Positions 1-64,000 of a DNA stretch of 64,000 nt are shown here, piece by piece. The translations under genes were made by a program, and so were the position numbers. The notes under the pieces were generated by a model. It ran no database searches and was not told where the DNA came from. It saw nothing but the letters and a program-made list of their open reading frames with translations. The DNA is from Pomphorhynchus laevis (lineage: Eukaryota; Acanthocephala; Palaeacanthocephala; Echinorhynchida; Pomphorhynchidae). The stretch lies in the NCBI GenBank assembly GCA_012934845.2, contig WNNJ02000601.1, positions 124,001 through 188,000 on the forward strand, in the 5' to 3' direction. The first letter of the stretch is position 1. Each line of letters starts with the position of its first letter.

Positions 1-1
1 G

Positions 2-1252
2 CACAGCATTGTATCAGATGATTCATACAACGAATATCTGTGGGCAACAATATCTTCTCCTGATAGACAGAAACTAAAAATCGGTTTATTTTACCGATCT
101 CCGCGCTCCGCAACTGAAAAGATTGGCATCTCTTTACGACATCACCTAACAAGCTTATCACCGATCATTATCCTAGGAGACTTCAATATGCCTCATGTCA
201 ATTGGGACCTATATACTTCGACACATGGTTGTGATGTTGAATCATCCAATCTCCTTGATACGTTCAACTATCTCAATCTAACCCAGCATATTCACGAACC
301 CACTAGAAGGAGGAAGCAATCATCTGCCATTTTAGACCTCTGCTTATCACGAGGGGAACCCACAATTGATGAAATCTCTCTCAGCCCCCCTATTGGCCAC
401 AGTGATCATTGTGTCATTAGGCTGGCGCTTTCTGTCAGTCTCTTTAAAACAGCCCCCTCGGCAAAACCCGAATTGAATCCCTTCAAAGCGAATTTCGCAA
501 GTATGACGCAAGCTATTCGAAACATTCAATGGCCTAATCTATATGAAATTGGCATAGATCAGTGCTGGGAAAATTTCAAATCTACTTTGATCAATGCTCT
601 AAATTACTTCTTCCCTTTAAAACGTCAGCGCACATCCCACAAAACTCCCATTTGGTTTGACTCGCAGATTAAACAAATGATTAAGACAAGAGACAAAATT
701 TACAAAAAATTCAAAGAACAGAATTGTTCTTGGACCGATTACAAGGAATTACGAAATCAAGTTACGGCACTCAAACGTCAGAAACGCAGGTGCTTCGTTT
801 CCAATCTTTGTCGATCATCAAAAAGATATCCCAGTAAATTGTTCAAACATATCAGCTCATTAAAATCAACTACGTCTGAGATTAACTCTATATTTATGGA
901 AACCAGTGAGCTCACATCTGATGACAAAGTAATTGCCAATATTTTCCTAGATCAATTCACGCTAGAGAGTCCTACCTGTCAGTATTGCCCCAGATTCTCC
1001 ACTGCTCAATATCCGTGTTACGAATTTACTCCATTTGATAAATTTGAGGTTCTTAACGAACTTCTAAAGCTACCACGATCAATTGCGGCAGGACCAGACA
1101 ATATTCCTCCAATTCTTCTTCGGGAACTTGCACCAGTAATATATGAACCTTTACACACCATATTCGATTTCTCCTTGTCAACAGGCTGTATACCATCAGA
1201 TTGGAAATGTTCTATAATCCGACCTCTCTATAAAAAGGCGACCGTAATCTAG
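2..1252 (+). pseudogene. LINE-B1 ORF2, APE domain and linker (5' part)
   Basis: The open frame starts at or before base 2; the first ATG at 188 is internal, because coding similarity continues upstream (KIGLFYRSPRS and then LGDFN at about 170-190). APE motifs are LGDFNMP, the ILDLCLS block and the catalytic SDH (GHSDHCVIRL near 400-425). A basic linker and the RT-proximal block GPDNIPPILL follow. The frame closes at 1250-1252, just after DWKCSIIRPLYKK. RT continues in another frame from about 1238, so a single-base loss in the run near 1237 explains the break. Role: target nicking for target-primed reverse transcription. Confidence 0.88.
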
Positions 1253-2532
1253 CAAGCAACTATCGGCCCATAAGCCTTACCTGCGTTGCTTGTAAAGTGC
1301 TAGAGAAACTGCTTTTTAAACGAATCATCGGGCACCTAGAAGATAACCAAGTACTCTGCGACAACCAGCATGGTTTCTGCCCAGGAAGATCTACTGTCAC
1401 AAACCTCATACTTGCGAGGAGTGATTGGACCAGATATGCCGAGGCTGGAGTTAGTGTTGATGTTTTGTTTTTCGACCTCAGCAAAGCATTTGATCGGATA
1501 TACTATGATGTCCTCCTTATTACGCTGGAACAGTACGGCATCAGAGGAACCCTCCTTAATTGGATTAACTCCTTCCTTAGAAATCGGAAGATTACTGTAT
1601 TGGCTAATAAACAAATGTCAAAAACAAGAAATCCTGGACGCGGTGTTCCTCAGGGATCGGTACTCAGTCCATTGCTCTTCATTATTTACATCAACGAGCT
1701 TACTACAGTTATTTCGAGTCCATGTGGTTTATATGCCGACGACTTGAAAATTTGGCGACTAATAATCGATAGCCGAGATCAAATGATACTCCGGAGAGAC
1801 ATTGATAATATTAAGGTATGGTGTAATCAACGGGGACTGGTATTAAACCCCGATAAGTCAAAACATATGCGCATCGGACATCTACACATCAATTCATCAT
1901 ATACCATTGACGGAAGAGAAATTGAAACAGTTCTCCAATTTCAAGACCTTGGAGTGATCGTAAATAGAAGCTTATCGACCATCCCACATACCAGTCACAC
2001 AGTTGCTAAATGCCGTCGAATTTTAGGACTTATTAGAAGGACCATTGGCCAGCTTGACGCATCCAGTTTTAAGTTAATTTACAATGCTTATGTCTTATCT
2101 TTAATGAGATACGCTTCACCTGCCTATCACCCTCAAACTACGACAGAGATGAACCTGTACGAATCCATATTACGCAAGGCCACACATCTTGTACCCAGCC
2201 AACGCAAGCTCTCATTCATTTTTCGACTTCACGCACTTGGTGTGACCACAGTGAAGAAATCTTTAAAGTCCTCTGATTTAATGTTTGTGTGGACAGCGCT
2301 TAATGTTCAAAAAGGGCAGAGGGAACATGTTTGTCGCAAACTGTTCGAACTTCGAAATTCAAACAGATTGAGGGGACATCACCTCACGTTAAAGACCCAC
2401 ATTCGTCCACGAAGAAGATTTGACACAATTGTCAATCGAACGTGGAAAAGCTGGAATAAGCTACCAAGTCAAGTGGTTTCGGCCTCCAGTATTTTGTCCT
2501 TCAAGAGAAATCTGAAGAATGTACTAACTTAA
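1238..2532 (+). pseudogene. LINE-B1 ORF2, reverse transcriptase and C-terminal domain
   Basis: This continues the preceding APE frame after a one-base shift. RT blocks in order are YRPISLTCVACK, HGFCPGRSTVTNL, FFDLSKAFDRI, GVPQGSVLSPLLF and the catalytic YADD (about 1732-1743), followed by LNPDKSK and a thumb/C-terminal region ending SFKRNLKNVLT. All three catalytic aspartates appear to be present. The C-terminal GHHLTLKTH block recurs in LINE-B2 and LINE-B3 (GHKLCLKD, GHRLTLKH), which supports one family. Only the upstream frameshift separates it from a complete ORF2 within the window. Confidence 0.9.
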
Positions 2533-2654
2533 AACAATCGGATTTTCATTGATATTTTTTTTAACCCTGTACCCAGCCTGTACGAGCTCTACGCTCTTTT
2601 GCTGCTGTTGTATTTAATAATAATATTGGGCGGAAATCTGCAATCAAATAAAAT

Positions 2655-3044
2655 CATGAATTTGTTACTCTCGAAATTGGTTGCGACTCAGCGGATTGTG
2701 AATTATGGACAATTGTGAATGTCCCTTAGTCTTCGAGAAATAAAATTAAAACGACGCCGTTTTAATGTGGTTTCTGCACGGCTGCTAAATTAACAGTACT
2801 ATTCAACGTCAACTCAAAGGATCGGCCAACCAGACCATATATATCGAAAAATGTGATTGAACCTGTATTAAGGCCTTTAATACAAAACAACCAGTCTCGT
2901 GATTTGTCTGCAGAATTGGATGCGCCCGCTTGTGTCTCCTTGGATCCAGTTGTATCTACGCTCTCCCGTTGTAGTAATGAATGTGATAATGTAGACTGTC
3001 AACCTCAAACAATGGCAACATTTCTGAAAGGCGGACACAACTAG
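2655..3044 (+). pseudogene. ORF1 N-terminal relic with Cys-rich module
   Basis: Immediately after LINE-B1, in shifting frames, are GCDSADCELWTIV (about 2675-2715) and a degraded FN.GFCTAAKL block (about 2755-2790). These match the Cys-rich module at the N-terminus of ORF1 in several LINEs of this window (26458, 33330 and 57900). An open stretch from 2853 to 3044 is rich in Ser and Cys, as is usual for the ORF1 linker. It is probably the 5' remnant of another LINE; no ORF2 follows. The family is unknown and the frame is broken. Confidence 0.5.
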
Positions 3045-3599
3045 GCAAGAAAAAAATTATAAGAAACGAAAGACCTTTATAAGTCATTTAAAAAAACATC
3101 TTTCATTTTTTGCAGCATAGTGTAGGTAAAGTTTGAAATTAAAATTATTATTTTTTTTCAAAAAAATTAAAATTTGAATATTTTTCAAGTAAGTGTTCGG
3201 ATTAGTTAAAGATTATCACACAATGATAGCACATTATGTATCTACACCACATATAAGTTTTAGCTCGATACGACGTCTATTACGCTTCAGAGAAAATGTT
3301 CAATGTTTTGAACTTAAAAATAATTTTTCCTAAAAGAATCGATATGATAACCCATACTTTTTTTAATCTCACAACATCGACCATCTACCATTTAACATTT
3401 ACACAAAAACTTATGAATTGATTTATTCAGTATGTTAAAAAAATTTAAATTTTAATTTTTAAAATTAAAACAAAAATAATTAAAATTTCACCATTGCCCT
3501 TAATAATAACATTTTGTTGTAAAATCTAGAAAAATTTTTAAAAATACTGTTTGTCTAATCTTTCAGATTAAAAATCTTTCAGATTTTTTATTAATAATA
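3045..3599. other. AT-rich stretch without recognisable gene
   Basis: This is very AT-rich sequence with homopolymer runs. I see no open frame, RNA gene or repeat structure that I can support. It separates the relic at 2655-3044 from the HT-a fragment. Confidence 0.6.
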
Positions 3600-4221
3600 A
3601 TACAATAATTTATTTAACGTGGCAAATGCGTGCAAAATGCACGCTTACATGACCACTAACAAACAAAAAAAGAACATCAAAGGTCACAGGTAATTAGTTA
3701 ATTGTTGAAATGGAATTGGATTTGGCGTTTGAAGCACGGCATAGATGTTGATTGGCGGATATGAATAGACAGTTGATTCCACGAGAGAGGAGCAGACACA
3801 ACGAAGGAGCGGAAGCCAAAAATGGTAGAGTAGTATGGGACATGTAAAAGAAGGGAATTACGGGAACGCAGAGCACAATACACAGTACGAGAATTGTCGA
3901 GAAAAGGAAGGTTGAAAAATGAAGGGGTATGAGAAGTTATAAGGCGAAAAGCAATGATAAGAAGACGAATTTGAAAACGACAATAAATGGTAGGCAAACC
4001 AAGAGAAACAAGATGTTGGGATGTATGATCAAAACGACGAAGACGGAGGAGAACTCGGACGGCCGCGTTGATGATGCGTTGTAAAGGAAGAAGAGTGGAT
4101 TTAGGTGAGTTGGAAAATAGACTAAGACAGTAATCAAGTCTTGAGAAAAGAAGAGAAGATATGAGAGTCATACAAGGAAAATCGATCAATCTACGAACTT
4201 GACGGAGATTGCGAAGTATCT
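3600..4221 (-). mobile_element. HT-a LINE fragment, 3' end, 5'-truncated
   Basis: On the minus strand, an open frame at 4189-3698 encodes the RT C-terminal part, ending RQIQFHFNN. It matches the same segment of HT-a at 22327-22860. The 3' tail holds the family hairpin (GCGTGC..GCACGC, about 3625-3645) followed by GCCACGTTAAATAAAT. The fragment is 5'-truncated at about 4221, where it meets, head to head, the 5' end of the HT-b copy that starts at 4222. Confidence 0.85.
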
Positions 4222-5400
4222 TAAAAAAGTTTGAGATCTAAAGTAAATACAATCTAAAGTAAATACACAAATTACATATACATATACATCGACGACAACC
4301 ATCGACGACAACCATCGACGACAACCATCGACGACAACCATCGACGACAACCATCGACGACAACCATCGACGACAACCATCGACGACAACCATCGACGAC
4401 AACCATCGACGACAACCATCGACGACAACCATCGACGACAACCATCGACGACAACCATCGACGACAACCATCGACGACAACCATCGACGACAACCATCGA
4501 CGACAACCATCGACGACAACCATCGACCATCGACGACAACCATCGAACGACAACCATCGACGACAACCATCGACGACAACCATCGACGACAACCATCGAC
4601 GACAACCATCGACGACAACCATCGACGGCAACCATCGTTTATGGGAGGACGTAAGAAAACAACTAAGACCGACACCAACTATGGACAACTGCAAGTACAG
4701 TGCTCGATACACGACTGCAGCGTCTGGACAACAATCACCTGCGACAAGAATAAGGCTAAAGAAGACTTTGTAAAAGGTTTTTGTGCCAACAAACCAATAT
4801 GCAACCTTTCCAAGAAGTTGACGTGTTGGATATCAATATCCAACACGTCAACTCAAACTACCCCCGTCGTTTCTAATGTCCTTTCTCCACCCACCGACCC
4901 TGCCACCATATACACTTCCCATTCCATGTCATCTTCACTCCCCGACACCCCACGTCCCGTCCTTCCCGTCTCGTTTCTCAATAACTTGCATCCATCAATC
5001 AAAATCACCTCCACCAATCTCCACTATCCTTCCACTCATAACCTTTCCTCACATCGCTTGCCACCCTCTTTATTATCATTATCCTCTATATCTCCCGTCG
5101 TCAAACCAAATCTCTCCAAATCATCAACTGACAGCTCTTCTATCGTGATCTCACCTACTCACGTCAGTCGTCCTTCTTTACGGAAGCGCTTTGCTTCTCG
5201 CGAGCGTTGCGTCATTGTTACTAATATCACGGCTTCTAACTCCTTATCTCCACAAGCACGTCTGGACCACGATGTTTCCGCCTTCAGATCCATCCTCTCG
5301 TCTATTGTTCCTGCGGATAAACCATCCTTTTTCAAGGACATTTCTCCTGTCGCATTCATCCGTCTAAACAATTCTTCTCAACCTAATCCTTCCCAGCCTC
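4222..5400 (+). mobile_element. HT-b LINE 5' portion (5' UTR and ORF1)
   Basis: The 5' end reads AAAAAAGTTTGAGAT, then two copies of AATCTAAAGTAAATAC, the 13-bp tandem array and ORF1. The same order is seen at 63257-64000 and, degraded, at 33892-34090. At about 5400 the HT-b ORF1 stops matching and HT-a ORF1 sequence begins. The unit 4222-8815 is therefore a chimera, formed either by an HT-a insertion or by a template switch. Confidence 0.8.
4287..4635 (+). repeat. 13-bp tandem array in HT-b 5' UTR (about 26 units)
   Basis: The unit is CATCGACGACAAC, repeated almost perfectly, with two irregular units near 4525-4550. It ends 5 bp before the ATG of ORF1. Because 13 is not a multiple of 3, the reverse strand is open in all three frames and gives 13-residue repeats; these are artefacts. 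Copies elsewhere have about 14 units (63347-63530) and about 7 degraded units (33985-34080). The position resembles the repeated 5' UTR monomers that carry promoter activity in some LINEs; promoter function here is inferred. Confidence 0.9.
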
Positions 5401-5585
5401 CAACCAATATTAATTCTCTATCAAGCCCCATGCCATTTCCACTTCTATCTGCTCATCTGCCTCGACTCCTACCAGCTCTGTCCGTTACTACTTCCACGAA
5501 ATCGTTTTCCTTCGCACGATCGCTGTATCATCATATCAAACTTAAAGCTTTAAAAATCTGCTTCTCCACGATCTCGCCTCGATGA
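4641..5585 (+). pseudogene. HT-b ORF1 protein (chimeric 3' part)
   Basis: The frame starts with ATG right after the tandem array (MGGRKKTTKTDTNYG). Residues about 20-50 form a Cys-rich module (CSIHDCSVW followed by GFCAN). A long Ser/Thr/Pro-rich linker comes next, then a conserved domain from about residue 185 (RCVIVTNI, LDHDVSAFRSIL, AFIRLN). That block occurs in ORF1 of every HT copy and has counterparts in LINE-C and LINE-G. It presumably binds RNA, by analogy with CR1-type ORF1 proteins. After about residue 250 the sequence switches to HT-a ORF1 linker (TNINSLSSP), so the conserved domain is started a second time downstream in broken frames. Confidence 0.75.
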
Positions 5586-7395
5586 TGATGTATCTGCTTT
5601 CAGATCTATCCTAGCAATCATTCTACCTGACGATAACCCATCCCTCTTCAATAATATCGCTCCTGTATCCTTTATTCGTTAAAACAAAACCACTAAATCC
5701 AATCATCTCAGTCCTCCACTCTTAAAAATCGTTTTCCGACATAGTTCACATGCCTCATCGGTACTCTCCCAACTTTTTAAACTTCTTACCACTTCATTTA
5801 CTTGTCGTATCTTTCCTGAACGCTCCCCTTCTGATATTGCTCAGCTCAATTTAGCTCGCATTAAGAAACATCGACGTGAAACAAACGGTGAGTCATCTCT
5901 ATCAATCCGTAAAATCAACGGAAATTTTCACGTCCTACGCACGAGAACAAAAATCTGATGGCGTCTCGTCTCTCCCCCAGTCTTCTTTGCTAATCGATCT
6001 CGCTCCTGAACATAATTTTCGTCTTACTCTTTTTAACACTCGCTTCATTCTTCATAAAGCTGATCTACTTCTTGATATCTTCAATCAATTATCTATCGAT
6101 ATTCTCTGCATTACCGAATCCTGGCACTCCGACTCTCACGATCTTGCTATTCGTCGTCTATGTCGATATGGTTGTTCTTTAGTTGAATCAGCTCGTTCGA
6201 TTGTCTCTTCCACATTTACTGCTTCTAACTATGGCGGTATCGTTGCCATTGCTCGTCATCCAACGTCTCTACGTAAAATACATGCAAACATCCATTGCAC
6301 TTTTTTCAAATTGCTAATATGCAGCTCATCAACTCTTTTCCCTCTTGAACTTGTGATTGTATACCGTCAAGGGTCAGCGCCCCCTCACTTATGTGCTTTA
6401 GCGAACTTGCAGATCTACTTTCTCACTGTTCATTGTCTTATACTCTTTCATTTGTTCTTAGTGACTTTAACATTCGTCTTGATCGCTCGGCTGACTGTGA
6501 CTCTATCACTTTAACTAAGCTTTTCGATATCATTGCAATTCCTAAATGCTTCAAAGACTATACATCCTTGTCAATTGCTGATCCCGGTTTGTCCGATCAT
6601 TTCCTTGTCACTCTTACTCTTACTCGTCCCCCATCCTCCTCCACCTCCACCAATATCCACACCAAGTCGACCCTGGAAACTTCTCGATATCCCTATTCTC
6701 TGCACAGCCTTACCCAATTCTTCACTCTTTTCGATTCTACTTAAGTATATTTCTACCGATGATCTCTGTATTCTTTTTGATTCTGAACTTATGTCTATCA
6801 TCAATAACCTTCTCTCTAGTCGGCTCCGAAGTTCTCAGCGCTTGCGCCATGTTCCCTCGTTCGATTCTGACTGTAGTCTTTCTAAGCGTTGACTCAGTCA
6901 CTCTTTTCGTTTGTATAATCGCTTTCTTAAACGTTCTCCCAACTCACTCACTCCAAATCTCCGTGATTCCTACTTTTGTCTACGCTGTTCACATCTTATT
7001 CTTATACGTACTAAACGTACTATCTTTTGTCGAAATCAACTCGAGTCATATTCCAATTCTAAATCTCATTGGAAAATCTTAAAACAATTCTTTCACGATC
7101 ATCTACTTCTTGTAATATAAATCCTGATGAATTTTCTTCTTATCTACAAACTAAGCTATCTAATTTACTTTCCCTACTACCCGTAGCCCCCTTGTACCCA
7201 CTCTTCTCTTTAAATACTTCCCTCCCAGAACTATTCCACCTTCTTCCCGTTTCGTCTGATGAAGTTTCTTCGGTTCTGCTGTCATTACCTAATAAAACCT
7301 CTCCTTCTGACCCAATTCCCAACTCACTTGCTTAAAAATATCTGCTCCTCTATCTTCACCCTTCCTAACCACATTGTTCAACTTGTCCATCCGTA
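5585..7395 (+). pseudogene. HT-a ORF1 end and ORF2 APE domain, multiply frameshifted
   Basis: Conserved ORF1 pieces (LLKIVFRHSSHASSVLSQ-like, 5715-5770) are followed by APE pieces in at least three frames: FRLTLFNTRFIL and CITESWHSD (6018-6130), then LSDFNIRLDRS (about 6460-6490), then LSDHFLVTLTL (6590-6625). A linker and the first RT blocks (SLPNKTSPSDPIP, about 7285-7320) follow. Each change of frame corresponds to a small indel relative to the minus-strand HT-a copy. No functional product is expected. Confidence 0.75.
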
Positions 7396-7529
7396 GCCGT
7401 ACACCTGATTTACAGTCTGTCGAGAAGAGGTTCTTCTCGACACCTGATTCACAGTCTTGTTTTTTTTGTGGTCATGTAAGCGTGCGCTAGCACGCATTTG
7501 CCACGTTAAATAAATCTTTTTTTTACTCA
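7396..7529 (+). mobile_element. HT-b 3'-end fragment inserted in HT-a RT
   Basis: The sequence runs from CACCTGATT through the family 3' UTR, with the hairpin at 7480-7495 and the tail GCCACGTTAAATAAATC plus a T run. HT-a coding sequence stops before it (CCATCCGTAGCCG) and resumes after it (ACTCATCTCGCGCGATCA), with a deletion of RT between the two. A perfect inverted repeat (7419-7428 and 7432-7441, 10-bp arms, 3-nt loop) and a duplicated CACCTGATT.ACAGTCT flank the left end. Confidence 0.75.
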
Positions 7530-8720
7530 TCTCGCGCGATCATAAATTATGTAGTGTCATAGTTTCTCTTGATCTATCGTCTGCTTTTGACATCGTCGAT
7601 CACTCGATTCTTCTCCATCGCCTTCGTCATGATTATGGCTTCTCTTTACCCACTGTATCATGGTTTTCTTCATATCTATCAAACCGTACATTTCGCGTCT
7701 ATTCTAACTCTTCTCTCTCCCATCCTTCATCCATCCCGACCGGTGTTCCACAAGGCTCCGTATTAGGCCCTATGCTTTTCTATCTTCTTCTTGGTGACTT
7801 GTCTTCGATTTCTCATAAATTTAACTTCCATGTTATGCAATATGCTGATGACATTCTCATCTATGCTCACGCACCTGTTTATCGTATTCATGATCTTAGT
7901 GTTTCTGTTTCCTGCTGTCTTGTCTCAATTTCCAATAATCTTTCTTCCCTTCGCCTTTCTCTGAATCCTGATAAATCTAAAATTATGTGGATCCTACCTC
8001 GAAGCTTCGGCGTAGAACCTCCTTCCGTATCACTAAATTCTACAATTCTTCCTATCGTTGATAATCTCGTTTTCCTAGGCTTCCATTTCGACAACCGACT
8101 TTCACTTAAACATTTCGTTAGTGATAAAGTACGCTCATCTACCTTGATACTCCGCAATCTCCGTCAAGTTCGTAGATTGATCGATTTTCCTTCTTTTATG
8201 ACTTTCATATCTTCTCTCCTTTTTTCTAGACTCGATTTTTGTCTTAGTTCATTTTCCAACTCACCTAAATCCAGCCTTCTTCCCCTACAACGCATCGTCA
8301 ACGCAGCCGGCCGAACTCTCCTCCGTCTTCGTCGTTTTAATCATACATCCTAACATCTTGTTTCTCTCGATTTGCCTATAATTTATTTTTGTGTTCAAAT
8401 TCGTCTTCTTATCGTTGCTTTCCGCCTTGTAACTTTTCATACCCCTTCATTTCTCAACCCTTCTTTTCTTGAAAATTATCGTCCTGTTTACTGTTCCTTG
8501 CGTTCCTGTATTTCCCTTCTTTTACATGTCCCAAACTACTCTACCTCATTTGGATTCCGCTCCTTCTTGGTGGCTGCTCCTCTATCGTGGAATCATCCGC
8601 CCATTCATATATGCCTATCAACTTCCTTGCCATGCTTCAAACGCCAAAACCGACTTCCTTGCCATGCTTCAAACGCCAAAACCGACTTCCTTGCCATGCT
8701 TCAAACTCCAAATCCGATAC
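7530..8720 (+). pseudogene. HT-a reverse transcriptase, 3' half
   Basis: RT blocks are LDLSSAFDIVDHS (7570-7605, broken frame), GVPQGSV-like (about 7743-7765), the catalytic MQYADDILIYAHAP (about 7834-7875), LNPDKSKIMWI and FLGFHFDNRLSLK. The C-terminal region is spread over 8160-8720. The frame breaks at 7766, 8353 and elsewhere. YADD is intact, but the protein is not. Confidence 0.8.
8621..8713 (+). repeat. 32-bp tandem triplication near HT-a 3' end
   Basis: Three consecutive units start ACTTCCTTGCCATGCTTCAA (8621, 8653 and 8685), the third one partial. The other HT-a copies (3730 and 22380 regions) have a single unit, so this is a local expansion in this copy. Confidence 0.85.
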
Positions 8721-8829
8721 TATTTAAACAATTTATCTGCTTGACTTTTTATTTCCCTGTGAACTTGTAAGCGTGCAGCTGGCACGCATTTGCCACGTTA
8801 AATAAATTTGTATTATTAGCAAATAAAAG

Positions 8830-9590
8830 ATGCAAAAGATACAGGGGGAGGAGATATGTTAGGTTTAGGGTGAGGATCCACATTATTTTAGACTTGTCTG
8901 GGTTTAGAACGAGACGGAGATTGGAGAGACGTTTTTAGATAGTAGAAAGACAATTCGAGACAGAAATGACGATATCGTGTATGCGATGGGTGGGTGCATG
9001 AGCATATATGATGATGTCATCGGCGTATTGCATGACGTTAAGGGAGTAAGGTTTGATAAACTGAGAGAGATCGTCGAGTAAAAGAGTGAAAAGCATGGGT
9101 CCTAGGACTGAATCTTGCGGGACCCCGCAAAAAATAGGGATGGGAGGGGAGGATGATGAATTAGAACATACTCGAAATGAACGGTCGGATAGATATGTGG
9201 CAAACCATGCTATGTTTAGGAAGAAAAGCCGTAATCATAACGAAGTCAAGAAGTATGGAGTGGTCGATTATGTCGTAGGCGGAGGAGATGTCAAGGTAGA
9301 TAAGAACAATATATAGAGCCTTGTCACGAGAAATGAGTAGGTTGTTGTAAATTTCATGCATGCGATTTCGGTGGAGTGATTAGAACGGAAAGCGGATTGG
9401 AAAAGAGGGTAATGATTGAATGAAGAAATATGTACGTCGTGGGACGAGTGAAATGGGGCAATAGCTAGAAGGATGGAAGGTTTCGAGCGATTGTTTCTCA
9501 AGGAGTGGAAGAACGATGGCGGATTTTAAGTGTAAATGGAATATACGACTGCGGATGGCGAGTTAAACAAGGTTGTGAGAATCCCCATCC
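8830..9590 (-). mobile_element. HT-b internal fragment (RT region), both ends truncated
   Basis: On the minus strand the sequence matches HT-b RT: the block with LDISSAYDIIDHS (near 9280-9260), the GVPQ-like segment (about 9130-9100), the catalytic region (about 9040-9000) and LNPDKSK-like sequence near 8900. It lacks the family 3' hairpin because it stops where the HT-a tail begins, and its 5' edge fades near 9590. Frames are broken. Confidence 0.75.
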
Positions 9591-9896
9591 ATGCGAGCAA
9601 TGGATTCATTGTTTAGTCATTATAGATTTAATGCCATAATAGTCATCCAAATTGTCTACATTATGCATAGTATAGTATCACTTCAATGTTAAAAGTAGTA
9701 AACTTAAAGAAAGCGTTAAAATGACGAAGTAATTTTAAAAATAAGTTTTTAATTGTTATATTTAATATTTTGAATTGAAGTTTTTAGCGTTTTCAACGCT
9801 ATTTAACATTAGTCCAACCATCTAAAATGGTAACAATAGCAATAACTCAAATTCAAAATCACTGGAGAAAAACGAAAATTTCATCGTACAAGCATG
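9591..9896. other. Non-coding stretch downstream of EMC2
   Basis: AT-rich sequence lies between the HT-b fragment and the EMC2 stop codon. It should contain the EMC2 3' UTR (minus strand). A small inverted repeat, AGCGTT..AACGCT, lies near 9785-9800. I see no convincing AATAAA signal. Confidence 0.5.
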
Positions 9897-10484
9897 TTAG
9901 TACTCTATTGACTTTATGAATTTGTCAACACATACAGATAATTTACATGGTTGGCAAAGACTCTTTAATTGCAGTTTCGCCCACGCAAATACACTAATGT
10001 TATCTGATTGAGTTTCTGTACGTCTTAATCTTGAACAACACACTAAAATACCGAACAAGGGTCTTATCCATTTGGGACAAAGCCTGTTTGCGTAAATGAA
10101 GTATTGCCGGGCAGATCGAATTCTCTGTTGATCAGGATTGCCACTGTATTGGATTTCAGCATAGCGACATATGATGTGTCGATTATCAGGCATATGTAAA
10201 ATAACTTCTTCGAGACAGTATGCAGCGTTTGATAGCTTCCATTCATTACAGTACAGGTTGGCCAACACCATCCATGATTCGTGATCTGCTTGAAACTGTG
10301 AAAGGTGATCAACTAGCGTGGAAATCGCTCGCTCATTTCCAGTTTCTCCACCATTGGTTCCATTTTCACTCGACATGCATATGTTATTAAGAATAATATT
10401 GATCTGCCGTTTACGACTTATAAGATCCAACGGGTCCTCTTCGACTAGTGCTTCATAACCTTCGACAGCATTCTTCAAATCGCC
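9897..10484 (-). CDS. EMC2: EMC2, ER membrane complex subunit 2 (TPR protein), exon 2
   Basis: This exon encodes 195 residues and a TAA stop (9897-9899). It starts GDLKNAVEGYEALVEEDP and continues with DHESWMVLANLYCNEWKLSNAAYCLEE and then an AEIQYSGNPDQQRIRSARQYF-type repeat. These align by eye with the TPR helices of EMC2/TTC35. The acceptor is TTTTTGTTAG before GGC at 10484, phase 0, and the donor of exon 1 is also phase 0. The two exons together give about 289 residues; animal EMC2 is about 300. EMC2 is the cytosolic TPR scaffold of the ER membrane complex, which inserts transmembrane helices into the ER membrane. It is the only clear host gene in the window. Confidence 0.85.
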   Translation of the reverse strand, partial: GDLKNAVEGYEALVEEDPLDLISRKRQINIILNNICMSSENGTNGGETGNERAISTLVDHLSQFQADHESWMVLANLYCNEWKLSNAAYCLEEVILHMPDNRHIICRYAEIQYSGNPDQQRIRSARQYFIYANRLCPKWIRPLFGILVCCSRLRRTETQSDNISVFAWAKLQLKSLCQPCKLSVCVDKFIKSIEY

Positions 10485-10908
10485 CTAACAAAAATAAAAC
10501 AGCATAAATAAAATAATTATTATAGCCTGTTTATTAGCCGTTACAATTCGACAATAAATTAATTGATTTATAATAAATTGAAATTCAATAAATATTTGCG
10601 AGAGATTAATGACATTTTATTATTTTATTTTAATTTATATTTTGATCGGACAAAACATACTTTGGGCAATGCCTTGTCCAAAGTCAATAAAGTCAATTTT
10701 TATGAATTGACTAATAAATAACAGACGAAAGATAATAAAAAGATCAGAATTCATTTAATTTAATCATTTATAATGATATAGACTCAAAAATACATTAATT
10801 TTAAACGTTTCAATCCATAATTTTTCGTAGTTTAAACTCACAAATGGTAAAATCGTTTTGAAATCGTTTTAAAATGTTTCTCCGTGCATTTTTTATTATT
10901 ATATTAGC

Positions 10909-12280
10909 TAACTGAGTCTACGTATTTTATATTGCAAATTAAAAATAATGCACAATAAAAGTTAAATAGTTAAATAGTTACCCATCTGTGTTTTGTCTTA
11001 AAGTGATGTACAACTCAATAATTAGGACCATTCTTTTATACTGTACACCAGCAACATTTCCGTGCACGCGAGGCGAGCTGAATGATTCAGAAAATGTTCT
11101 TCGCAGGTTGACGAGGTGCTGTCGTCTTCCGAGTAGTTATTCTTATAGGGATCGCTTGCGAGAGATAGGCATACCGTCGGTTCGGTCTGCGATAGTGTGT
11201 AGCGACATTTTATGCTTCAGAGATATGTTACTCGGACGTGATGGGTGGCCGGCAAACTGTATCCAGCGGAACAAACCTGATACGAATCGGGGCCACTCTT
11301 TGACTGTGAAAACACTGCACCATGGGAAGCTGTCTAGAATCAGTCGCCTATCGCACCGGGCGGTGAGGATGTGGAACTTACTTCCGGAGGATATGGTCGC
11401 TATTCAGAGTAGACAGCAGTTCATGCGGAGGATAGAGCAATGGCTGTGCGAGGCAAACTCACAGTATATACCGGATCGTTATCCTTGGGAGGAATGTTGA
11501 ATTTTTTCTTTTCAATTTTTTTTCTTTTTTTATGAGATCAGACAAAACAGCCCTACGGCTACAGTCTTGTAATTGAATAAATAATAAATAAATAAAATAA
11601 TAAAAAATTGGTTAATAATAAATAATTGTTATAAGATTTTATATAATTTATATCAAGATGAATTATAAACTGAAATTAAAAATAAAAATCAATTTTTATG
11701 AATTGACTAATAAATAACAGACGATGTATCAGAATAAGGATTAGAGGTCATATTTAATTACCGATTATATTTTCAAAAAGAAGAATATAACACAGAATGG
11801 TGTTAAATGAATAAAAATTATAATTCTAAAGAAATCTTGACCTAATATTCTGAATACAATGAACAGATTATTTCTTTCAGTGGTGAAAGTGATCTTGATA
11901 AAGATCATATCAATACAATAGATGTTAGTGAATATGTATAATGATTTATAAAGATATTTGTTCACTAAATTAAATCTAATAAATACATTTTCGAATATTT
12001 TATATTTATGCGATTTGAATGTTGGGACAAGGAATAGGGGCCGAAATCTAATATTATAGCAGTTCCTTCTGATTACCTCTAATTTTTATTCGGATAAAAC
12101 TTATCTTATTTATTAATCAATTCATAAAAATTGACTTTTATTTCAAATTTCAATTTTAAATTTAAATTTGATATAAATTATATGAAATCTTATAAAAATG
12201 ATTGAATTTTTTATAATTATTTTATTTTCATTTATCATTATGTTAAATTTATAAATAATTTAATATGGTAGACTCAGTTA
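10909..12280. repeat. Inverted-repeat (foldback-like) element in EMC2 intron
   Basis: The ends carry a perfect 13-bp inverted repeat: TAACTGAGTCTAC at 10909-10921 and its reverse complement at 12268-12280. Inside, about 140 bp at 11625-11760 match 12062-12200 in inverted orientation, with shared landmarks TTTATATAATTTATATC, TCAATTTTTATGAATTGA and TTAGAGGT. A further direct copy of GTCAATTTTTATGAATTGAC lies at about 10690-10725. No transposase frame is visible, so a non-autonomous DNA element is the likely nature; superfamily unknown. Confidence 0.6.
10985..11600 (+). mobile_element. 5'-truncated LINE (RT C-terminal end) in EMC2 intron
   Basis: An open frame at 10988-11500 encodes the C-terminal region of a LINE-C/H-type ORF2 (YNSIIRTILLYCTPATFP, GHSLTVKTLHHGKLSRISRL, HRAVRMWNLLPEDM), ending IPDRYPWEEC. 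A 3' UTR with GCCCTACGGCTACAG and an AATAAATAATAAATAA tail follows. It interrupts the left arm of the inverted-repeat element, so it is the younger of the two. It lies antisense to EMC2. Confidence 0.82.
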
Positions 12281-12675
12281 TCTGATGTGATTTGGTACAT
12301 TGTAACACATCGATTTGAAGTTATGAGGTTGCAAAAAATAGTTGAAGCCATCTCCCAGTTTTCTTTGTAATTTGCAGCTTTTTCGTGGTATTTTTATGCG
12401 AATATCGATGGACCTATCAACTACATAAAAACCAGAGTGTATAATAAAGGATATGTTATATTGTACAATGTTCTTATCCCATGAGCTCCTAAAATTCGCG
12501 AATTAGCCATGCAGTTTTTGAGAATACGTTCTTCATGTTGACAAATATTTTGATTTTATTTAATCAAAAGATAAAATTTGTTCCGAACCAATATTTGATA
12601 TAATATAGTTTTACCATTACCCATTTAAAATAAACAGCAAAATATATGAAGACATTTAGATTCTTGCATTCTTAC

Positions 12676-12957
12676 CTGTGATTCAAAAATCAATGCAAGT
12701 TGACGGTCAACTCTGTGGCTATCAGGAAATTTGTTTCTAAGAATTTTAAAACATTCAATAGCACATTCTAGATCATGACATTCACATGCAGCTGTAATAA
12801 CCTGCTCCAATATTTCGTACAATTCTTCTGAACTTGCATTGCTTTTAATGTATTCAGAATGTGTACGATACAGAGTTAATAAATCGTAAGCGTAGATGCT
12901 GGCATACATGGCTGGATTCCGCCAAACACGAAATTGTTGAATAACATCAGATCTCAT
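12676..12957 (-). CDS. EMC2: EMC2, exon 1
   Basis: This exon encodes 94 residues, from MRSDVIQQFRVWR to LALIFESQ. It contains the segment ILEQVITAACECHDLECAIE and KFPDSHRVDRQ, matching the conserved SHRV-type motif of EMC2. The donor is CACAG|GTAAGA at 12675-12676. An in-frame stop lies a few codons upstream of the ATG at 12957, so this is the start unless a small 5' exon exists. A possible acceptor (TTTTCAAG) just upstream leaves that open, and the animal proteins carry about 13 more N-terminal residues. Confidence 0.82.
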
Positions 12958-13224
12958 GCATACAATACTTCTTGAAAATTAATATAAAATATTATAAATT
13001 ATCACAAAATAAAATAATAAGTAAATTGAGATAAAACAATAACGTTTGGCAGACAATATACAAATTTATTACATTACAGAAAAACAATCGTTCATTTTAA
13101 TAGGCAAAAAATACAAATCCCACCAATAAATATGAGACGAATGAATAAAATGTAGTTAATAAATAATAAAATTTAAAAGTGAATTAAAACAAGGAATAAA
13201 ATAAATACAGTTAATTAGAAAAAT
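12958..13224. other. Region upstream of EMC2
   Basis: AT-rich sequence that should hold the EMC2 5' UTR and promoter (minus strand). I see no confident TATA or initiator signal and no gene. Confidence 0.4.
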
Positions 13225-14030
13225 AGTGATGGTTATTCTGCCGACTGAGCAAAACAAACCGCGTTTCCTCGTTTCACCACTGCGCTAATTCGCTGCATGA
13301 GTGAACTCATTGCCCGTTGATATCCGGTCAACCGAACTAATTTTCCCAAGAAGCTGCAAAAAAGCCGCTATATTTGGTACGCTTCACAAGTTCAGCATGA
13401 TCAGCAACGGAACTTGCAGAATGTACTGCGCGCTATGTGACTGGATGCGAGAGTGTTTGGGCATGTAAAGACCCAAACAAGCACTCGCCCCGCCTCCCAC
13501 GATAGCACGAGGCCCGTCGGGCCGCTTGCCGTCGTATCTAGTCAAATCGACAGGTTGTAGTCTGGATAGAATTTCTGCGGAGCCTAAGGCAATTCTCACA
13601 ATTTCATTGACCGCTAAATGAAAAACGTTTCTGGTTTTTGTTTTGTTGCAGTCTAGCGCATGGGTGCTGCTTTTCGGGACCGCTTCTCTGCATATACATT
13701 GATGTAGTTGAGCACATTGAACGCCAAGTCTGAGTGCAGCTGCGGTGGACAATGATTGGTCATCAAGCCGGGTGCCAACGGAAGCTATCGGTAATGCTTC
13801 GAGGAAGACCCCAGACTATTTTGAAGCGGTAGCAATGAGGCAAGCACGATATTCGGGAGTAATTGCTTTGACGAAAAGCTTTTGATGACACGGATCATAA
13901 TAGTCCCTCATCCATCGTTTTTGAAGGGTTGGCTTTGATTAGATGGTTGCATGTAATTCAGCGTTCCATTGGCCTGTAGCTTTTTCAAAGTCTGGGTCTG
14001 GTAAGAGTGGATAGAGTGACATTCAATTTA
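13225..14030 (-). pseudogene. Mobile-element relic with CCHC motif and restriction-like endonuclease signature
   Basis: An open frame at 13752-13384 reads STAAALRLGVQCAQLHQCIC, then STHALDC, then LQPVDLTRYDGKRPDG. Similar residues extend upstream to about 14030 (broken frames, VFLEALPIASVGTRLDDQSL) and downstream to about 13225. The pattern C-x-C, H-x3-C, then RPDG followed about 14-18 residues later by W.F.C resembles the Cys-His motif plus PD-(D/E)XK restriction-like endonuclease at the C-terminus of R2/NeSL-type LINEs. This assignment is inferred from motif spacing; the RT domain itself is not visible. There is an internal deletion near 13384. Confidence 0.5.
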
Positions 14031-14092
14031 CTAGCAGTCTCTTTGTTAGCTACTTAAAAACTTCTTGATTATAACTACTTACAATTTTTCCT

Positions 14093-14180
14093 GTCAGTTC
14101 CAGACTTTTCCTGTCAGCTCCAGATTTTTCCTCTGTCAGTTCCAAATTTTTTCCTGTCAGTTCCAGATTTTTCCCTGTCC
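14093..14180 (+). repeat. Degraded 20-bp tandem array in HT 5' UTR (4-5 units)
   Basis: Units of the form TTCCTGTCAGTTCCAGATTT recur with small indels. They are the reverse-orientation equivalent of the clean array at 26503-26802, and each array sits at the 5' end of an HT element in its own transcription direction. Confidence 0.8.
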
Positions 14181-14309
14181 GTACCGCTTGCTACGCTCGC
14201 GGATTGAGCTTAATCGTTCGATAAGCACTCACAGATCGTCTCGCTGCGCTCACCGATCAGTTGCAGTAGCAAATCTAACAGCTTGAACACACAAGGACGT
14301 TAGTTCGAT

Positions 14310-15010
14310 GAGGTAAGAAAACAGCTACGACCAAAACCAACTATGCACAACTGCAAGTACAGTGCTCGACAAGAATGCAGCGTCAGAACAACAATGGCCT
14401 GCGACAACAATAAGTCTAAAGAAGTCTTCCTATGTAGTTTTTGTTCAATCAATATAACATCAACCAACCTCCACGATCCTTCCACTCATAACCTTTCATC
14501 ACATCGCTTGCCACCCTCTTTATTATCATTAACCTCTATGTCTCCCGTCGTCAAACCAACTCTCTTCAAATCCTCAACTGCCAGCTCTCCTATCGCGATC
14601 TCACCCACTCACGTTACTCGTCCTCCTTTACGGAAACGTTTTCCTTCTCGCGATCGTTGCGTCATCGTCACTCATATCACTCCTTCCACCTTCTTATCTC
14701 AACAAGCACGTCTCGACCACGATGTTTACGCCTTAAGATCCATCCTCTCGTTTCTTGTTCCTGTTAATAAACCATCCTTTTTTAAAAACATATCTCTTGT
14801 CGCATTTCACCGTCTAAACAAATCTTCTCAATCTAATCCTTCTAAGCCCTTCATGAAAATTGTTTTCAAGCATCACTCTCCCGCGTCCTGTGTCATCTCT
14901 CAACGATTTAAACTCATGCCATCTTCAAACACTCGAATTTTCCCCGCATCAAAAAACGTCGTCGCGAGGAAAACGGTGCAACATCTCTCAACATCCGATA
15001 CATAAACGGA
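14310..15010 (+). pseudogene. HT-b ORF1 protein, frameshifted
   Basis: The Cys-rich module is present in altered form (YSARQECSVRTTMACDNNK, then SFCSIN). Ser/Pro-rich linker follows, and then the conserved domain RCVIVTHI, LDHDVYALRSIL, AFHRLNKSSQ. The frame then shifts (14860 onward) with loss of part of the EIAQ.. segment near 14945, next to ASKNVVARKT. The conserved domain is otherwise as in the copy at 34600-35040. Confidence 0.75.
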
Positions 15011-16467
15011 AATTTTCAAGTTGTCCATACCTGCCCCAAAATTTGATGGCGCTCCATCTCCCTTACGTGTCTTCTCCACTAGACCCTTTCACCACACACG
15101 GTTTCCGCCTCGGCTTCTTCAACATTAGATTAATTCTCAATAAATTCGATATTATTCTTAACCTATTCACCAAGCAATCGATCGATCTCTTCTGCCTCAC
15201 CGAATCCTGGCACTCAGATTCCGACGACCTCTGCATTCGCCATCTGCTTCCTGCCGGTTGCTCACTAGTCAAATCCGCCCACCGCATCAGCTCATGCCCT
15301 TTTAAATTCTCTAATCATGGCGGCATAGTCGCATTCGCCCGTCACCCCGCGTCTCTTCGCAAAATCACTCTCCATTCAGTCCTTGCTCTTTTGAATTGCT
15401 CACTTGTCGTTCTTCTTGACCGATCATTCCGGATCTCGCCATTGTATACCGTACTGGTTCATCAGCTCCTACCTTCTTATTTTTTTACCGAACTACTTAA
15501 CCTCCTTTCTCATTGTTCTTTGTCCTTCATTCCTTCACTCGTTCTAGGCCACATCAACTTCCGCCTTGACCTCCATTCTTCCACCAATTCCATCCGGTTC
15601 ATCAAGATTCTATCTAACTACAATTACAAACTACTATCCACTTCCCCCACACATATCCTCGACGGAGGCAATCGACATCATCGCTGTCCCTGATCGTTTT
15701 GCTGCATACACCTCACTGATCATCTCCAATCCTAATCTATCCGATCACTTTCTCGTCACCCTTGATCTCACTTCCAACCACCCTCCGCTTAACACACCAA
15801 TCATCCTACGTCACCCTTGGAGAAATCTTAATATCCCCCTTCTCCGCTCCACCTTACTTAAATCGTCTCTAACTTCTCACACAATAACATCATCCACTCC
15901 TCACGATCTTGCTTTTATTTTCGACTTTGAACTCACATACACTCTCGATCTCCTCTTGCCCTTCAAGCATCACCCACACCGCAGCTTGCACCGTGCCCCC
16001 GTGGTTTGACATTCAATGCCTACTCTCAAAGCGTCGACTTCATCATGCTTTTCGAGTTTATCACCGCTCTCTCAGACGTGATATCCGCTCGCTCACTCAC
16101 TCCGTCTCTCCGTGATTCCTATCTTGCTCTTCGCCGATCTCATCTCCACCTAATATGTACCAAATGCAACTCCTTCTGACAGCATAAATCAACACTTCAT
16201 TAAACTCCAAGTGTCTCTGACATACTTTTAACTCAATCCTTTCTCGCTCCTCTTCGTCTTGCAACATAAATCCCCATGATTATTCGTCATTTATTCAGAC
16301 CAAAGTATTCACGTTGCTCTCTCACAAACCCGTCTCCGTTCCATCTCACTGTTACTCGCCTCATCCTCCCGGAACTCTCATATTCTAACTGTCTCACTTG
16401 TCGAAGGCTAATCTGTCCTCGTGTCCTTGCCCAACCAAACCTCACCAGCCGATACCCTGCTATCCCC
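15010..16467 (+). pseudogene. HT-b ORF2, APE domain and linker (5' part)
   Basis: From about 15100 the frame reads HGFRLGFFNIRLILNKFD, then CLTESWHSDSDDLCIRH and GGIVAFARHPASLRK. This is followed in other frames by LGHINFRLDL (LGDFN altered to LGHIN) and LSDHFLVTLDL (about 15735-15770). The catalytic D of the GDFN motif appears to be replaced, and there are at least three frameshifts. The gypsy insertion interrupts the segment before RT. Confidence 0.78.
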
Positions 16468-16548
16468 TGTAACGTAAACAAAGTATCAGCTAAAGTAGCT
16501 TTATTAGACACATCTAGAAAATACAAAAGTTAATTACAACAATTATCA
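16468..16548 (-). repeat. 3' LTR of gypsy element (81 bp)
   Basis: This is a direct repeat of 20089-20169 with a clustered five-base difference (16484-16488) and four scattered substitutions, one of them inside the segment that pairs with the putative primer-binding site. The purine-rich stretch just upstream on the minus strand (GGCAGTGGAGAATA, about 16549-16564) is a weak polypurine-tract candidate. Confidence 0.85.
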
Positions 16549-16700
16549 TGATATTCTCCACTGCCAGGAATAGTCATCACGGGAAAGTGGAGTGGTCTTC
16601 TTCCGCAAACTTTTTTTCGTAACATTCTGTGCTTCGGCAACATCGTCTTCAATGCAGTTTCTTCTTTTTCAGCGTCGATCAGATTATCTTCAAGCACATC

Positions 16701-17387
16701 TTATCCGTCTACATTGGCAGTGATCTTGGTGACCTCTGTAGCATCGATTTCTTGGCTTTTGACTTCGCAGCCAGGAGCCACGTCTCGCAGCGATACATAG
16801 CTTCGCCGCTGTAACGGGTATTTTACGACAGTATATTTGTTGTTGAAATTTACGAGTTTCGATTTGTCGACAGGAAGGCTGTCAACCATCTCGTTAGGGT
16901 AATATGGAGATTCCCGCACTTTCCTGGGAAACGAAAATATTCGTTTGTGCGGCGTTAGGTTAATGGCAGTAGACAATAATGATCGAATACTGTGTAGGGC
17001 ATTCGGTAAAACATTCTGCCATTGACTAATCGGCATATTGTTACCACGCAGTGATGTACTTATAGCCGCCAGGATAATGCCATTAAATCTTTCGCACTGG
17101 CCATTACTTCTAGTATTGTACGGTGAGGTGGCACCATTAGCGATCCCTCGTTCATTAAGGAACTTTCTGACGTCAGAGGACAGAAATGGGTTTCCTCTGT
17201 CAGAATAAATATAGTCTGGACACCCGAATACTAAAACACATCGCTGAGGCATCGGCAGACTGTTCGAGTGGAGACGTCAGGGCACGCGTGGGCAAACGGA
17301 AACCTACTATACTCGTCTATAGCGACAAACATAACACGATTTCTATTCGTACTCGGCAAAGGACCTTTGAAGTATATTAAAAGTCTT
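16701..17387 (-). pseudogene. Gypsy integrase core and C-terminal region
   Basis: Pieces upstream of 17252 (RVMFVAIDEYSRF-like, broken) lead to an open frame at 17252-16701: YIYSDRGNPFLSSDVRKFL gives the second catalytic Asp, and TSPYNTRSNGQCERFNG gives the NG..ER motif with the catalytic Glu. A basic tail with no recognised chromodomain follows. The terminal segment to 16549 is non-coding. Confidence 0.8.
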
Positions 17388-18056
17388 TCAAACGGTCGAG
17401 TAGATTTGACTACATGGTTCTAAGAAATGGAACAAAATCGGTTTACAGTACCTGCATGCTTCGCAATTTTCACATATCCTTCTGATATCGTCAGTAGAGT
17501 ACGGCAAGTTTTGGGATCGAACATAGTGTGTAAGTCTTCGCACTCCTGGGTGGCACAAGGCATCGTGTCTCTCCTTCAAGCCGTTTACTCTCAGCGCCGC
17601 GCAATTTCTGGAAAAAGCGTCAGCCAGAATGTTCAGAGAACCAGGGCGGAAGTAAATATCGAAATCATAGTCAGCTAACTCAACTTTCCGGAACTGGATC
17701 TTATCGTTCTTAATTTTATTTACGTTGCTCTTGAATATGAATCTGACATATTGTTGATCTGTTATAATCTTAAAATGTCGCCCAATCAAGAGATGCCGCC
17801 ACTTTCTGAGGGTTTCAACAATGGCTAGCGCTTCCTTCTCGACTGATGTGTAACGTCGTTTGCTGATAGAAAGCCTCCTCGCAAAGAACGCGACTGGGTG
17901 CGAATCGCCATTCAATGTTGCAGCGATGCGTATGTCAGATACATCAGTTTCGACGGTCAATACATTAGCCTTGTCGATTCGGTACAAAGAAGAACCGGCG
18001 ATATCTTTCTTGAGAGTTTCAAATGCTCTTGATGCTCCGGGTTTCAACGGAAACAT
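17388..18056 (-). pseudogene. Gypsy RNase H and integrase zinc-binding domain
   Basis: The 222-codon open frame starts near the RT/RNase H connection and contains VLTVETDVSDIRIAATL, RRYTSVEKEALAIVETLRKW and FKIITDQQ, typical of Ty3/gypsy RNase H, where a DASD-type motif is usual. It ends with the integrase HHCC finger (HDALCHPGVRRL, then CENCEACRYCKP). The frame is lost before the integrase core. Confidence 0.82.
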
Positions 18057-18099
18057 AGTTTCATACAGAAATTCTACCTTGTCAGAGAAGCTAGGTATC

Positions 18100-18667
18100 T
18101 AAGAAGCGTAACATGAACAAAGGCCAATTGTCCTGTGTAATGACTTCGCGTCTTGTTGCAATGTGAGATCAAATAGTGCTTGTAATCGCTCAGGATCCGG
18201 TTTCAAGACACCATTGCTCACCAAATAACCTAACAATTTTATTTCTTTCCTGCCGAACTCGCACTTATAGTTGTTATAGGTCAATCCATACAGAGTGGCG
18301 ATACTATTGAATCTTGAAAGATTTTTGTCATGTTCTTATTTGGTCGTGCCATAAATCGTAATATTGTCTAAGTTAGCGAAGGTATCTTCCAAGTTATTGA
18401 CATCGATGATTTGGTTCATACATCCTTAGAAGCAGGACACTGAGTTTTTTAGATTGAAGGGAAGTTTTCTGAATCTGTATAGCTTTCCATCTGCTTCGAA
18501 AACTGTGTATAACATATCGTTTTTGTGAAGGGGTATCTGATCATAAGCAGCTTGCAGATCTATTGTTGAAAAATACGTATATTTACTTATTTTGCTGACC
18601 ATCTCTTGTAGATTAGGCAATGGGTATGCGTTCAATAAAGTGAATCTATTAATTGTTCCTGAATAGT
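18100..18667 (-). pseudogene. Gypsy reverse transcriptase
   Basis: The fragment at 18635-18426 reads YPLPNLQEMVSKI, FSTIDLQAAYDQIPL and FRKLPFNLKNSVSCF. After a stop the catalytic region reads ANLDNITIYGTTK (about 18375-18330), i.e. LDN where most elements have [YF]xDD. Then CEFGRKEIKLLGYLVS and KPDPERLQAL close the domain. The Y-L-D-N form is known, as I recall, in some animal gypsy lineages, so it may be original and not damage; here the Y is also replaced by N. There are several breaks. Confidence 0.8.
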
Positions 18668-19414
18668 CTATAACAAGTCTTTTTTATGCCGATCAGAACG
18701 AGTCACCACAACTTGGGCACACCATGGCGAAACACACGGTTCGACAGTCCCATCACACAGTAATTTCCTTATTTCATCACGAATAAGCACGCGATCGGAA
18801 GGGTTATATCCACGAGACCGTTTCGCGATCGGAGTACAATCATCAATGAGATGCTGAAACGGTCTGGCTGGTCTTAGGTTGACAGGACTTGTAGTCGCAA
18901 TGACTAATTCCGGCTCTTCACCTTCTAATTTAAACGTTAGGCTTTGATGCAATTTCATAAAATTCATCCCAAGGATCGATTCAAAGCATAGATCATCGAG
19001 TATGTAGAAAGTTATATTCGGATAAGACCGATTCTCGTGTACAATGGAAAGAGTCGCTCGTCCTTGGGTAAACGTCTTGAATCGTTTCGAAGCCATACTT
19101 ATCGGAGTTTTATCGAATTGAAACGACAACTCAAATATTCTGGCAGTTGCAGTTCGCATAAAGTTATTGCAACTACCTGTGTCGGAGAGGCATTCGACCG
19201 CGCAGACTCGAATCACTATGTGAACGACTATTTTTGAAGTACATTTAGTGAACGCTATTGTAGACAGAGTATTAGAGTTGCCGAATTTTGCGGAGCAGCA
19301 AGATCTAGCAAACTTAGTTCCAGCAGACTGAGTTCTTCGCTGGACAATTCTCCAGTCTATGACCGGTCGATCCTTCGCAGAGAAAACACTTCCAATTAGA
19401 TCTAACAGCGGCAC
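18668..19414 (-). pseudogene. Gypsy zinc knuckle, aspartic protease and start of RT
   Basis: A knuckle of the form CFLCEGSTGHRLENC lies in a neighbouring frame near 19405-19350. The long frame has the protease active site LSDTGS (about 19195), the flap/hydrophobic region and the C-terminal ILGMNF. RT begins with VEPCVSPWCAQVVVTRSD. The frame stops near 18668, just after HKKDL, where the RT continues in another frame. Confidence 0.8.
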
Positions 19415-19419
19415 TTGTC

Positions 19420-20050
19420 TTCGTTGATTTCATTTTGTATTTGGATCCCCGTCATCGGTTTTCTACTTTGTCAGTTACGTGCGCTATTCGATAGTACGGA
19501 CGCTCGATGGCGGACGAACGTCTCTCGGCACTCACCATTGCTTTAGCCGTTTTGCGAGAATCAGACAGTTTTAAGGATGCATTTTCGAGAAGACGCTCTT
19601 ATATCTTTGTCGCAGATATTCCCATGATGAAAGCGTTAAGGATTGCTTGATTTCGATGGTCTACTGCGGACATTTTCTGGAAATTACATTCCGTGACCAG
19701 CTCTTTGAGCGCATTGATATGGTATTGGACATCCTCTCTTTCCTCTTGTCTTTGAGCGAATATGAGATGACTGGCGTAAATCACGTTCACTGGATTGTCG
19801 AACATAGATTTAAGAATCTGAATAGCTTCATCATAAGTAAATGAGAGTTGTATAGATTTGTATATTTATGGTGATACGTAGTTGCGCATAATAGTAAGCC
19901 TTACGTCATGCGGTGCTTTAATGTGAGTAATAAAGGCCTCGAGCGTCGCGAGCCAATGTCTCCAAACGTCCCTCACCTGCTTCTCGTCCGTGTTGATCAA
20001 CAATTTGGATGGTTATAGAAATCGAGAACAATCTGTCTGAGAATGCCCAT
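19420..20050 (-). pseudogene. Gypsy gag-like region
   Basis: Fragments in several frames include LATLEAFITHIKAPHDVR-like sequence (about 19980-19910) and a longer open stretch at 19805-19599 with SHLIFAQRQEEREDVQYHIN and ILNAFIMGISATKI. The helical pattern upstream of protease, and its position after the 5' LTR and primer site, identify it as capsid/gag. No intact frame remains. Confidence 0.65.
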
Positions 20051-20073
20051 CATCTTCTCAAGGTATCACCTCA

Positions 20074-20088
20074 ATGTGCCTAATAAAC
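20074..20088 (-). promoter_or_regulatory. Putative self-priming primer-binding site
   Basis: One base inside the 5' LTR (minus strand) lies TTTATTAGGCACAT, a perfect 14-nt complement of ATGTGCCTAATAAA within the LTR itself (20121-20134). A tRNA-type site starting TGG is not seen. The layout is that of Tf1/sushi-type elements, where the 5' end of the RNA folds back, is cleaved and primes minus-strand synthesis. Function is inferred. Confidence 0.6.
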
Positions 20089-20169
20089 TGTAACGTAAAC
20101 AAAGAGATTGCTAAAGTAGCTTTATTAGGCACATCTAGAAAAGACAAAAGTAAATTACAGCAATTATCA
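20089..20169 (-). repeat. 5' LTR of gypsy element (81 bp)
   Basis: On the minus strand the LTR begins TGATAATTG and ends TTACGTTACA. It contains AATAAA within GTGCCTAATAAAGC, which may serve as a polyadenylation signal. LTRs of gypsy elements are usually several hundred bp, so 81 bp is exceptionally short. The segment at 20121-20134 is the perfect reverse complement of 20074-20087 just outside the LTR. Confidence 0.85.
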
Positions 20170-21577
20170 TGGCATCCCCATTCTTAATTCCATATGATCA
20201 TCGATATCCCCTTTCCTCACCACCTTGTTTAACTCGTCAAACCGCAGTCGTATCTTTCCATCACACTGAAGATCCGCAATATTTTGTCCCCTCCTTAAGA
20301 AACAATCGCTCGACTCCTCACTTTCTTCTAGCTATCATCCCATTTCACTTCTCCCTACACTTTCCAAACTCTTAGAGCGCCTTATCTTAATACAGATCAG
20401 CATTTATCTCTCTTTATCTAATCTGTACCCTCCTTTCCAATTCGCTTTCCGCTCTAATAACTCTACAGAAATCGCCTGCGTGAAAGTTTACAATGACCTA
20501 CTCATATCTCGTGACAGGCTCTATATAGTGTTCTCATCTCCCTCGACTACATATCTATCCGACGGTTATTTTCGAGTCTGTTCAAATCCATTATTCACTC
20601 CTCACATCCCGATTTTCTGCGGGGTTCCACAAGGTTCAGTCCTAGGACCCCAGCTTTTATCTCTTCTACTCGACGATTTCTCACCGTTTATCAAACCTTA
20701 CTCCTTTAACGTCATACACTACGCCGATGACATCATCATATATGATCATGCAACCGCCCATCGCATACACAATACCGAAATTTCTGCCTCCAACTGTCTT
20801 TCTTCTATTTACAAACGTATCTCCCATCTTGGTCTCGTTCTAAACCCAGACAAGTCCAAACAATTATGGATCCTCTCCCGTCAACCTTACATATATCCTC
20901 CCCCTGTATCGTTTGCATCATCAATAATTTCCATAGTCCACGATCTCACTTTCTTAGGATTCCATTTCGATGATCACCTTTTCCTTCGACCCTTTGTCTG
21001 CGACAAGGTCCACTCGTTTAACTTAATTCTCCGTGACATTCGCCATATCCGCCCCCCCCCTTATCGACTTCCGTTCCTCATGCCTATTCTCTCATCGCTT
21101 CTTTTCCCTAAAATCGATTACTGCCTTAGCCTTTTCGCTATTTCTCCAAAATCCATCATCCTACCCCTACAACGTATCATCAACTCCGCCATTCGAGTGC
21201 TCCTACGTCTCCGTCGCTTTGACCACACATCTACATATCTTGCCCAACTCTTCTGGCCTATCATCCACATCCGCATACAACTCCGCCTTCTCGTAATTTT
21301 CGTTTAATCGCTGTCGGTTCTCCATCGTTCATCAACCTCCCTTTCCTAGACGACACTCGCCTCACCTCTCTCTATCACTGCGTTCCCGATCCTTCCTACA
21401 CGCGCCCCACTCGCCTAAATGAGCTTCCTCTCGACGTCTTCCGCGCTCTCTCCTTTATTTCATTCAAATGCCGCCTTCGTACCCACCTCCTCGAAACATG
21501 ATTTAGATTTTTTGTTGTTGTGGTCATGTAAACAAGGGCCGGCACTCATTTGTCACTTAAAAATAAATATATATTTT
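20170..21577 (+). mobile_element. HT-b LINE, 3' part (after gypsy)
   Basis: This continues the copy that starts at 14065. RT (20180-21450) and a degraded 3' tail follow: the usual hairpin is damaged (AACAAGGGCCGGCACTC) but TTTGTCACTTAAAAATAAAT is recognisable at about 21540-21565. The 3' end is placed near 21577. Confidence 0.82.
20180..21480 (+). pseudogene. HT-b reverse transcriptase (after gypsy insertion)
   Basis: The longest frame (20480-21307) has VYNDLLISRD, FCGVPQGSVLGPQLLSLLL, VIHYADDIIIYDHAT (YADD about 20725-20740), LNPDKSKQLWIL and FLGFHFDDHLFLRPFV. A deletion removes the segment between LISRD and YLSDGYFRV that normally holds LDLSSAFD, so the first catalytic Asp is lost. The frame also shifts in the C-terminal region. 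Confidence 0.82.
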
Positions 21578-22258
21578 TTAGCTCTTTTGCTAAGCATACG
21601 GAAAAGCCGAACGCAGGCTTTGCGACTTCTAGAGCCTGTCGGACACCGAGACCTCTGAGTCTTATCTGTAAGGTAGTCTGCCGCCACGCATCATTATCAG
21701 AAAGCGGCACATTACCATGATCAGTATACGGCAGACTCCTGCGTCGAATGAGTGTAGTTCTTTGCTCCCAAAGCAGGGGAACATCGAAGGAGGAAAGCTA
21801 TTTTTGGAAGGCAGAGCGAGTTTCGCCGAAGTAGGAAAGCATCATGAGTACTTAAATCGATGTCTTTTTTCTGCATTATAAATCTCGTTTACAGCTTTAC
21901 ACAGAGCTCCATCAATATTAGCTTCGCCTCCTAGAGGAGCTTACAATAGCGTATCGTCTTGAGATGAAGCTGTCTGGCAACCAGTTAGTTGGCATATGAT
22001 CTATCGGCTGAGATCTGGGTTATCTGTGATTACATAACCCTTTTCGGAATTTAGCTCCAATCCGATTTCAAACTCCACTGCCTGAGAGCAGGGTTATACA
22101 CTAAGCAAAGGCAGTGGGCCCAGTGGATAACCATGTTGGATTAAATTACTTCAACGTTATTTTTAATGTTGTTTTTAGCATTATTTTATGATAAATATTT
22201 GTGATCAATATTTGTGTATAACAAAGTTACATCCATGGTAACTATTCTGTAATAATAC
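21578..22258. other. Unassigned region between two HT elements
   Basis: No supported gene. The base composition is more GC-rich than other unassigned stretches. It contains a 7-bp stem hairpin, GGGTTAT..ATAACCC (about 22018-22041). It may be another element's remnant, but I find no RT, APE or ORF1 motif. Confidence 0.4.
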
Positions 22259-22326
22259 AAATTTATTTAATGTGGCAAATGCGCACAAGCTGTACGCTTA
22301 CAAGTCCACAAACAAAAATGAAAAAG

Positions 22327-24595
22327 TCAAGTAGATAAATTGTTTAAATGGGATCGGATTTGTCGTTTGAAGCACGGCAAGGAAGTTGATTGGTGTATAT
22401 GAATGGGCAGATGGTTCCACGATAGAGGAGCAGCCACAATGAAGGAGCGGAGTCCAAAGGAGGTAGAGTAGTTTGGGACATGTAAAAGAAGGGAATTACA
22501 GGAACGCAAGGAACAGTAAACAGGACGAGAATTATCAAGAAAAGGAAGATTGAGAAATGAAGGGGTATGAAGAGTTACAAGGCGGAAAGCAACGATAAGA
22601 AGACGAATTTATACACGACAATAAATTGTAGGCAAATCGAGAGAAGCAAGATGGCAGGATGTATGATCAAAACGACGAAGACGGAGGAGAATTCGGCCGT
22701 CTGCGTTGAGGATGCGTTGTAGGGGAAGAAGACTGGATTTAGGTGAGTTGGAAAATAGACTAAGACAATAATCGAGTCTAGAAAAAAGGAGAGAAGATAT
22801 TAGAGTCATACAAGAAGGGAAATCGATCAATCTACGAACTCGACGGAGATTGCGGAGTATCAAGGTAGATGAGCGTAATTTATCTCTAACGAAAGGTTTA
22901 AGTGAAAGTCGGTTGTCAAAATGGAAGCCTAGGAAAACGAGATTATCAACGATAGGAATAATTGTAGAATTTAATGATACGGAGGGAGGTTCGAAGCCGA
23001 TGCGTTGAGGTAGGATCCACGTAATTTTGGATTTATCAGGATTCAGAGAAAGGCGAAGGGAAGAAAGATGATTGGAAATTGAGACAAGACAGTCCGAAGC
23101 GGAAACACTAAGATCGTGAATACGATAAACAGGTGCATGGGCATAGATGAGAATGTCATCAGCATACTGCATAACATTGAAGTTAAATTTATGAGAAATC
23201 GAAGACAAATCACCAAGAAGAAGAGAGAAAAGTATAGGGCCTCATACGGAGCCTTGTGGAACACCGGACGGAATGGACGAAGGATGAGAGAGAAGAGTTA
23301 GAATATACGCGAAATGTACGATTTGATAGATATGAAGAAAACCATGATACAGTGGGTAAAGAGAAGCCATAATCATGACGAAGGCGATGGAGAAGAATCG
23401 AGTGATCGACGATGTCAAAAGCAGACGATAGATCAAGAGAAACTATGACACTACATAATTTATGATCGCGCGATATGAGTAAGTCGTTATAAACTTTAAG
23501 ACATGCAATTTCGGTAGAGTAATTAGAGCGAAAAGCGGCTTGGAAGGGAGGAAATAAGTTAGATGAATAGAGATATGTATTAACTTGCTTAAGAACGAGA
23601 CGCTCAAGGAGTTCAGAGAGGGTTGGGAGAAGTGAAATAGGACGGTACGAAGATGGTAGTGAGGAGTCGAGAGATTGCTTTTTGATGAGAGGACGAACAG
23701 TGGCGCATTTCCAGATGGAAGGAAATGTACAGCTACGGATGGACGAGTTGAACAATGTGGTTAGGAAGGGTAAGATAAAGGAGCAGATATTTTTAAGCAA
23801 GTGAGTGGGAATTGGGTCAGAAGGAGAGGTTTTATTAGGTAATGACAGCAGAACCGAAGAAACTTCATCAGACGAAACGGGAAGAAGGTGGAATAGTTCT
23901 GGGAGGGAAGTATTTAAAGAGAAGAGTGGGTACAAGGGGGCTACGGGTAGTATGGAAAGTAAATTAGATAGCTTAGTTTGTAGATAAGAAGAAAATTCAT
24001 CAGGATTTATATTACAAGAAGTAGATGATCGTGAAAGAATTGAGTTTAAGATTTTCCAATGAGATTTAGAGTTGGAAGATGACTCGAGTTGATTTCGACA
24101 AAAGATAGTACGTTTAGTACGTATAAGAATAAGATGTGAACAGCGTAGAGAAAAGTAGGAATCACGGAGATTTGGAGGGAGTGAGTTGGGAGAACGTTTA
24201 AGAAAGCGATTATACAAACGAAAATAGTGACTGAGTCGACGCTTAGAAAGACTACAGTCAGAATCGAACAAGGGAGCATGGCGCAAGCGCTGAGAACGTC
24301 GGAGTCGACTAGAGAGAAGGTTATTGATGATAGACATAAGTTCAGAATCAAAAAGAATACAGAGATCATCGGTATAAATATAGTTAAGTAGAATCGAAAA
24401 GAGTGAAGAATTGGGTAAGGCTGTGCAGAGAATAGGGATATCGAGAAGTTTCCAGGGTCGACTTGGTGTGGATATTGATGGAGGCGGAGAAGGATGGGGG
24501 ACGAGTAAGAGTAAGAGTGACAAGGAAATGATCGGACAAACCGGGATCAGTAATTGACAAGGATGTATAGTCATTGAAGCATTTAGGAATTGCAA
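22327..24595 (-). pseudogene. HT-a linker, reverse transcriptase and C-terminal region
   Basis: One frame runs 24595-23210 through the APE/RT linker and the RT blocks SLPNKTSPSDPIPTHLLK, YRPISLLPTLSELLERLVL, RSNYSTEIACLKV and LDLSSAFDIVDHS. GVPQGSV appears in the neighbouring frame (about 23260). The frame at 23208-22609 holds NVMQYADDILIYAHAP (catalytic YADD), LNPDKSKITWIL and FLGFHFDNRLSLK. The C-terminal part continues at 22509-22327. Two main shifts lie near 23240 and 22610. Confidence 0.85.
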
Positions 24596-24613
24596 TGATG
24601 TCGAAAAGCTTAG

Positions 24614-25894
24614 TTAAAGTGATAGAGTCAGAGTCAGCCGAGCGATCAAGACGAATGTTAAAGTCACTAAGAACAAATGAAAGAGTATAAGACAATGAAC
24701 AGTGAGAAAGTAGATCTGCAAGCTCGCTAAAGCACATACGTGAGGAAGCGCTGACCCTTGACGGTATACAATCACAAGTTCAAGAGGGAAAAGAGTTGAT
24801 GAGCTGCATATTAGCAATTCGAAAAAAGTGCAATGGATGTTGGCATGTATTTTACGTAGAGACGTTGGATGACGAGCAATATCAACGATACCGCCATAGT
24901 TAGAAGCAGTAAATGTGGAAGAGACAATCGAACGAGCTGATTCAACTAAAGAACAACCATATCGACATAGACGACGAATAGCAAGATCGTGAGAGTCGGA
25001 GTGCCAGGATTCGGTAATGCAGAGAATATCGATAGATAATTGATTGAAGATATCAAGAAGTAGATCAGCTTTATGAAGAATGAAGCGAGTGTTAAAAAGA
25101 GTAAGACGAAAATTATGTTCAGGAGCGAGATCTATTAGCAAAGAAGACTGGGGGAGAGACGGACGCCATCGGATTTTTGTTCTCGTGCGTAGGACGTGAA
25201 AATTTCCGTTGATTTGACGTAAAGATAAGGATGACTCGCCGTTTGTTTCACGTCGATGTTTCTCAATGCGAGCTAAATTGAGCTGGGCGATATCAGAAGG
25301 GGAGCGGTCAGGAAAGATACGGCAAGTAGATGAAGTGGTAAGAAGTTTAAAGCGTTGGGAGAGTACAGAAGAGGCATGTGAACTATGTCGGAAAACGATT
25401 TTTAAGAGTGGAGGACTGAGATGATTGGATTTAGTGGATTTGTTTAAACGAATAAAGGATACAGGATCGGTATTATTGAAGAGGGATGGGTTATCATCAG
25501 GAAGAATGGTTGCTAGGATAGACCTGAAAGCAGATACATCATCATCGAGGCGAGATTGTGGAGAAGCAGATTCGGAAAGCTTTAAGTTTGATATGATTAT
25601 ACAGCGATCGCGCGAAGGAAAACGATTTCGTGGAAGTGGTGGACGGACAGAGCTGGTAGGAGTCGAGGCAGATGAGCAGATAGAAGTGGAAATGACAGGG
25701 GTGCTTGATAGAGAATTAATATTGGTTGGAGCAAGTGTGACAGTAGCGGGGTGTTGAATCGATTGATCAGAGATGTGAATGGAGATGATTTTAAATGAAG
25801 GATGTAAATTATTTGGAAGTGTTTCATGGGAGGTAGAGTAAGGAGAATTAAGATAGGTTGGGGCATGAGTGACAGGAATGGAGTGTTGAATCAC
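24614..25894 (-). pseudogene. HT-a ORF1 conserved domain fused in frame to ORF2 APE
   Basis: A single 426-codon frame. Residues 80-240 are the ORF1 domain (RDRCIIISNLKL, DDDVSAFRSILATIL, IRLNKSTK, LLKIVFRHSSHASSVLSQ). Residues from about 262 are the APE domain (FRLTLFNTRFIL, CITESWHSDSHDL, GGIVDIARHP, ELVIVYRQG). The other copies (5990, 15045, 35060) carry one more base in the segment equivalent to 25160-25170, which puts ORF2 in a different frame. The fusion is therefore probably a secondary one-base loss. APE continues at 24737-24384 (SDFNIRLDRS, LSDHFLVTLTL) after another shift. Confidence 0.8.
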
Positions 25895-26458
25895 TTGATC
25901 GGAAATGTTACTGGAAATGATTTTGATGGAAGGATGTAAATTATTGAGAAGTGATACGGGGGAGGTTGAGTAAGAAGTACGTGAAGATAATAAAGAAGCT
26001 TGAGATTTATTTAGATTGGGGGAGGAATAGGAAAGAAGAGGTACGAGATGAAAAGCTTTACCGTTAGCATTGTTAGAATGAGAAAGATTAATGGAAGTTT
26101 GGTACGTAGTTGAACGAGGAGTGTGTGAGAGAGTAGGTTCAATAATGGGATTATATGATGCGAAGTCAGGTGTTGATGCGAGGGAAACATCTAAAACAGC
26201 ATTGGTCTGAGTGGTCGTGTGTGATACAGGAGTAGAGGATCAGGATAACTGTAGTAGTCGTACTGATGTACAAAAACCGCAAGTGAAATGTTTACGTTTA
26301 TACACCGAGTGTTCGGATATTTTAACACGAACAAGTGTCCATACATCGCAATCTTTGGAATCGCATCCAACTTCAAAGCTGGTATAACCATCATTGCATT
26401 CCGATGTGGAAGATTCTTGATCAGGAACATGGATCTGAGATCGCGCTTTTTTAGGCAT
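25895..26458 (-). pseudogene. HT-a ORF1 N-terminal part with Cys-rich module
   Basis: ATG at 26458 begins MPKKARSQIHVPDQ, followed by VGCDSKDCDVWTLVRVKI and FTCGFC. The pattern C-x4-C-x-W ... C-x2-C is shared with ORF1 of HT-b, LINE-C, LINE-G and the relic at 2655. The frame is lost after about 72 codons; a Ser/Thr-rich linker continues in other frames until the long frame beginning at 25894. Confidence 0.78.
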
Positions 26459-26502
26459 GACCTTTATCGATAGATTGAGCTCAATCCGCGAGCGTAGCGA
26501 GC

Positions 26503-26810
26503 GGAACTGACAGGAATAATCTGGAACTGACAGGAATAATCTGGAACTGACAGGAATAATCTGGAACTGACAGGAATAATCTGGAACTGACAGGAATAAT
26601 CTGGAACTGACAGGAATAATCTGGAACTGACAGGAATAATCTGGAACTGACAGGAATAATCTGGAACTGACAGGAATAATCTGGAACTGACAGGAATAAT
26701 CTGGAACTGACAGGAATAATATGGAACTGACAGGAATAATCTGGAACTGACAGGAATAATATGGAACTGACAGGAATAATCTGCAACTGACAGGAATAAT
26801 CTGGAATGTA
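26503..26810 (-). repeat. 20-bp tandem array in HT-a 5' UTR (15 units)
   Basis: The unit on the plus strand is GGAACTGACAGGAATAATCT, 15 nearly identical copies with only single-base variants (for example ATGG for CTGG near 26720 and 26760). On the element's own strand it reads AGATTATTCCTGTCAGTTCC. It occupies the same place as the 13-bp array of HT-b. A promoter role is inferred. Confidence 0.92.
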
Positions 26811-26840
26811 AGTAACTTTAATTAACAACTTTTATCAAGT

Positions 26841-27049
26841 TGTTGTAGTAGTAGTCTCTAGTAGACTAAAAAGCTCACAGGACAAGTTGTGATTGTCACT
26901 GATTATTGTCCAAAACTGAAAAATATAAGATCAGATATCGCGATAATCAGTTAGAAGAATTATTAAGACAGTCAAAGCACAGCTGATACAAACGATACAA
27001 AAGTTGTTCAAAATCACAACAACAAATAGAAGCTATAAATTAAAAAGTA
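26841..27049. other. Short unassigned stretch
   Basis: Sequence between the HT-a 5' end and the RTE-like relic. No gene seen. Confidence 0.4.
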
Positions 27050-28330
27050 AACACCAACTGTCGCCCTATTTCGTTATTTACTGCTGTTTACAAGATTCTC
27101 GAATCAATCATACTGAAACGTATTAATCCCGTGCGTGGACGGCGAGTAAGGGAAAGTCAAACGGGTTTCAGAAATGATCGAAGCTGTCTGAACTAAATAT
27201 TTTGGCGATGCATTCTCTAGACTAGACATAAGTTTAGAAAACAATTTAAATTTAGATCCGTGTGTTGAAAATTTCCTCTACGAACAAACGAACTATGTTA
27301 TTAAAGGGGACAACTCAGTGATGAGATTCGAATTATGACTTATGTATGACAAAGCAGCATGCTAATTAACTCTGTTTAACATCGTTGATAATAAAATTCT
27401 AAATAGCGCCCAAATGAATCCACGTAATGACATATAAATCTGCTCACAGTGGAAACGTATTTGTGATCTAGCCTACGCAAACTTCTTTCTGGAAACTTCA
27501 TAGACCTCAGACGCATAATTGCTAAAACATCTGATGATGCGTCAGGGTACAAACTTTATCTGAACCCCAACAAATGTAAGATATGTGTCGGATCAACAAA
27601 TGTGTCGGATCCACTGAAAATGTTTCCACTATGGAACATCAACCGATTGAATGTGTACACACATTCACTTATCTAGCCTATATAATATAGGACAACGTTA
27701 ACACATATGATGTACTCTCAAAACTAATCGAAGTTAATGGAGGGTTTGGTGGTCTCTCGAAATTATGGAAATCACACAAAGTTAGTTTTAAAGCAAAGGC
27801 AGGAATAGACGAATTAATAATGCGTCCAATACTATTTTACGGACGTGAAGCATGACCAGACAAAAAGGTGATGATTTGCAAGCAAGGGTCGGCTGAGCAC
27901 ATTTAGAAGAATTGCGTAGATCTCCCCGCTGTGGTATACACTAAATGCAAAAGTCAGGAAGAAATGTAGATAGATTGAAGCAATCAACTATAAGATGACA
28001 CGCTACTGATGGAGATACGTGGGTCACATATTGAGGATACACGATAATCGACTGACAAAAATTACCATCCCTTCTCCACCAAAACCATAATGAAAACGTC
28101 CTAGTGGAGGAGGTAGAAAGGCTTTAAAGAGAATCTTAGAGCAAATTGTACGACCGTACATATTTTCGACGACCAATGTTGGATGGCATACATAGTGCGA
28201 CACTTGGTGGTCTATATTGGAACATTGGCATGGGATCGAATGGCTTGGAAGCTGGGGTTTGTTGTACTGTTAAATAGAACCCTTCCACGGTATTCTAATG
28301 TGAACTTTCTCAGAAAAATGTTGAATAGTA
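27050..28330 (+). pseudogene. RTE-like LINE relic (RT and C-terminal region)
   Basis: Translating by eye, 27060-27190 gives RPISLFTAVYKILESIILKR and then VRESQTGFR, an RTE-type RT entry block. At 27740-27850 lies GGFGGLSKLWKSHKVSFKAK followed by MRPILFYGREA, and at 28014-28058 RYVGHILRIHDNRLT, which match the C-terminal order of RTE-clade elements (a KLW..SF..K block, RPILLYG, and W/Y-x-GH-x-LR). Stops and frameshifts are frequent and the catalytic YADD is not recognisable. The left edge (ORF2 start) is missing. Confidence 0.65.
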
Positions 28331-28339
28331 AATGACGTT

Positions 28340-28762
28340 CTACCGGCTTTGTTGCGGTAATGATAGATAAGTTTTGTAGTTTTTTAATAGGGGGAGTTCC
28401 CCTTTTTCGATAGAAAGAACAAAAACGGTACTCACTTGGTTGGTAGAGTTAATAATTGGAATTACCTTATCCAAATTATCATTTTCCATCGCTGAATTGA
28501 TTGATTGAGAAGGGTTCATATTAGCTGCCATAGAGTATGCTACCACAGTATTACTATTGACCATAAAGTTGTCTTGATGGGTGGTTAGAATGTCTGGAAA
28601 AGCTATAATATCCTCTTTTCCATTAGAAAAAAACAGTTTTCTTTGCACCAGAATTGCAAAAACTATAATCTTTTGAACCTCCGACGCGCTTGTTACTCGA
28701 CATGTTTGCTGCTTCCCATCGGTTTCAATAAGATAAGATAAGATAAGGATTTTCTTAAACAA
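28340..28762 (-). CDS. Unrecognised open frame, possible host exon
   Basis: I do not recognise this protein. The minus-strand frame is open for 140 codons, with non-repetitive sequence such as TCRVTSASEVQKIIVFAILV, LFFSNGKEDIIAFPDIL and NTVVAYSMAANM. It contains a near-consensus splice donor, CAA|GTGAGT (about 28438-28446), after ...IINSTNQ, beyond which the sequence looks non-coding. The upstream part (before about 28700) overlaps the AAGAT-repeat tail of LINE-D, so an exon would begin after an acceptor such as GGGAAGCAG (about 28705). It could also be a decayed ORF1. The function is unknown. Confidence 0.3.
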   Translation of the reverse strand: MFKKILILSYLIETDGKQQTCRVTSASEVQKIIVFAILVQRKLFFSNGKEDIIAFPDILTTHQDNFMVNSNTVVAYSMAANMNPSQSINSAMENDNLDKVIPIINSTNQVSTVFVLSIEKGELPLLKNYKTYLSLPQQSR

Positions 28763-28853
28763 AATCCGATAAAAAATGTGTTATACAGAACAAAACATGC
28801 AAGAGAAGACAAAAATAATATCAATTCGTTAATCATTCAATCTTCTATTTATT

Positions 28854-31313
28854 CTACGGCCTCAGGTCCAGCGGGATCTGAGCCCTCCAGCTAATCCAAC
28901 ACGCCGCTCTTCGACTGAACCACCCGGGGTCTATCACCCCCCGAAGAATCCAATCTAGGCGGACTATGCGCGGTAATCGCGAGATGAGGAGCTTGAGAAA
29001 CCTTAGTCTTTGCTCTGGAGGACGTCCTCTCGAAAAGAAGACTAATCCCGAGATAGCCCAAGTACCCCAGAGGCGCACTTGGGTTTTCCCATTCAACGAC
29101 AGATGCTGAGCCCGTTTCAGGGCCCACCTAGCTTTCTTCAGGATACGTTTAAGTCTATCCAGGTCAGCTTTCGTCGACCAGTTCACCATAACAGTGAACC
29201 CCAGGTATTTTACTCGACTTGTGAAGGTAGGGAGTGGTTGATTAGTCAATATAGAAGATAGAGCTGAGAGTGCTAGTCTCTTTAATTTTTTCTTTGTCGC
29301 AGGGGTGCCATGAAAGACAACTACCTGCGATTTGGATGAATTTAAAATAAGATTGGATAGGGTCAGCTAGTCTGTTAATCTTAAAAAGAAACGGCTGATG
29401 TCCGAAGCGACATCTTTGCACCTGCGTCCAGAGAACAGGGCCGTGGTATCATCAGCGTATACCACTAGATGTTGATCACGTTTAAAATTCTTGAATAGTA
29501 CAATGGAGGCAGCAAGAAATAAGATAGGAGAAAGTGGAGATCCTTGGGGCACACCTGTAATAGGGTAGAACTGACACGCATCAGGGTCGTCTTCATAGTA
29601 GAACCTCTTGGTAAACAGTAATATCTCCACCCTGTTAACAATTCTCGCAGGCAACCCGAGGGACCTGAGAGAGGAGATAACAAAGGGAATGGAAATGCGG
29701 TCAAATGCAGCAGAAAAGTCAAGGAAAACAGCCACAGCTAGTTGATGGCTATTATCCCTACAAAACTGATGCACTTCACCTATTGCTGAATGAACCGAGC
29801 GTCCCTTGACAAACCCGTGAAAACTCGGTGGGATCAAATTACGCCTACTTAAATGGTCGCGGATTCTACGCGCAAGCGCTTTTTCGTAGATGGAGATGAG
29901 GGAGTTTTGAATCGAAATGGGACGCAGATCTTTGGGACATGAAACCGGACTATGCTTTGGTAAGAAAATTCTACGACTAATATTGATGCCGGCTACATCG
30001 GATGGTGAGGCTAAAAGCATTGTGACGGCCACTTCTCTTCTTTGATCGGCTGTCAAAAGCTGACAGACTCGAGAAGATAGTGGAGCGACGGATTTAGAGG
30101 TGCCCGGAAGTGGCCCCCAGAAGTTAAGGATATCTGTAACAGATAAGTCCCTGCTCCTGAAGTCACCCCAAGGCGGGATTGGTTGGGGAGATTGAGTGGC
30201 TCCATAATTATGTAGGGATAGTGACTCCTTCAAAACATTATCAAGGCCTATACTACCAATCCAACCCAAAGCTCTATCCTTCCAACAGACAAACTTCTCC
30301 TTCTTGAATATCTTCCAGAAGGAAGACTGAGAAGGGTTAAGGTGAGCGATGTTCGCCTTATCCCTGCTCAGCTGGAACCTATATCTAGTGCTCCAGTATT
30401 CATTCGAGATGGCCTGCCTGGCGGAAACAGAGACATTGGGAAGACGTAGCATTTTAGCCAAAACCTTGAGTTTTGTTGGAGTGGGATTGTAAATATGACC
30501 TTTATAGGTAGTCGAAAGAAACGCGGTAGCTTGCGAGGAGAGGAAGGAATTAAATTCGGTCAAATTCTCATTAATAATTCTGGGGAAGAGTTGGATAGCC
30601 GCCTGAAAGAAAGCCACTCTGATGGGATCAAAGTGAAACCTCCTTCTAAGCAACGTATCTTCCTCTATCCGCCAACGAATTAGGTCATGAGAGATGGTCT
30701 GTTTTTGGCGCGACTGCTCAGTACAGATGGGTTTCAACAACCACATCTTATGAAGCAGTAATATGTCGAGGAGAGAATTAGTTGTTGAGCAATGAAAAGT
30801 TGGGGACGGTGGTTTGTGAATAAGGTAATCGTTCCTGGCTCTGCGGAGTGCTGCATTAATCCAACGACCAGTTCTGTCGTTGAAGTCACCGAGTAACATG
30901 TCATAGCCACTACCCAAAATACGGTCCAGGAGATCACGGTTCTTGTGAATTTCCCCTGGCCTAATATAGATATTGGCTATGCTGATACGTTTACCATTCT
31001 TACAAAGTGAAACAGCTAAACAAGACAGGGCTGGACAAGAATAGTTTAAAAGAAGGGATGATCTTAAGGAGCATTTAACTAGGGTTAAAAGACCTTGAGA
31101 TGAAGAGGCGTGAGGAGGGGTTATGTACGGAGTGAAGTGGGTGTAAATATGCTTGGGGATAAATCGAGTAATGTCCTGGGGGATACGGATAGACCGCGTC
31201 TCCTGAAGGACTATAACATCCGCATCTCTACCAGATAGAAGGCTAAGGGCAGAAGCACCTCCCGAATTCCACTGAAGTATATTCAGTGAAAAAGGCTCTT
31301 GACTACTTTGCAT
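28854..31313 (-). pseudogene. LINE-D ORF2, APE and reverse transcriptase with one in-frame stop
   Basis: The frame runs 820 codons from ATG at 31313 to TAG at 28854-28856, interrupted only by TAG at 29367-29369 (codon 649). Reading continues in the same frame with coding character on both sides. APE: LNILQWNSGGAS, VIVLQETRS, LLGDFNDRTGRW, LLDILLLH, SHDLIRW. RT: DLRPISIQNSLISIYEKALA, FVKGRSVHSAI, VFLDFSAAFDRI, GVPQGSPLSPILF and the catalytic VVYADDTTALF (about residues 617-627). After the stop come LNSSKSQVVVF and VKYLGFTV (thumb). The stop truncates the protein just after the catalytic palm. Confidence 0.87.
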
Positions 31314-31347
31314 TGTGTTACGACAGCTGGAGTGGGATGCCTACCTC

Positions 31348-32601
31348 CTAGCAGAAACTAGGAGAGAGAAAGTTGCCCTTCTCACTCCCAGCCCTACCAG
31401 GAGAAGACACTTGCCCACCGGCATTATCTTCATCTCCCTTTGAGGCCAACAACTCCCAACATATATCATCTTTCTTTGCCAACTTCAAGGAAGCCAACTT
31501 TTGTTTAGAAGATGATCTCTTCTTAGAACGGGGGGCTCTCTTTGAAGAGGTAAGAATCGTCGATGGAGGAGAACGGGACTCCTCGAATTTCGCTATCAGA
31601 TGGTTCGTTAAGGCTCGAATCTCGTCTTTATATATCTGTAGTCTTGCGTCAACAATTTTGAAAATGTCGGTGTCCGACATACCATAACCGTTTGAATTGG
31701 ATAAGCTGGCAGCGGCAAAGTGGGCCGGTTTGACCGGTGCCCCACAATGCCTTAATTTGTATTCTTTGAAGATAGGACATCTTCTAGACCAGGCCGGGTG
31801 CTGACCACCACAATTGGAACACAGAGGGGGGAGAGAACATTTCCCCTCATGGACTTCGGAAGAGCTGCAAACCCCACACGTATGGGGCCTAGTACAGTTC
31901 GAGGACCAGTGCCCCCAGAGGTGGCAATCATTGCAATGGGGGTATGTTAAGTCATCAGCATCAACGATATTGAAAGAAAGATTGTACCCCAAAAAGGGGT
32001 TACATTTGCTTTTAGCCAGACATTCCGCCTGGTCGACTGCGGTAGAACAGAATGCTATTGGTATAGCCTGGCCTTTCTTGCCCAGGATTGGGCGAATATT
32101 ATGAATTTTGAACTCAGATGTGAGAGCAATGATATCTTCCTCCGTTGCGAAGGGCGGAAAATTATTAATTTTCAGAGTCGCCTGAATAGGCCTGTAAGTA
32201 GTTGACCCAAATTCTTTTAGGTGTGTTTCGAAAAATTCTAGGTACGATGCTGCCAGATCTGGAGAGCTGAAAGAAACCCGGATTTCGGAATCTAAATATT
32301 TTATCGAATTAAATAGAATTCTCTTCTTATAAGAGCTTGTAAACTCTATCAGAAAAATATTGAAAAGATTCTTCCTTTCAAATGGTTGAAGAAGTCTGAT
32401 TATTACCAGATTCACCACTTTAGGCACAGGAGGGAGTTCTCCATCCGTGCTTGAGATTAAAAAATTAGACGAAATAGGACTAACCTTGTTTTCTTTGGCT
32501 TGAAAATTCGATGTTACATTGGAAATACCTGAGTTCCGTTCCATATTTGCTTGATTTTGTAAGTTGTTTGAAGCACCGATGGTAAATTTTTTTACACCCA
32601 T
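31348..32601 (-). CDS. LINE-D ORF1, gag-like nucleic-acid-binding protein
   Basis: A complete 417-codon frame from ATG at 32601 (MGVKKFTIGASNN). After an N-terminal low-complexity part, residues about 60-210 form a domain with NLVIIRLLQPFERKNLF and ATLKINNFPPFATEEDI, of the kind preceding zinc knuckles in jockey-type ORF1. Three Cys-rich units follow (about residues 218-280): CNDCHLWGHWSSNC (C-x2-C-x4-H-x4-C), CGVCSSSEVHEGKC and CSNCGGQHPAWSRRC, the last with the HPAW signature common in jockey/I gag-like proteins. The C-terminus is basic (SKRAPRSKKRSSSKQK) and may bind RNA. The frame is intact, and the protein presumably packages the element RNA. Confidence 0.88.
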   Translation of the reverse strand: MGVKKFTIGASNNLQNQANMERNSGISNVTSNFQAKENKVSPISSNFLISSTDGELPPVPKVVNLVIIRLLQPFERKNLFNIFLIEFTSSYKKRILFNSIKYLDSEIRVSFSSPDLAASYLEFFETHLKEFGSTTYRPIQATLKINNFPPFATEEDIIALTSEFKIHNIRPILGKKGQAIPIAFCSTAVDQAECLAKSKCNPFLGYNLSFNIVDADDLTYPHCNDCHLWGHWSSNCTRPHTCGVCSSSEVHEGKCSLPPLCSNCGGQHPAWSRRCPIFKEYKLRHCGAPVKPAHFAAASLSNSNGYGMSDTDIFKIVDARLQIYKDEIRALTNHLIAKFEESRSPPSTILTSSKRAPRSKKRSSSKQKLASLKLAKKDDICWELLASKGDEDNAGGQVSSPGRAGSEKGNFLSPSFC

Positions 32602-32700
32602 TTTTTGGTTTCAATAAATTCACTTTGCTATTCATCACAAAAACATTTTCACCCATAATTTACGGGCGACTTGCACATTCCAGCGAGAATTGTTCAAAAA

Positions 32701-33299
32701 AGTTATTAAAAGGATAAAATGTTTATGCAAAATTCAAAACGATATTACGTTTCTTAATCACCGCATTTGTTTGACACAATCATTACAATATACGTGTTCA
32801 TTAAGATAATACGCCTTGGATTGGATGTCGAAAATATCATTTATGGTATCAACTGTTCCATTATAAAAATCCGTTTCAATTAATAAATTTATACACGCCG
32901 ATGAAAAATATGTTTTTACAAAACATATTAAAGTTTAAGATAACTTTAATACAAAAGTTTAAGCAAACTTTTGTTAATCGATATAATTCCATTTCGCAAA
33001 GTCTTATCTTATTACATTTTCCATTTCGGAAATTTCGCATCAAATAATTGTTAATTTCAAAATGTTACATTTAGCACAAGAAAAAAATATTAAATAATAT
33101 TAAATATATTATATTATAATAATATAAATTTGATAAGTATCCTGTAAAGTTGAACGTTAATGTATACTTCCTACTACTAATGATTAATTCTATTCCATCG
33201 TTGATGATGGAATATAATTAATAATCCTAACGAAACAATTATTTTGAAATTTTGAAGAATTCTTTTATATTGTTAAGTCTTTACTTCTTATAGGAGCTT
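32701..33299. other. AT-rich stretch without recognisable gene
   Basis: Very AT-rich sequence upstream of LINE-D with long A/T runs; no gene or repeat that I can support. Confidence 0.5.
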
Positions 33300-33891
33300 A
33301 TTTGGATAGTTGAAGCCCGACTTATTTGGAAGTTGGATGCGACAAGCAGGGATGCGATGTTTGGACACTCTTAAAGGTGAAAAAAAATTGACGTTGCGAG
33401 ATACGAAAGTAAACATTTTATTTGTGGTTATTGCGTGTGTAACGACGCACGGTTGGATAAAACTGAACCTGTCGAGGAGAAAGGCGACGAGTCGGCGCCA
33501 GCTCTTTATGTTATTGCACAGCGTCAAGAAAGGATCTCCCACTGCAATTCACAACAGCGTCAAGAAATTGTTATTGCACAGCGTCAAGAAAGGATCTCCC
33601 ACTGCAATTCACAACAGCCTCCACCAGCATTTGATCAGACTTTTCAAACTTCACCTGAAAAATGTGTAGATCTAGACAAGAACACTGAGCTACGAAAAGA
33701 AAACACCTGATTTCACAAATTCGTTTGTCTCCGTAACATCATGTAGCGGACCTCCGAGTTCTTTACAATCAACTGAAAACGTTGATTGTAAAGACCAGTT
33801 GCTCCATATTACTGCCGAATGATTTTAAATAATTGATAATGATCCATTATTGATAAATAATTATTGGATCTGGATCAAAGAAACTTTTTTT
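33300..33891 (+). pseudogene. LINE-G ORF1 N-terminal part, 5' of inserted HT-b
   Basis: At about 33320-33385 the sequence reads YLEVGCDKQGCDVWTLLKV, the Cys-rich ORF1 module, with VCNDARLDKTEPVEEKGDES downstream in the frame at 33435-33710. A 60-bp direct duplication (33511-33570 and 33571-33620) encodes a repeated AQRQERISHCNSQQ. The frame ends at 33708-33710. The conserved second half of an ORF1 of another frame reappears right after the HT-b copy (38054), so the two are read as one element split by HT-b. Confidence 0.6.
33511..33620 (+). repeat. 60-bp direct duplication in LINE-G ORF1
   Basis: TTATTGCACAGCGTCAAGAA starts both copies, 60 bp apart; the second is about 50 bp long. The duplication preserves the frame (20 codons). 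Confidence 0.88.
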
Positions 33892-33984
33892 ACCTAAAAA
33901 AGTTTGAGAGATTAAGATACACAATCAATCCATCCAGATCAATCCAGCAAATTTAAAAGTTTAAACGCACAAGGACAGCCATCG

Positions 33985-34080
33985 ACGCACTACGACAACC
34001 ATCTACGACAACCATCGACGACAACTATCAACGACAACAATCGACGACAACCATCAACGACAACAATCGACGGTAATCAT
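33985..34080 (+). repeat. Degraded 13-bp array, HT-b 5' UTR (about 7 units)
   Basis: Units related to CATCGACGACAAC with substitutions (CATCTACGACAAC, TATCAACGACAAC and CATCAACGACAAC). It ends just before CATCGTTTATGGGTGG, the start of ORF1, exactly as in the cleaner arrays at 4287 and 63347. Confidence 0.85.
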
Positions 34081-34086
34081 CGTTTA

Positions 34087-35046
34087 TGGGTGGACGTAAG
34101 AAAACAATAAGACCGACACCAACTATTGACAACTGCAAGTACAGTGCTCGATACACGACTGCAGCGTCTGGACAACAATCACCTGCGACAAGAATAAGGC
34201 TAAAGAAGACTTCGTATGTGGTTTTTGTGCCAACAAACTAATATGCAACCTTTCCAATAAGCACATATCAACATCCAACACATCAACTCAAACTACCACC
34301 GTCGTTTCTAATGTCCTTTCTAAACCCACCGACCCTGCCACCATATACACTTCCCATTCCATGTCATCTTCACTCCCCGACACCCCACGTCCCGTCCTTC
34401 CTGTCTCGTCTCTCAATAACTTGCATCCATCAATCAAAATCACCTCCACCAACCTCCACTATCCTTCCACTCATAACCTTTCCTCACATCGCTTGCCACC
34501 CTCTTTATTATCATTATCCTCTATGTCTCCCGTCGTCAAACCTAATCTCTCCAAATCATCAACTGACAGCTCTTCTATCGTGATCTCACCTACTCACGTC
34601 AGTCGTCCTCCTTTACGGAAGCGCTTTGCTTCTCGCGATCGTTGCGTCATTGTCACTAATATCACGCCTTCTAACTCCTTATCTCCACAAGCACGTCTGG
34701 ACCACGATGTTTCCGCCTTCAGATCCATCCTCTCGTCTATTGTTCCTGCGGATAAACCATCTTTTTTCAAGGACATTTCTCCTGTCGCATTCATCCGTCT
34801 AAACAAATCTTCTCAATCTAATCCTTCCCAGTCCCCTCTCCTAAAAATTGTTTTCAAGCATCGCTCTCACGCGTCTTCTGTCCTCTCTCAACGATTCAAA
34901 CTCATGTCATCTTCAACCACTCGAATTTTCCCCGATCGCGCCCCTTCCGAAATCGCTCAAATCTCTTCAGCCCGCATCGAAAAACGCCGTCGCGAGGAAA
35001 ACGGCGAAACATCACTCGCCATCCGAAACAGACGGAAATTTTCAAG
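34087..35046 (+). pseudogene. HT-b ORF1 protein, frameshifted
   Basis: ATG at 34087 (MGGRKKT) is followed by an early shift and by the base change TATTGA that also stops the copy at 63538. The Cys-rich module lies at about 34130-34240. A long frame from 34361 carries the Ser/Pro-rich linker and the conserved domain: RDRCVIVTNITPSN, ARLDHDVSAFRSILSS, VAFIRLNKSSQ, LLKIVFKHRSHASSVLSQ, RIFPDRAPSEIAQ and RIEKRRREENGETSLAIRN. Near 35030 the reading changes frame, and the ORF1 tail (DGNFQVVHTRPKIQWRS) overlaps the start of ORF2 at 35047. Confidence 0.82.
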
Positions 35047-37969
35047 TTGTCCACACCCGTCCAAAAATTCAATGGCGCTCCATCTCTCCTTGTGTCTTCT
35101 CCACTGGTCTCTTTCGCCACAGCACACGGTTTCCGCCTCGGTTTCCTCAACACTAGATATATTTTCAATAAATCCGATCTTATCCTCAACCTATTCACCA
35201 AGCAATCCATCGATCTCTTCTGCCTCACCGAATCCTGGCACTCAGATTCCGACGACCTTTCCATTCGCAGTCTGCTCTCTGCCGGTTGCTCCCTAGTCGA
35301 ATCCGCCCGCCCCCTCAGCTCATGCCCTTCTAAATCCTCTAATCATGGCGGCATCGTCGCATTCGCGCGTCACCCAGCGTCTCTTCGCAAAATCAATCCC
35401 CCTTTCAGTCCTTGCTATTTTGAATTGCTCACTTGTCGTTATTCTAACCCGATCACTCTAGATCTCGCCATTGTATACCGTCCTGGTTCATCAGCTCCTA
35501 CAGCCTTATTTTTTACCGAACTCGCTGACCTCCTTTCTCATTGTTCTTTGTCCTCAATCCCTTCACTCGTTCTAGGCGACTTCAATATCCGCCTAGACCG
35601 CCCCTCTTCCACAGATTCCATCCGCTTCATCAACATTCTATCCAACTACAATTACAATCTAATCTCCACTGCCCCCACACATATATTTGGCGGGACACTC
35701 GACATCATCGCTGTCCCCGATCATTTTGCTGCCCACACCTCACTGTCTATCTCTGATCCTGGTCTATCCGATCACTTTCTTATCACCCTTGATCTCGCTC
35801 GCAACCACACCCCTCCTCACCCACCTACAATCCTACGTCGCCATTGGAGAAATCTTGACCTCTCCCTTCTCCGCTCTGCCTTACTCAAATCGTCTCTATC
35901 ATTACGCACAATAACATATTCATCTCCTCACGATCTCGCCTTTCTTTTCGACTCTGAACTCACATCCACTCTCGATATTCACTTGCCCTTCAAGTCTCAC
36001 CCACACCGTCGCTTGCACCGTGCTCCATGGTTTGACATCCAATGCCTACTCTCAAAGCGTCGACTCCGCCATGCTTTTCGAGTCTATCACCGCTCTCTCA
36101 GACGTGATTTCCGCTCGATCACTCCGTCTTTCCGTGATTCCTATCTTGCTCTTCGCCGGTCTCATCTCCACCTACTACGTACCAAATGCAACTCCTTCTG
36201 GCAGCATAAAATCATCACTTCATTCAACTCTAAGACTCTCTGGCATACTTTTAACTCAATCCTGGCTCGTTCCTCAACGCCTTGCAACATCAATGCTAAT
36301 GATTATTCGTCATTTCTCCAGACTAAAGTATCCACGCTGCTCTCTCACACCCTGGTATCCATCCTATCCCACTCTGCCCAGTCTACTCTCATCCTTCCGG
36401 AACTCTTTCATCTTCTCCCTGTATCACCTACAGAAGTATCATCTGTCCTCATGTCCTTGCCCAACAAAACCTCACCTGCCGATCCCCTGCCTACCCACAT
36501 ATTAAAATCTATATGCTCATCGATATCCCCATTTCTCACAACCTTGTTTAACTCGTCCATCCGCAGTCGTATCTTCCCTTCACACTGGAAATCCGCAATC
36601 GTTCGTCCCCTCCTTAAGAAACAATCGCTCGACCCCTCCCTTCCTTCTAGCTATCGCCCCATTTCACTACTCCCTACTCTTTCAAAGCTCTTAGAACGCC
36701 TCATCTTAATACAAATCAACGCTTATCTCTCCTCATCCAATCTGTACCCTCCTTTCCAATCCGCTTTCCGCTCTAATCACTCGACAGAAATCGCATGCAT
36801 AAAAGTGTACAACGACTTACTCATTTCTCGAGACAAGGCTCTATATAGTGTTCTTATCTCCCTCGACCTCTCCTCCGCATTCGACATTGTCGACCACTCC
36901 GTCCTCCTTTCTCGCCTTCGTTATGATTACGGCTTTTCTTCCTCCTCCGTAGCTTGGTTCGCCTCATATCTATCCGACCGTTCCTTTCGCGTCTGTTCTA
37001 ATTCATCATCCTCCCCTCCCATCCCTATTTTTTGCGGGGTTCCACAAGGTTCAGTCCTAGGTCCCCTGCTTTTCTCTCTTTTGCTTGGCGATCTTTCTCC
37101 ATTTATCAAATCTTACTTCTTTAACGTCATGCAATACGCCGATGACATTCTAATCTATGCTCATGCACCCGCACATCGCATACACGATATCGGCATTTCT
37201 GCATCCAACTGTCTTTCTTCTATCTACAAACGTCTCTCCAATCTCCATCTCGTTCTAAACGCCGAAAAGTCCAAAATAATGTGGATCCTTCCCCGTAAAC
37301 CAAGCATATCTCCTCCCATTGTATCTTTTGTTTCATCGATCATCCCTATAGTCCACAATCTCACTTTCTTAGGCTTCCATTTCGATGATCACATTTCCCT
37401 TAAACCCTTCGTCCGTGACAAGGTTCGCTCGTCTAACTTAATTCTTCGTGACATCCGCCGTATCCGCCCCCTTATCGACTTCCGTTCTTGTATGTCTCTT
37501 CTTTCATCGCTTCTTTTCCCTAAAATCGATTACTGCCTTAGCCTTTTCGCCAATTCTCCAAAATCCATCATCCTACCCCTACAACGAATAATCAACACCG
37601 CCGTTCGAGTGCTCTTTCGTCTCCGTCGCTTCGACCACACATCCACATATTTTGCCCAACTCTCCTGGCCCACCATCCACATCCGCATCAAACTCCGCCT
37701 TCTTCTCGTTACTTTTCGTCTCATCGCTGTCGGCTCCCCATCGTTCATCAACCTTCCTTTCTTAGAACGATACTCGCCCCACCTCGCTATCGCTTCGTTC
37801 CTGTCATACCCTCTTACTCCACGTTCCTAATTACTCCAACAACTACGGTCTCCGATCCTTCCTCGTCGCCGCCTCACTCGCCTGGAATCAACTCCCTCTC
37901 GACGTCCGCCGCGCTCCCTCCTTTATCACATTCAAACACCTCCTCCGTTCACACCTTCTCGACACCTGA
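35047..37969 (+). pseudogene. HT-b ORF2, APE plus reverse transcriptase, one frameshift from intact
   Basis: A 927-codon frame from ATG at 35047. APE (about residues 30-260): LNTRYIFNKSDLIL, CLTESWHSDSDDLSI, GGIVAFARHPASLRK, LDLAIVYRPGS, LVLGDFNIRLDRP, LDIIAVPDHF and the catalytic GLSDHFLITLDL. Linker: LHRAPWFDIQCLLSKRRLRH. RT (about 440-780): LPNKTSPADPLPTHILK, SYRPISLLPTLSKLLERLI, FRSNHSTEIACIKV, LDLSSAFDIVDHSVLL, GVPQGSVLGPLLFSLLLGDL, NVMQYADDILIYAHAP (YADD about 697-700) and LNAEKSKIMWI. The frame ends at 37830 because one base is inserted near 37766; the copy at 44834-45997 shows the uninterrupted C-terminus ending in a stop equivalent to 37967-37969. All key catalytic residues of APE and RT appear to be present. 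Confidence 0.88.
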
Positions 37970-37992
37970 TTCACAGTTTTGTTTTGTTGTGG

Positions 37993-38046
37993 TCATGTAA
38001 GCGTGCGCTGGCACGCATTCGCCACGTTAAAATAAATCCTTTTTTT
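37993..38046 (+). terminator. HT 3' tail with conserved hairpin
   Basis: GTAA GCGTGC-GCTG-GCACGC ATTCGCCACGTTAAAATAAAT and a T run. A 6-bp perfect stem with a 4-nt loop lies at 38001-38016. The TGGC in the stem can alternatively pair with GCCA just downstream. The same tail ends every HT copy in the window. The likely role is a 3' recognition structure for the element's own RT. Confidence 0.7.
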
Positions 38047-38053
38047 AACTGAC

Positions 38054-38641
38054 TTGCGGCTTAAACGTACAAATTCTTACTCCAATTCAGTCTCCCTAAA
38101 TAACTCATTAACTGCCCCTATTCGCCGGACTTATGAAAGATCACAGTGCCTAATCATAGCTGATATAAGGGAATCATCGGCTACTAACAACCATTTACCT
38201 GTACAGCATGACGTCAAAGCTGTACAATTCTTCTTCTCTGAGCTATTACACACCTGTTCCCCTACTGAGCTGCAGCATTTCAGAGTTCTCCACCTTTATG
38301 GACTGGGGAAAATAATACCAGATAACAGTTCACGCCTTCTAAAGGTCATATTACCAACGCCCGATATGTGTACATTAGCTTTAAAATACGGTTATCATCT
38401 TGCGGGTACTGGATTGATCTTTCGCAGAGATCTTTCGATCGAGGACGGAACTCGACTGAAACAAGCAAAGAGCGAACTTAGTAACAGAGTAGCTAACAGT
38501 GAAAGTACCCTCACCGTCATAAATTTTCGTGTAGTGCGACGCAGGACTTCAACTCGTTTCTGGATTCGTTTCATTAGCAGCGGTGGAAACATTGAGAAGC
38601 TGCGAAGTCTTTGTGTCGCAACGAAACTACCCAAGAAGTGA
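38054..38641 (+). pseudogene. LINE-G ORF1 conserved domain
   Basis: The frame is open from before 38054, i.e. it is 5'-truncated by the HT-b junction. ERSQCLIIADIRES corresponds to the RCIII/RCVIV block of other ORF1 proteins. HDVKAVQFFFSELLHTC, VLHLYGLGKIIPDNSSRLLK and IEDGTRLKQAKSELSNRV follow the same order as LINE-C ORF1 (VLGLYRLGKRLDFPRLLK, MEERSMMREGRIELNRRI). It ends NFRVVRRRT then the stop at 38639-38641, overlapping the first codons of ORF2 by about 30 bp. Confidence 0.75.
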
Positions 38642-39540
38642 CAGTAAATGTCGATAAGAGATACGAGTATTCCGACCCAGTACACTCCACACATGCCTTC
38701 CGGGTCTTATATTCGAATGTCTTAAATCTCATTAATAAAATGGACGAAGTTCTCACTCTGGTTAACGTCACCTCATTTGAAATACTTGTTTTTACAGAGT
38801 CGTGGTTAAAACCACACATCATAGATTCAGAATTTTCCATCAATGGGTACGCCATAATCCTAGCAGATCGGCAAATTTGCCGTAGTGGCGGAGTGATCAT
38901 ATATGCTAGAGAAGTTCTTACAACTCGTGTTATGTCAATTGAGTGCGATGAATCAAGTCTTTGTGAATACGCTTGGGTTTCTGTAATAGACCATAGAAAC
39001 ATATTTTTCTCTCTAGGTGTCTTCTATCACCCCCATTCGCTTCAACCGGGTCGATTATATCCTCAATAACTGAAAATGCATTCAAGGGTCAAAAAGTTAT
39101 TTTATTAGGAGACTTTAACATGCCGCGAATTGATTGAATAAATTATGTTTCTCTTCCTGGATGTGATCCCGAATCATTACTGCTTTTAAACACGATCAAT
39201 GATCTACATTTAGTCCAACATGTTCACAGGGATACTCGTCACAGGGGTACTAACTCCTCAATTCTTGACCTCTGCTTTTCGAGTGAAACATATCTGATAA
39301 AAAACGTCAAATGCGGACCTCCGCTAGGATCAAGCGATCACTCTACCATCTCAATAGAATTTAACGCACTCGGACCATATGCCGAAACGGTTAAAACGTC
39401 GAATCATTTTAAGATCGACTATGATGTCGTGCGCAGTAAATTTCCTGTATGTATTGGCCCGACCCATCGAAAGCAGACATTCAAGAAGCTTGGGATCACT
39501 TTAACACCACATCACATTGTGTTCTAGATATCGATAAAAT
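38611..39540 (+). pseudogene. LINE-G ORF2, APE domain
   Basis: ATG at 38611 overlaps the end of ORF1. APE motifs: FRVLYSNVLNLINKMDEV, EILVFTESWLKPHI, INGYAIILADR, SGGVIIYAREV and WVSVIDHRN. After a shift near 39040: KVILLGDFNMPRID (about 39090-39130), SSILDLCFSS and GPPLGSSDHSTISIEF (about 39318-39360). The sequence decays after about 39470. No RT from this element is seen in the window. Confidence 0.75.
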
Positions 39541-39599
39541 GCTTTAAAAATAAACTTAATATCGATAAAGGCTTTAGCCTATTTGATACAATGAATTTA

Positions 39600-39990
39600 T
39601 CCAACAAAGATTCTCAATGAGTTTCACCACTTTTAAAGTCTATACAGCGCTTCAAAATGATCATGCCTACAAACGAGGACAGAAACAAATATTTATCGGA
39701 ACAACTTTCATTTATGATATCTAAATCTAGACAGATAGATTCGGAAAACAAGTTAAAATCGTCAAATTCCAGGACTTGGTGGGAATGTATAAATTCATGT
39801 AATGCATGCTTCCAGAATAGCGATTTGGTACATTTGAAGACAACTGTAGATAACATGAACAAGTTACTTGCTCCGATATATACATACTCATATAAAAGCT
39901 GTTTTACAGATACTATAATAACTTCTATTCAAATTCGAACTAATGAAATTAGTCATGTAATATCAAAGCTTAAAGTTCACTAGGTTGATG
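39600..39990 (+). pseudogene. LINE ORF2 linker relic
   Basis: The frame 39657-39983 includes SNSRTWWECINSCNACFQ, NMNKLLAPIYTYSYKSCFTD and NEISHVISKLKVH, followed by DGPGVKL. The TWW....N and the NEI..VISKL..VDGPG spacing resemble the segment between APE and RT in LINE ORF2s. It is short and stops before RT. The family is not clear; it may be a continuation of LINE-G or a separate fragment. Confidence 0.4.
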
Positions 39991-40094
39991 GACCAGGAGT
40001 TAAACTCTGGATCGTAATTGAACTAAATGAGATATTGAACTAAATGAGATAATTCCTTCCGTACTTGCAATGTTATTATTAGTATACAACAGCC

Positions 40095-40975
40095 TATGAG
40101 TGGTAGCTCGTTCGGCTGGATCTCAATGTAAAAAAAGTACAATGTCAGTAAAACAAAAAAATCCAAATCAGGTTCGACTTCCTATGAGAGCGATACACCG
40201 TTCAGCGCACGCCGAAATTCTCGGATGTTCCGGCATTCAATTGCAGATGACGGGAGTCTGTTCCAACTGTTTATTACTCGATCTCTGATATCCTGATAGT
40301 GTCGATGGACTTTTCTACGATGTTTGAGCGTTAGTCGATGTCCACGTAATTTCTCGGAGTTGCGTAGGCAAAACATGAAGTTGAGGAGATGAGTGGGCGA
40401 TAAAATTGCCCTCCATATAAGCATAAGATCAGCTTTTACCAAACTTTCACAAACCGTTGAAACACCTAGGATTTCTAACTTCTGGTCAAACGGCAGGTCT
40501 TTGACAGTGGGAACAAGACGAGTAGCCGACCGGAGAATTGATTCGTAAGCCATAATGTTCTTGCAAAGATGTGAATACGCTGCGGGAGATGCGTATAGCA
40601 TTCGAGATTCGATGAGGGCCTTGTATATTATTCTGAAGCTACATGCCTCTAGTGATCCAAAAGATCGTCTAATGATGCTAATAGTGCGACGGCAATTGAC
40701 CGAAACTTTATTTACGTGAGCGCTCATATCGAGCTTATTAAGCGTAGATACCCCTAAATCATCGATGTAATCTGTAGAATCGATTTTATCTGTAGGACCT
40801 TAAAATTTTTTTATCCCTGCGGAACGCCTGTCGTCATCATTGAGTAACCAGAAAGATAATGGCTTATGCGTATTGCAAACGAGCGGTTGCTTACAAATGA
40901 TTGAATTCAGCGTAACAATATGGGTCTACTTATTTAATAGTGTTTCGTTTGGCACTTTCCAAAATGCAAAGCTCG
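40095..40975 (-). mobile_element. LINE-B3 relic (RT and C-terminal region, internal deletion)
   Basis: On the minus strand, 40975-40830 carries VSNRSFAIRI and GVPQG in broken frames, then a deletion removes the catalytic part of RT. Sequence resumes at about 40800 with DDLGVSTLNKLDMSAHVNK. The open frame 40727-40182 is the C-terminal region, with KADLMLIWRA, FCLRNSEKLRGHRLTLKHRR and INSWNRLPSS, nearly the same order as LINE-B1 (GHHLTLKTH, WNKLPSQ). Confidence 0.75.
40182..40800 (-). pseudogene. LINE-B3 ORF2 C-terminal domain
   Basis: Reads NVNCRRTISIIRRSFGSLE-type thumb/C-terminal sequence (KVSVNCRRTISIIRRSFGS), ESRMLYASPAAY, RSATRLVPTVKDLPFDQKLE, and ends FRRALNGVSLS at 40182. The upstream catalytic region is deleted, so the fragment has no enzymatic capacity. 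Confidence 0.78.
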
Positions 40976-41094
40976 AGAAAATGGCAATTAAATTAAAAAA
41001 ATCACAATTAAAAAACACGGAAATTTAAAATAAAGTTTAAAAAATTAAAGACAGTAAAAAAATATAAAAATAAATGAGACTTAAGCGTCCAGTT

Positions 41095-42420
41095 GAAATT
41101 CAACTGAAACATAATCCTCAATTTTTATATTAGCATCGGCAACACCAGCTGGCAAACTATTCCAATGTTTGACAATTCAATCTTAAGTCATGTCGGTTTC
41201 GACTCGGTCTAAATCTGTTTTAATTTTAGCTTGTGACCTTGTAGATTGTCATTAGGAGAAATTGTAAATAGAGGATTTGGTCGCCAACTAAGAAAAGTGT
41301 TTTTTACCTTCACAGTAAACTAGTGTGAAGGTAAATTTAGTCAGTTCACTAACTAAATTAGAAGTTGTGGACTTCTGATGTCGGAAACCAAGTTGATGAA
41401 TGTTCATAATATTATAATATTCTAAATACAATGTTAGTGAACGCAAAATTAACTTTTCCAGAATCTTGCAATCCCCACGGGTCATGCTCACTTGTCTATA
41501 ATTTCCAGCAGCAGATCTGGAACCTTTCTTGAAAAATGGCATAATAATGGTTTTTTTTTCACTCAAATGGTAGAATTCCTGAATCTACAGAACACCGAAA
41601 GATGAGCCAAAGTGGAAAACACAATACCGACGCAGTTTCTCGCAATACGATTTATGAAATATTATCAGGACAATAAATAGACGAAGGTCTCGATATTCTA
41701 AGCTCATTGAATACATTCAGAACAGGTCTCGATATTCTAAGCTCATTGAATACATTCAGAACAGATATTTTTACACTGGAAAATATAGAGTAATTTATAA
41801 CCCTACGTGTGAATTATATGATCGGAAGCATATAAAGGAACCGATGCATTGGAAACTTCATTGATTTACGAATTCATCTACAATTTCACTCACATTATTG
41901 ATACAATTTCCTTCTGAGTTTATTAAGCTAAACGAATTCCATTCGGAAATTCTCTGAATACGTTTAAAAATAAACACAATACGAGAATTTCGGTTAACGG
42001 ACTCAGTAACATATGTCTAACGGTTACTTCGTTTGAGCAAAGTGACTCCATTTCTAATAATCTTGTACGATGAGAAGTACAAATACTTTGTCTGAAATCC
42101 AGGAAAGCACATAATATTAAAAGCAAAATATATCGGAAGAAATTCCGCGCTGCCTGTATTCCAAGAATATAAGGGTTGAATCATTGAATATTTGACAGAA
42201 GAGTTGTAATAGTGAGATAATCAGCTTTCTTAAAATTAACAAATTTATTGCAACTAGAAACTACATTGAAATCAAGATTAATGAGAAAATCTAGAGTGGC
42301 GTGGTCACTTGAACTGATTGAATGACCGAACTTAATATTACATAGTATTCTCCTTAACTGTAAGACAAATGTCGAGTAAAAATTAATTTTCTATATAACG
42401 TGTACAACTCTGAACATGCA
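41095..42420 (-). mobile_element. LINE-E relic (APE end, RT start and C-terminal end)
   Basis: Minus-strand pieces in order: SDHATLDFLINLDFN (about 42320-42270), NFKKADYLTITTLLSNIQ, then decayed sequence, then the frame 41566-41288 with FKKGSRSAAGNYRQVSMTRG, KILEKLILRSLTLYLE and HQLGFRHQKSTTSNLV (RT entry blocks), then directly LQGHKLKIKTDL and HWNSLPAGVADANIK (C-terminal end, about 41255-41110). The catalytic RT core is missing. Many stops. Confidence 0.6.
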
Positions 42421-42499
42421 AAATTAGGTTTAGACGATTAAAAACTTCTGAGTTCATAAGAATCAGAATCATAGCCACTAATGAGAACATAATGGAGGT

Positions 42500-43474
42500 T
42501 TGAAGGTTCCTGTAGTCTTTGATCTGCTCCATGATGAATTGAAGCGAATTTCTGATATCTTTGCTCCGCTACGTGCCTGCAAGTTTAAGCATGGACATCC
42601 TCCTTGGTTCGACAGAGAGCTTCTTGATGCTATAAGATCCCGCAACAAATTATGGCGCGAATTTAGGCGTTCTCCTGCTTCAAAACGTGCCTACATCGAC
42701 TCTCCGAACTTATGTAATCGACTAAAATTTCAGAAACGCTATTCATACGAAGATAGTATCGCCAGTGATGCATCTTTGAATCCTAGGAGGTTTTGGTCTT
42801 ATGTAAGAAACAACAGAACACTTGTTAGCACAATTAGCTCAATCCAAACGCCAACTGAAACTTTGACCGATCCGTCTCTAATCGGCCAACATTTAGCTGA
42901 TGGCTTCTTGGTACAGGCTTTGACCTCTAACAAACTGCATGACTTTAGTTGGAAGTATGTTCCGGTTGCTCATCGGTGTTGTGTTCGTCCACTCAGAGTG
43001 GATGAGGTGTTGAACGAGGTTATGAAGCTCGATTCGTTTACATCTCCGGGACCAGACAATATCGCCCCCTTCCTCGTCAAATCCCAATCGAACGAACTGA
43101 GCAATGATTTAACTATGTTCTTCAGATACAGCTTAGACACATCTTGGATTCCTGACAGTTGGAAGTGTGCAATTGTGGTGCCTATTCCCAAAAAGCATCC
43201 TGCTAGCTTTTGCGCGGACTTTCGGCCCATTAGCTTGACTAGCGTATTCAGCGAACTTTTAGAAAGAATCATTGCTAGTAGAATCAGGGATCATTTGGAT
43301 CGTAATCACATATTGGTTGAATCTCAACATGGTTTCAGGATCGGACGTTCATGCCTTACTAACCTACTAACTGCGCGTGAAAAATGGGCTAATGCTCTGG
43401 GGGCTGGGTTTCAGGTTCATAAGTATTCCTTGATTTTTCGAAAGCTTTTGATAGGGTACAACACGACGGCATAG
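42500..43474 (+). pseudogene. LINE-H ORF2, linker and first RT blocks
   Basis: A 324-codon frame: HPPWFDRELLDAIRSRNKLW, RRFWSYVRNNRT, then RVDEVLNEVMKLDSFTSPGP, DNIAPFLVKS, DSWKCAIVVPIPKK, DFRPISLTSVFSELLERII and SQHGFRIGRSCLTNLLTARE. A frameshift near 43415 garbles the first catalytic motif (the equivalent of F.DFSKAFDRV is split between frames). Confidence 0.85.
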
Positions 43475-43914
43475 TGTCTTTACTGTATCACTATGGACTT
43501 CATTCATATATTTGTGAGTGGGTCAGGGAATTTCTATCGAATAGGTCTTTCCGAGTTTGTGTGGGGGTGTGTGTTTTCTTATTCGGTAAATATTAATTCT
43601 GGCGTACCGCAGGGATCAGTCCTTGGCCCACTGCTCTTTATAATCTTCATTAATGATCTGCTACTCCGCTTATCATGCTCTCATCTAGCGTTTGTAGACG
43701 ATCTAAAGATTTGGTCGATCATTAGAAGTCCTGCTGATCGAGTATCGTTACAAAATGATCTAAACTCCCTGATCAAGTGGTGCGATTCTACCGGACTACG
43801 GTTGAATGTTGATAAATGTGTCCTCATGCAACTAGGTCGCCCTATTGAAACTCTAAGGTACTTTATTGGAGATATGGTCTAAAGGAAGTGTCTCATCATA
43901 AGGATTTAGGGATC
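43475..43914 (+). pseudogene. LINE-H reverse transcriptase, catalytic part
   Basis: After the shift: SLLYHYGLHSYICEWVREFL, SGVPQGSVLGPLLFIIFIND, catalytic FVDDLKIW (FVDD in place of the usual FADD/YADD) and RLNVDKCVLMQL. A stop lies at 43880-43882, but the similarity continues as VSHHKDLGI to 43914, the exact base where HT-b begins. Confidence 0.82.
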
Positions 43915-46074
43915 TCAAATCGTCTCTATCATTACCCACAATAACATATTAATCTCCTCACGATCTTGCCTTTCTTTTCGACTCTGAACTCACATCCACT
44001 CTCGATATTCACTTGCCCTTCAAGTCTCACCCACACCGTCGCTTGCACCGTGCTCCATGGTTTGACATCCAATGCCTACTCTCAAAGCGTCGACTTCGCC
44101 ATGCTTTGAGTCTATCACCGCTCTCTCAGACGTGATTTCCGCTCAATCACTCCGTCTTTCCGTAATTCCTATCTTGCTCTTCGCCGGTCTCATCTCCACC
44201 TACTACGTACCAAATGCAACTCCTTCTGGCAGCATAAAATCATCACTTCATTCAACTCTAAGACTCTCTGGCGTACTGTTAACTCAATCCTGGCTCGTTC
44301 CTCTACGCCTTGCAGCATCAATGCTAATGATTATTCGTCATTTCTCCAGACTAAAGTATCCACGCTGCTCTATCACACCCCGGTCTCCATCCTATCCCAC
44401 TCTGCCCATTCTACTCTCATCCTTCCGGAACTCTTTCATCTTCTCCCTGTATCACCTACAGAAGTATCATCTGTCCTCATGTCCTTGCCAAACAAAACCT
44501 CACCTGCCGATCCCCTGCCTACTCACATATTAAAATCTATATGCACATCGATATACCCATTTCTCACATCTTTGTTTAACTCGTCCATCCGCAGTCGTAT
44601 CTTCCCTTCACACTGGAAAATCTGCAATCGTTCGTCCCCTCCTTAAGAAACAATCGCTCGACCCCTCCCTTCCTTCTAGCTATCGCCCCATTTCACTACT
44701 CCCTACTCTTTCTAAGCTCTAAGAACGCCTCATCTTAATACAAATCAACGCTTATCTCTCCTCATCCAATCTGTACCCTCCTTTCCAATCCGCTTTCCGC
44801 TCTAATCACTCGACAAAAATCGCATGCATAAAAGTGTACAACGACTTACTCATTTCTCGAGAGAAGGCTCTATATAGTGTTCTCATCTCCCTCGACCTCT
44901 CCTCCGCATTCGACATTGTCGACCACTCCGTCCTCCTTTCTCGCCTTCGTTATGATTACGGATTTTCTTCCTCCTCCGTAGCATGGTTCGCCTCATATCT
45001 ATCCGACCGTTCCTTTCGCGTCTGTTCTAATTCATCATCCTCCCCTCCCATCCCTATTTTTTGCGGGGTTCCACAAGGTTCAGTCCTAGGTCCCCTGCTT
45101 TTCTCTCTTTTGCTTGGCGATCTCTCTCCATTTATCAAACCTTACTCCTTTAACGTCATGCAATACGCCGATGACATTCTAATCTATGCTCATGCACCCG
45201 CACATCGCATACACGACATCGGCATTTCTGCCTCCAACTGTCTTTCTTCTATCTACAAACGTCTCTCCAATCTCCATCTCGTTCTAAACGCCGAAAAGTC
45301 CAAAATAATGTGGATCCTTCCCCGTAAACCAAGCATATCTCCTCCCATTGTATCTTTTGCCTCATCGATCATCCCTATAGTCCACAATCTCACTTTCTTA
45401 GGCTTCCATTTCGATGATCACCTTTCCCTTAAACCCTTCGTCCGTGACAAGGTCCGCTCGTCTAACTTAATTCTTCGTGACATTCGCCGTATCCGCCCCC
45501 TTATCGACTTCCGTTCTTGTATGTCTCTTATTTCATCGCTTCTTTTCCCTAAAATCGATTACTGCCTTAGCCTTTTCGCCAATTCTCCAAAATCCATCAT
45601 CCTACCCCTACAACGAATAATCAACACCGCCGTTCGAGTGCTCTTCCGTCTCCGTCGCTTCGACCACACATCCACATATTTTGCCCAACTCTCCTGGCCC
45701 ACCATTGACATCCGCATCAAACTCCGCCTTCTTATCGTTACTTTTCGTCTCATCGCTGTCGGCTCCCCATCGTTCATCAACCTTCCTTTCTTAGACGATA
45801 CTCGCCCCACCTCGCTATCGCTTTGTTCCTGTCATACCCTCTTACTCCACGTTCCTAATTACTCCAACAACTACGGTCTCCGATCCTTCCTCGTCGCCGC
45901 CTCACTCGCCTGGAATCAACTCCCTCTCGACGTCCGCCGCGCTCCCTCCTTTATCACATTCAAACACCTCCTCCGTTCACACCTTCTCGACACCTGATTC
46001 ACAGTTTTGTTTTGTTGTGGTCATGTAAGCGTGCGCTGGCACGCATTCGCCACGTTAAAATAAATCCTTTTTTT
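43915..46074 (+). mobile_element. HT-b LINE, 5'-truncated, nested in LINE-H
   Basis: Starts at TCAAATCGTCTCTATC (equivalent to about 35888 in the full copy) and ends with the family hairpin (46029-46044) and GCCACGTTAAAATAAATCC plus a T run at 46074. Length 2,160 bp. LINE-H coding sequence stops at GATTTAGGGATC (43914) and continues at ATTGTCCATAGATCC (46075) in a consistent way. I see no clear target-site duplication. Confidence 0.9.
43930..45997 (+). pseudogene. HT-b ORF2, linker, RT and complete C-terminus
   Basis: Early parts are frameshifted (44072-44533 is a shifted frame; SLPNKTSPADPLP is read in another). From 44834 one frame of 387 codons runs to the natural stop at 45997: ISLDLSSAFDIVDHSVLL, GVPQGSVLGPLLFSLLLGDL, NVMQYADDILIYAHAP, LNAEKSKIMWI, FLGFHFDDHLSLK, and the C-terminus FITFKHLLRSHLLDT. 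It provides the undamaged C-terminal reference for the copy at 35047. Confidence 0.88.
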
Positions 46075-46765
46075 ATTGTCCATAGATCCTTGAAAACAAA
46101 GTTGAACACACACTTTTTTCTAGGTAAAGCTACTAGGGCGTTATATTGTATTAAAAATGCATTCCTCAAATTAAGCTGTCATATGTTCAAGAGGTTATTC
46201 ATCTCCATCGTCAGGCCACACTTGGATTACTGCATTCAGGCTTGTTTCCCTGTCACTAAGCAAGAACTATTAGACCTGGAGTCTATTCTTAGGCGCGGAT
46301 CGAGGCTCTGTATTGGCTTAAGTGGTATTGACTATTATGTACGTCTAAGTCGTATTGGGATGTTGTCGGTACGCGAAAGGTTCATATCCTTGGAAATGCT
46401 ATGTCTATGGCATATGTCGAATGATGTGGTAGGTTATCCCACCGATGTAATCACTAGGCGGGTAGATCAGTTGCGGGGACATAGCAGAGTCTTGTGTAAA
46501 TTTGGATTTGGCAGATTACCAAAAGTGTATAGACTCTCGAGGAGAGGAATTAACATGTGGAATTCGTTACATGAGGAAGTCGTTGCAGCTCCAAGTTTGA
46601 GAACGTTTAAATCACGATGCTACAAATGGATACGTGAACAATGCCGCCATTCAACACTACCACTGGAATACCCTAATTAGCTACGTTGACTGACCATTTG
46701 CTTTTTTTTGGACTCTGCCTGAATAGCCTTTTGGCTTTGGTATGTATTGGAATAATAATAGTAAT
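46075..46765 (+). mobile_element. LINE-H, right part (ORF2 C-terminus and 3' tail)
   Basis: The continuing frame to 46680 reads IVHRSLKTKLNTHFFLGKAT, FISIVRPHLDYCIQACFP, LLDLESILRRGSRLCIGLSG, QLRGHSRVLCKFGFGRLPKV and SRRGINMWNSLHEEV. It ends at a stop at 46678-46680. The 3' UTR has GCCTTTTGGCTTTGG and an AATAATAATAGTAAT tail (about 46750-46765), the tail type seen in LINE-B and LINE-C. Confidence 0.85.
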
Positions 46766-46769
46766 CATC

Positions 46770-47560
46770 CCAGCTTACTTTCGGAATATTAAAATCTCAT
46801 GCGATAACTATATCTACTTATTTTCACATTTTTATATGATTAAGCAAAAAAGGATTATATAGAGCTCGCTGATAAACAAATAGGTCGGTAAAATATCTTT
46901 AACGTTAGGTACCTGATCCCTTGATTAATGGATCCCCACAAATAGTCACAATCAGATAAAGAATTGCTAGACTCGATTACTTTTACAAATTAGTCATTTA
47001 TATAAAGGGCAGCACCACCCTTGTGGCATTGTTTTTCTCCGCGAATGAGAGTATATCCATCAATACTAATTTCAGAAGCCAGCAGACAATACTTAGCCAA
47101 GTCTCAATAAAAGCTACTATATTGTAATGTGTCTGTCTAGACAGATGCATCGTAAATTTATCTACCTAATGGTAAATGCTGACATGTTTATGCAAAGTAC
47201 GCGCAGATTGGGATAAATTATCGTAGATTGAATTTCACCGGGAATGATGCTATAGTAACTATGATACAATTTATCAGTTAAGAAACCTTAACATGACTTC
47301 TTGGTGATTCGACAGTGTGGATGAATATCCTCTTTGCTCACCTCTGCAAGGTTGAAACGGATTTAAAAGCGTGTGGATATTATGCCGCAATACTCGAAAA
47401 TGTTTAATCATCCAATTATTTTCACCATTCACTCCCCGATTGTTCAGTTCAATAAGTGCTATTTTCTGTAGTTTTATTTTCTCAGGCAAGAGATCTTTCC
47501 TCATAAAGATGTTGGTCCCTGCAAAACGAAACCGTTACGTACACTGACTGAGCACACTAA
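46770..47560 (-). pseudogene. LINE-I relic (ORF1 end and APE start)
   Basis: On the minus strand, 47504-47274 has GVNGENNWMIKHFRVLRHNI, the usual end of a LINE ORF1. Further along (about 47110-46900) broken frames read SEISIDGYTLIRGEKQCHKG, GAALYING and SNSLSDCDYLWGSI, an APE N-terminal half. It stops at the LINE-H tail. Heavily decayed. Confidence 0.5.
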
Positions 47561-48220
47561 TAAGATCAAGATGAGTCGTAACTAGATCGAGTTACTTCAT
47601 ATCAATTACGTAGGTATAGTTTCCTTTTCATTCTCTCATATTCTTACACTTTCCCAGGTTTAATGATACTCCTGAACTAATAATCCATTCGTACACTAAA
47701 TCCAAGTCACGCTGCAATGACAATTTGTGATCACATTCCACAATTTCAAATCGTCAGCTAAGTAATTATCCTAATCTCCCTCCAAATATTATAACGTTGC
47801 ATAATAAGGATTCATATATCCCGATCAAACCATTTAGTATTCCTACTTCTAACAGATGAAGTGGTTAAAGTAGCAAATTCATCAGATAAGCAAACCATTT
47901 CTTTACGAATTAGCTCAGAATGTAGATAAATATCATTAGTAATGCTTATGTATCATTCAGTTAATACCACATTCTACAACTTCAAATCGTCAGCTTGCGG
48001 TACATTGAGCAATTTCAACAACTCATTAATAAAAAATGCAAAATAGTAATGGACCGAAAAATGTTCCTTGAGGTACACCATGCATAACACTGTGTTCATA
48101 CGACAAAGCATTACCTAATCTCAAAAAATATCGACCACTCAAGAAGTGCTTGATCCAACGAGTTAGGTAATAATCGACACCAATAGGCTCGAGAATATTT
48201 ATTGTTCGATATGTGGACGA

Positions 48221-48372
48221 CAACATCAACAACCAATTCACACGAAATTGCGTCAACCTATTGTTTATACGGGCAGGCAAAGTATTTGTTAGATTACAAC
48301 ATCAACGACTAATTCACACGAAATTGCGTCAACTATTGTTTATACGGACAGGCAAAGTATTCGTTAGAATAC
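48221..48372 (+). repeat. Tandem duplication of about 76 bp inside LINE-F
   Basis: CAACATCAAC..AATTCACACGAAATTGCGTCAA..TATTGTTTATACGG.CAGGCAAAGTATT.GTTAGA occurs twice in a row (about 48221-48296 and 48297-48372) with a few differences. Confidence 0.85.
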
Positions 48373-49975
48373 ATGTCGGAAACTGTGTTGCCAGTCGCTC
48401 AAGTAGCTTATTAAACCCAATACGTTTATTCATTTTTGTGAACAATTTTCTCAATTACCATACTTGTAGTTGATGCAAAACATATAGACCTAAATGTATA
48501 TAATATCACAAGCGTTCTTCGTCTTTAGAAGTGATACCATAATCGCGGTTTTCCAATCATTTGGAATTATTGACTAATTGAGAGAAACGTTAAATAATTC
48601 TGAAAGCGGGTATGGCAGTATACATTTCAAGAGATTAAGGAATAAGTTGGGATATCGTCAGGACCAGCTGACACGCATTTAGATAATTTGCATAGTTCCA
48701 TTTCAACTTCCTCCATTGTGACCATTATGTACTCTGATATATTGATGAATCATCACAACTGTAGAATTTATATGCATTATCCCTATTTAAAGATAGCGTA
48801 AACACATCAGCAAAACGATTCAGGGATTTTTATAGGATCGTAAACAAATTCGTTTCCGATACGAATGTGCCGAACACTAGAATTATATACTTTTGAACAA
48901 CTCCAAAATCGCTTGGATGTATGTCCTAAATACATAGTAACATCATTCTTGCACATGTATCTCTTTTTCGATTTTAAGCGATTACGTTCACTGCGAATTT
49001 GTTTGTACTCACTATATAAAGCTTCACTCTTCCTATAGACACTCTACGCCTTATTTGTTAACTCTATACAACGTCTATTAAACCACGAGTGTTTATCATA
49101 CCTGTAATGCTTGTTAAACACACGCATGGGAGCAAATTCATCTAAAACTTATATTATCGCACTTTTGATAGACTGCCACATACTCTCCACATCACCACCA
49201 ATACTTATAGAAAAAATTCACTTAGCAGATTCAACTATCACAATTTCCGGAAAAGCTTTCCGTACTCGCTTATCAACTTTCTCTACATAATCTGATATGC
49301 TCGTCTTCACAGGTATCGAAAACACTACAACGTGATCGCTTTAACTAATCGGAGGCTCTTTGTCAAGTGAAGAAATGTCATAAGTTTAGTAAACAGCAGG
49401 TCAATCATCGATGATGATTAGGTGCAAAAACGAGTATCAAAATTAATATGTCGAATAAGCATCATTTCATCATACAATAAATTGTATAATGACATAGTAT
49501 ATTCAGATCTTGCAATACTGGACAGAGCAGGATTGTACGAATGCAATCTAAAGTCACCAAAGATAAAAAAAATTATAGGACTTGTGTATCAAGGCAATAT
49601 TAGTTATATGTTCGCTCTTTTTGGTTTTCTTAAGAAAACCAAAAAGAGCGAACGATAATGTGCTCGTGGTAAGATATGTTATACATAAAGTAATAATAGT
49701 ACTTACAGATTGCGTAATATTCGGTTGAGATCCTCGGCAGAATATGAATAATCAATTAATTCGATGGCCAAACTAACAGTCAAACTGACATAAACATAGA
49801 AGGCAAATCCTCACCGCGTCCATGTGCTCGATCATATTTGTACAGAGAAAATTTAAATATGCTAACCAAATCATCAGATATTTTAGAATGAAACCAACTT
49901 TCAAACTTCAAAGAGACAATGACAAAGTATCCACCACTTAATAGACACTTAAAGACACTTAAAGACACTTAAATT

Positions 49976-50128
49976 CACTCTCGACGTCCGCCGCGCTCCC
50001 TTCTTCATCACATTCAAACACCTCATCCGTGCACACCTTCTCGACACATGATTTACATTTTTGTTTTGTTGTGGTAATGTAAGCGTGCGCTGGCACGCAT
50101 TTACCACGTTAAAATAAATCTATTTTTT
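49976..50128 (+). mobile_element. HT-b 3'-end fragment, about 150 bp, inserted in LINE-F
   Basis: Starts at CTCGACGTCCGCCGCGCTCC, ends with the hairpin (about 50087-50102) and TTTACCACGTTAAAATAAATC plus a T run. LINE-F APE sequence lies on both sides in the opposite orientation (NKLDEI to the right, KCLLSGGYF..KFESWF to the left). A short run of AGACACTTAA repeats (49942-49972) borders it on the left. Confidence 0.8.
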
Positions 50129-50335
50129 AATCTCATCCAACTTATTAACTGCGCTACGTGCATTTGTAACTGCAATTATTATGAAAGACGAATCATGTCG
50201 ACATTGACAAGTTGTTGCTAGCACCGTAATCAAAGCTCCACACATGCTAGACGGGGCGACCTATCTACAGTTCCAACAACTTCCAACAGACAAATGACTT
50301 TCGAATAACAACTTGAAAATTTCTAATGAATAAAA

Positions 50336-52970
50336 AACGATTTATTATTACGTGGCAAATGCGTGCCGGTGCACGCTTACATGACCACCACAACAACAAA
50401 AAAAAACTAAAATCTAAATCACGTGTCAATGAGGTGGGTACGGAGGCGGCATTTGAATGTAATAAAGGAGGGAGCACGACGGACGACGAGTGGGAGCTGA
50501 TTCCAGGCGAGTGGGGTTGCGAAGAGGAAGGATCGGAGACCGTGGTTGTTAGAGTAATTGGGAACGTAAAGTAAGAGGAAATTACGGGAACGCAGTGATA
50601 GAGAGGTGGGGCGAGTGTCATCCAAGAAAGGGAGGTGGATGAACGATGAAGAGCCGTACGATAAGACGAAAAATTACGAGAAGGCGGACATGTATGCAGA
50701 TGTAGATGATGGGCCAGGAGAGTTGATCAAGATATGTGGATGTGTGATCAAAGCGACGGAGACGTAGGATCACTCGAACGGCGGAGTTATTATGCGTTGT
50801 AGGGGTAGGATGATGGATTTTGGAGAATTGGCGAAAATGCTGAGGCAATAATCGATTTTAGGGAAAAGAAGCGATGAAAGAAGCGACATAAGGAACGGAA
50901 GTTGATAAGGGGGATACGACGGATGTAACGGAGAATTAAGTTAGACGAGCGGACCTTGTCGCGGACGAAGGGTTTAAGGTAAAAGTGATCATCAAAATGG
51001 GATCCTAAGAAAGTGAGATTGTGGACTACGGGGATGATCGATGATGCAAAAAATACAGGGGAGTAGATATGTAAGGTTGACGGGAGAGGATCCAACTTAT
51101 TTTGGACTTGCCTCGGTTTAGAACAAGACCAAGATGGGAGATACGTTTGTAAATAGAAGAAAGACAGTTCGAGGCAGAAATTGCGGTATCGTGTATGCGA
51201 TGTATGGGTGCATGATCATGTATGCGGATGTCATCGGTGTATTGCATGACGTTAAAAGAGTGAGGTTTGATAAACGGAGAGAGATCGCCGAGTAGAAGAG
51301 TGAAAAGCAGGGGTCCTAGGACTGAACCTTATGGAACCCCGCTGAAAATAGGGATAGGAGGGGAGGATGTTGGATTTGAACGGATTCGAAAATAACGGTC
51401 GGAAGATATGAATAAAACCATGCTATAGAGGAGGAAGAAAATCCGTAATCATAACGAAGGCGAGAAAGAAGGATGGAGTGGTCAACGATGTCGAACACGG
51501 AGGAGAGATCGAGGGAGATGAGAATACTATATAGAGCATTGCCACAAGATATGAGTAGGTTGTTGTAAACTTTTATGCGTGCGATTTATGTGGAGTGATT
51601 AGGGCGGAAAGCGAATTGGAAAGGAGGGTACGGATTAGATGAAGAGAGATAAACGTTGATCTGTATTTAGATAAGGCGTTCTAAGAGCTTAGAAAGAGTA
51701 GGGAGTAGTGAAATGGGACGATAGCTGGAAGGAAGCGAGGGGTCGAGCGATTGTTTCTTAAGGATGGAACGAACGATGGCGGATTTCCAGTATGAAGGAA
51801 AGATACGATGCGAATGGACAAGTTATACAAGGTGGTGAGGAAAAGGGATATCGATAATCAGATGGATTTAAGTATGGAGGTAGGCAGGGTTTCGTCATCT
51901 GAGGTTTTGATGGGGAAGGACATGAGGAGAGATGAAACTACGGCAGTTGAGACAGGGAGAATATGAAAGAGTTCCGGGAGGATGAGGCGGGGAGACTAGC
52001 AGTGAGATGGAATGGGGACGGGGTTGTGAGAGAGCAACGTGGATACTTTTGTCTGAAGAAATGATGAATAATCATGGGGATTGATGTTGCAAGACGAAGA
52101 AGAGCGAGAAAGGATTGAGTTAAAAGTATGCCAGAGATACTTGGAGTTTAATGAAGTGTTGATTTTATGCTGCCAGGAGGAGTTGCATTTGGTACTTATT
52201 AGGTGGAGATGAGACCGGCGAAGAGCAAGATATGAATCACAGAGAGTCGGAGTGAGCGAGCGGATATCACGTCTTAGAGAGCGGTTATTGACTCGAAAAG
52301 CACGACGGAGTCGACGCTCTGAGAGTAGGCATTGGATGTCAAAGCATGGGGCACGTTGCAAGCGACGGTGAGGGTGATGCTTGAAGGGCAAGAGGATATC
52401 GAGAGTGGAAGTGAGTTCAGAGTAGAAAAGAAAGGCAAGCTCGTGATGAGAGAATGATGTTATTGTATGAGAAGATATAGACGATTTAAGTAAGGCGGAG
52501 CGAAGCGGGATGTCAAGTTTACTCCAAGGGCGACGTAGGATTGCAGGTGTGTGAAGCGCGGAGTGGTTGTGAGTGAGATCAATGGTGACGAGAAAGTGAT
52601 CGGATAAATTAGGATCTAAGATGGACAATGAGGTGTAGGCATCAAAATGATCGTGGCAGCGATGATGTCGAGTTCCCCGATCGGTGGAAGAAGGGCGGTC
52701 AAGGTAGATGTTGATGTCGCCTAGAACAAGTGAAGTAATAAAGGACAAAGAATAATGAGAAAGATGGTCAGCGAGTTCGGTAAAAAATAAGGAGGTAGGA
52801 GCTAATGGACCAGGACGGTATACAATAGCGAGATCTAGAATGATCGGGCAAGAAGAACGACAAGTGAGCACTTTAAAAGAGCAAGGACTGAATGGGGAGT
52901 GATTTTGCGAAGAGATGCGGGTGACGGGCGAATACGACTATGCCACCATGATTAGAGAATTTAGAATGTG
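50336..52970 (-). mobile_element. HT-b LINE, 5'-truncated
   Basis: On the minus strand it runs from within APE (HGGIVVFARH-like sequence near 52950) to the 3' hairpin (about 50355-50375) and GCCACGTAATAATAAAT at 50340. The subfamily is HT-b by sequence. The copy is older than 33892-38046, with many frame changes. Confidence 0.85.
50419..52960 (-). pseudogene. HT-b ORF2 (APE, linker, RT), multiply frameshifted
   Basis: Frame 52871-51996 carries DLAIVYRPGPLAP, LVLGDINIYLDRP (GDFN changed to GDIN), the SDHFLVTIDL catalytic block and the linker HHPHRRLQRAPCFDIQCLLS. Lower frames hold FDIVDHSILLSRLRYDYGFS (51498), GVPQ-like with damage (about 51345), MQYTDDIRIHDHAP (YADD changed to YTDD, about 51240-51200), FLGSHFDDHFYLK and the C-terminal RRAPSFITFKCRLRTHLIDT (50419). 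Catalytic motifs are altered. Confidence 0.82.
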
Positions 52971-53239
52971 ATGAATAGGTCTTTATCGCTTAATAATAGA
53001 AGCTTGTGTAGCTCGTTCTAAACAATTTTCAGTTTTGAAGGATCATTTAACGATCTCTAAAAATAGGTATCGAGTTTTTTTCTAGATGATTAGCCCGACT
53101 CTGTACATAATTAGCGTGAGTTGACTTTTCAACCCCAACCTTCAACAATCGTAGTATGTTTGAACTTTTAGTTTGCTAGCTAAGTTGAAACAAACTTCGA
53201 ATCACAATCTCTGTAACTATATATTTATCGCTAGTACGA
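52971..53239. other. Unassigned AT-rich stretch
   Basis: No supported gene or repeat between the HT-b 5' edge and the ORF1-like relic. Confidence 0.4.
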
Positions 53240-53815
53240 AATACTTTATTCAGAAATATTGCTTATCGCACTAATATCATCGTTTAACTCGTTCCTGAGA
53301 CAGAAATTTGATTCATAATGGTGAAAACAATGCATGTTTCTTGAAGCTCTTTGCTTTTCCTTAGATTCTTTATGGGATAACTCGAACTTAGATGGTACAG
53401 AACTGGGTAACCCATCTGGTAAAACATTAACAGAAACTTCACTGGGCTTAAGTGGATTCTCATGTACACGCATTAAGCTTGCCCTGATGTTGCTTTTTAT
53501 AAACCGCTCTTCAAATGTCGATTTTGTTTGTCGCGATATATGAATATTGTTTATTGGACTTTTCGTTCTATTACTGCTCACGATTGAAGATACGGTACTA
53601 GCTTTAAGTTCAACAGGCAATTTAATTTTATCTTTGATTTATTTCGATTAGTATATGGAATCAACCACAAAATTTACATACGTTCATCACCGTGAGCACC
53701 AATTCGCCTGTCCATCAACGTATCCCGTTTTCATAAATCTAGATGCACAGAAAAATTCACATATGACAGTGTAGCTGTCCCGCAACTTATTTAACATAGA
53801 GACTGTCGTATTCTT
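53240..53815 (-). pseudogene. Possible LINE ORF1 N-terminal relic
   Basis: Directly following the LINE-C tail on the minus strand: MLNKLRDSYTVICEFFCASR (about 53790-53730) resembles the second half of the Cys-rich ORF1 module. The open frame 53620-53246 (124 codons) is Ser/Lys/Glu-rich (KPSEVSVNVLPDGLPSSVPS) as in ORF1 linkers. No conserved second domain follows. A host exon cannot be excluded. Confidence 0.35.
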
Positions 53816-53899
53816 ATGATAAATTATTATATACAGAGCTTTGACCGAGAAGGCCGTTTTGCCCGCTCATCGTACATTACAAAACATTAAACAAACATA

Positions 53900-54610
53900 T
53901 CAATTCCAACCAAACCAAGGATAATAACTTCCAATGTTGCCTTGATCAGCGTGTCTTATCCAAGTGTTGACCATGGCTTTGAATTGGCTCAATGATGACG
54001 CAGTCATGATGTCGTGAGGCAATGCGTTCCACAACTTTCTCACTCTGCGTGACAATCGAGATACCATTGTCGACCTTCCAATTTGTCTTGCACGTAACGC
54101 GAGAGAATGACCCCTGCGACTTTGTAGGACATTCAATTTAACACATTCACTTGGGTATCCATCTATCCTCTTTACTATAGACCAAATCACAAACAGATCC
54201 AGAACGAGTAGTCTGGCTTGCACTGATATCATGCCTATTGAAGTTAAACGATCGCTATAATTCATCATTTTACATCTTCGAACGAGCTTGCTGTCACGAC
54301 GTAGAATTCACTCCAAATGTCTCATTTCACCTCTTGTAGAAGGGAATGATGCATGGATAGCATATTTGATATGGGGACGAACAAGCGCATTATATAGCCG
54401 AGCAAAACACTGAGGATATATTGACAAGAAATAAGTTTTTATAAGATAAATCATCTTCCTTGCTGAACAGCAACGTCTTTCAGTATCCATTCTAGTTTTA
54501 AGTGACGATTGCATAAGTATGCCAAGATCACGAACCTGATTGGTCGAAATGATACTATATGTCCCGACACTATACAAGGAAGACACATTGGACCTGCCGA
54601 GACGAATGTG
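53900..54610 (-). pseudogene. LINE-C ORF2 C-terminal region
   Basis: Two frames. 54586-54308: STNQVRDLGILMQSSLKTRM, YNALVRPHIKYAIHASFPST. 54268-53900: MMNYSDRLTSIGMISVQARL, SRRGHSLALRARQIGRSTMV and WNALPHDIMTASSLSQFKAM. The final stop is at 53900-53902. Residue order agrees with LINE-H 46075-46680. Confidence 0.85.
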
Positions 54611-54613
54611 TGA

Positions 54614-55492
54614 TCACTTAAAAATGTTTAACAATACCCCAGTATTAACACTCCATGTATAAACCCTGTCAATGTCACGCTGTAAGCGGATATGGTCATC
54701 TGCAGATATGACCTCACACCAGATTTTGATGTCGTCAGCAAAGGCTAAACACGGACAATTGAGCCGTGTGGGTAAACTGTTCATGAACATGTTAAACAAT
54801 AAAGGTCCTAGTACAGAACCCTGAGGAACTCCAGACCTAATTAAATGTGGTGAGGATAGGGTACTACCAACTCGTACTCTGAAAGATCTGTTAGATAGAA
54901 AATCTCTAATCCATCCTATAACTGAGCTATTAATGCCATAGCTGGCCACTGTTTGAATGAGGAGACTATGGGGAATACGATCAAACGCGCGACTAAAATC
55001 GAACAGAATAACATCAACTGCCTTTCCTTGAGACATGGATTCAATCCAGGCCTCACGGGCAAACAAAAGGTTGGTAAGGCAAGAACGTCCTTTTCTGAAG
55101 CCTTGTTGCTTAAAGCTATGCTGACCTGATATGCTCAAGTGTCTGAATATATGTTCGTGGATGATCATTTCCAGTACCTTACTTAAATGACTTGTAAGAC
55201 TTATAGCTCGATAGTTGTCTGCTATCCTCGTGTCACCCTTTTTAAATACCGGCACCACTATCGCACTATTCCATTCAGACGGTACCTTCATGCTATCCAG
55301 AGATGCCTGAAACAAGCTAGTGACCGAAGAAGCCAAATGTTGACTCAACACGCTGAGTAGATGCGGATGAATATCATCAGGACCTGAAGAAGATGAAGAC
55401 GACAAATGTAATCTAGTGATTGCACAATGAGTACGCGTACTTTGACGAACATATGACCAAAAGCGTTTGGGCGAGCTATTTAAATATTGCAC
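54614..55492 (-). pseudogene. LINE-C reverse transcriptase
   Basis: One frame of 292 codons: RFWSYVRQSTRTHC, a deletion before GPDDIHPHLL, WNSAIVVPVFKKGDTRIADN, YRAISLTSHLSKVLEMII, GFRKGRSCLTNLLFAREAW, ILFDFSRAFDRIPH (first catalytic Asp), SGVPQGSVLGPLLFNMFM and CLAFADDIKIWCEV (FADD, about 54740-54725). It ends in a stop after GVLLNIFK. The catalytic aspartates are present. Confidence 0.87.
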
Positions 55493-55499
55493 AATTTAG

Positions 55500-56688
55500 T
55501 CCTCATACTCCATACGTTTCTTAATTCTGAGGCGTTTATATGCATTGCGAGCAAGTTTGAATTGAGCAATCAAATTACCTTTGTGTCTACACTTTCTGAA
55601 CAAAGTGTTGCGTCTTTTGAGAGCTTCACGTAGACTACTGTCAAACCACGGAGGCTTCTTATGAGCAGTTTTACGTATTAATCTACGAGAAGCAAAATAA
55701 TCAGATATACGAATTAGTAAATCTCGAATGAAATGCCAACGTTCCTAGCTTCCAACATCACCACACTCAAAGTTCAACGAGGACACAAACTGTTGTAACA
55801 TCTCAACATCAACATGATGCCATGATCTCTTCGTCAATGAAGGTTCGACATCGATTGCAATAATATCTGAAGCTATAGTAAGCTTAAACACCAAAACATA
55901 GTGATCACTTTCTCCTATTGGATGATTGTGGGATATGTCACATATCTGACCATCTCTTTGAGAAAATACAAGATCAAGTATAGAACGTACGCTATCAGTG
56001 CCAAATCTAGTAATACTGAATGAGTAATTAATTACATACCAAGAACTCCCGTAGATTCTTATTCTCATTGGAACAGTTATCAATAATACTGTTGCCATCT
56101 TGATCAATCACCAGGGTCGGTAGATTTAAATCCCCAACTAATATGAATGAGTGATCACGCCTACTACAAGCTCTAGTTAAAATATGCATAAGCTCATCAT
56201 CTAAAATGGCTGATTTGGGTGTTCGATAAAGAACACCCAATGAAACGTGGAGGCTATATATAACAGGATCAACTATTAAGCACTCACAAGTTCCTTCTCC
56301 ATTTGAGTGTCTTACTATATTGCTAATAACGTTCCTATCCTGAACATAAAGTGCTACTCCTCCACCCCTTACGGTAAAATCTATCTGAACGTAATAATTG
56401 ATAACCTGGAATAAATACTACGTTATCAATAATGACATCGTGTAACTACGTCTCAGAAATAGCCAACGCGTCTGTATGCATAGAATGCGTCCAAACTCTG
56501 ACGTCATCAAGATTCGAAATTAAACTACGAATATTAGTGTAGCCAATGATATGAGCACGTTGAGAGGTGCAACCCCGAGAATGCACATCAGCATTCGGAA
56601 TCAAACAATCGAAGCAAATTAGATCGCCCTCGTTACGAGTGGACGCCAACGCACAAACGGCCTTTTCCGGACAACTCGAAAATCCCAA
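55500..56688 (-). pseudogene. LINE-C ORF2, APE domain and linker
   Basis: ATG at 56688 overlaps the ORF1 end by about 70 bp in a different frame. Blocks: IIGYTNIRSLISNLDDVRVW, DALAISET, then GVLYRTPKSAILDDEL (56240), FILVGDLNLPTLVID (GDLN variant), SILDLVFSQRDG and HPIGESDHYVLVFKL (catalytic SDH, about 55925-55880). The linker is KPPWFDSSLREALKRRN in other frames to about 55500. Stops near 56440, 56028 and 55500. Confidence 0.78.
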
Positions 56689-57990
56689 ATAACTAGGTTA
56701 TCTTCTTTTTCCAAAATGCGACGATTCAACTCAATCCTACCTTCTCTCATCATGCTTCTTTCCTCCATCGAATAATCAGGACGGATACGAACTATATCAT
56801 CACGCAATTTGTTCGAAACAGATATCACGAATCCAGCCTGTTCATTAGTTTCAAATACCACCTTTAACAACCTCGGGAAATCCAACCGCTTACCTAAACG
56901 ATATAGACCAAGCACCTTAATTTGTCCGACAAAGTCGCGGCTCTCGCCTGCGCATATATGAGTTAATACGGAATGTACATGGTCTAAATCCGCGTCCATT
57001 TTCTCTGCTTGGTGTATGATGATAGAGCCTCAGGCACATTTTGAAGGATTATGCATCGATTTCGCGAGGTGCTACGCTCTTTACCCGATTGATTCGCTTT
57101 TTGTGGTTTACCGGTCATAATGTGACTTGAACTAAAATTGTGAGGATTACGAATATGCGATGAACTTTGCTCTTCCCGATCATTGCAACTGTTTGCCATC
57201 AAATCTCCAGACACTTTGCGACCATCAGCAACAGCAAGTTCAATCAATTACGACTTGTCACCACTACTTGATTTCCAGATGTTTTTGTAGTTGATTGTGA
57301 GTCCGGTTCTATGAAACGCGTGCTATTTGAGAAACTGGCAGTAGAACCATCAATTGATTCGGATTGATCACGCAGTTTCTCGTTTTGGGCTAAACGAGTA
57401 TCCAGAGAATAAGCAGGGTGAGCTTTAGCTTTCACGGAGATCGTAGAGCGGCAAGGGCGAATCCCATCACTGAATTATTTGACACCTGAGAAGGTCAATT
57501 CTTGGCCTGCGGGGCTATTGCTGGAGATGCTCTGGTGAACCTCTTCGGTCACTGTACCGCACATGCGTGAGTGCTTACTGCCCCTTGTCCAGATGCGAGT
57601 CGACCTAGCCTGTTCGCTAGTATCTCTCGACCAATTGATAGGTGTACATAAAGTATCTTCTGAGGAAAGGCAGAGTTTATTCAATGCCAAGTGATTCGAT
57701 TGGTGGGGTTTTGAAAAAGAGGATGAGATCTACTTTGTGATCTGATTTCTGAGATCATCAATTTGTGCTCGGAGTTCATTGATTTGATATGTTGCACAGA
57801 GCCCACGCGTGAAATGGCCACTTTTCACTGCCTGATATTCAATAGGGTGAACAAGGATGCTCCAGCATTGACAATCTTTTTGATCGCAAGCCACCTGTTT
57901 TTCAGAATATTGCACTGTTTTGTCAGGGACACGCTGCTTTCTGCGATTGCGCTTGTTTGCCACCGTTATTTTCGTCATTGTCGGCTTCAT
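56619..57990 (-). pseudogene. LINE-C ORF1 protein, frameshifted
   Basis: ATG at 57990 (MKPTMTKITVANKRNRRKQR). The Cys-rich module is VACDQKDCQCWSILVH followed by FTRGLCATY, then a coiled-coil-like NELRAQIDDLRNQI. Middle segments in other frames are Ser-rich (57435-57244). The conserved domain starts in the frame at 57247 (RNRCIILQNVPEALSS) and continues at 56999-56619: HSVLTHICAGESRDF, VLGLYRLGKRLDFPRLLKVV, SMEERSMMREGRIELNRR and WDFRVVRKRPFVRWRP. The order matches ORF1 of LINE-G and HT. Two or three shifts. Confidence 0.8.
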
Positions 57991-58308
57991 TATGGATGTC
58001 CAATGATTGTATGTTATGTACTTTATGTTTGGTAATTCTCGTCCGGTAACTAGTCAAGCAATTCGTAATTTTATCGTAACGTTGTCGTGAGGTTGTCGTG
58101 AGGTTGTCGTAAATATTTATTTCCACAAGTTATTAGCGGCAAGTGGTTCAACGATTTGTATATATGTATTTTAGATTTTGTATGTTAATATTGTATGTTA
58201 TTTATTGTAAGTAGCTTTAATTATTATTATATATCGACTTCCAAGGGAGCTGAAGCTCGTGAGGAAGCATCACATCGAATAAAAAACAGAAAAAAACGTA
58301 AAAAAACA

Positions 58309-59445
58309 TCAAGAGTTCACGAGGTCAAGCTTTAGGCATTCTTTGAATTGCACCGCAGAAGAGCTGTTGATTACACCAGGTGATAATCCATTCCATCGTT
58401 TACAGACGCGACCCATCACTGTCGTGCAATTTGTTCGATGCTTTGAGCGATCCTTTAAACATAGCTTGTGTCCACGTAACATTGAGGATTCACGAAGACA
58501 GAACAGCTGCTTACACGGATAGTTAGGCACGCGCAGCGACATCCACACTAGTGTAAGATCTGCAATCAACAGATCGCATTCAATAGATCTTATACCCAAC
58601 GTCTCTAGTCTAACTGGATAAGGAATGGAGCGAGTTGCCGGAACCAAGTGCTTGGCTCTTCTCAAAATGTTGTCGAATTCACTCAATTCTGATTTCAGTT
58701 GAGGGTGTGTCGCGTGAGATGCATAGAGCATATGTGATTTTAAGAGACTCGAATATACAATGCGTAAAGCCTTTGGCTCAAGTCGTCTAACGTTTCGATG
58801 AAGAAATCCTAAAATTCTATGGCATTTTGCAATAATCGCAGAAGAATGAAGACGAAATTTTAAATTGGAGGAGATAACAACACCTAGATCAGTAAAGTGA
58901 TTTACTGATTCGATAACTGTTGAGCTGAATTGATAAGAAGGGGAAGGTAATCGGGATTGACCAATTATCATATGTCGACATTTACAAACATTGATTACTA
59001 AGCCGTGTGATGAACACCAACTACTAACTTTATACAAATCTGATTGTAGTAGGGGAGAGCTAGAACAACCACTAAATAAAGGGCACCACAGTTTCATGTA
59101 ATCGGCGTATAATAGGCACTGGCATGTAACATTTTCAGCGATTTCGTTTATGTAGATATTAAACAAAGTGGGACTAAGGATACAGCCTTGTGGAACACCT
59201 TGAGTGAGATAAAACATTCAGAAAGAGACTCACCAACTCGCACAGCAAAGGAACGTCTACTCAAGAATTCACGTATCCAGAGACAGACGTGCTTTGAGAA
59301 TCCGTAATTTCCAAGTTTCCACAGTAAAATTGGATGCATGACCTAATCAAAAGCTTTGGACAAATCAATAAAGACGACATCAACCGGCACCCCCTGTTCG
59401 ACAAAACCGGCCCAGCTTTCGCGTGCTAATGTTAGATTAGTTGAA
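58309..59445 (-). pseudogene. LINE-B2 ORF2, reverse transcriptase and C-terminus
   Basis: After the insertion: TNLTLARESWAGFVEQGVPV, VVFIDLSKAFD with a stop just after it (59340-59342), then IREFLSRRSFAVRVGESLSE, TQGVPQGCILSPTLFNIYIN and LLYADYMKLW, where the catalytic YADD has become YADY (about 59115-59095). The C-terminal RESSMLRGHKLCLKDRSKHR and RVCKRWNGLSPGVINSS end at 58309. The YADY change would abolish RT activity. Confidence 0.85.
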
Positions 59446-60238
59446 AAAAAGGATTTATTTTAACGTGGCAAATGCGTGCCAGCGCACGCTTACATGACCA
59501 CAACAAAACAAAACTGTGAATCAGGTGTCGAGGTGTGAACGGAGGAGGTGTTTGAATGTGATAAAGGAGGGAGCGCGGCGAACGTCGAGAAGGAGTTGTT
59601 TCCAGGCGAGTGAGGCGGCTACGAGGAAGGATCGGAGACCGTAGTTGTTGGAGTAATTAGAAACGTGGAGTAAGAGGGTATGACAGGAACGAAGCGATAG
59701 CGAGGTGGGGCGAGTATCGTCTAAGAAAGGAAGGTTGATGAACGATGGGGAGCCGACAGCGATGAGACGAAAAGTAACGATAAGAAGGCGAAGTTTGATG
59801 CGGATGTGGATGGTGGGCCAGGAGAGTTGGGCAAAATATGTGGATGTGTGGTCGAAAGGACGGAGACAAAAGAGCCCTCGAACGGCGGTGTTGATTATTC
59901 GTTGTAGGGGTAGGATGATGGATTTTGGAGAATTGGCGAAAAGGCTTAGGCAGTAATCGATTTTAGGGAAAAGAAGCGATGAAAGAAGAGACATACAAGA
60001 ACGGAAGTCGATAAGGGGGCGGATACGGCGGATGTCACGAAGAATTAAGTTAGACGAGCGGACCTTGTCACGGACGAAGGGTTTAAGGGAAAGGTGATCA
60101 TCGAAATGGAAGCCTAAGAAAGTGAGATTGTGGACTATAGGGATGATCGATGAGGCAAAAGATACAATGGGAGGAGATATGCTTGGTTTACGGGGAAGGA
60201 TCCACATTATTTTGGACTTTTCGGCGTTTAGAACGAGA
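59446..60238 (-). mobile_element. HT-b 3' fragment nested in LINE-B2 (first)
   Basis: On the minus strand from LVLNAEKSKIMWILPRK (60238) to the 3' hairpin (about 59475-59490) and GCCACGTTAAAATAAATCC plus a T run. Flanked by TGAA on both sides (59442-59445 and 60239-60242), a short target duplication or microhomology. The fragment frame 60235-59521 is open except that SHLDT replaces SHLLDT at the end. Confidence 0.88.
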
Positions 60239-60842
60239 TGAAGTAGAGTGATGTTTTCTAAACCCATGCTGTTTATTAGATAAAATATTGAATTTGTCCA
60301 AATGAGAAGATACATACCTCAGAATCAGTTTATCCATCACCTTGCAAGCAATACACGTCAAACTTATTGGCCGACAATTTTGATGATTTACCTTATCCCC
60401 CTTATTGAAAACTGGAATGACTAATCTGGGATTATGCCAGTTCTCAAGGACCAATAGTAAATATCAAAAAGCGGAAGATATATATTCGATGCAACTTTGC
60501 GTAATAATATACTAGGAATACCATCAGGACCTAAACTATTTTTAGCCGGTAGCTTCGATAAAATATTAAGAACATCGAGCGGGTCAAAATAGAGGTTAGA
60601 ATCCTGGTACTGGAGAGAAGAATTGTCTATCGTTATGTTATAGTCACATAGGGAAAATCGATTGCGAGTGAGACAAAAGTTCTTGGCAAGGAGATTGGCA
60701 ATGGAAAGAGGAGAAACCGATTTTCGATCAATATCAACCAGACAGTTGATTGACGAAGATAACCTCTTACGGTTGCCAAGTAGTTGAAAAAGTCTCTTTT
60801 GATCGACATGAGACAAGGAACATATGGCAGCAATGAATTGAT
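60239..60842 (-). pseudogene. LINE-B2 ORF2, linker to RT entry
   Basis: Frames 60816-60421 and 60454-60239: LFQLLGNRKRLSSSINCLVD, FDPLDVLNILSKLPAKNSLG, PDGIPSILLRKVASNIYLPL, RLVIPVFNKGDKVNHQNCRP, ISLTCIACKVMDKLILRYVS and NKQHGFRKHHST. The next RT block (TNLTLARESWAG) follows after the HT-b insertion at 59445. Confidence 0.85.
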
Positions 60843-61963
60843 TTAAAAAAGTTTAAAAATTTTTTTAACGTGGCAAATGCGTGCCAGCGCACGCTTATAT
60901 GACCACAACAAAACAAAAATGTAAATAATGTGTCGAAAAGGTGTGAACGGAGGAGGTGTTTGAATGTGATACAGGAGGGAGCGCGGCAGATGTCAGAGGG
61001 AGTTAATTCTAGGCGAGTGAGGCGGCGACGAGGAAGTATCGGAGACCGTAGTTGTTGGAGTAATTAGGAACGTGGAGTAAGAGGGTATGACAGGAACGAA
61101 GCGATAGCGAGGTGGGGCGAGTATCGTCTAAGAAAAGAAGGTTGATGAACGATGGGGAGCCGACAGCGATGAGACGAAAAGTAACGAGAAGAAGGCGGAG
61201 TTTGATGCGGATGTGGATGGTAGGCCAGGAGAGTTGGGCAAAATATGTGGATGTGTGGTCGAAGCGACGGAGACGAAAGAGCACTCGAACGGCGGTGTTG
61301 ATTATTCGTTGTAGGGGTAGGATGGTGGATTTTGGAGAATTGGCGAAAAGGCTAAGGCAGTAATCGATTTTAGGGAAAAGAAGCGATGAAAGAAGAGACA
61401 TACAAGAACGGAAGTCGATAAGGGGGCGGATACGGCGGATGTCACGGAGAATTAAGTTAGATGAGCGGACCTTGTCACGGACGAAGGGTTTAAGGGATAG
61501 GTGATCATCGAAATGGACGCCTAAGAAAGTGAGATTGTGGACTATGGGGATGATCGATGATGCAAAATATACAAAGGGAGTAGATATGTTTGGTTGACGG
61601 GGGAGGATCCACATTATTTTGGACTTTTCGGGGTTTAGAACGAGATGGAGATTGGAGAGACGTTTGTAGATATAAGAAAGACAGTTTGAGGCAGAAATGC
61701 CGATATCGTGTATGCGATGTGCGGGTGCATGAGCATAGATTAGAGTGTCATCGGCGTATTGCATGACGTTAAAAGAGTAAGGTTTGATAAATTGAGAAAG
61801 ATCGCCAAGCAGAAGAGAGAAAAGCAGGGGACCTAGGACTGAACCTTGTGGGCCCCGCAAAAAATAGGGATGGTAGGGGAGAATGATGAATTAGAACAGA
61901 CGAGAAAGGAACGGTCGGATAGATATGAGGTGAACAATGCTACGGAGGAGGAAGAAAATCCGT
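60843..61963 (-). mobile_element. HT-b 3' fragment nested in LINE-B2 (second)
   Basis: On the minus strand from TTACGGATTTTCTTCC (61963) to the hairpin (about 60878-60893) and GCCACGTTAAAAAAATT. Flanked by the 7-bp direct repeat AATTGAT (60836-60842 and 61964-61970), a good target-site duplication. The frame at 61860-61009 encodes GSVLGPLLFSLLLGDLSQFI, NVMQYADDTLIYAHAPAHRI (YADD intact), LNPEKSKIMWIL and the C-terminal region to about 61009, then a shift. Confidence 0.88.
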
Positions 61964-62840
61964 AATTGATGTTTCTTCTGACGTTTAAGAGAAGTCACCC
62001 TGTTGCGAATGGTAGTATAAAATCTGAAGGATCAGAGTCCACGCTTAAATAGTAGGAATGCATGATCACGTTCTCTGACAGCTCGCTTCAACTCACTGTC
62101 AAACCATTTGGGTTTGGAGGATGGTGGTTTACGTGTTACGCAAGGGGAAAATGCGTGAAGTAGATTAATCAATGTTGTGTGGAGGAACGACCAGGCCACA
62201 TGAACACCGACTGTTCTAGCACAAGGCCATCTCACTAGGCTCAGCATTTTATTAATTGTATCGTAATCCGCATTCATAACACCAATTGTTTTTTTTTAAT
62301 TCACCAGACTCGAAATATGACCAGGTAGGATGACACGTAAAGTGCAGTGATCGCTAGAGCCTAATGGCGGACCGCAACTTAATGACTCAACGACATAATC
62401 ATTGGTACATAGGCATAAATCTAGCAGGGAATGACTTTTATTACGGATATGAGTATTACAATGGACAAGCTGACAAAGTGTGAGCTCATTGAATACATCA
62501 AGTAAGGCTGATGATTCTTCATCACACCCCTCGATCGCGATATAAGAGACCCAATCGATATTTGGAGTGTTAAGATCTCCGCAGATAAAGGTATCCACAT
62601 CGCCGGAACAGTGATGTTTTAACGACTTGATGATGAGTGGTGTTTTTGGTCGAGGACTACGATAAACAATACAAATGCGATAGACCTTACCTCGTTCCTC
62701 CGTCACTTCAATCCACAATTTTTTTTATAAAAAAATACACCCGTCATCACATATTTTCAGACTACTTGGCTTTAATATGGCGTCATAACCAGTACACCCT
62801 TTGTAGCAAATATTTTGAAAATGATATTGCAGCTGTCTTT
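61964..62840 (-). pseudogene. LINE-B2 ORF2, APE domain and linker
   Basis: From about 62810: YDAILKPSSLKICDDGCIFL in a neighbouring frame, then RICIVYRSPRPKTPL, FICGDLNTPNIDWVSY (GDLN variant), HSLLDLCLC and GPPLGSSDHCTLRVIL (catalytic SDH) in the frame at 62718-62296. The frame at 62277-62032 adds KPKWFDSELKRAVRERDHAF. The linker VTSLKRQKKH, as in LINE-B1 VTALKRQKRR, is cut at 61964-61970 by the HT-b insertion. Confidence 0.82.
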
Positions 62841-63256
62841 CGAAAAGGAGATTAAAAGCAATAAAACTGTTTTAGTTATCAACTGATTGTAAGTAGTTAA
62901 TAGTAGTTAACAAGATAGTTTAAACGGTCTAAATATACTTATAGTAACACTATGCTTGTTACCTTCCCGTTTATCATTTATAACAAGAGCGTAATTGTAA
63001 GTATTTATATTTTTAAATCAAGAATAATAAATCCAAGATACCAGGGATCTTCACAGTGATTGCAAATGTTTAATCTTATACCTTAAACTATACTGTTAGC
63101 TAGCTTTGCAAATATTTATATCTTTAAACTAAGAAAACCTCTTTTAAAGATTAACGATAATATCGTTTATATTGGATATTATAAAATCTTCAATATAAAC
63201 AATTATTTAATATAATATAAATTAAATATAAATATTTAACTTCCAATATACACATT
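62841..63256. other. AT-rich stretch without recognisable gene
   Basis: AT-rich sequence between the LINE-B2 5' edge and the HT-b 5' end; nothing supported. Confidence 0.5.
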
Positions 63257-63346
63257 AAAAAAATTTTGGTTTCTAATAAACATACAATCTAAAGTAAATG
63301 CAATCTAAAGTAAATACAAAAAGTTACAAACATCTTACAACGACAA

Positions 63347-63530
63347 CTATCGACGACAACCATCGACGACAACCATCGACGACAACCATCGACGACAACC
63401 ATCGACGACAACCATCGACGACAACCATCGACGACAACCATCGACGACAACCATCGACGACAACCATCGACGACAACCATCGACGACAACCATCGACGAC
63501 AACCATCGACGACAACCATCGACGACAACC
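63347..63530 (+). repeat. 13-bp tandem array in HT-b 5' UTR (about 14 units)
   Basis: Clean CATCGACGACAAC units with the first one altered (CTATCGACGACAAC), ending just before CATCGTTTATGGGAGG. Compared with about 26 units at 4287, the copy number clearly varies among copies. Confidence 0.92.
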
Positions 63531-63537
63531 ATCGTTT

Positions 63538-64000
63538 ATGGGAGGACGTAAGAAAACAACTAAGACCGACACCAACTATTGACAACTGCAAGTACAGTGC
63601 TCGATACACGACTGCAGCGTCTGGACAACAATCACCAGCGACAAGAATAAGGCTGAAGAAGACTTCGTATGTGGTTTTTGGGCCAGCAAACTAATATGCA
63701 ACCTTTCCAATAAGCACATATCAACATCCAACACGTTAACTCAAACTACCCCCGTCGTTTCTAATGTCCTTTCTCCACCCACCGACCCTGCCACCCTATA
63801 CACTTCCCATTCCATGTCATCTTCACTCCCCGACACCCCACGTCCCGTCCTTCCTGTCTCGTTTCTCAATACCTTGCATCCATCAATCAAAATCACCTCC
63901 ACTATCATTCCACTCATAACCTTTCCTCACATCGCTTGCCACCCTCTTTATTATCATTATCCTTTATGTCTCCCCTCGTCAAACCGAATCCTTCCAAATC
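63538..64000 (+). pseudogene. HT-b ORF1, N-terminal part
   Basis: ATG at 63538 gives MGGRKKTTKTDTNY and then TGA; the copy at 4641 has GGA at this place and reads on. The copy at 34087 shares the same TGA context, so the stop may be inherited by a subgroup. The Cys-rich module continues beyond the stop (CSIHDCSVWTTIT, then VCGF). The sequence is cut by the window end. Confidence 0.7.

Follow-up and report, generated by a model that had tools for sequence, protein, structure and literature searches.

Self-priming of LTR retrotransposons is best known from fungi, yeasts included, and from fish, in elements that bear a chromodomain. In the Tf1/sushi group (Tf1, Tf2, Tj1, sushi-ichi), as in the elements described below, the primer-binding site (PBS) just past the LTR is complementary to an upstream LTR segment that is taken as the 5' end of the RNA (for Tj1, PMC4600332; PMC numbers here and below stand for extracts of the papers concerned). 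These extracts tie Ty3/gypsy self-priming to that chromodomain group (PMC3601003, PMC6317226, PMC10085805): chromoviruses usually bear a chromodomain and self-priming is common in Tf1/sushi (PMC10085805), and hairpin priming is used by some chromoviruses (PMC3601003). Self-primers have also been predicted from LTR-PBS complementarity, as here though in other lineages and hosts, for Tcn1 among the chromoviruses and for TAR copia elements of plants (PMC6317226), and the same source assigns to the self-priming class LTR elements whose PBS is complementary to an upstream LTR segment over at least 10 bp and lies 0-5 bp past the LTR. Among animals, bivalve TRIM elements share with ours the lack of a recognised tRNA PBS, and self-priming has been mentioned for them, but the inverted repeats concerned are confined to the inner domain instead of joining the LTR with the PBS position, and the extract proposes no clear mechanism (PMC6934838). 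Mag-type and CsRn1-type elements of insects and flatworms likewise belong to the animal Ty3/gypsy elements, and LTRs can be short among them (119-304 bp in the Culex Mag-type, PMC3286476), but the extracts give them a PBS for tRNA-Leu/Ser/Arg or tRNA-Trp. A literature search, whose reach did not extend to key older papers, turned up no insect gypsy element, and no animal gypsy element lacking a chromodomain, for which self-priming is reported.

Here we analyse a gypsy-type element in a 64,000-nucleotide stretch of the Pomphorhynchus laevis genome (the window), together with its relatives. Judging from sequence comparison, the 14-nt site beside its 5' LTR is very probably the landing place of a self-primer in the family to which this copy belongs. 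The observations are the pairing itself, its place one base past the LTR, compensatory change in ten families, and two copies of related families that carry primer tails.

The element in the window

The element is old, about 3.7 kb long, on the minus strand and nested in a non-LTR element (Table 1). Since a 5-bp duplication, tcccc, stands at both sides, the ends of the LTRs are fixed, and the 5' LTR limit of 20169 given in an earlier note on this DNA is corrected to 20174 (LTR of 86 bp, 20089-20174). On the sense strand the 5' end reads, within the LTR, ...CTTTTCTAG, ATGTGCCTAATAAA, GCTACTTTAGC...GTTACA (20174-20089), followed by G (20088) and TTTATTAGGCACAT (20087-20074). The last of these, as the earlier note had it, is a minus-strand PBS one base inside the 5' LTR and the perfect 14-nt complement of 20134-20121; the complementarity ends at both sides. 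The window copy is old, with a pol split across several frames, so any statement on self-priming concerns the past working of its family; some related families include copies with open frames of more than 1,200 aa. Many matches elsewhere in the genome cover the flank of the insertion alone, starting at about 20168-20180. Outside the gypsy element the window is crowded with RVT_1 reverse transcriptases, as of non-LTR retrotransposons.

Table 1. Positions in the window of the gypsy-type element and its surroundings, and predicted primer/PBS pairs of the families found in P. laevis
Feature	Position	Strand	Basis or remark
5' LTR, 86 bp	20089..20174	-	direct repeat of 16468-16553 plus flanking 5-bp duplication; sense TGCCATGA...GTTACA
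3' LTR	16468..16553	-	89% identity with 5' LTR over 84 nt; primer segment is ATGTGTCTAATAAA
Predicted self-primer, sense ATGTGCCTAATAAA; predicted RNA 5' end 20134	20121..20134	-	perfect PBS complement; same place in nine other families
Poly(A) hexamer AATAAA, 3' end of primer segment	20121..20126	-	sequence
Single spacer base G, LTR to PBS	20088	-	sequence; one base also in nine other families if their LTRs end in CA
Predicted PBS, sense TTTATTAGGCACAT	20074..20087	-	sequence
Purine-rich stretch, sense GGCAGTGGAGAA, presumed polypurine tract	16554..16565	-	sequence; GGAGAA precedes the 3' LTR in families B and C too
Target-site duplication tcccc (plus strand), left copy	16463..16467	.	sequence
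Target-site duplication tcccc (plus strand), right copy	20175..20179	.	sequence
pol piece: RNase H and integrase zinc finger	17388..18056	-	Pfam RT_RNaseH 2e-21, Integrase_H2C2 1e-5
pol piece: protease	18668..19414	-	weak Pfam gag-asp_proteas 2e-4, under curated cut-off
Reverse transcriptase of the non-LTR element into which the gypsy element inserted	20480..21307	+	Pfam RVT_1
Other RVT_1 reverse transcriptases	188-2532, 23210-24595, 29367-31313, 35047-37830, 44834-45997, 58309-59217		some with Exo_endo_phos
Family A primer/PBS			ATGTGCCTAATAAA/TTTATTAGGCACAT
Family B primer/PBS			ATGTTTTCAATAAA/TTTATTGAAAACAT
Family C primer/PBS			ATAGTTGAATAAA/TTTATTCAACTAT
Family D primer/PBS			ATGTTCGCATAAA/TTTATGCGAACAT
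Family E primer/PBS			ATTGATTTTGATAAA/TTTATCAAAATCAAT
Family F primer/PBS			ATATTACTCAATAAA/TTTATTGAGTAATAT
Family G primer/PBS			TGTATTAGAATAAA/TTTATTCTAATACA
Family J primer/PBS			ATTGTTCAAATAAA/TTTATTTGAATAAT; one G.U

Were the element self-primed, its RNA would begin at 20134, the first paired base; the first 14 nt would fold back onto the PBS (13-15 nt across families, with a loop of 25-51 nt), RNase H would cut after AATAAA, and the freed 3' end would start minus-strand DNA. That the RNA starts there, is cut by RNase H and primes is our inference from the DNA sequence. The self-primer hairpin is the minimum-energy RNA fold in all four families folded (A-D), and 1, 5, 12 and 17 of 200 shuffles, respectively, fold at least as well, so that the folds are not all exceptional. 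Directly before the predicted RNA start, seven of the ten families have a T-rich run ending in YAG (20135-20146 in the window), which resembles an initiator or a 3' splice site; it was read in the window and in L088, L091, L094, L102, L105, L107-L111, L113, L115, L097 and L098. Pairing begins 1 nt after the motif in family G and 3 nt after it in I, the motif lies 13 nt upstream of the primer in H, and one family B copy (L087) has lost it.

The same geometry in ten families

A search with the RNase H-integrase region gave at least 150 scored relatives. In families A-D the PBS lies about 2.03-2.05 kb upstream of the start of the match, a constancy that made small targeted reads at the predicted PBS position possible. 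A junction was present in ten of 18 such stretches (L094-L096, L101-L115), and all of these were complementary, though one includes a mismatch and another a G.U pair; the remaining eight held none, two of them (L103, L114) adjoining the junction of a known family and six being without an element end. L095 has an unrelated 11-nt inverted repeat and no element end. The family-like copy at C1986 ends in what resembles a 3' LTR, and its 5' piece yielded no junction; two scans of IMG/VR for relatives returned none.

Ten families with different primer and PBS sequences emerged, eight (A-G, J) in the P. laevis genome and two, H (L097) and I (L098), each on a 4.0-kb contig binned with bacterial genomes, presumably as an environmental eukaryotic contaminant. 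These two contigs hold gypsy elements whose ends overlap by 155 and 145 nt, with one LTR found, and presumably represent contamination in the form either of collapsed repeats or of one-LTR circles. Neither contig has any perfect inverted repeat of at least 10 nt within a 90-nt span besides the self-primer pair.

All ten families show an LTR end, one spacer base and then the PBS, with a loop of 25-51 nt, the LTR ends being known from LTR copies in A, B and C and taken elsewhere from the CA that precedes the spacer. The pairing extends over 13-15 nt, is perfect in the representative copy of nine families and includes one G.U in that of the tenth; its length and its distance from the LTR lie within the limits given above for the self-priming class. 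Complementarity was found at every one of the 28 junctions read (A 11, B 4, C 2, D 2, E 1, F 3, G 2, J 1, H 1, I 1), 12 of them imperfect: ten A copies, one of the three F copies (L105) with one mismatch, and J with its single G.U. The LTR of family B measures 90 bp, with the duplication AACGT in one copy, and that of family C 79 bp, with the 4-bp duplications CTAC and ATCT in two copies. At C2154:50620-50940 (L099), the first part of a family B LTR leads into a 3' internal piece, after which come a full LTR and a PBS, an arrangement suggestive of template switching by reverse transcriptase.

Scored over the 13 positions nearest the 3' end of the primer, ten of which vary among families, pairing with the own partner is Watson-Crick in 129 of 130 cells (130 of 130 counting G.U), and pairing with the PBS of a foreign family averages 7.6 of 13, with a maximum of 11. 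None of 200,000 reshufflings of the ten families reaches the observed pairing sum, and with nine families the true assignment alone, out of 362,880 permutations, attains it. One copy per family entered this comparison, the window copy standing for A, where any other copy would score at least one lower. As the arms were located through their pairing, there is some circularity in the score of 13 out of 13; what is independent in the covariation evidence is the constant position, one base past the LTR end. The earlier note had asked whether LTR and PBS segments change together in other copies: between families they do, with ten different pairs at the same place, and within family A the picture is less clean, all ten other copies being mismatched.

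Eleven family A copies were read with both LTR and PBS (L015 and L016, of equal score, may be one assembly duplicate). The window copy pairs at 14 of 14 positions. The ten others have A in the PBS where the window copy has G, which gives an A.C mismatch; eight of them are gap-free with 11-13 of 14 positions paired, and in L012 and L014 the LTR segment carries an indel. Among the 11 copies read, the window copy is therefore alone in its perfect 14-nt match. The primer segment of the window's own 3' LTR, ATGTGTCTAATAAA, is a perfect complement to the PBS in six of the ten other copies. Under self-priming such a mixed state would be expected, provided that one strand receives a copy of the primer and the other a copy of the old PBS.

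Primer tails beyond 3' LTRs

If the attached primer is the 5' end of the RNA itself, plus-strand synthesis would copy it, and the spacer with the primer copy would then stay outside the 3' LTR until trimmed by integrase. The self-primer of Tf1 is reportedly not removed, to go by the title of one study. In two copies the 3' LTR is followed by the spacer and a full primer copy and then by unrelated DNA: C1550 (L033) in family B, one of 22 ends read (one of the 22 being a solo LTR), and C1523 (L129) in family C, one of 16 3' ends. The C1523 tail stops exactly where the pairing stops and the C1550 tail within one base of it. Such endpoints fit a primer that is the 5' end of the RNA itself, and breakage at random within the internal region would seldom produce them twice. 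No primer tail occurs in seven 3' LTR flanks of family A.

For family B, C1550 alone stands among three apparent extensions past the 3' LTR in 40 scored matches, C2154 being in fact a 5' junction and the extension of C2886 a matter of chance. Three 3' junctions of family C begin like the PBS for 9 nt (C2149, L092), 6 nt (C2091, L119) and 5 nt (C3086, L128); they were left uncounted as partial tails, two with the wrong spacer base, and are possibly trimmed primer tails or the result of target-site preference. The tailed C1550 copy breaks off on its 5' side beside an inverted partner, and the expected 5' end of the C1523 copy lies beyond its contig. C1550 has two family B 3' ends (L033 and C1550:13542-13694) in opposite orientation, about 3.1 kb apart, one of them fully tailed; this insertion is odd and perhaps arose from incomplete cDNA joined at its ends.

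The poly(A) hexamer and other explanations of the pairing

The primer segment ends in AATAAA in seven of the ten families and in ATTAAA, CATAAA or GATAAA, one-base variants of the poly(A) signal, in three; in family H one further paired A follows the hexamer. Because the primer includes the hexamer and the PBS stands only beside the 5' LTR, the hairpin would cover the poly(A) signal of the 5' LTR but not that of the 3' LTR; masking of the 5' signal is thus a predicted and likely second use of the same structure. RNA structure hides the 5' poly(A) signal in some retroviruses, and the hairpin might do this and nothing else, another RNA priming at or near the PBS. Such a division of labour would account for the hexamer, or a one-base variant of it, at the 3' end of all ten primer segments and for a PBS partner at the 5' LTR alone; it leaves unexplained the pairing of 6-9 mostly variable bases upstream of the hexamer, the fixed site one base past the LTR, the lack of TGG and the tails after two 3' LTRs, and we consider it improbable.

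Priming at the PBS by a conventional or fragment tRNA, with the LTR complementarity incidental, has on its side that animal gypsy elements usually rely on tRNA primers, for example tRNA-Leu/Ser in the Culex Mag-type (extract of PMC3286476) and tRNA-Trp in the CsRn1-type (extract of PMC2582038). The earlier note had held out the possibility that a tRNA 3' end matches the PBS better, and none of those compared did: ARAGORN, run on 30 tRNA loci of 63 scored matches, gave 36 genes with 23 distinct sequences, and against these 23, which span only eight anticodon types (one ambiguous), the nine PBS of families A-I match at best at 9 of 14 or 9 of 15 positions. None of the ten families has a PBS beginning with TGG, and the PBS differ among families yet track their own LTRs. 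We regard tRNA priming at this site as very improbable.

That the pairing is a chance inverted repeat has a negligible probability. In its favour stand the richness of the sequence in A and T and the lack of a perfect 14-nt match in the other family A copies read; against it, the LTR-PBS pair is the sole perfect inverted repeat of at least 13 nt with a 20-60 nt loop in all 64,000 bases (loops down to 0 give others), none of 353 window tiles of 181 nt, on a grid that splits the LTR-PBS junction, reaches 12 nt (longest 11), and chance predicts neither recurrence with new sequences in nine other families nor their co-change.

Relation to described elements

The element is a Ty3/gypsy retrotransposon. 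In the window a weak protease, RNase H and the integrase zinc finger stand in Ty3/gypsy order, the RT region being broken and unscored, and family B has RVT_1, RNase H, zinc finger and rve in order. No Chromo match at E 0.1 was found in the family B piece or in 18 members (the window piece, and perhaps other short members, stop before the integrase C-terminus). Of 1257 relatives, 120 were listed with their Pfam domains, again with no chromodomain; those from named species are animals, such as snail, catshark, moth and flatworm species, besides one bacterial MAG entry. With no chromodomain found, elements that would work like Tf1 are not to be filed in Tf1/sushi, and Tf1-like priming apparently occurs outside that chromodomain group. 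The self-priming proposed in the earlier note is supported by the co-changing pairs of ten families, with two amendments: the perfect match is private to the window copy, and the element is not to be counted in Tf1/sushi.

The likeness to Tf1 extends to the RNase H cut at the end of the pairing, described there (PMC7175516) and predicted here. The primer has 11 nt in Tf1 (PMC7175516) as against 13-15 nt here, and the flanking pretzel duplexes of Tf1 (PMC10085805) left no sign in families A-I: pairing of U5 with up to 25 nt downstream of the PBS (simple stems for one of the two duplexes, only 7-24 nt being available for A, E, F and G) beat 95% of shuffles in none of the nine. Set against Tf1/sushi, the present families have LTRs of 79-90 bp, as measured in A-C, and no chromodomain found; the poly(A) hexamer inside the primer may be a further difference. 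From the CsRn1 clade, with its 4-bp duplications (extract of PMC2582038), they differ in the absence of a TGG PBS in ten families and in the 5-bp duplications of A and B, though C has 4 bp. The tRNA-Leu/Ser PBS of the Mag lineage is likewise not seen, none of the ten starting with TGG; tRNA-Leu and tRNA-Ser were absent from the tRNAs compared.

Implications

The P. laevis genome has at least eight families of these compact elements, and the RNA of each would, in all likelihood, fold back and prime its own copying into DNA. We propose, tentatively, that a broad animal lineage of non-chromodomain Ty3/gypsy elements evolved its own self-priming with a dual-use hairpin, serving as primer and silencing the 5' poly(A) signal while the site in the 3' LTR stays open; if so, promoter, poly(A) signal and primer fit into an LTR of about 80-90 bp. 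That ten families, eight from a single genome and two from environmental contigs, show compensatory change indicative of self-priming, and that no chromodomain was found, suggest a second or a much older origin of the mechanism. A self-priming hairpin would simply explain how an 80-bp LTR carries a start site, a poly(A) signal and a primer, and self-priming would free these elements from the tRNAs of their host.
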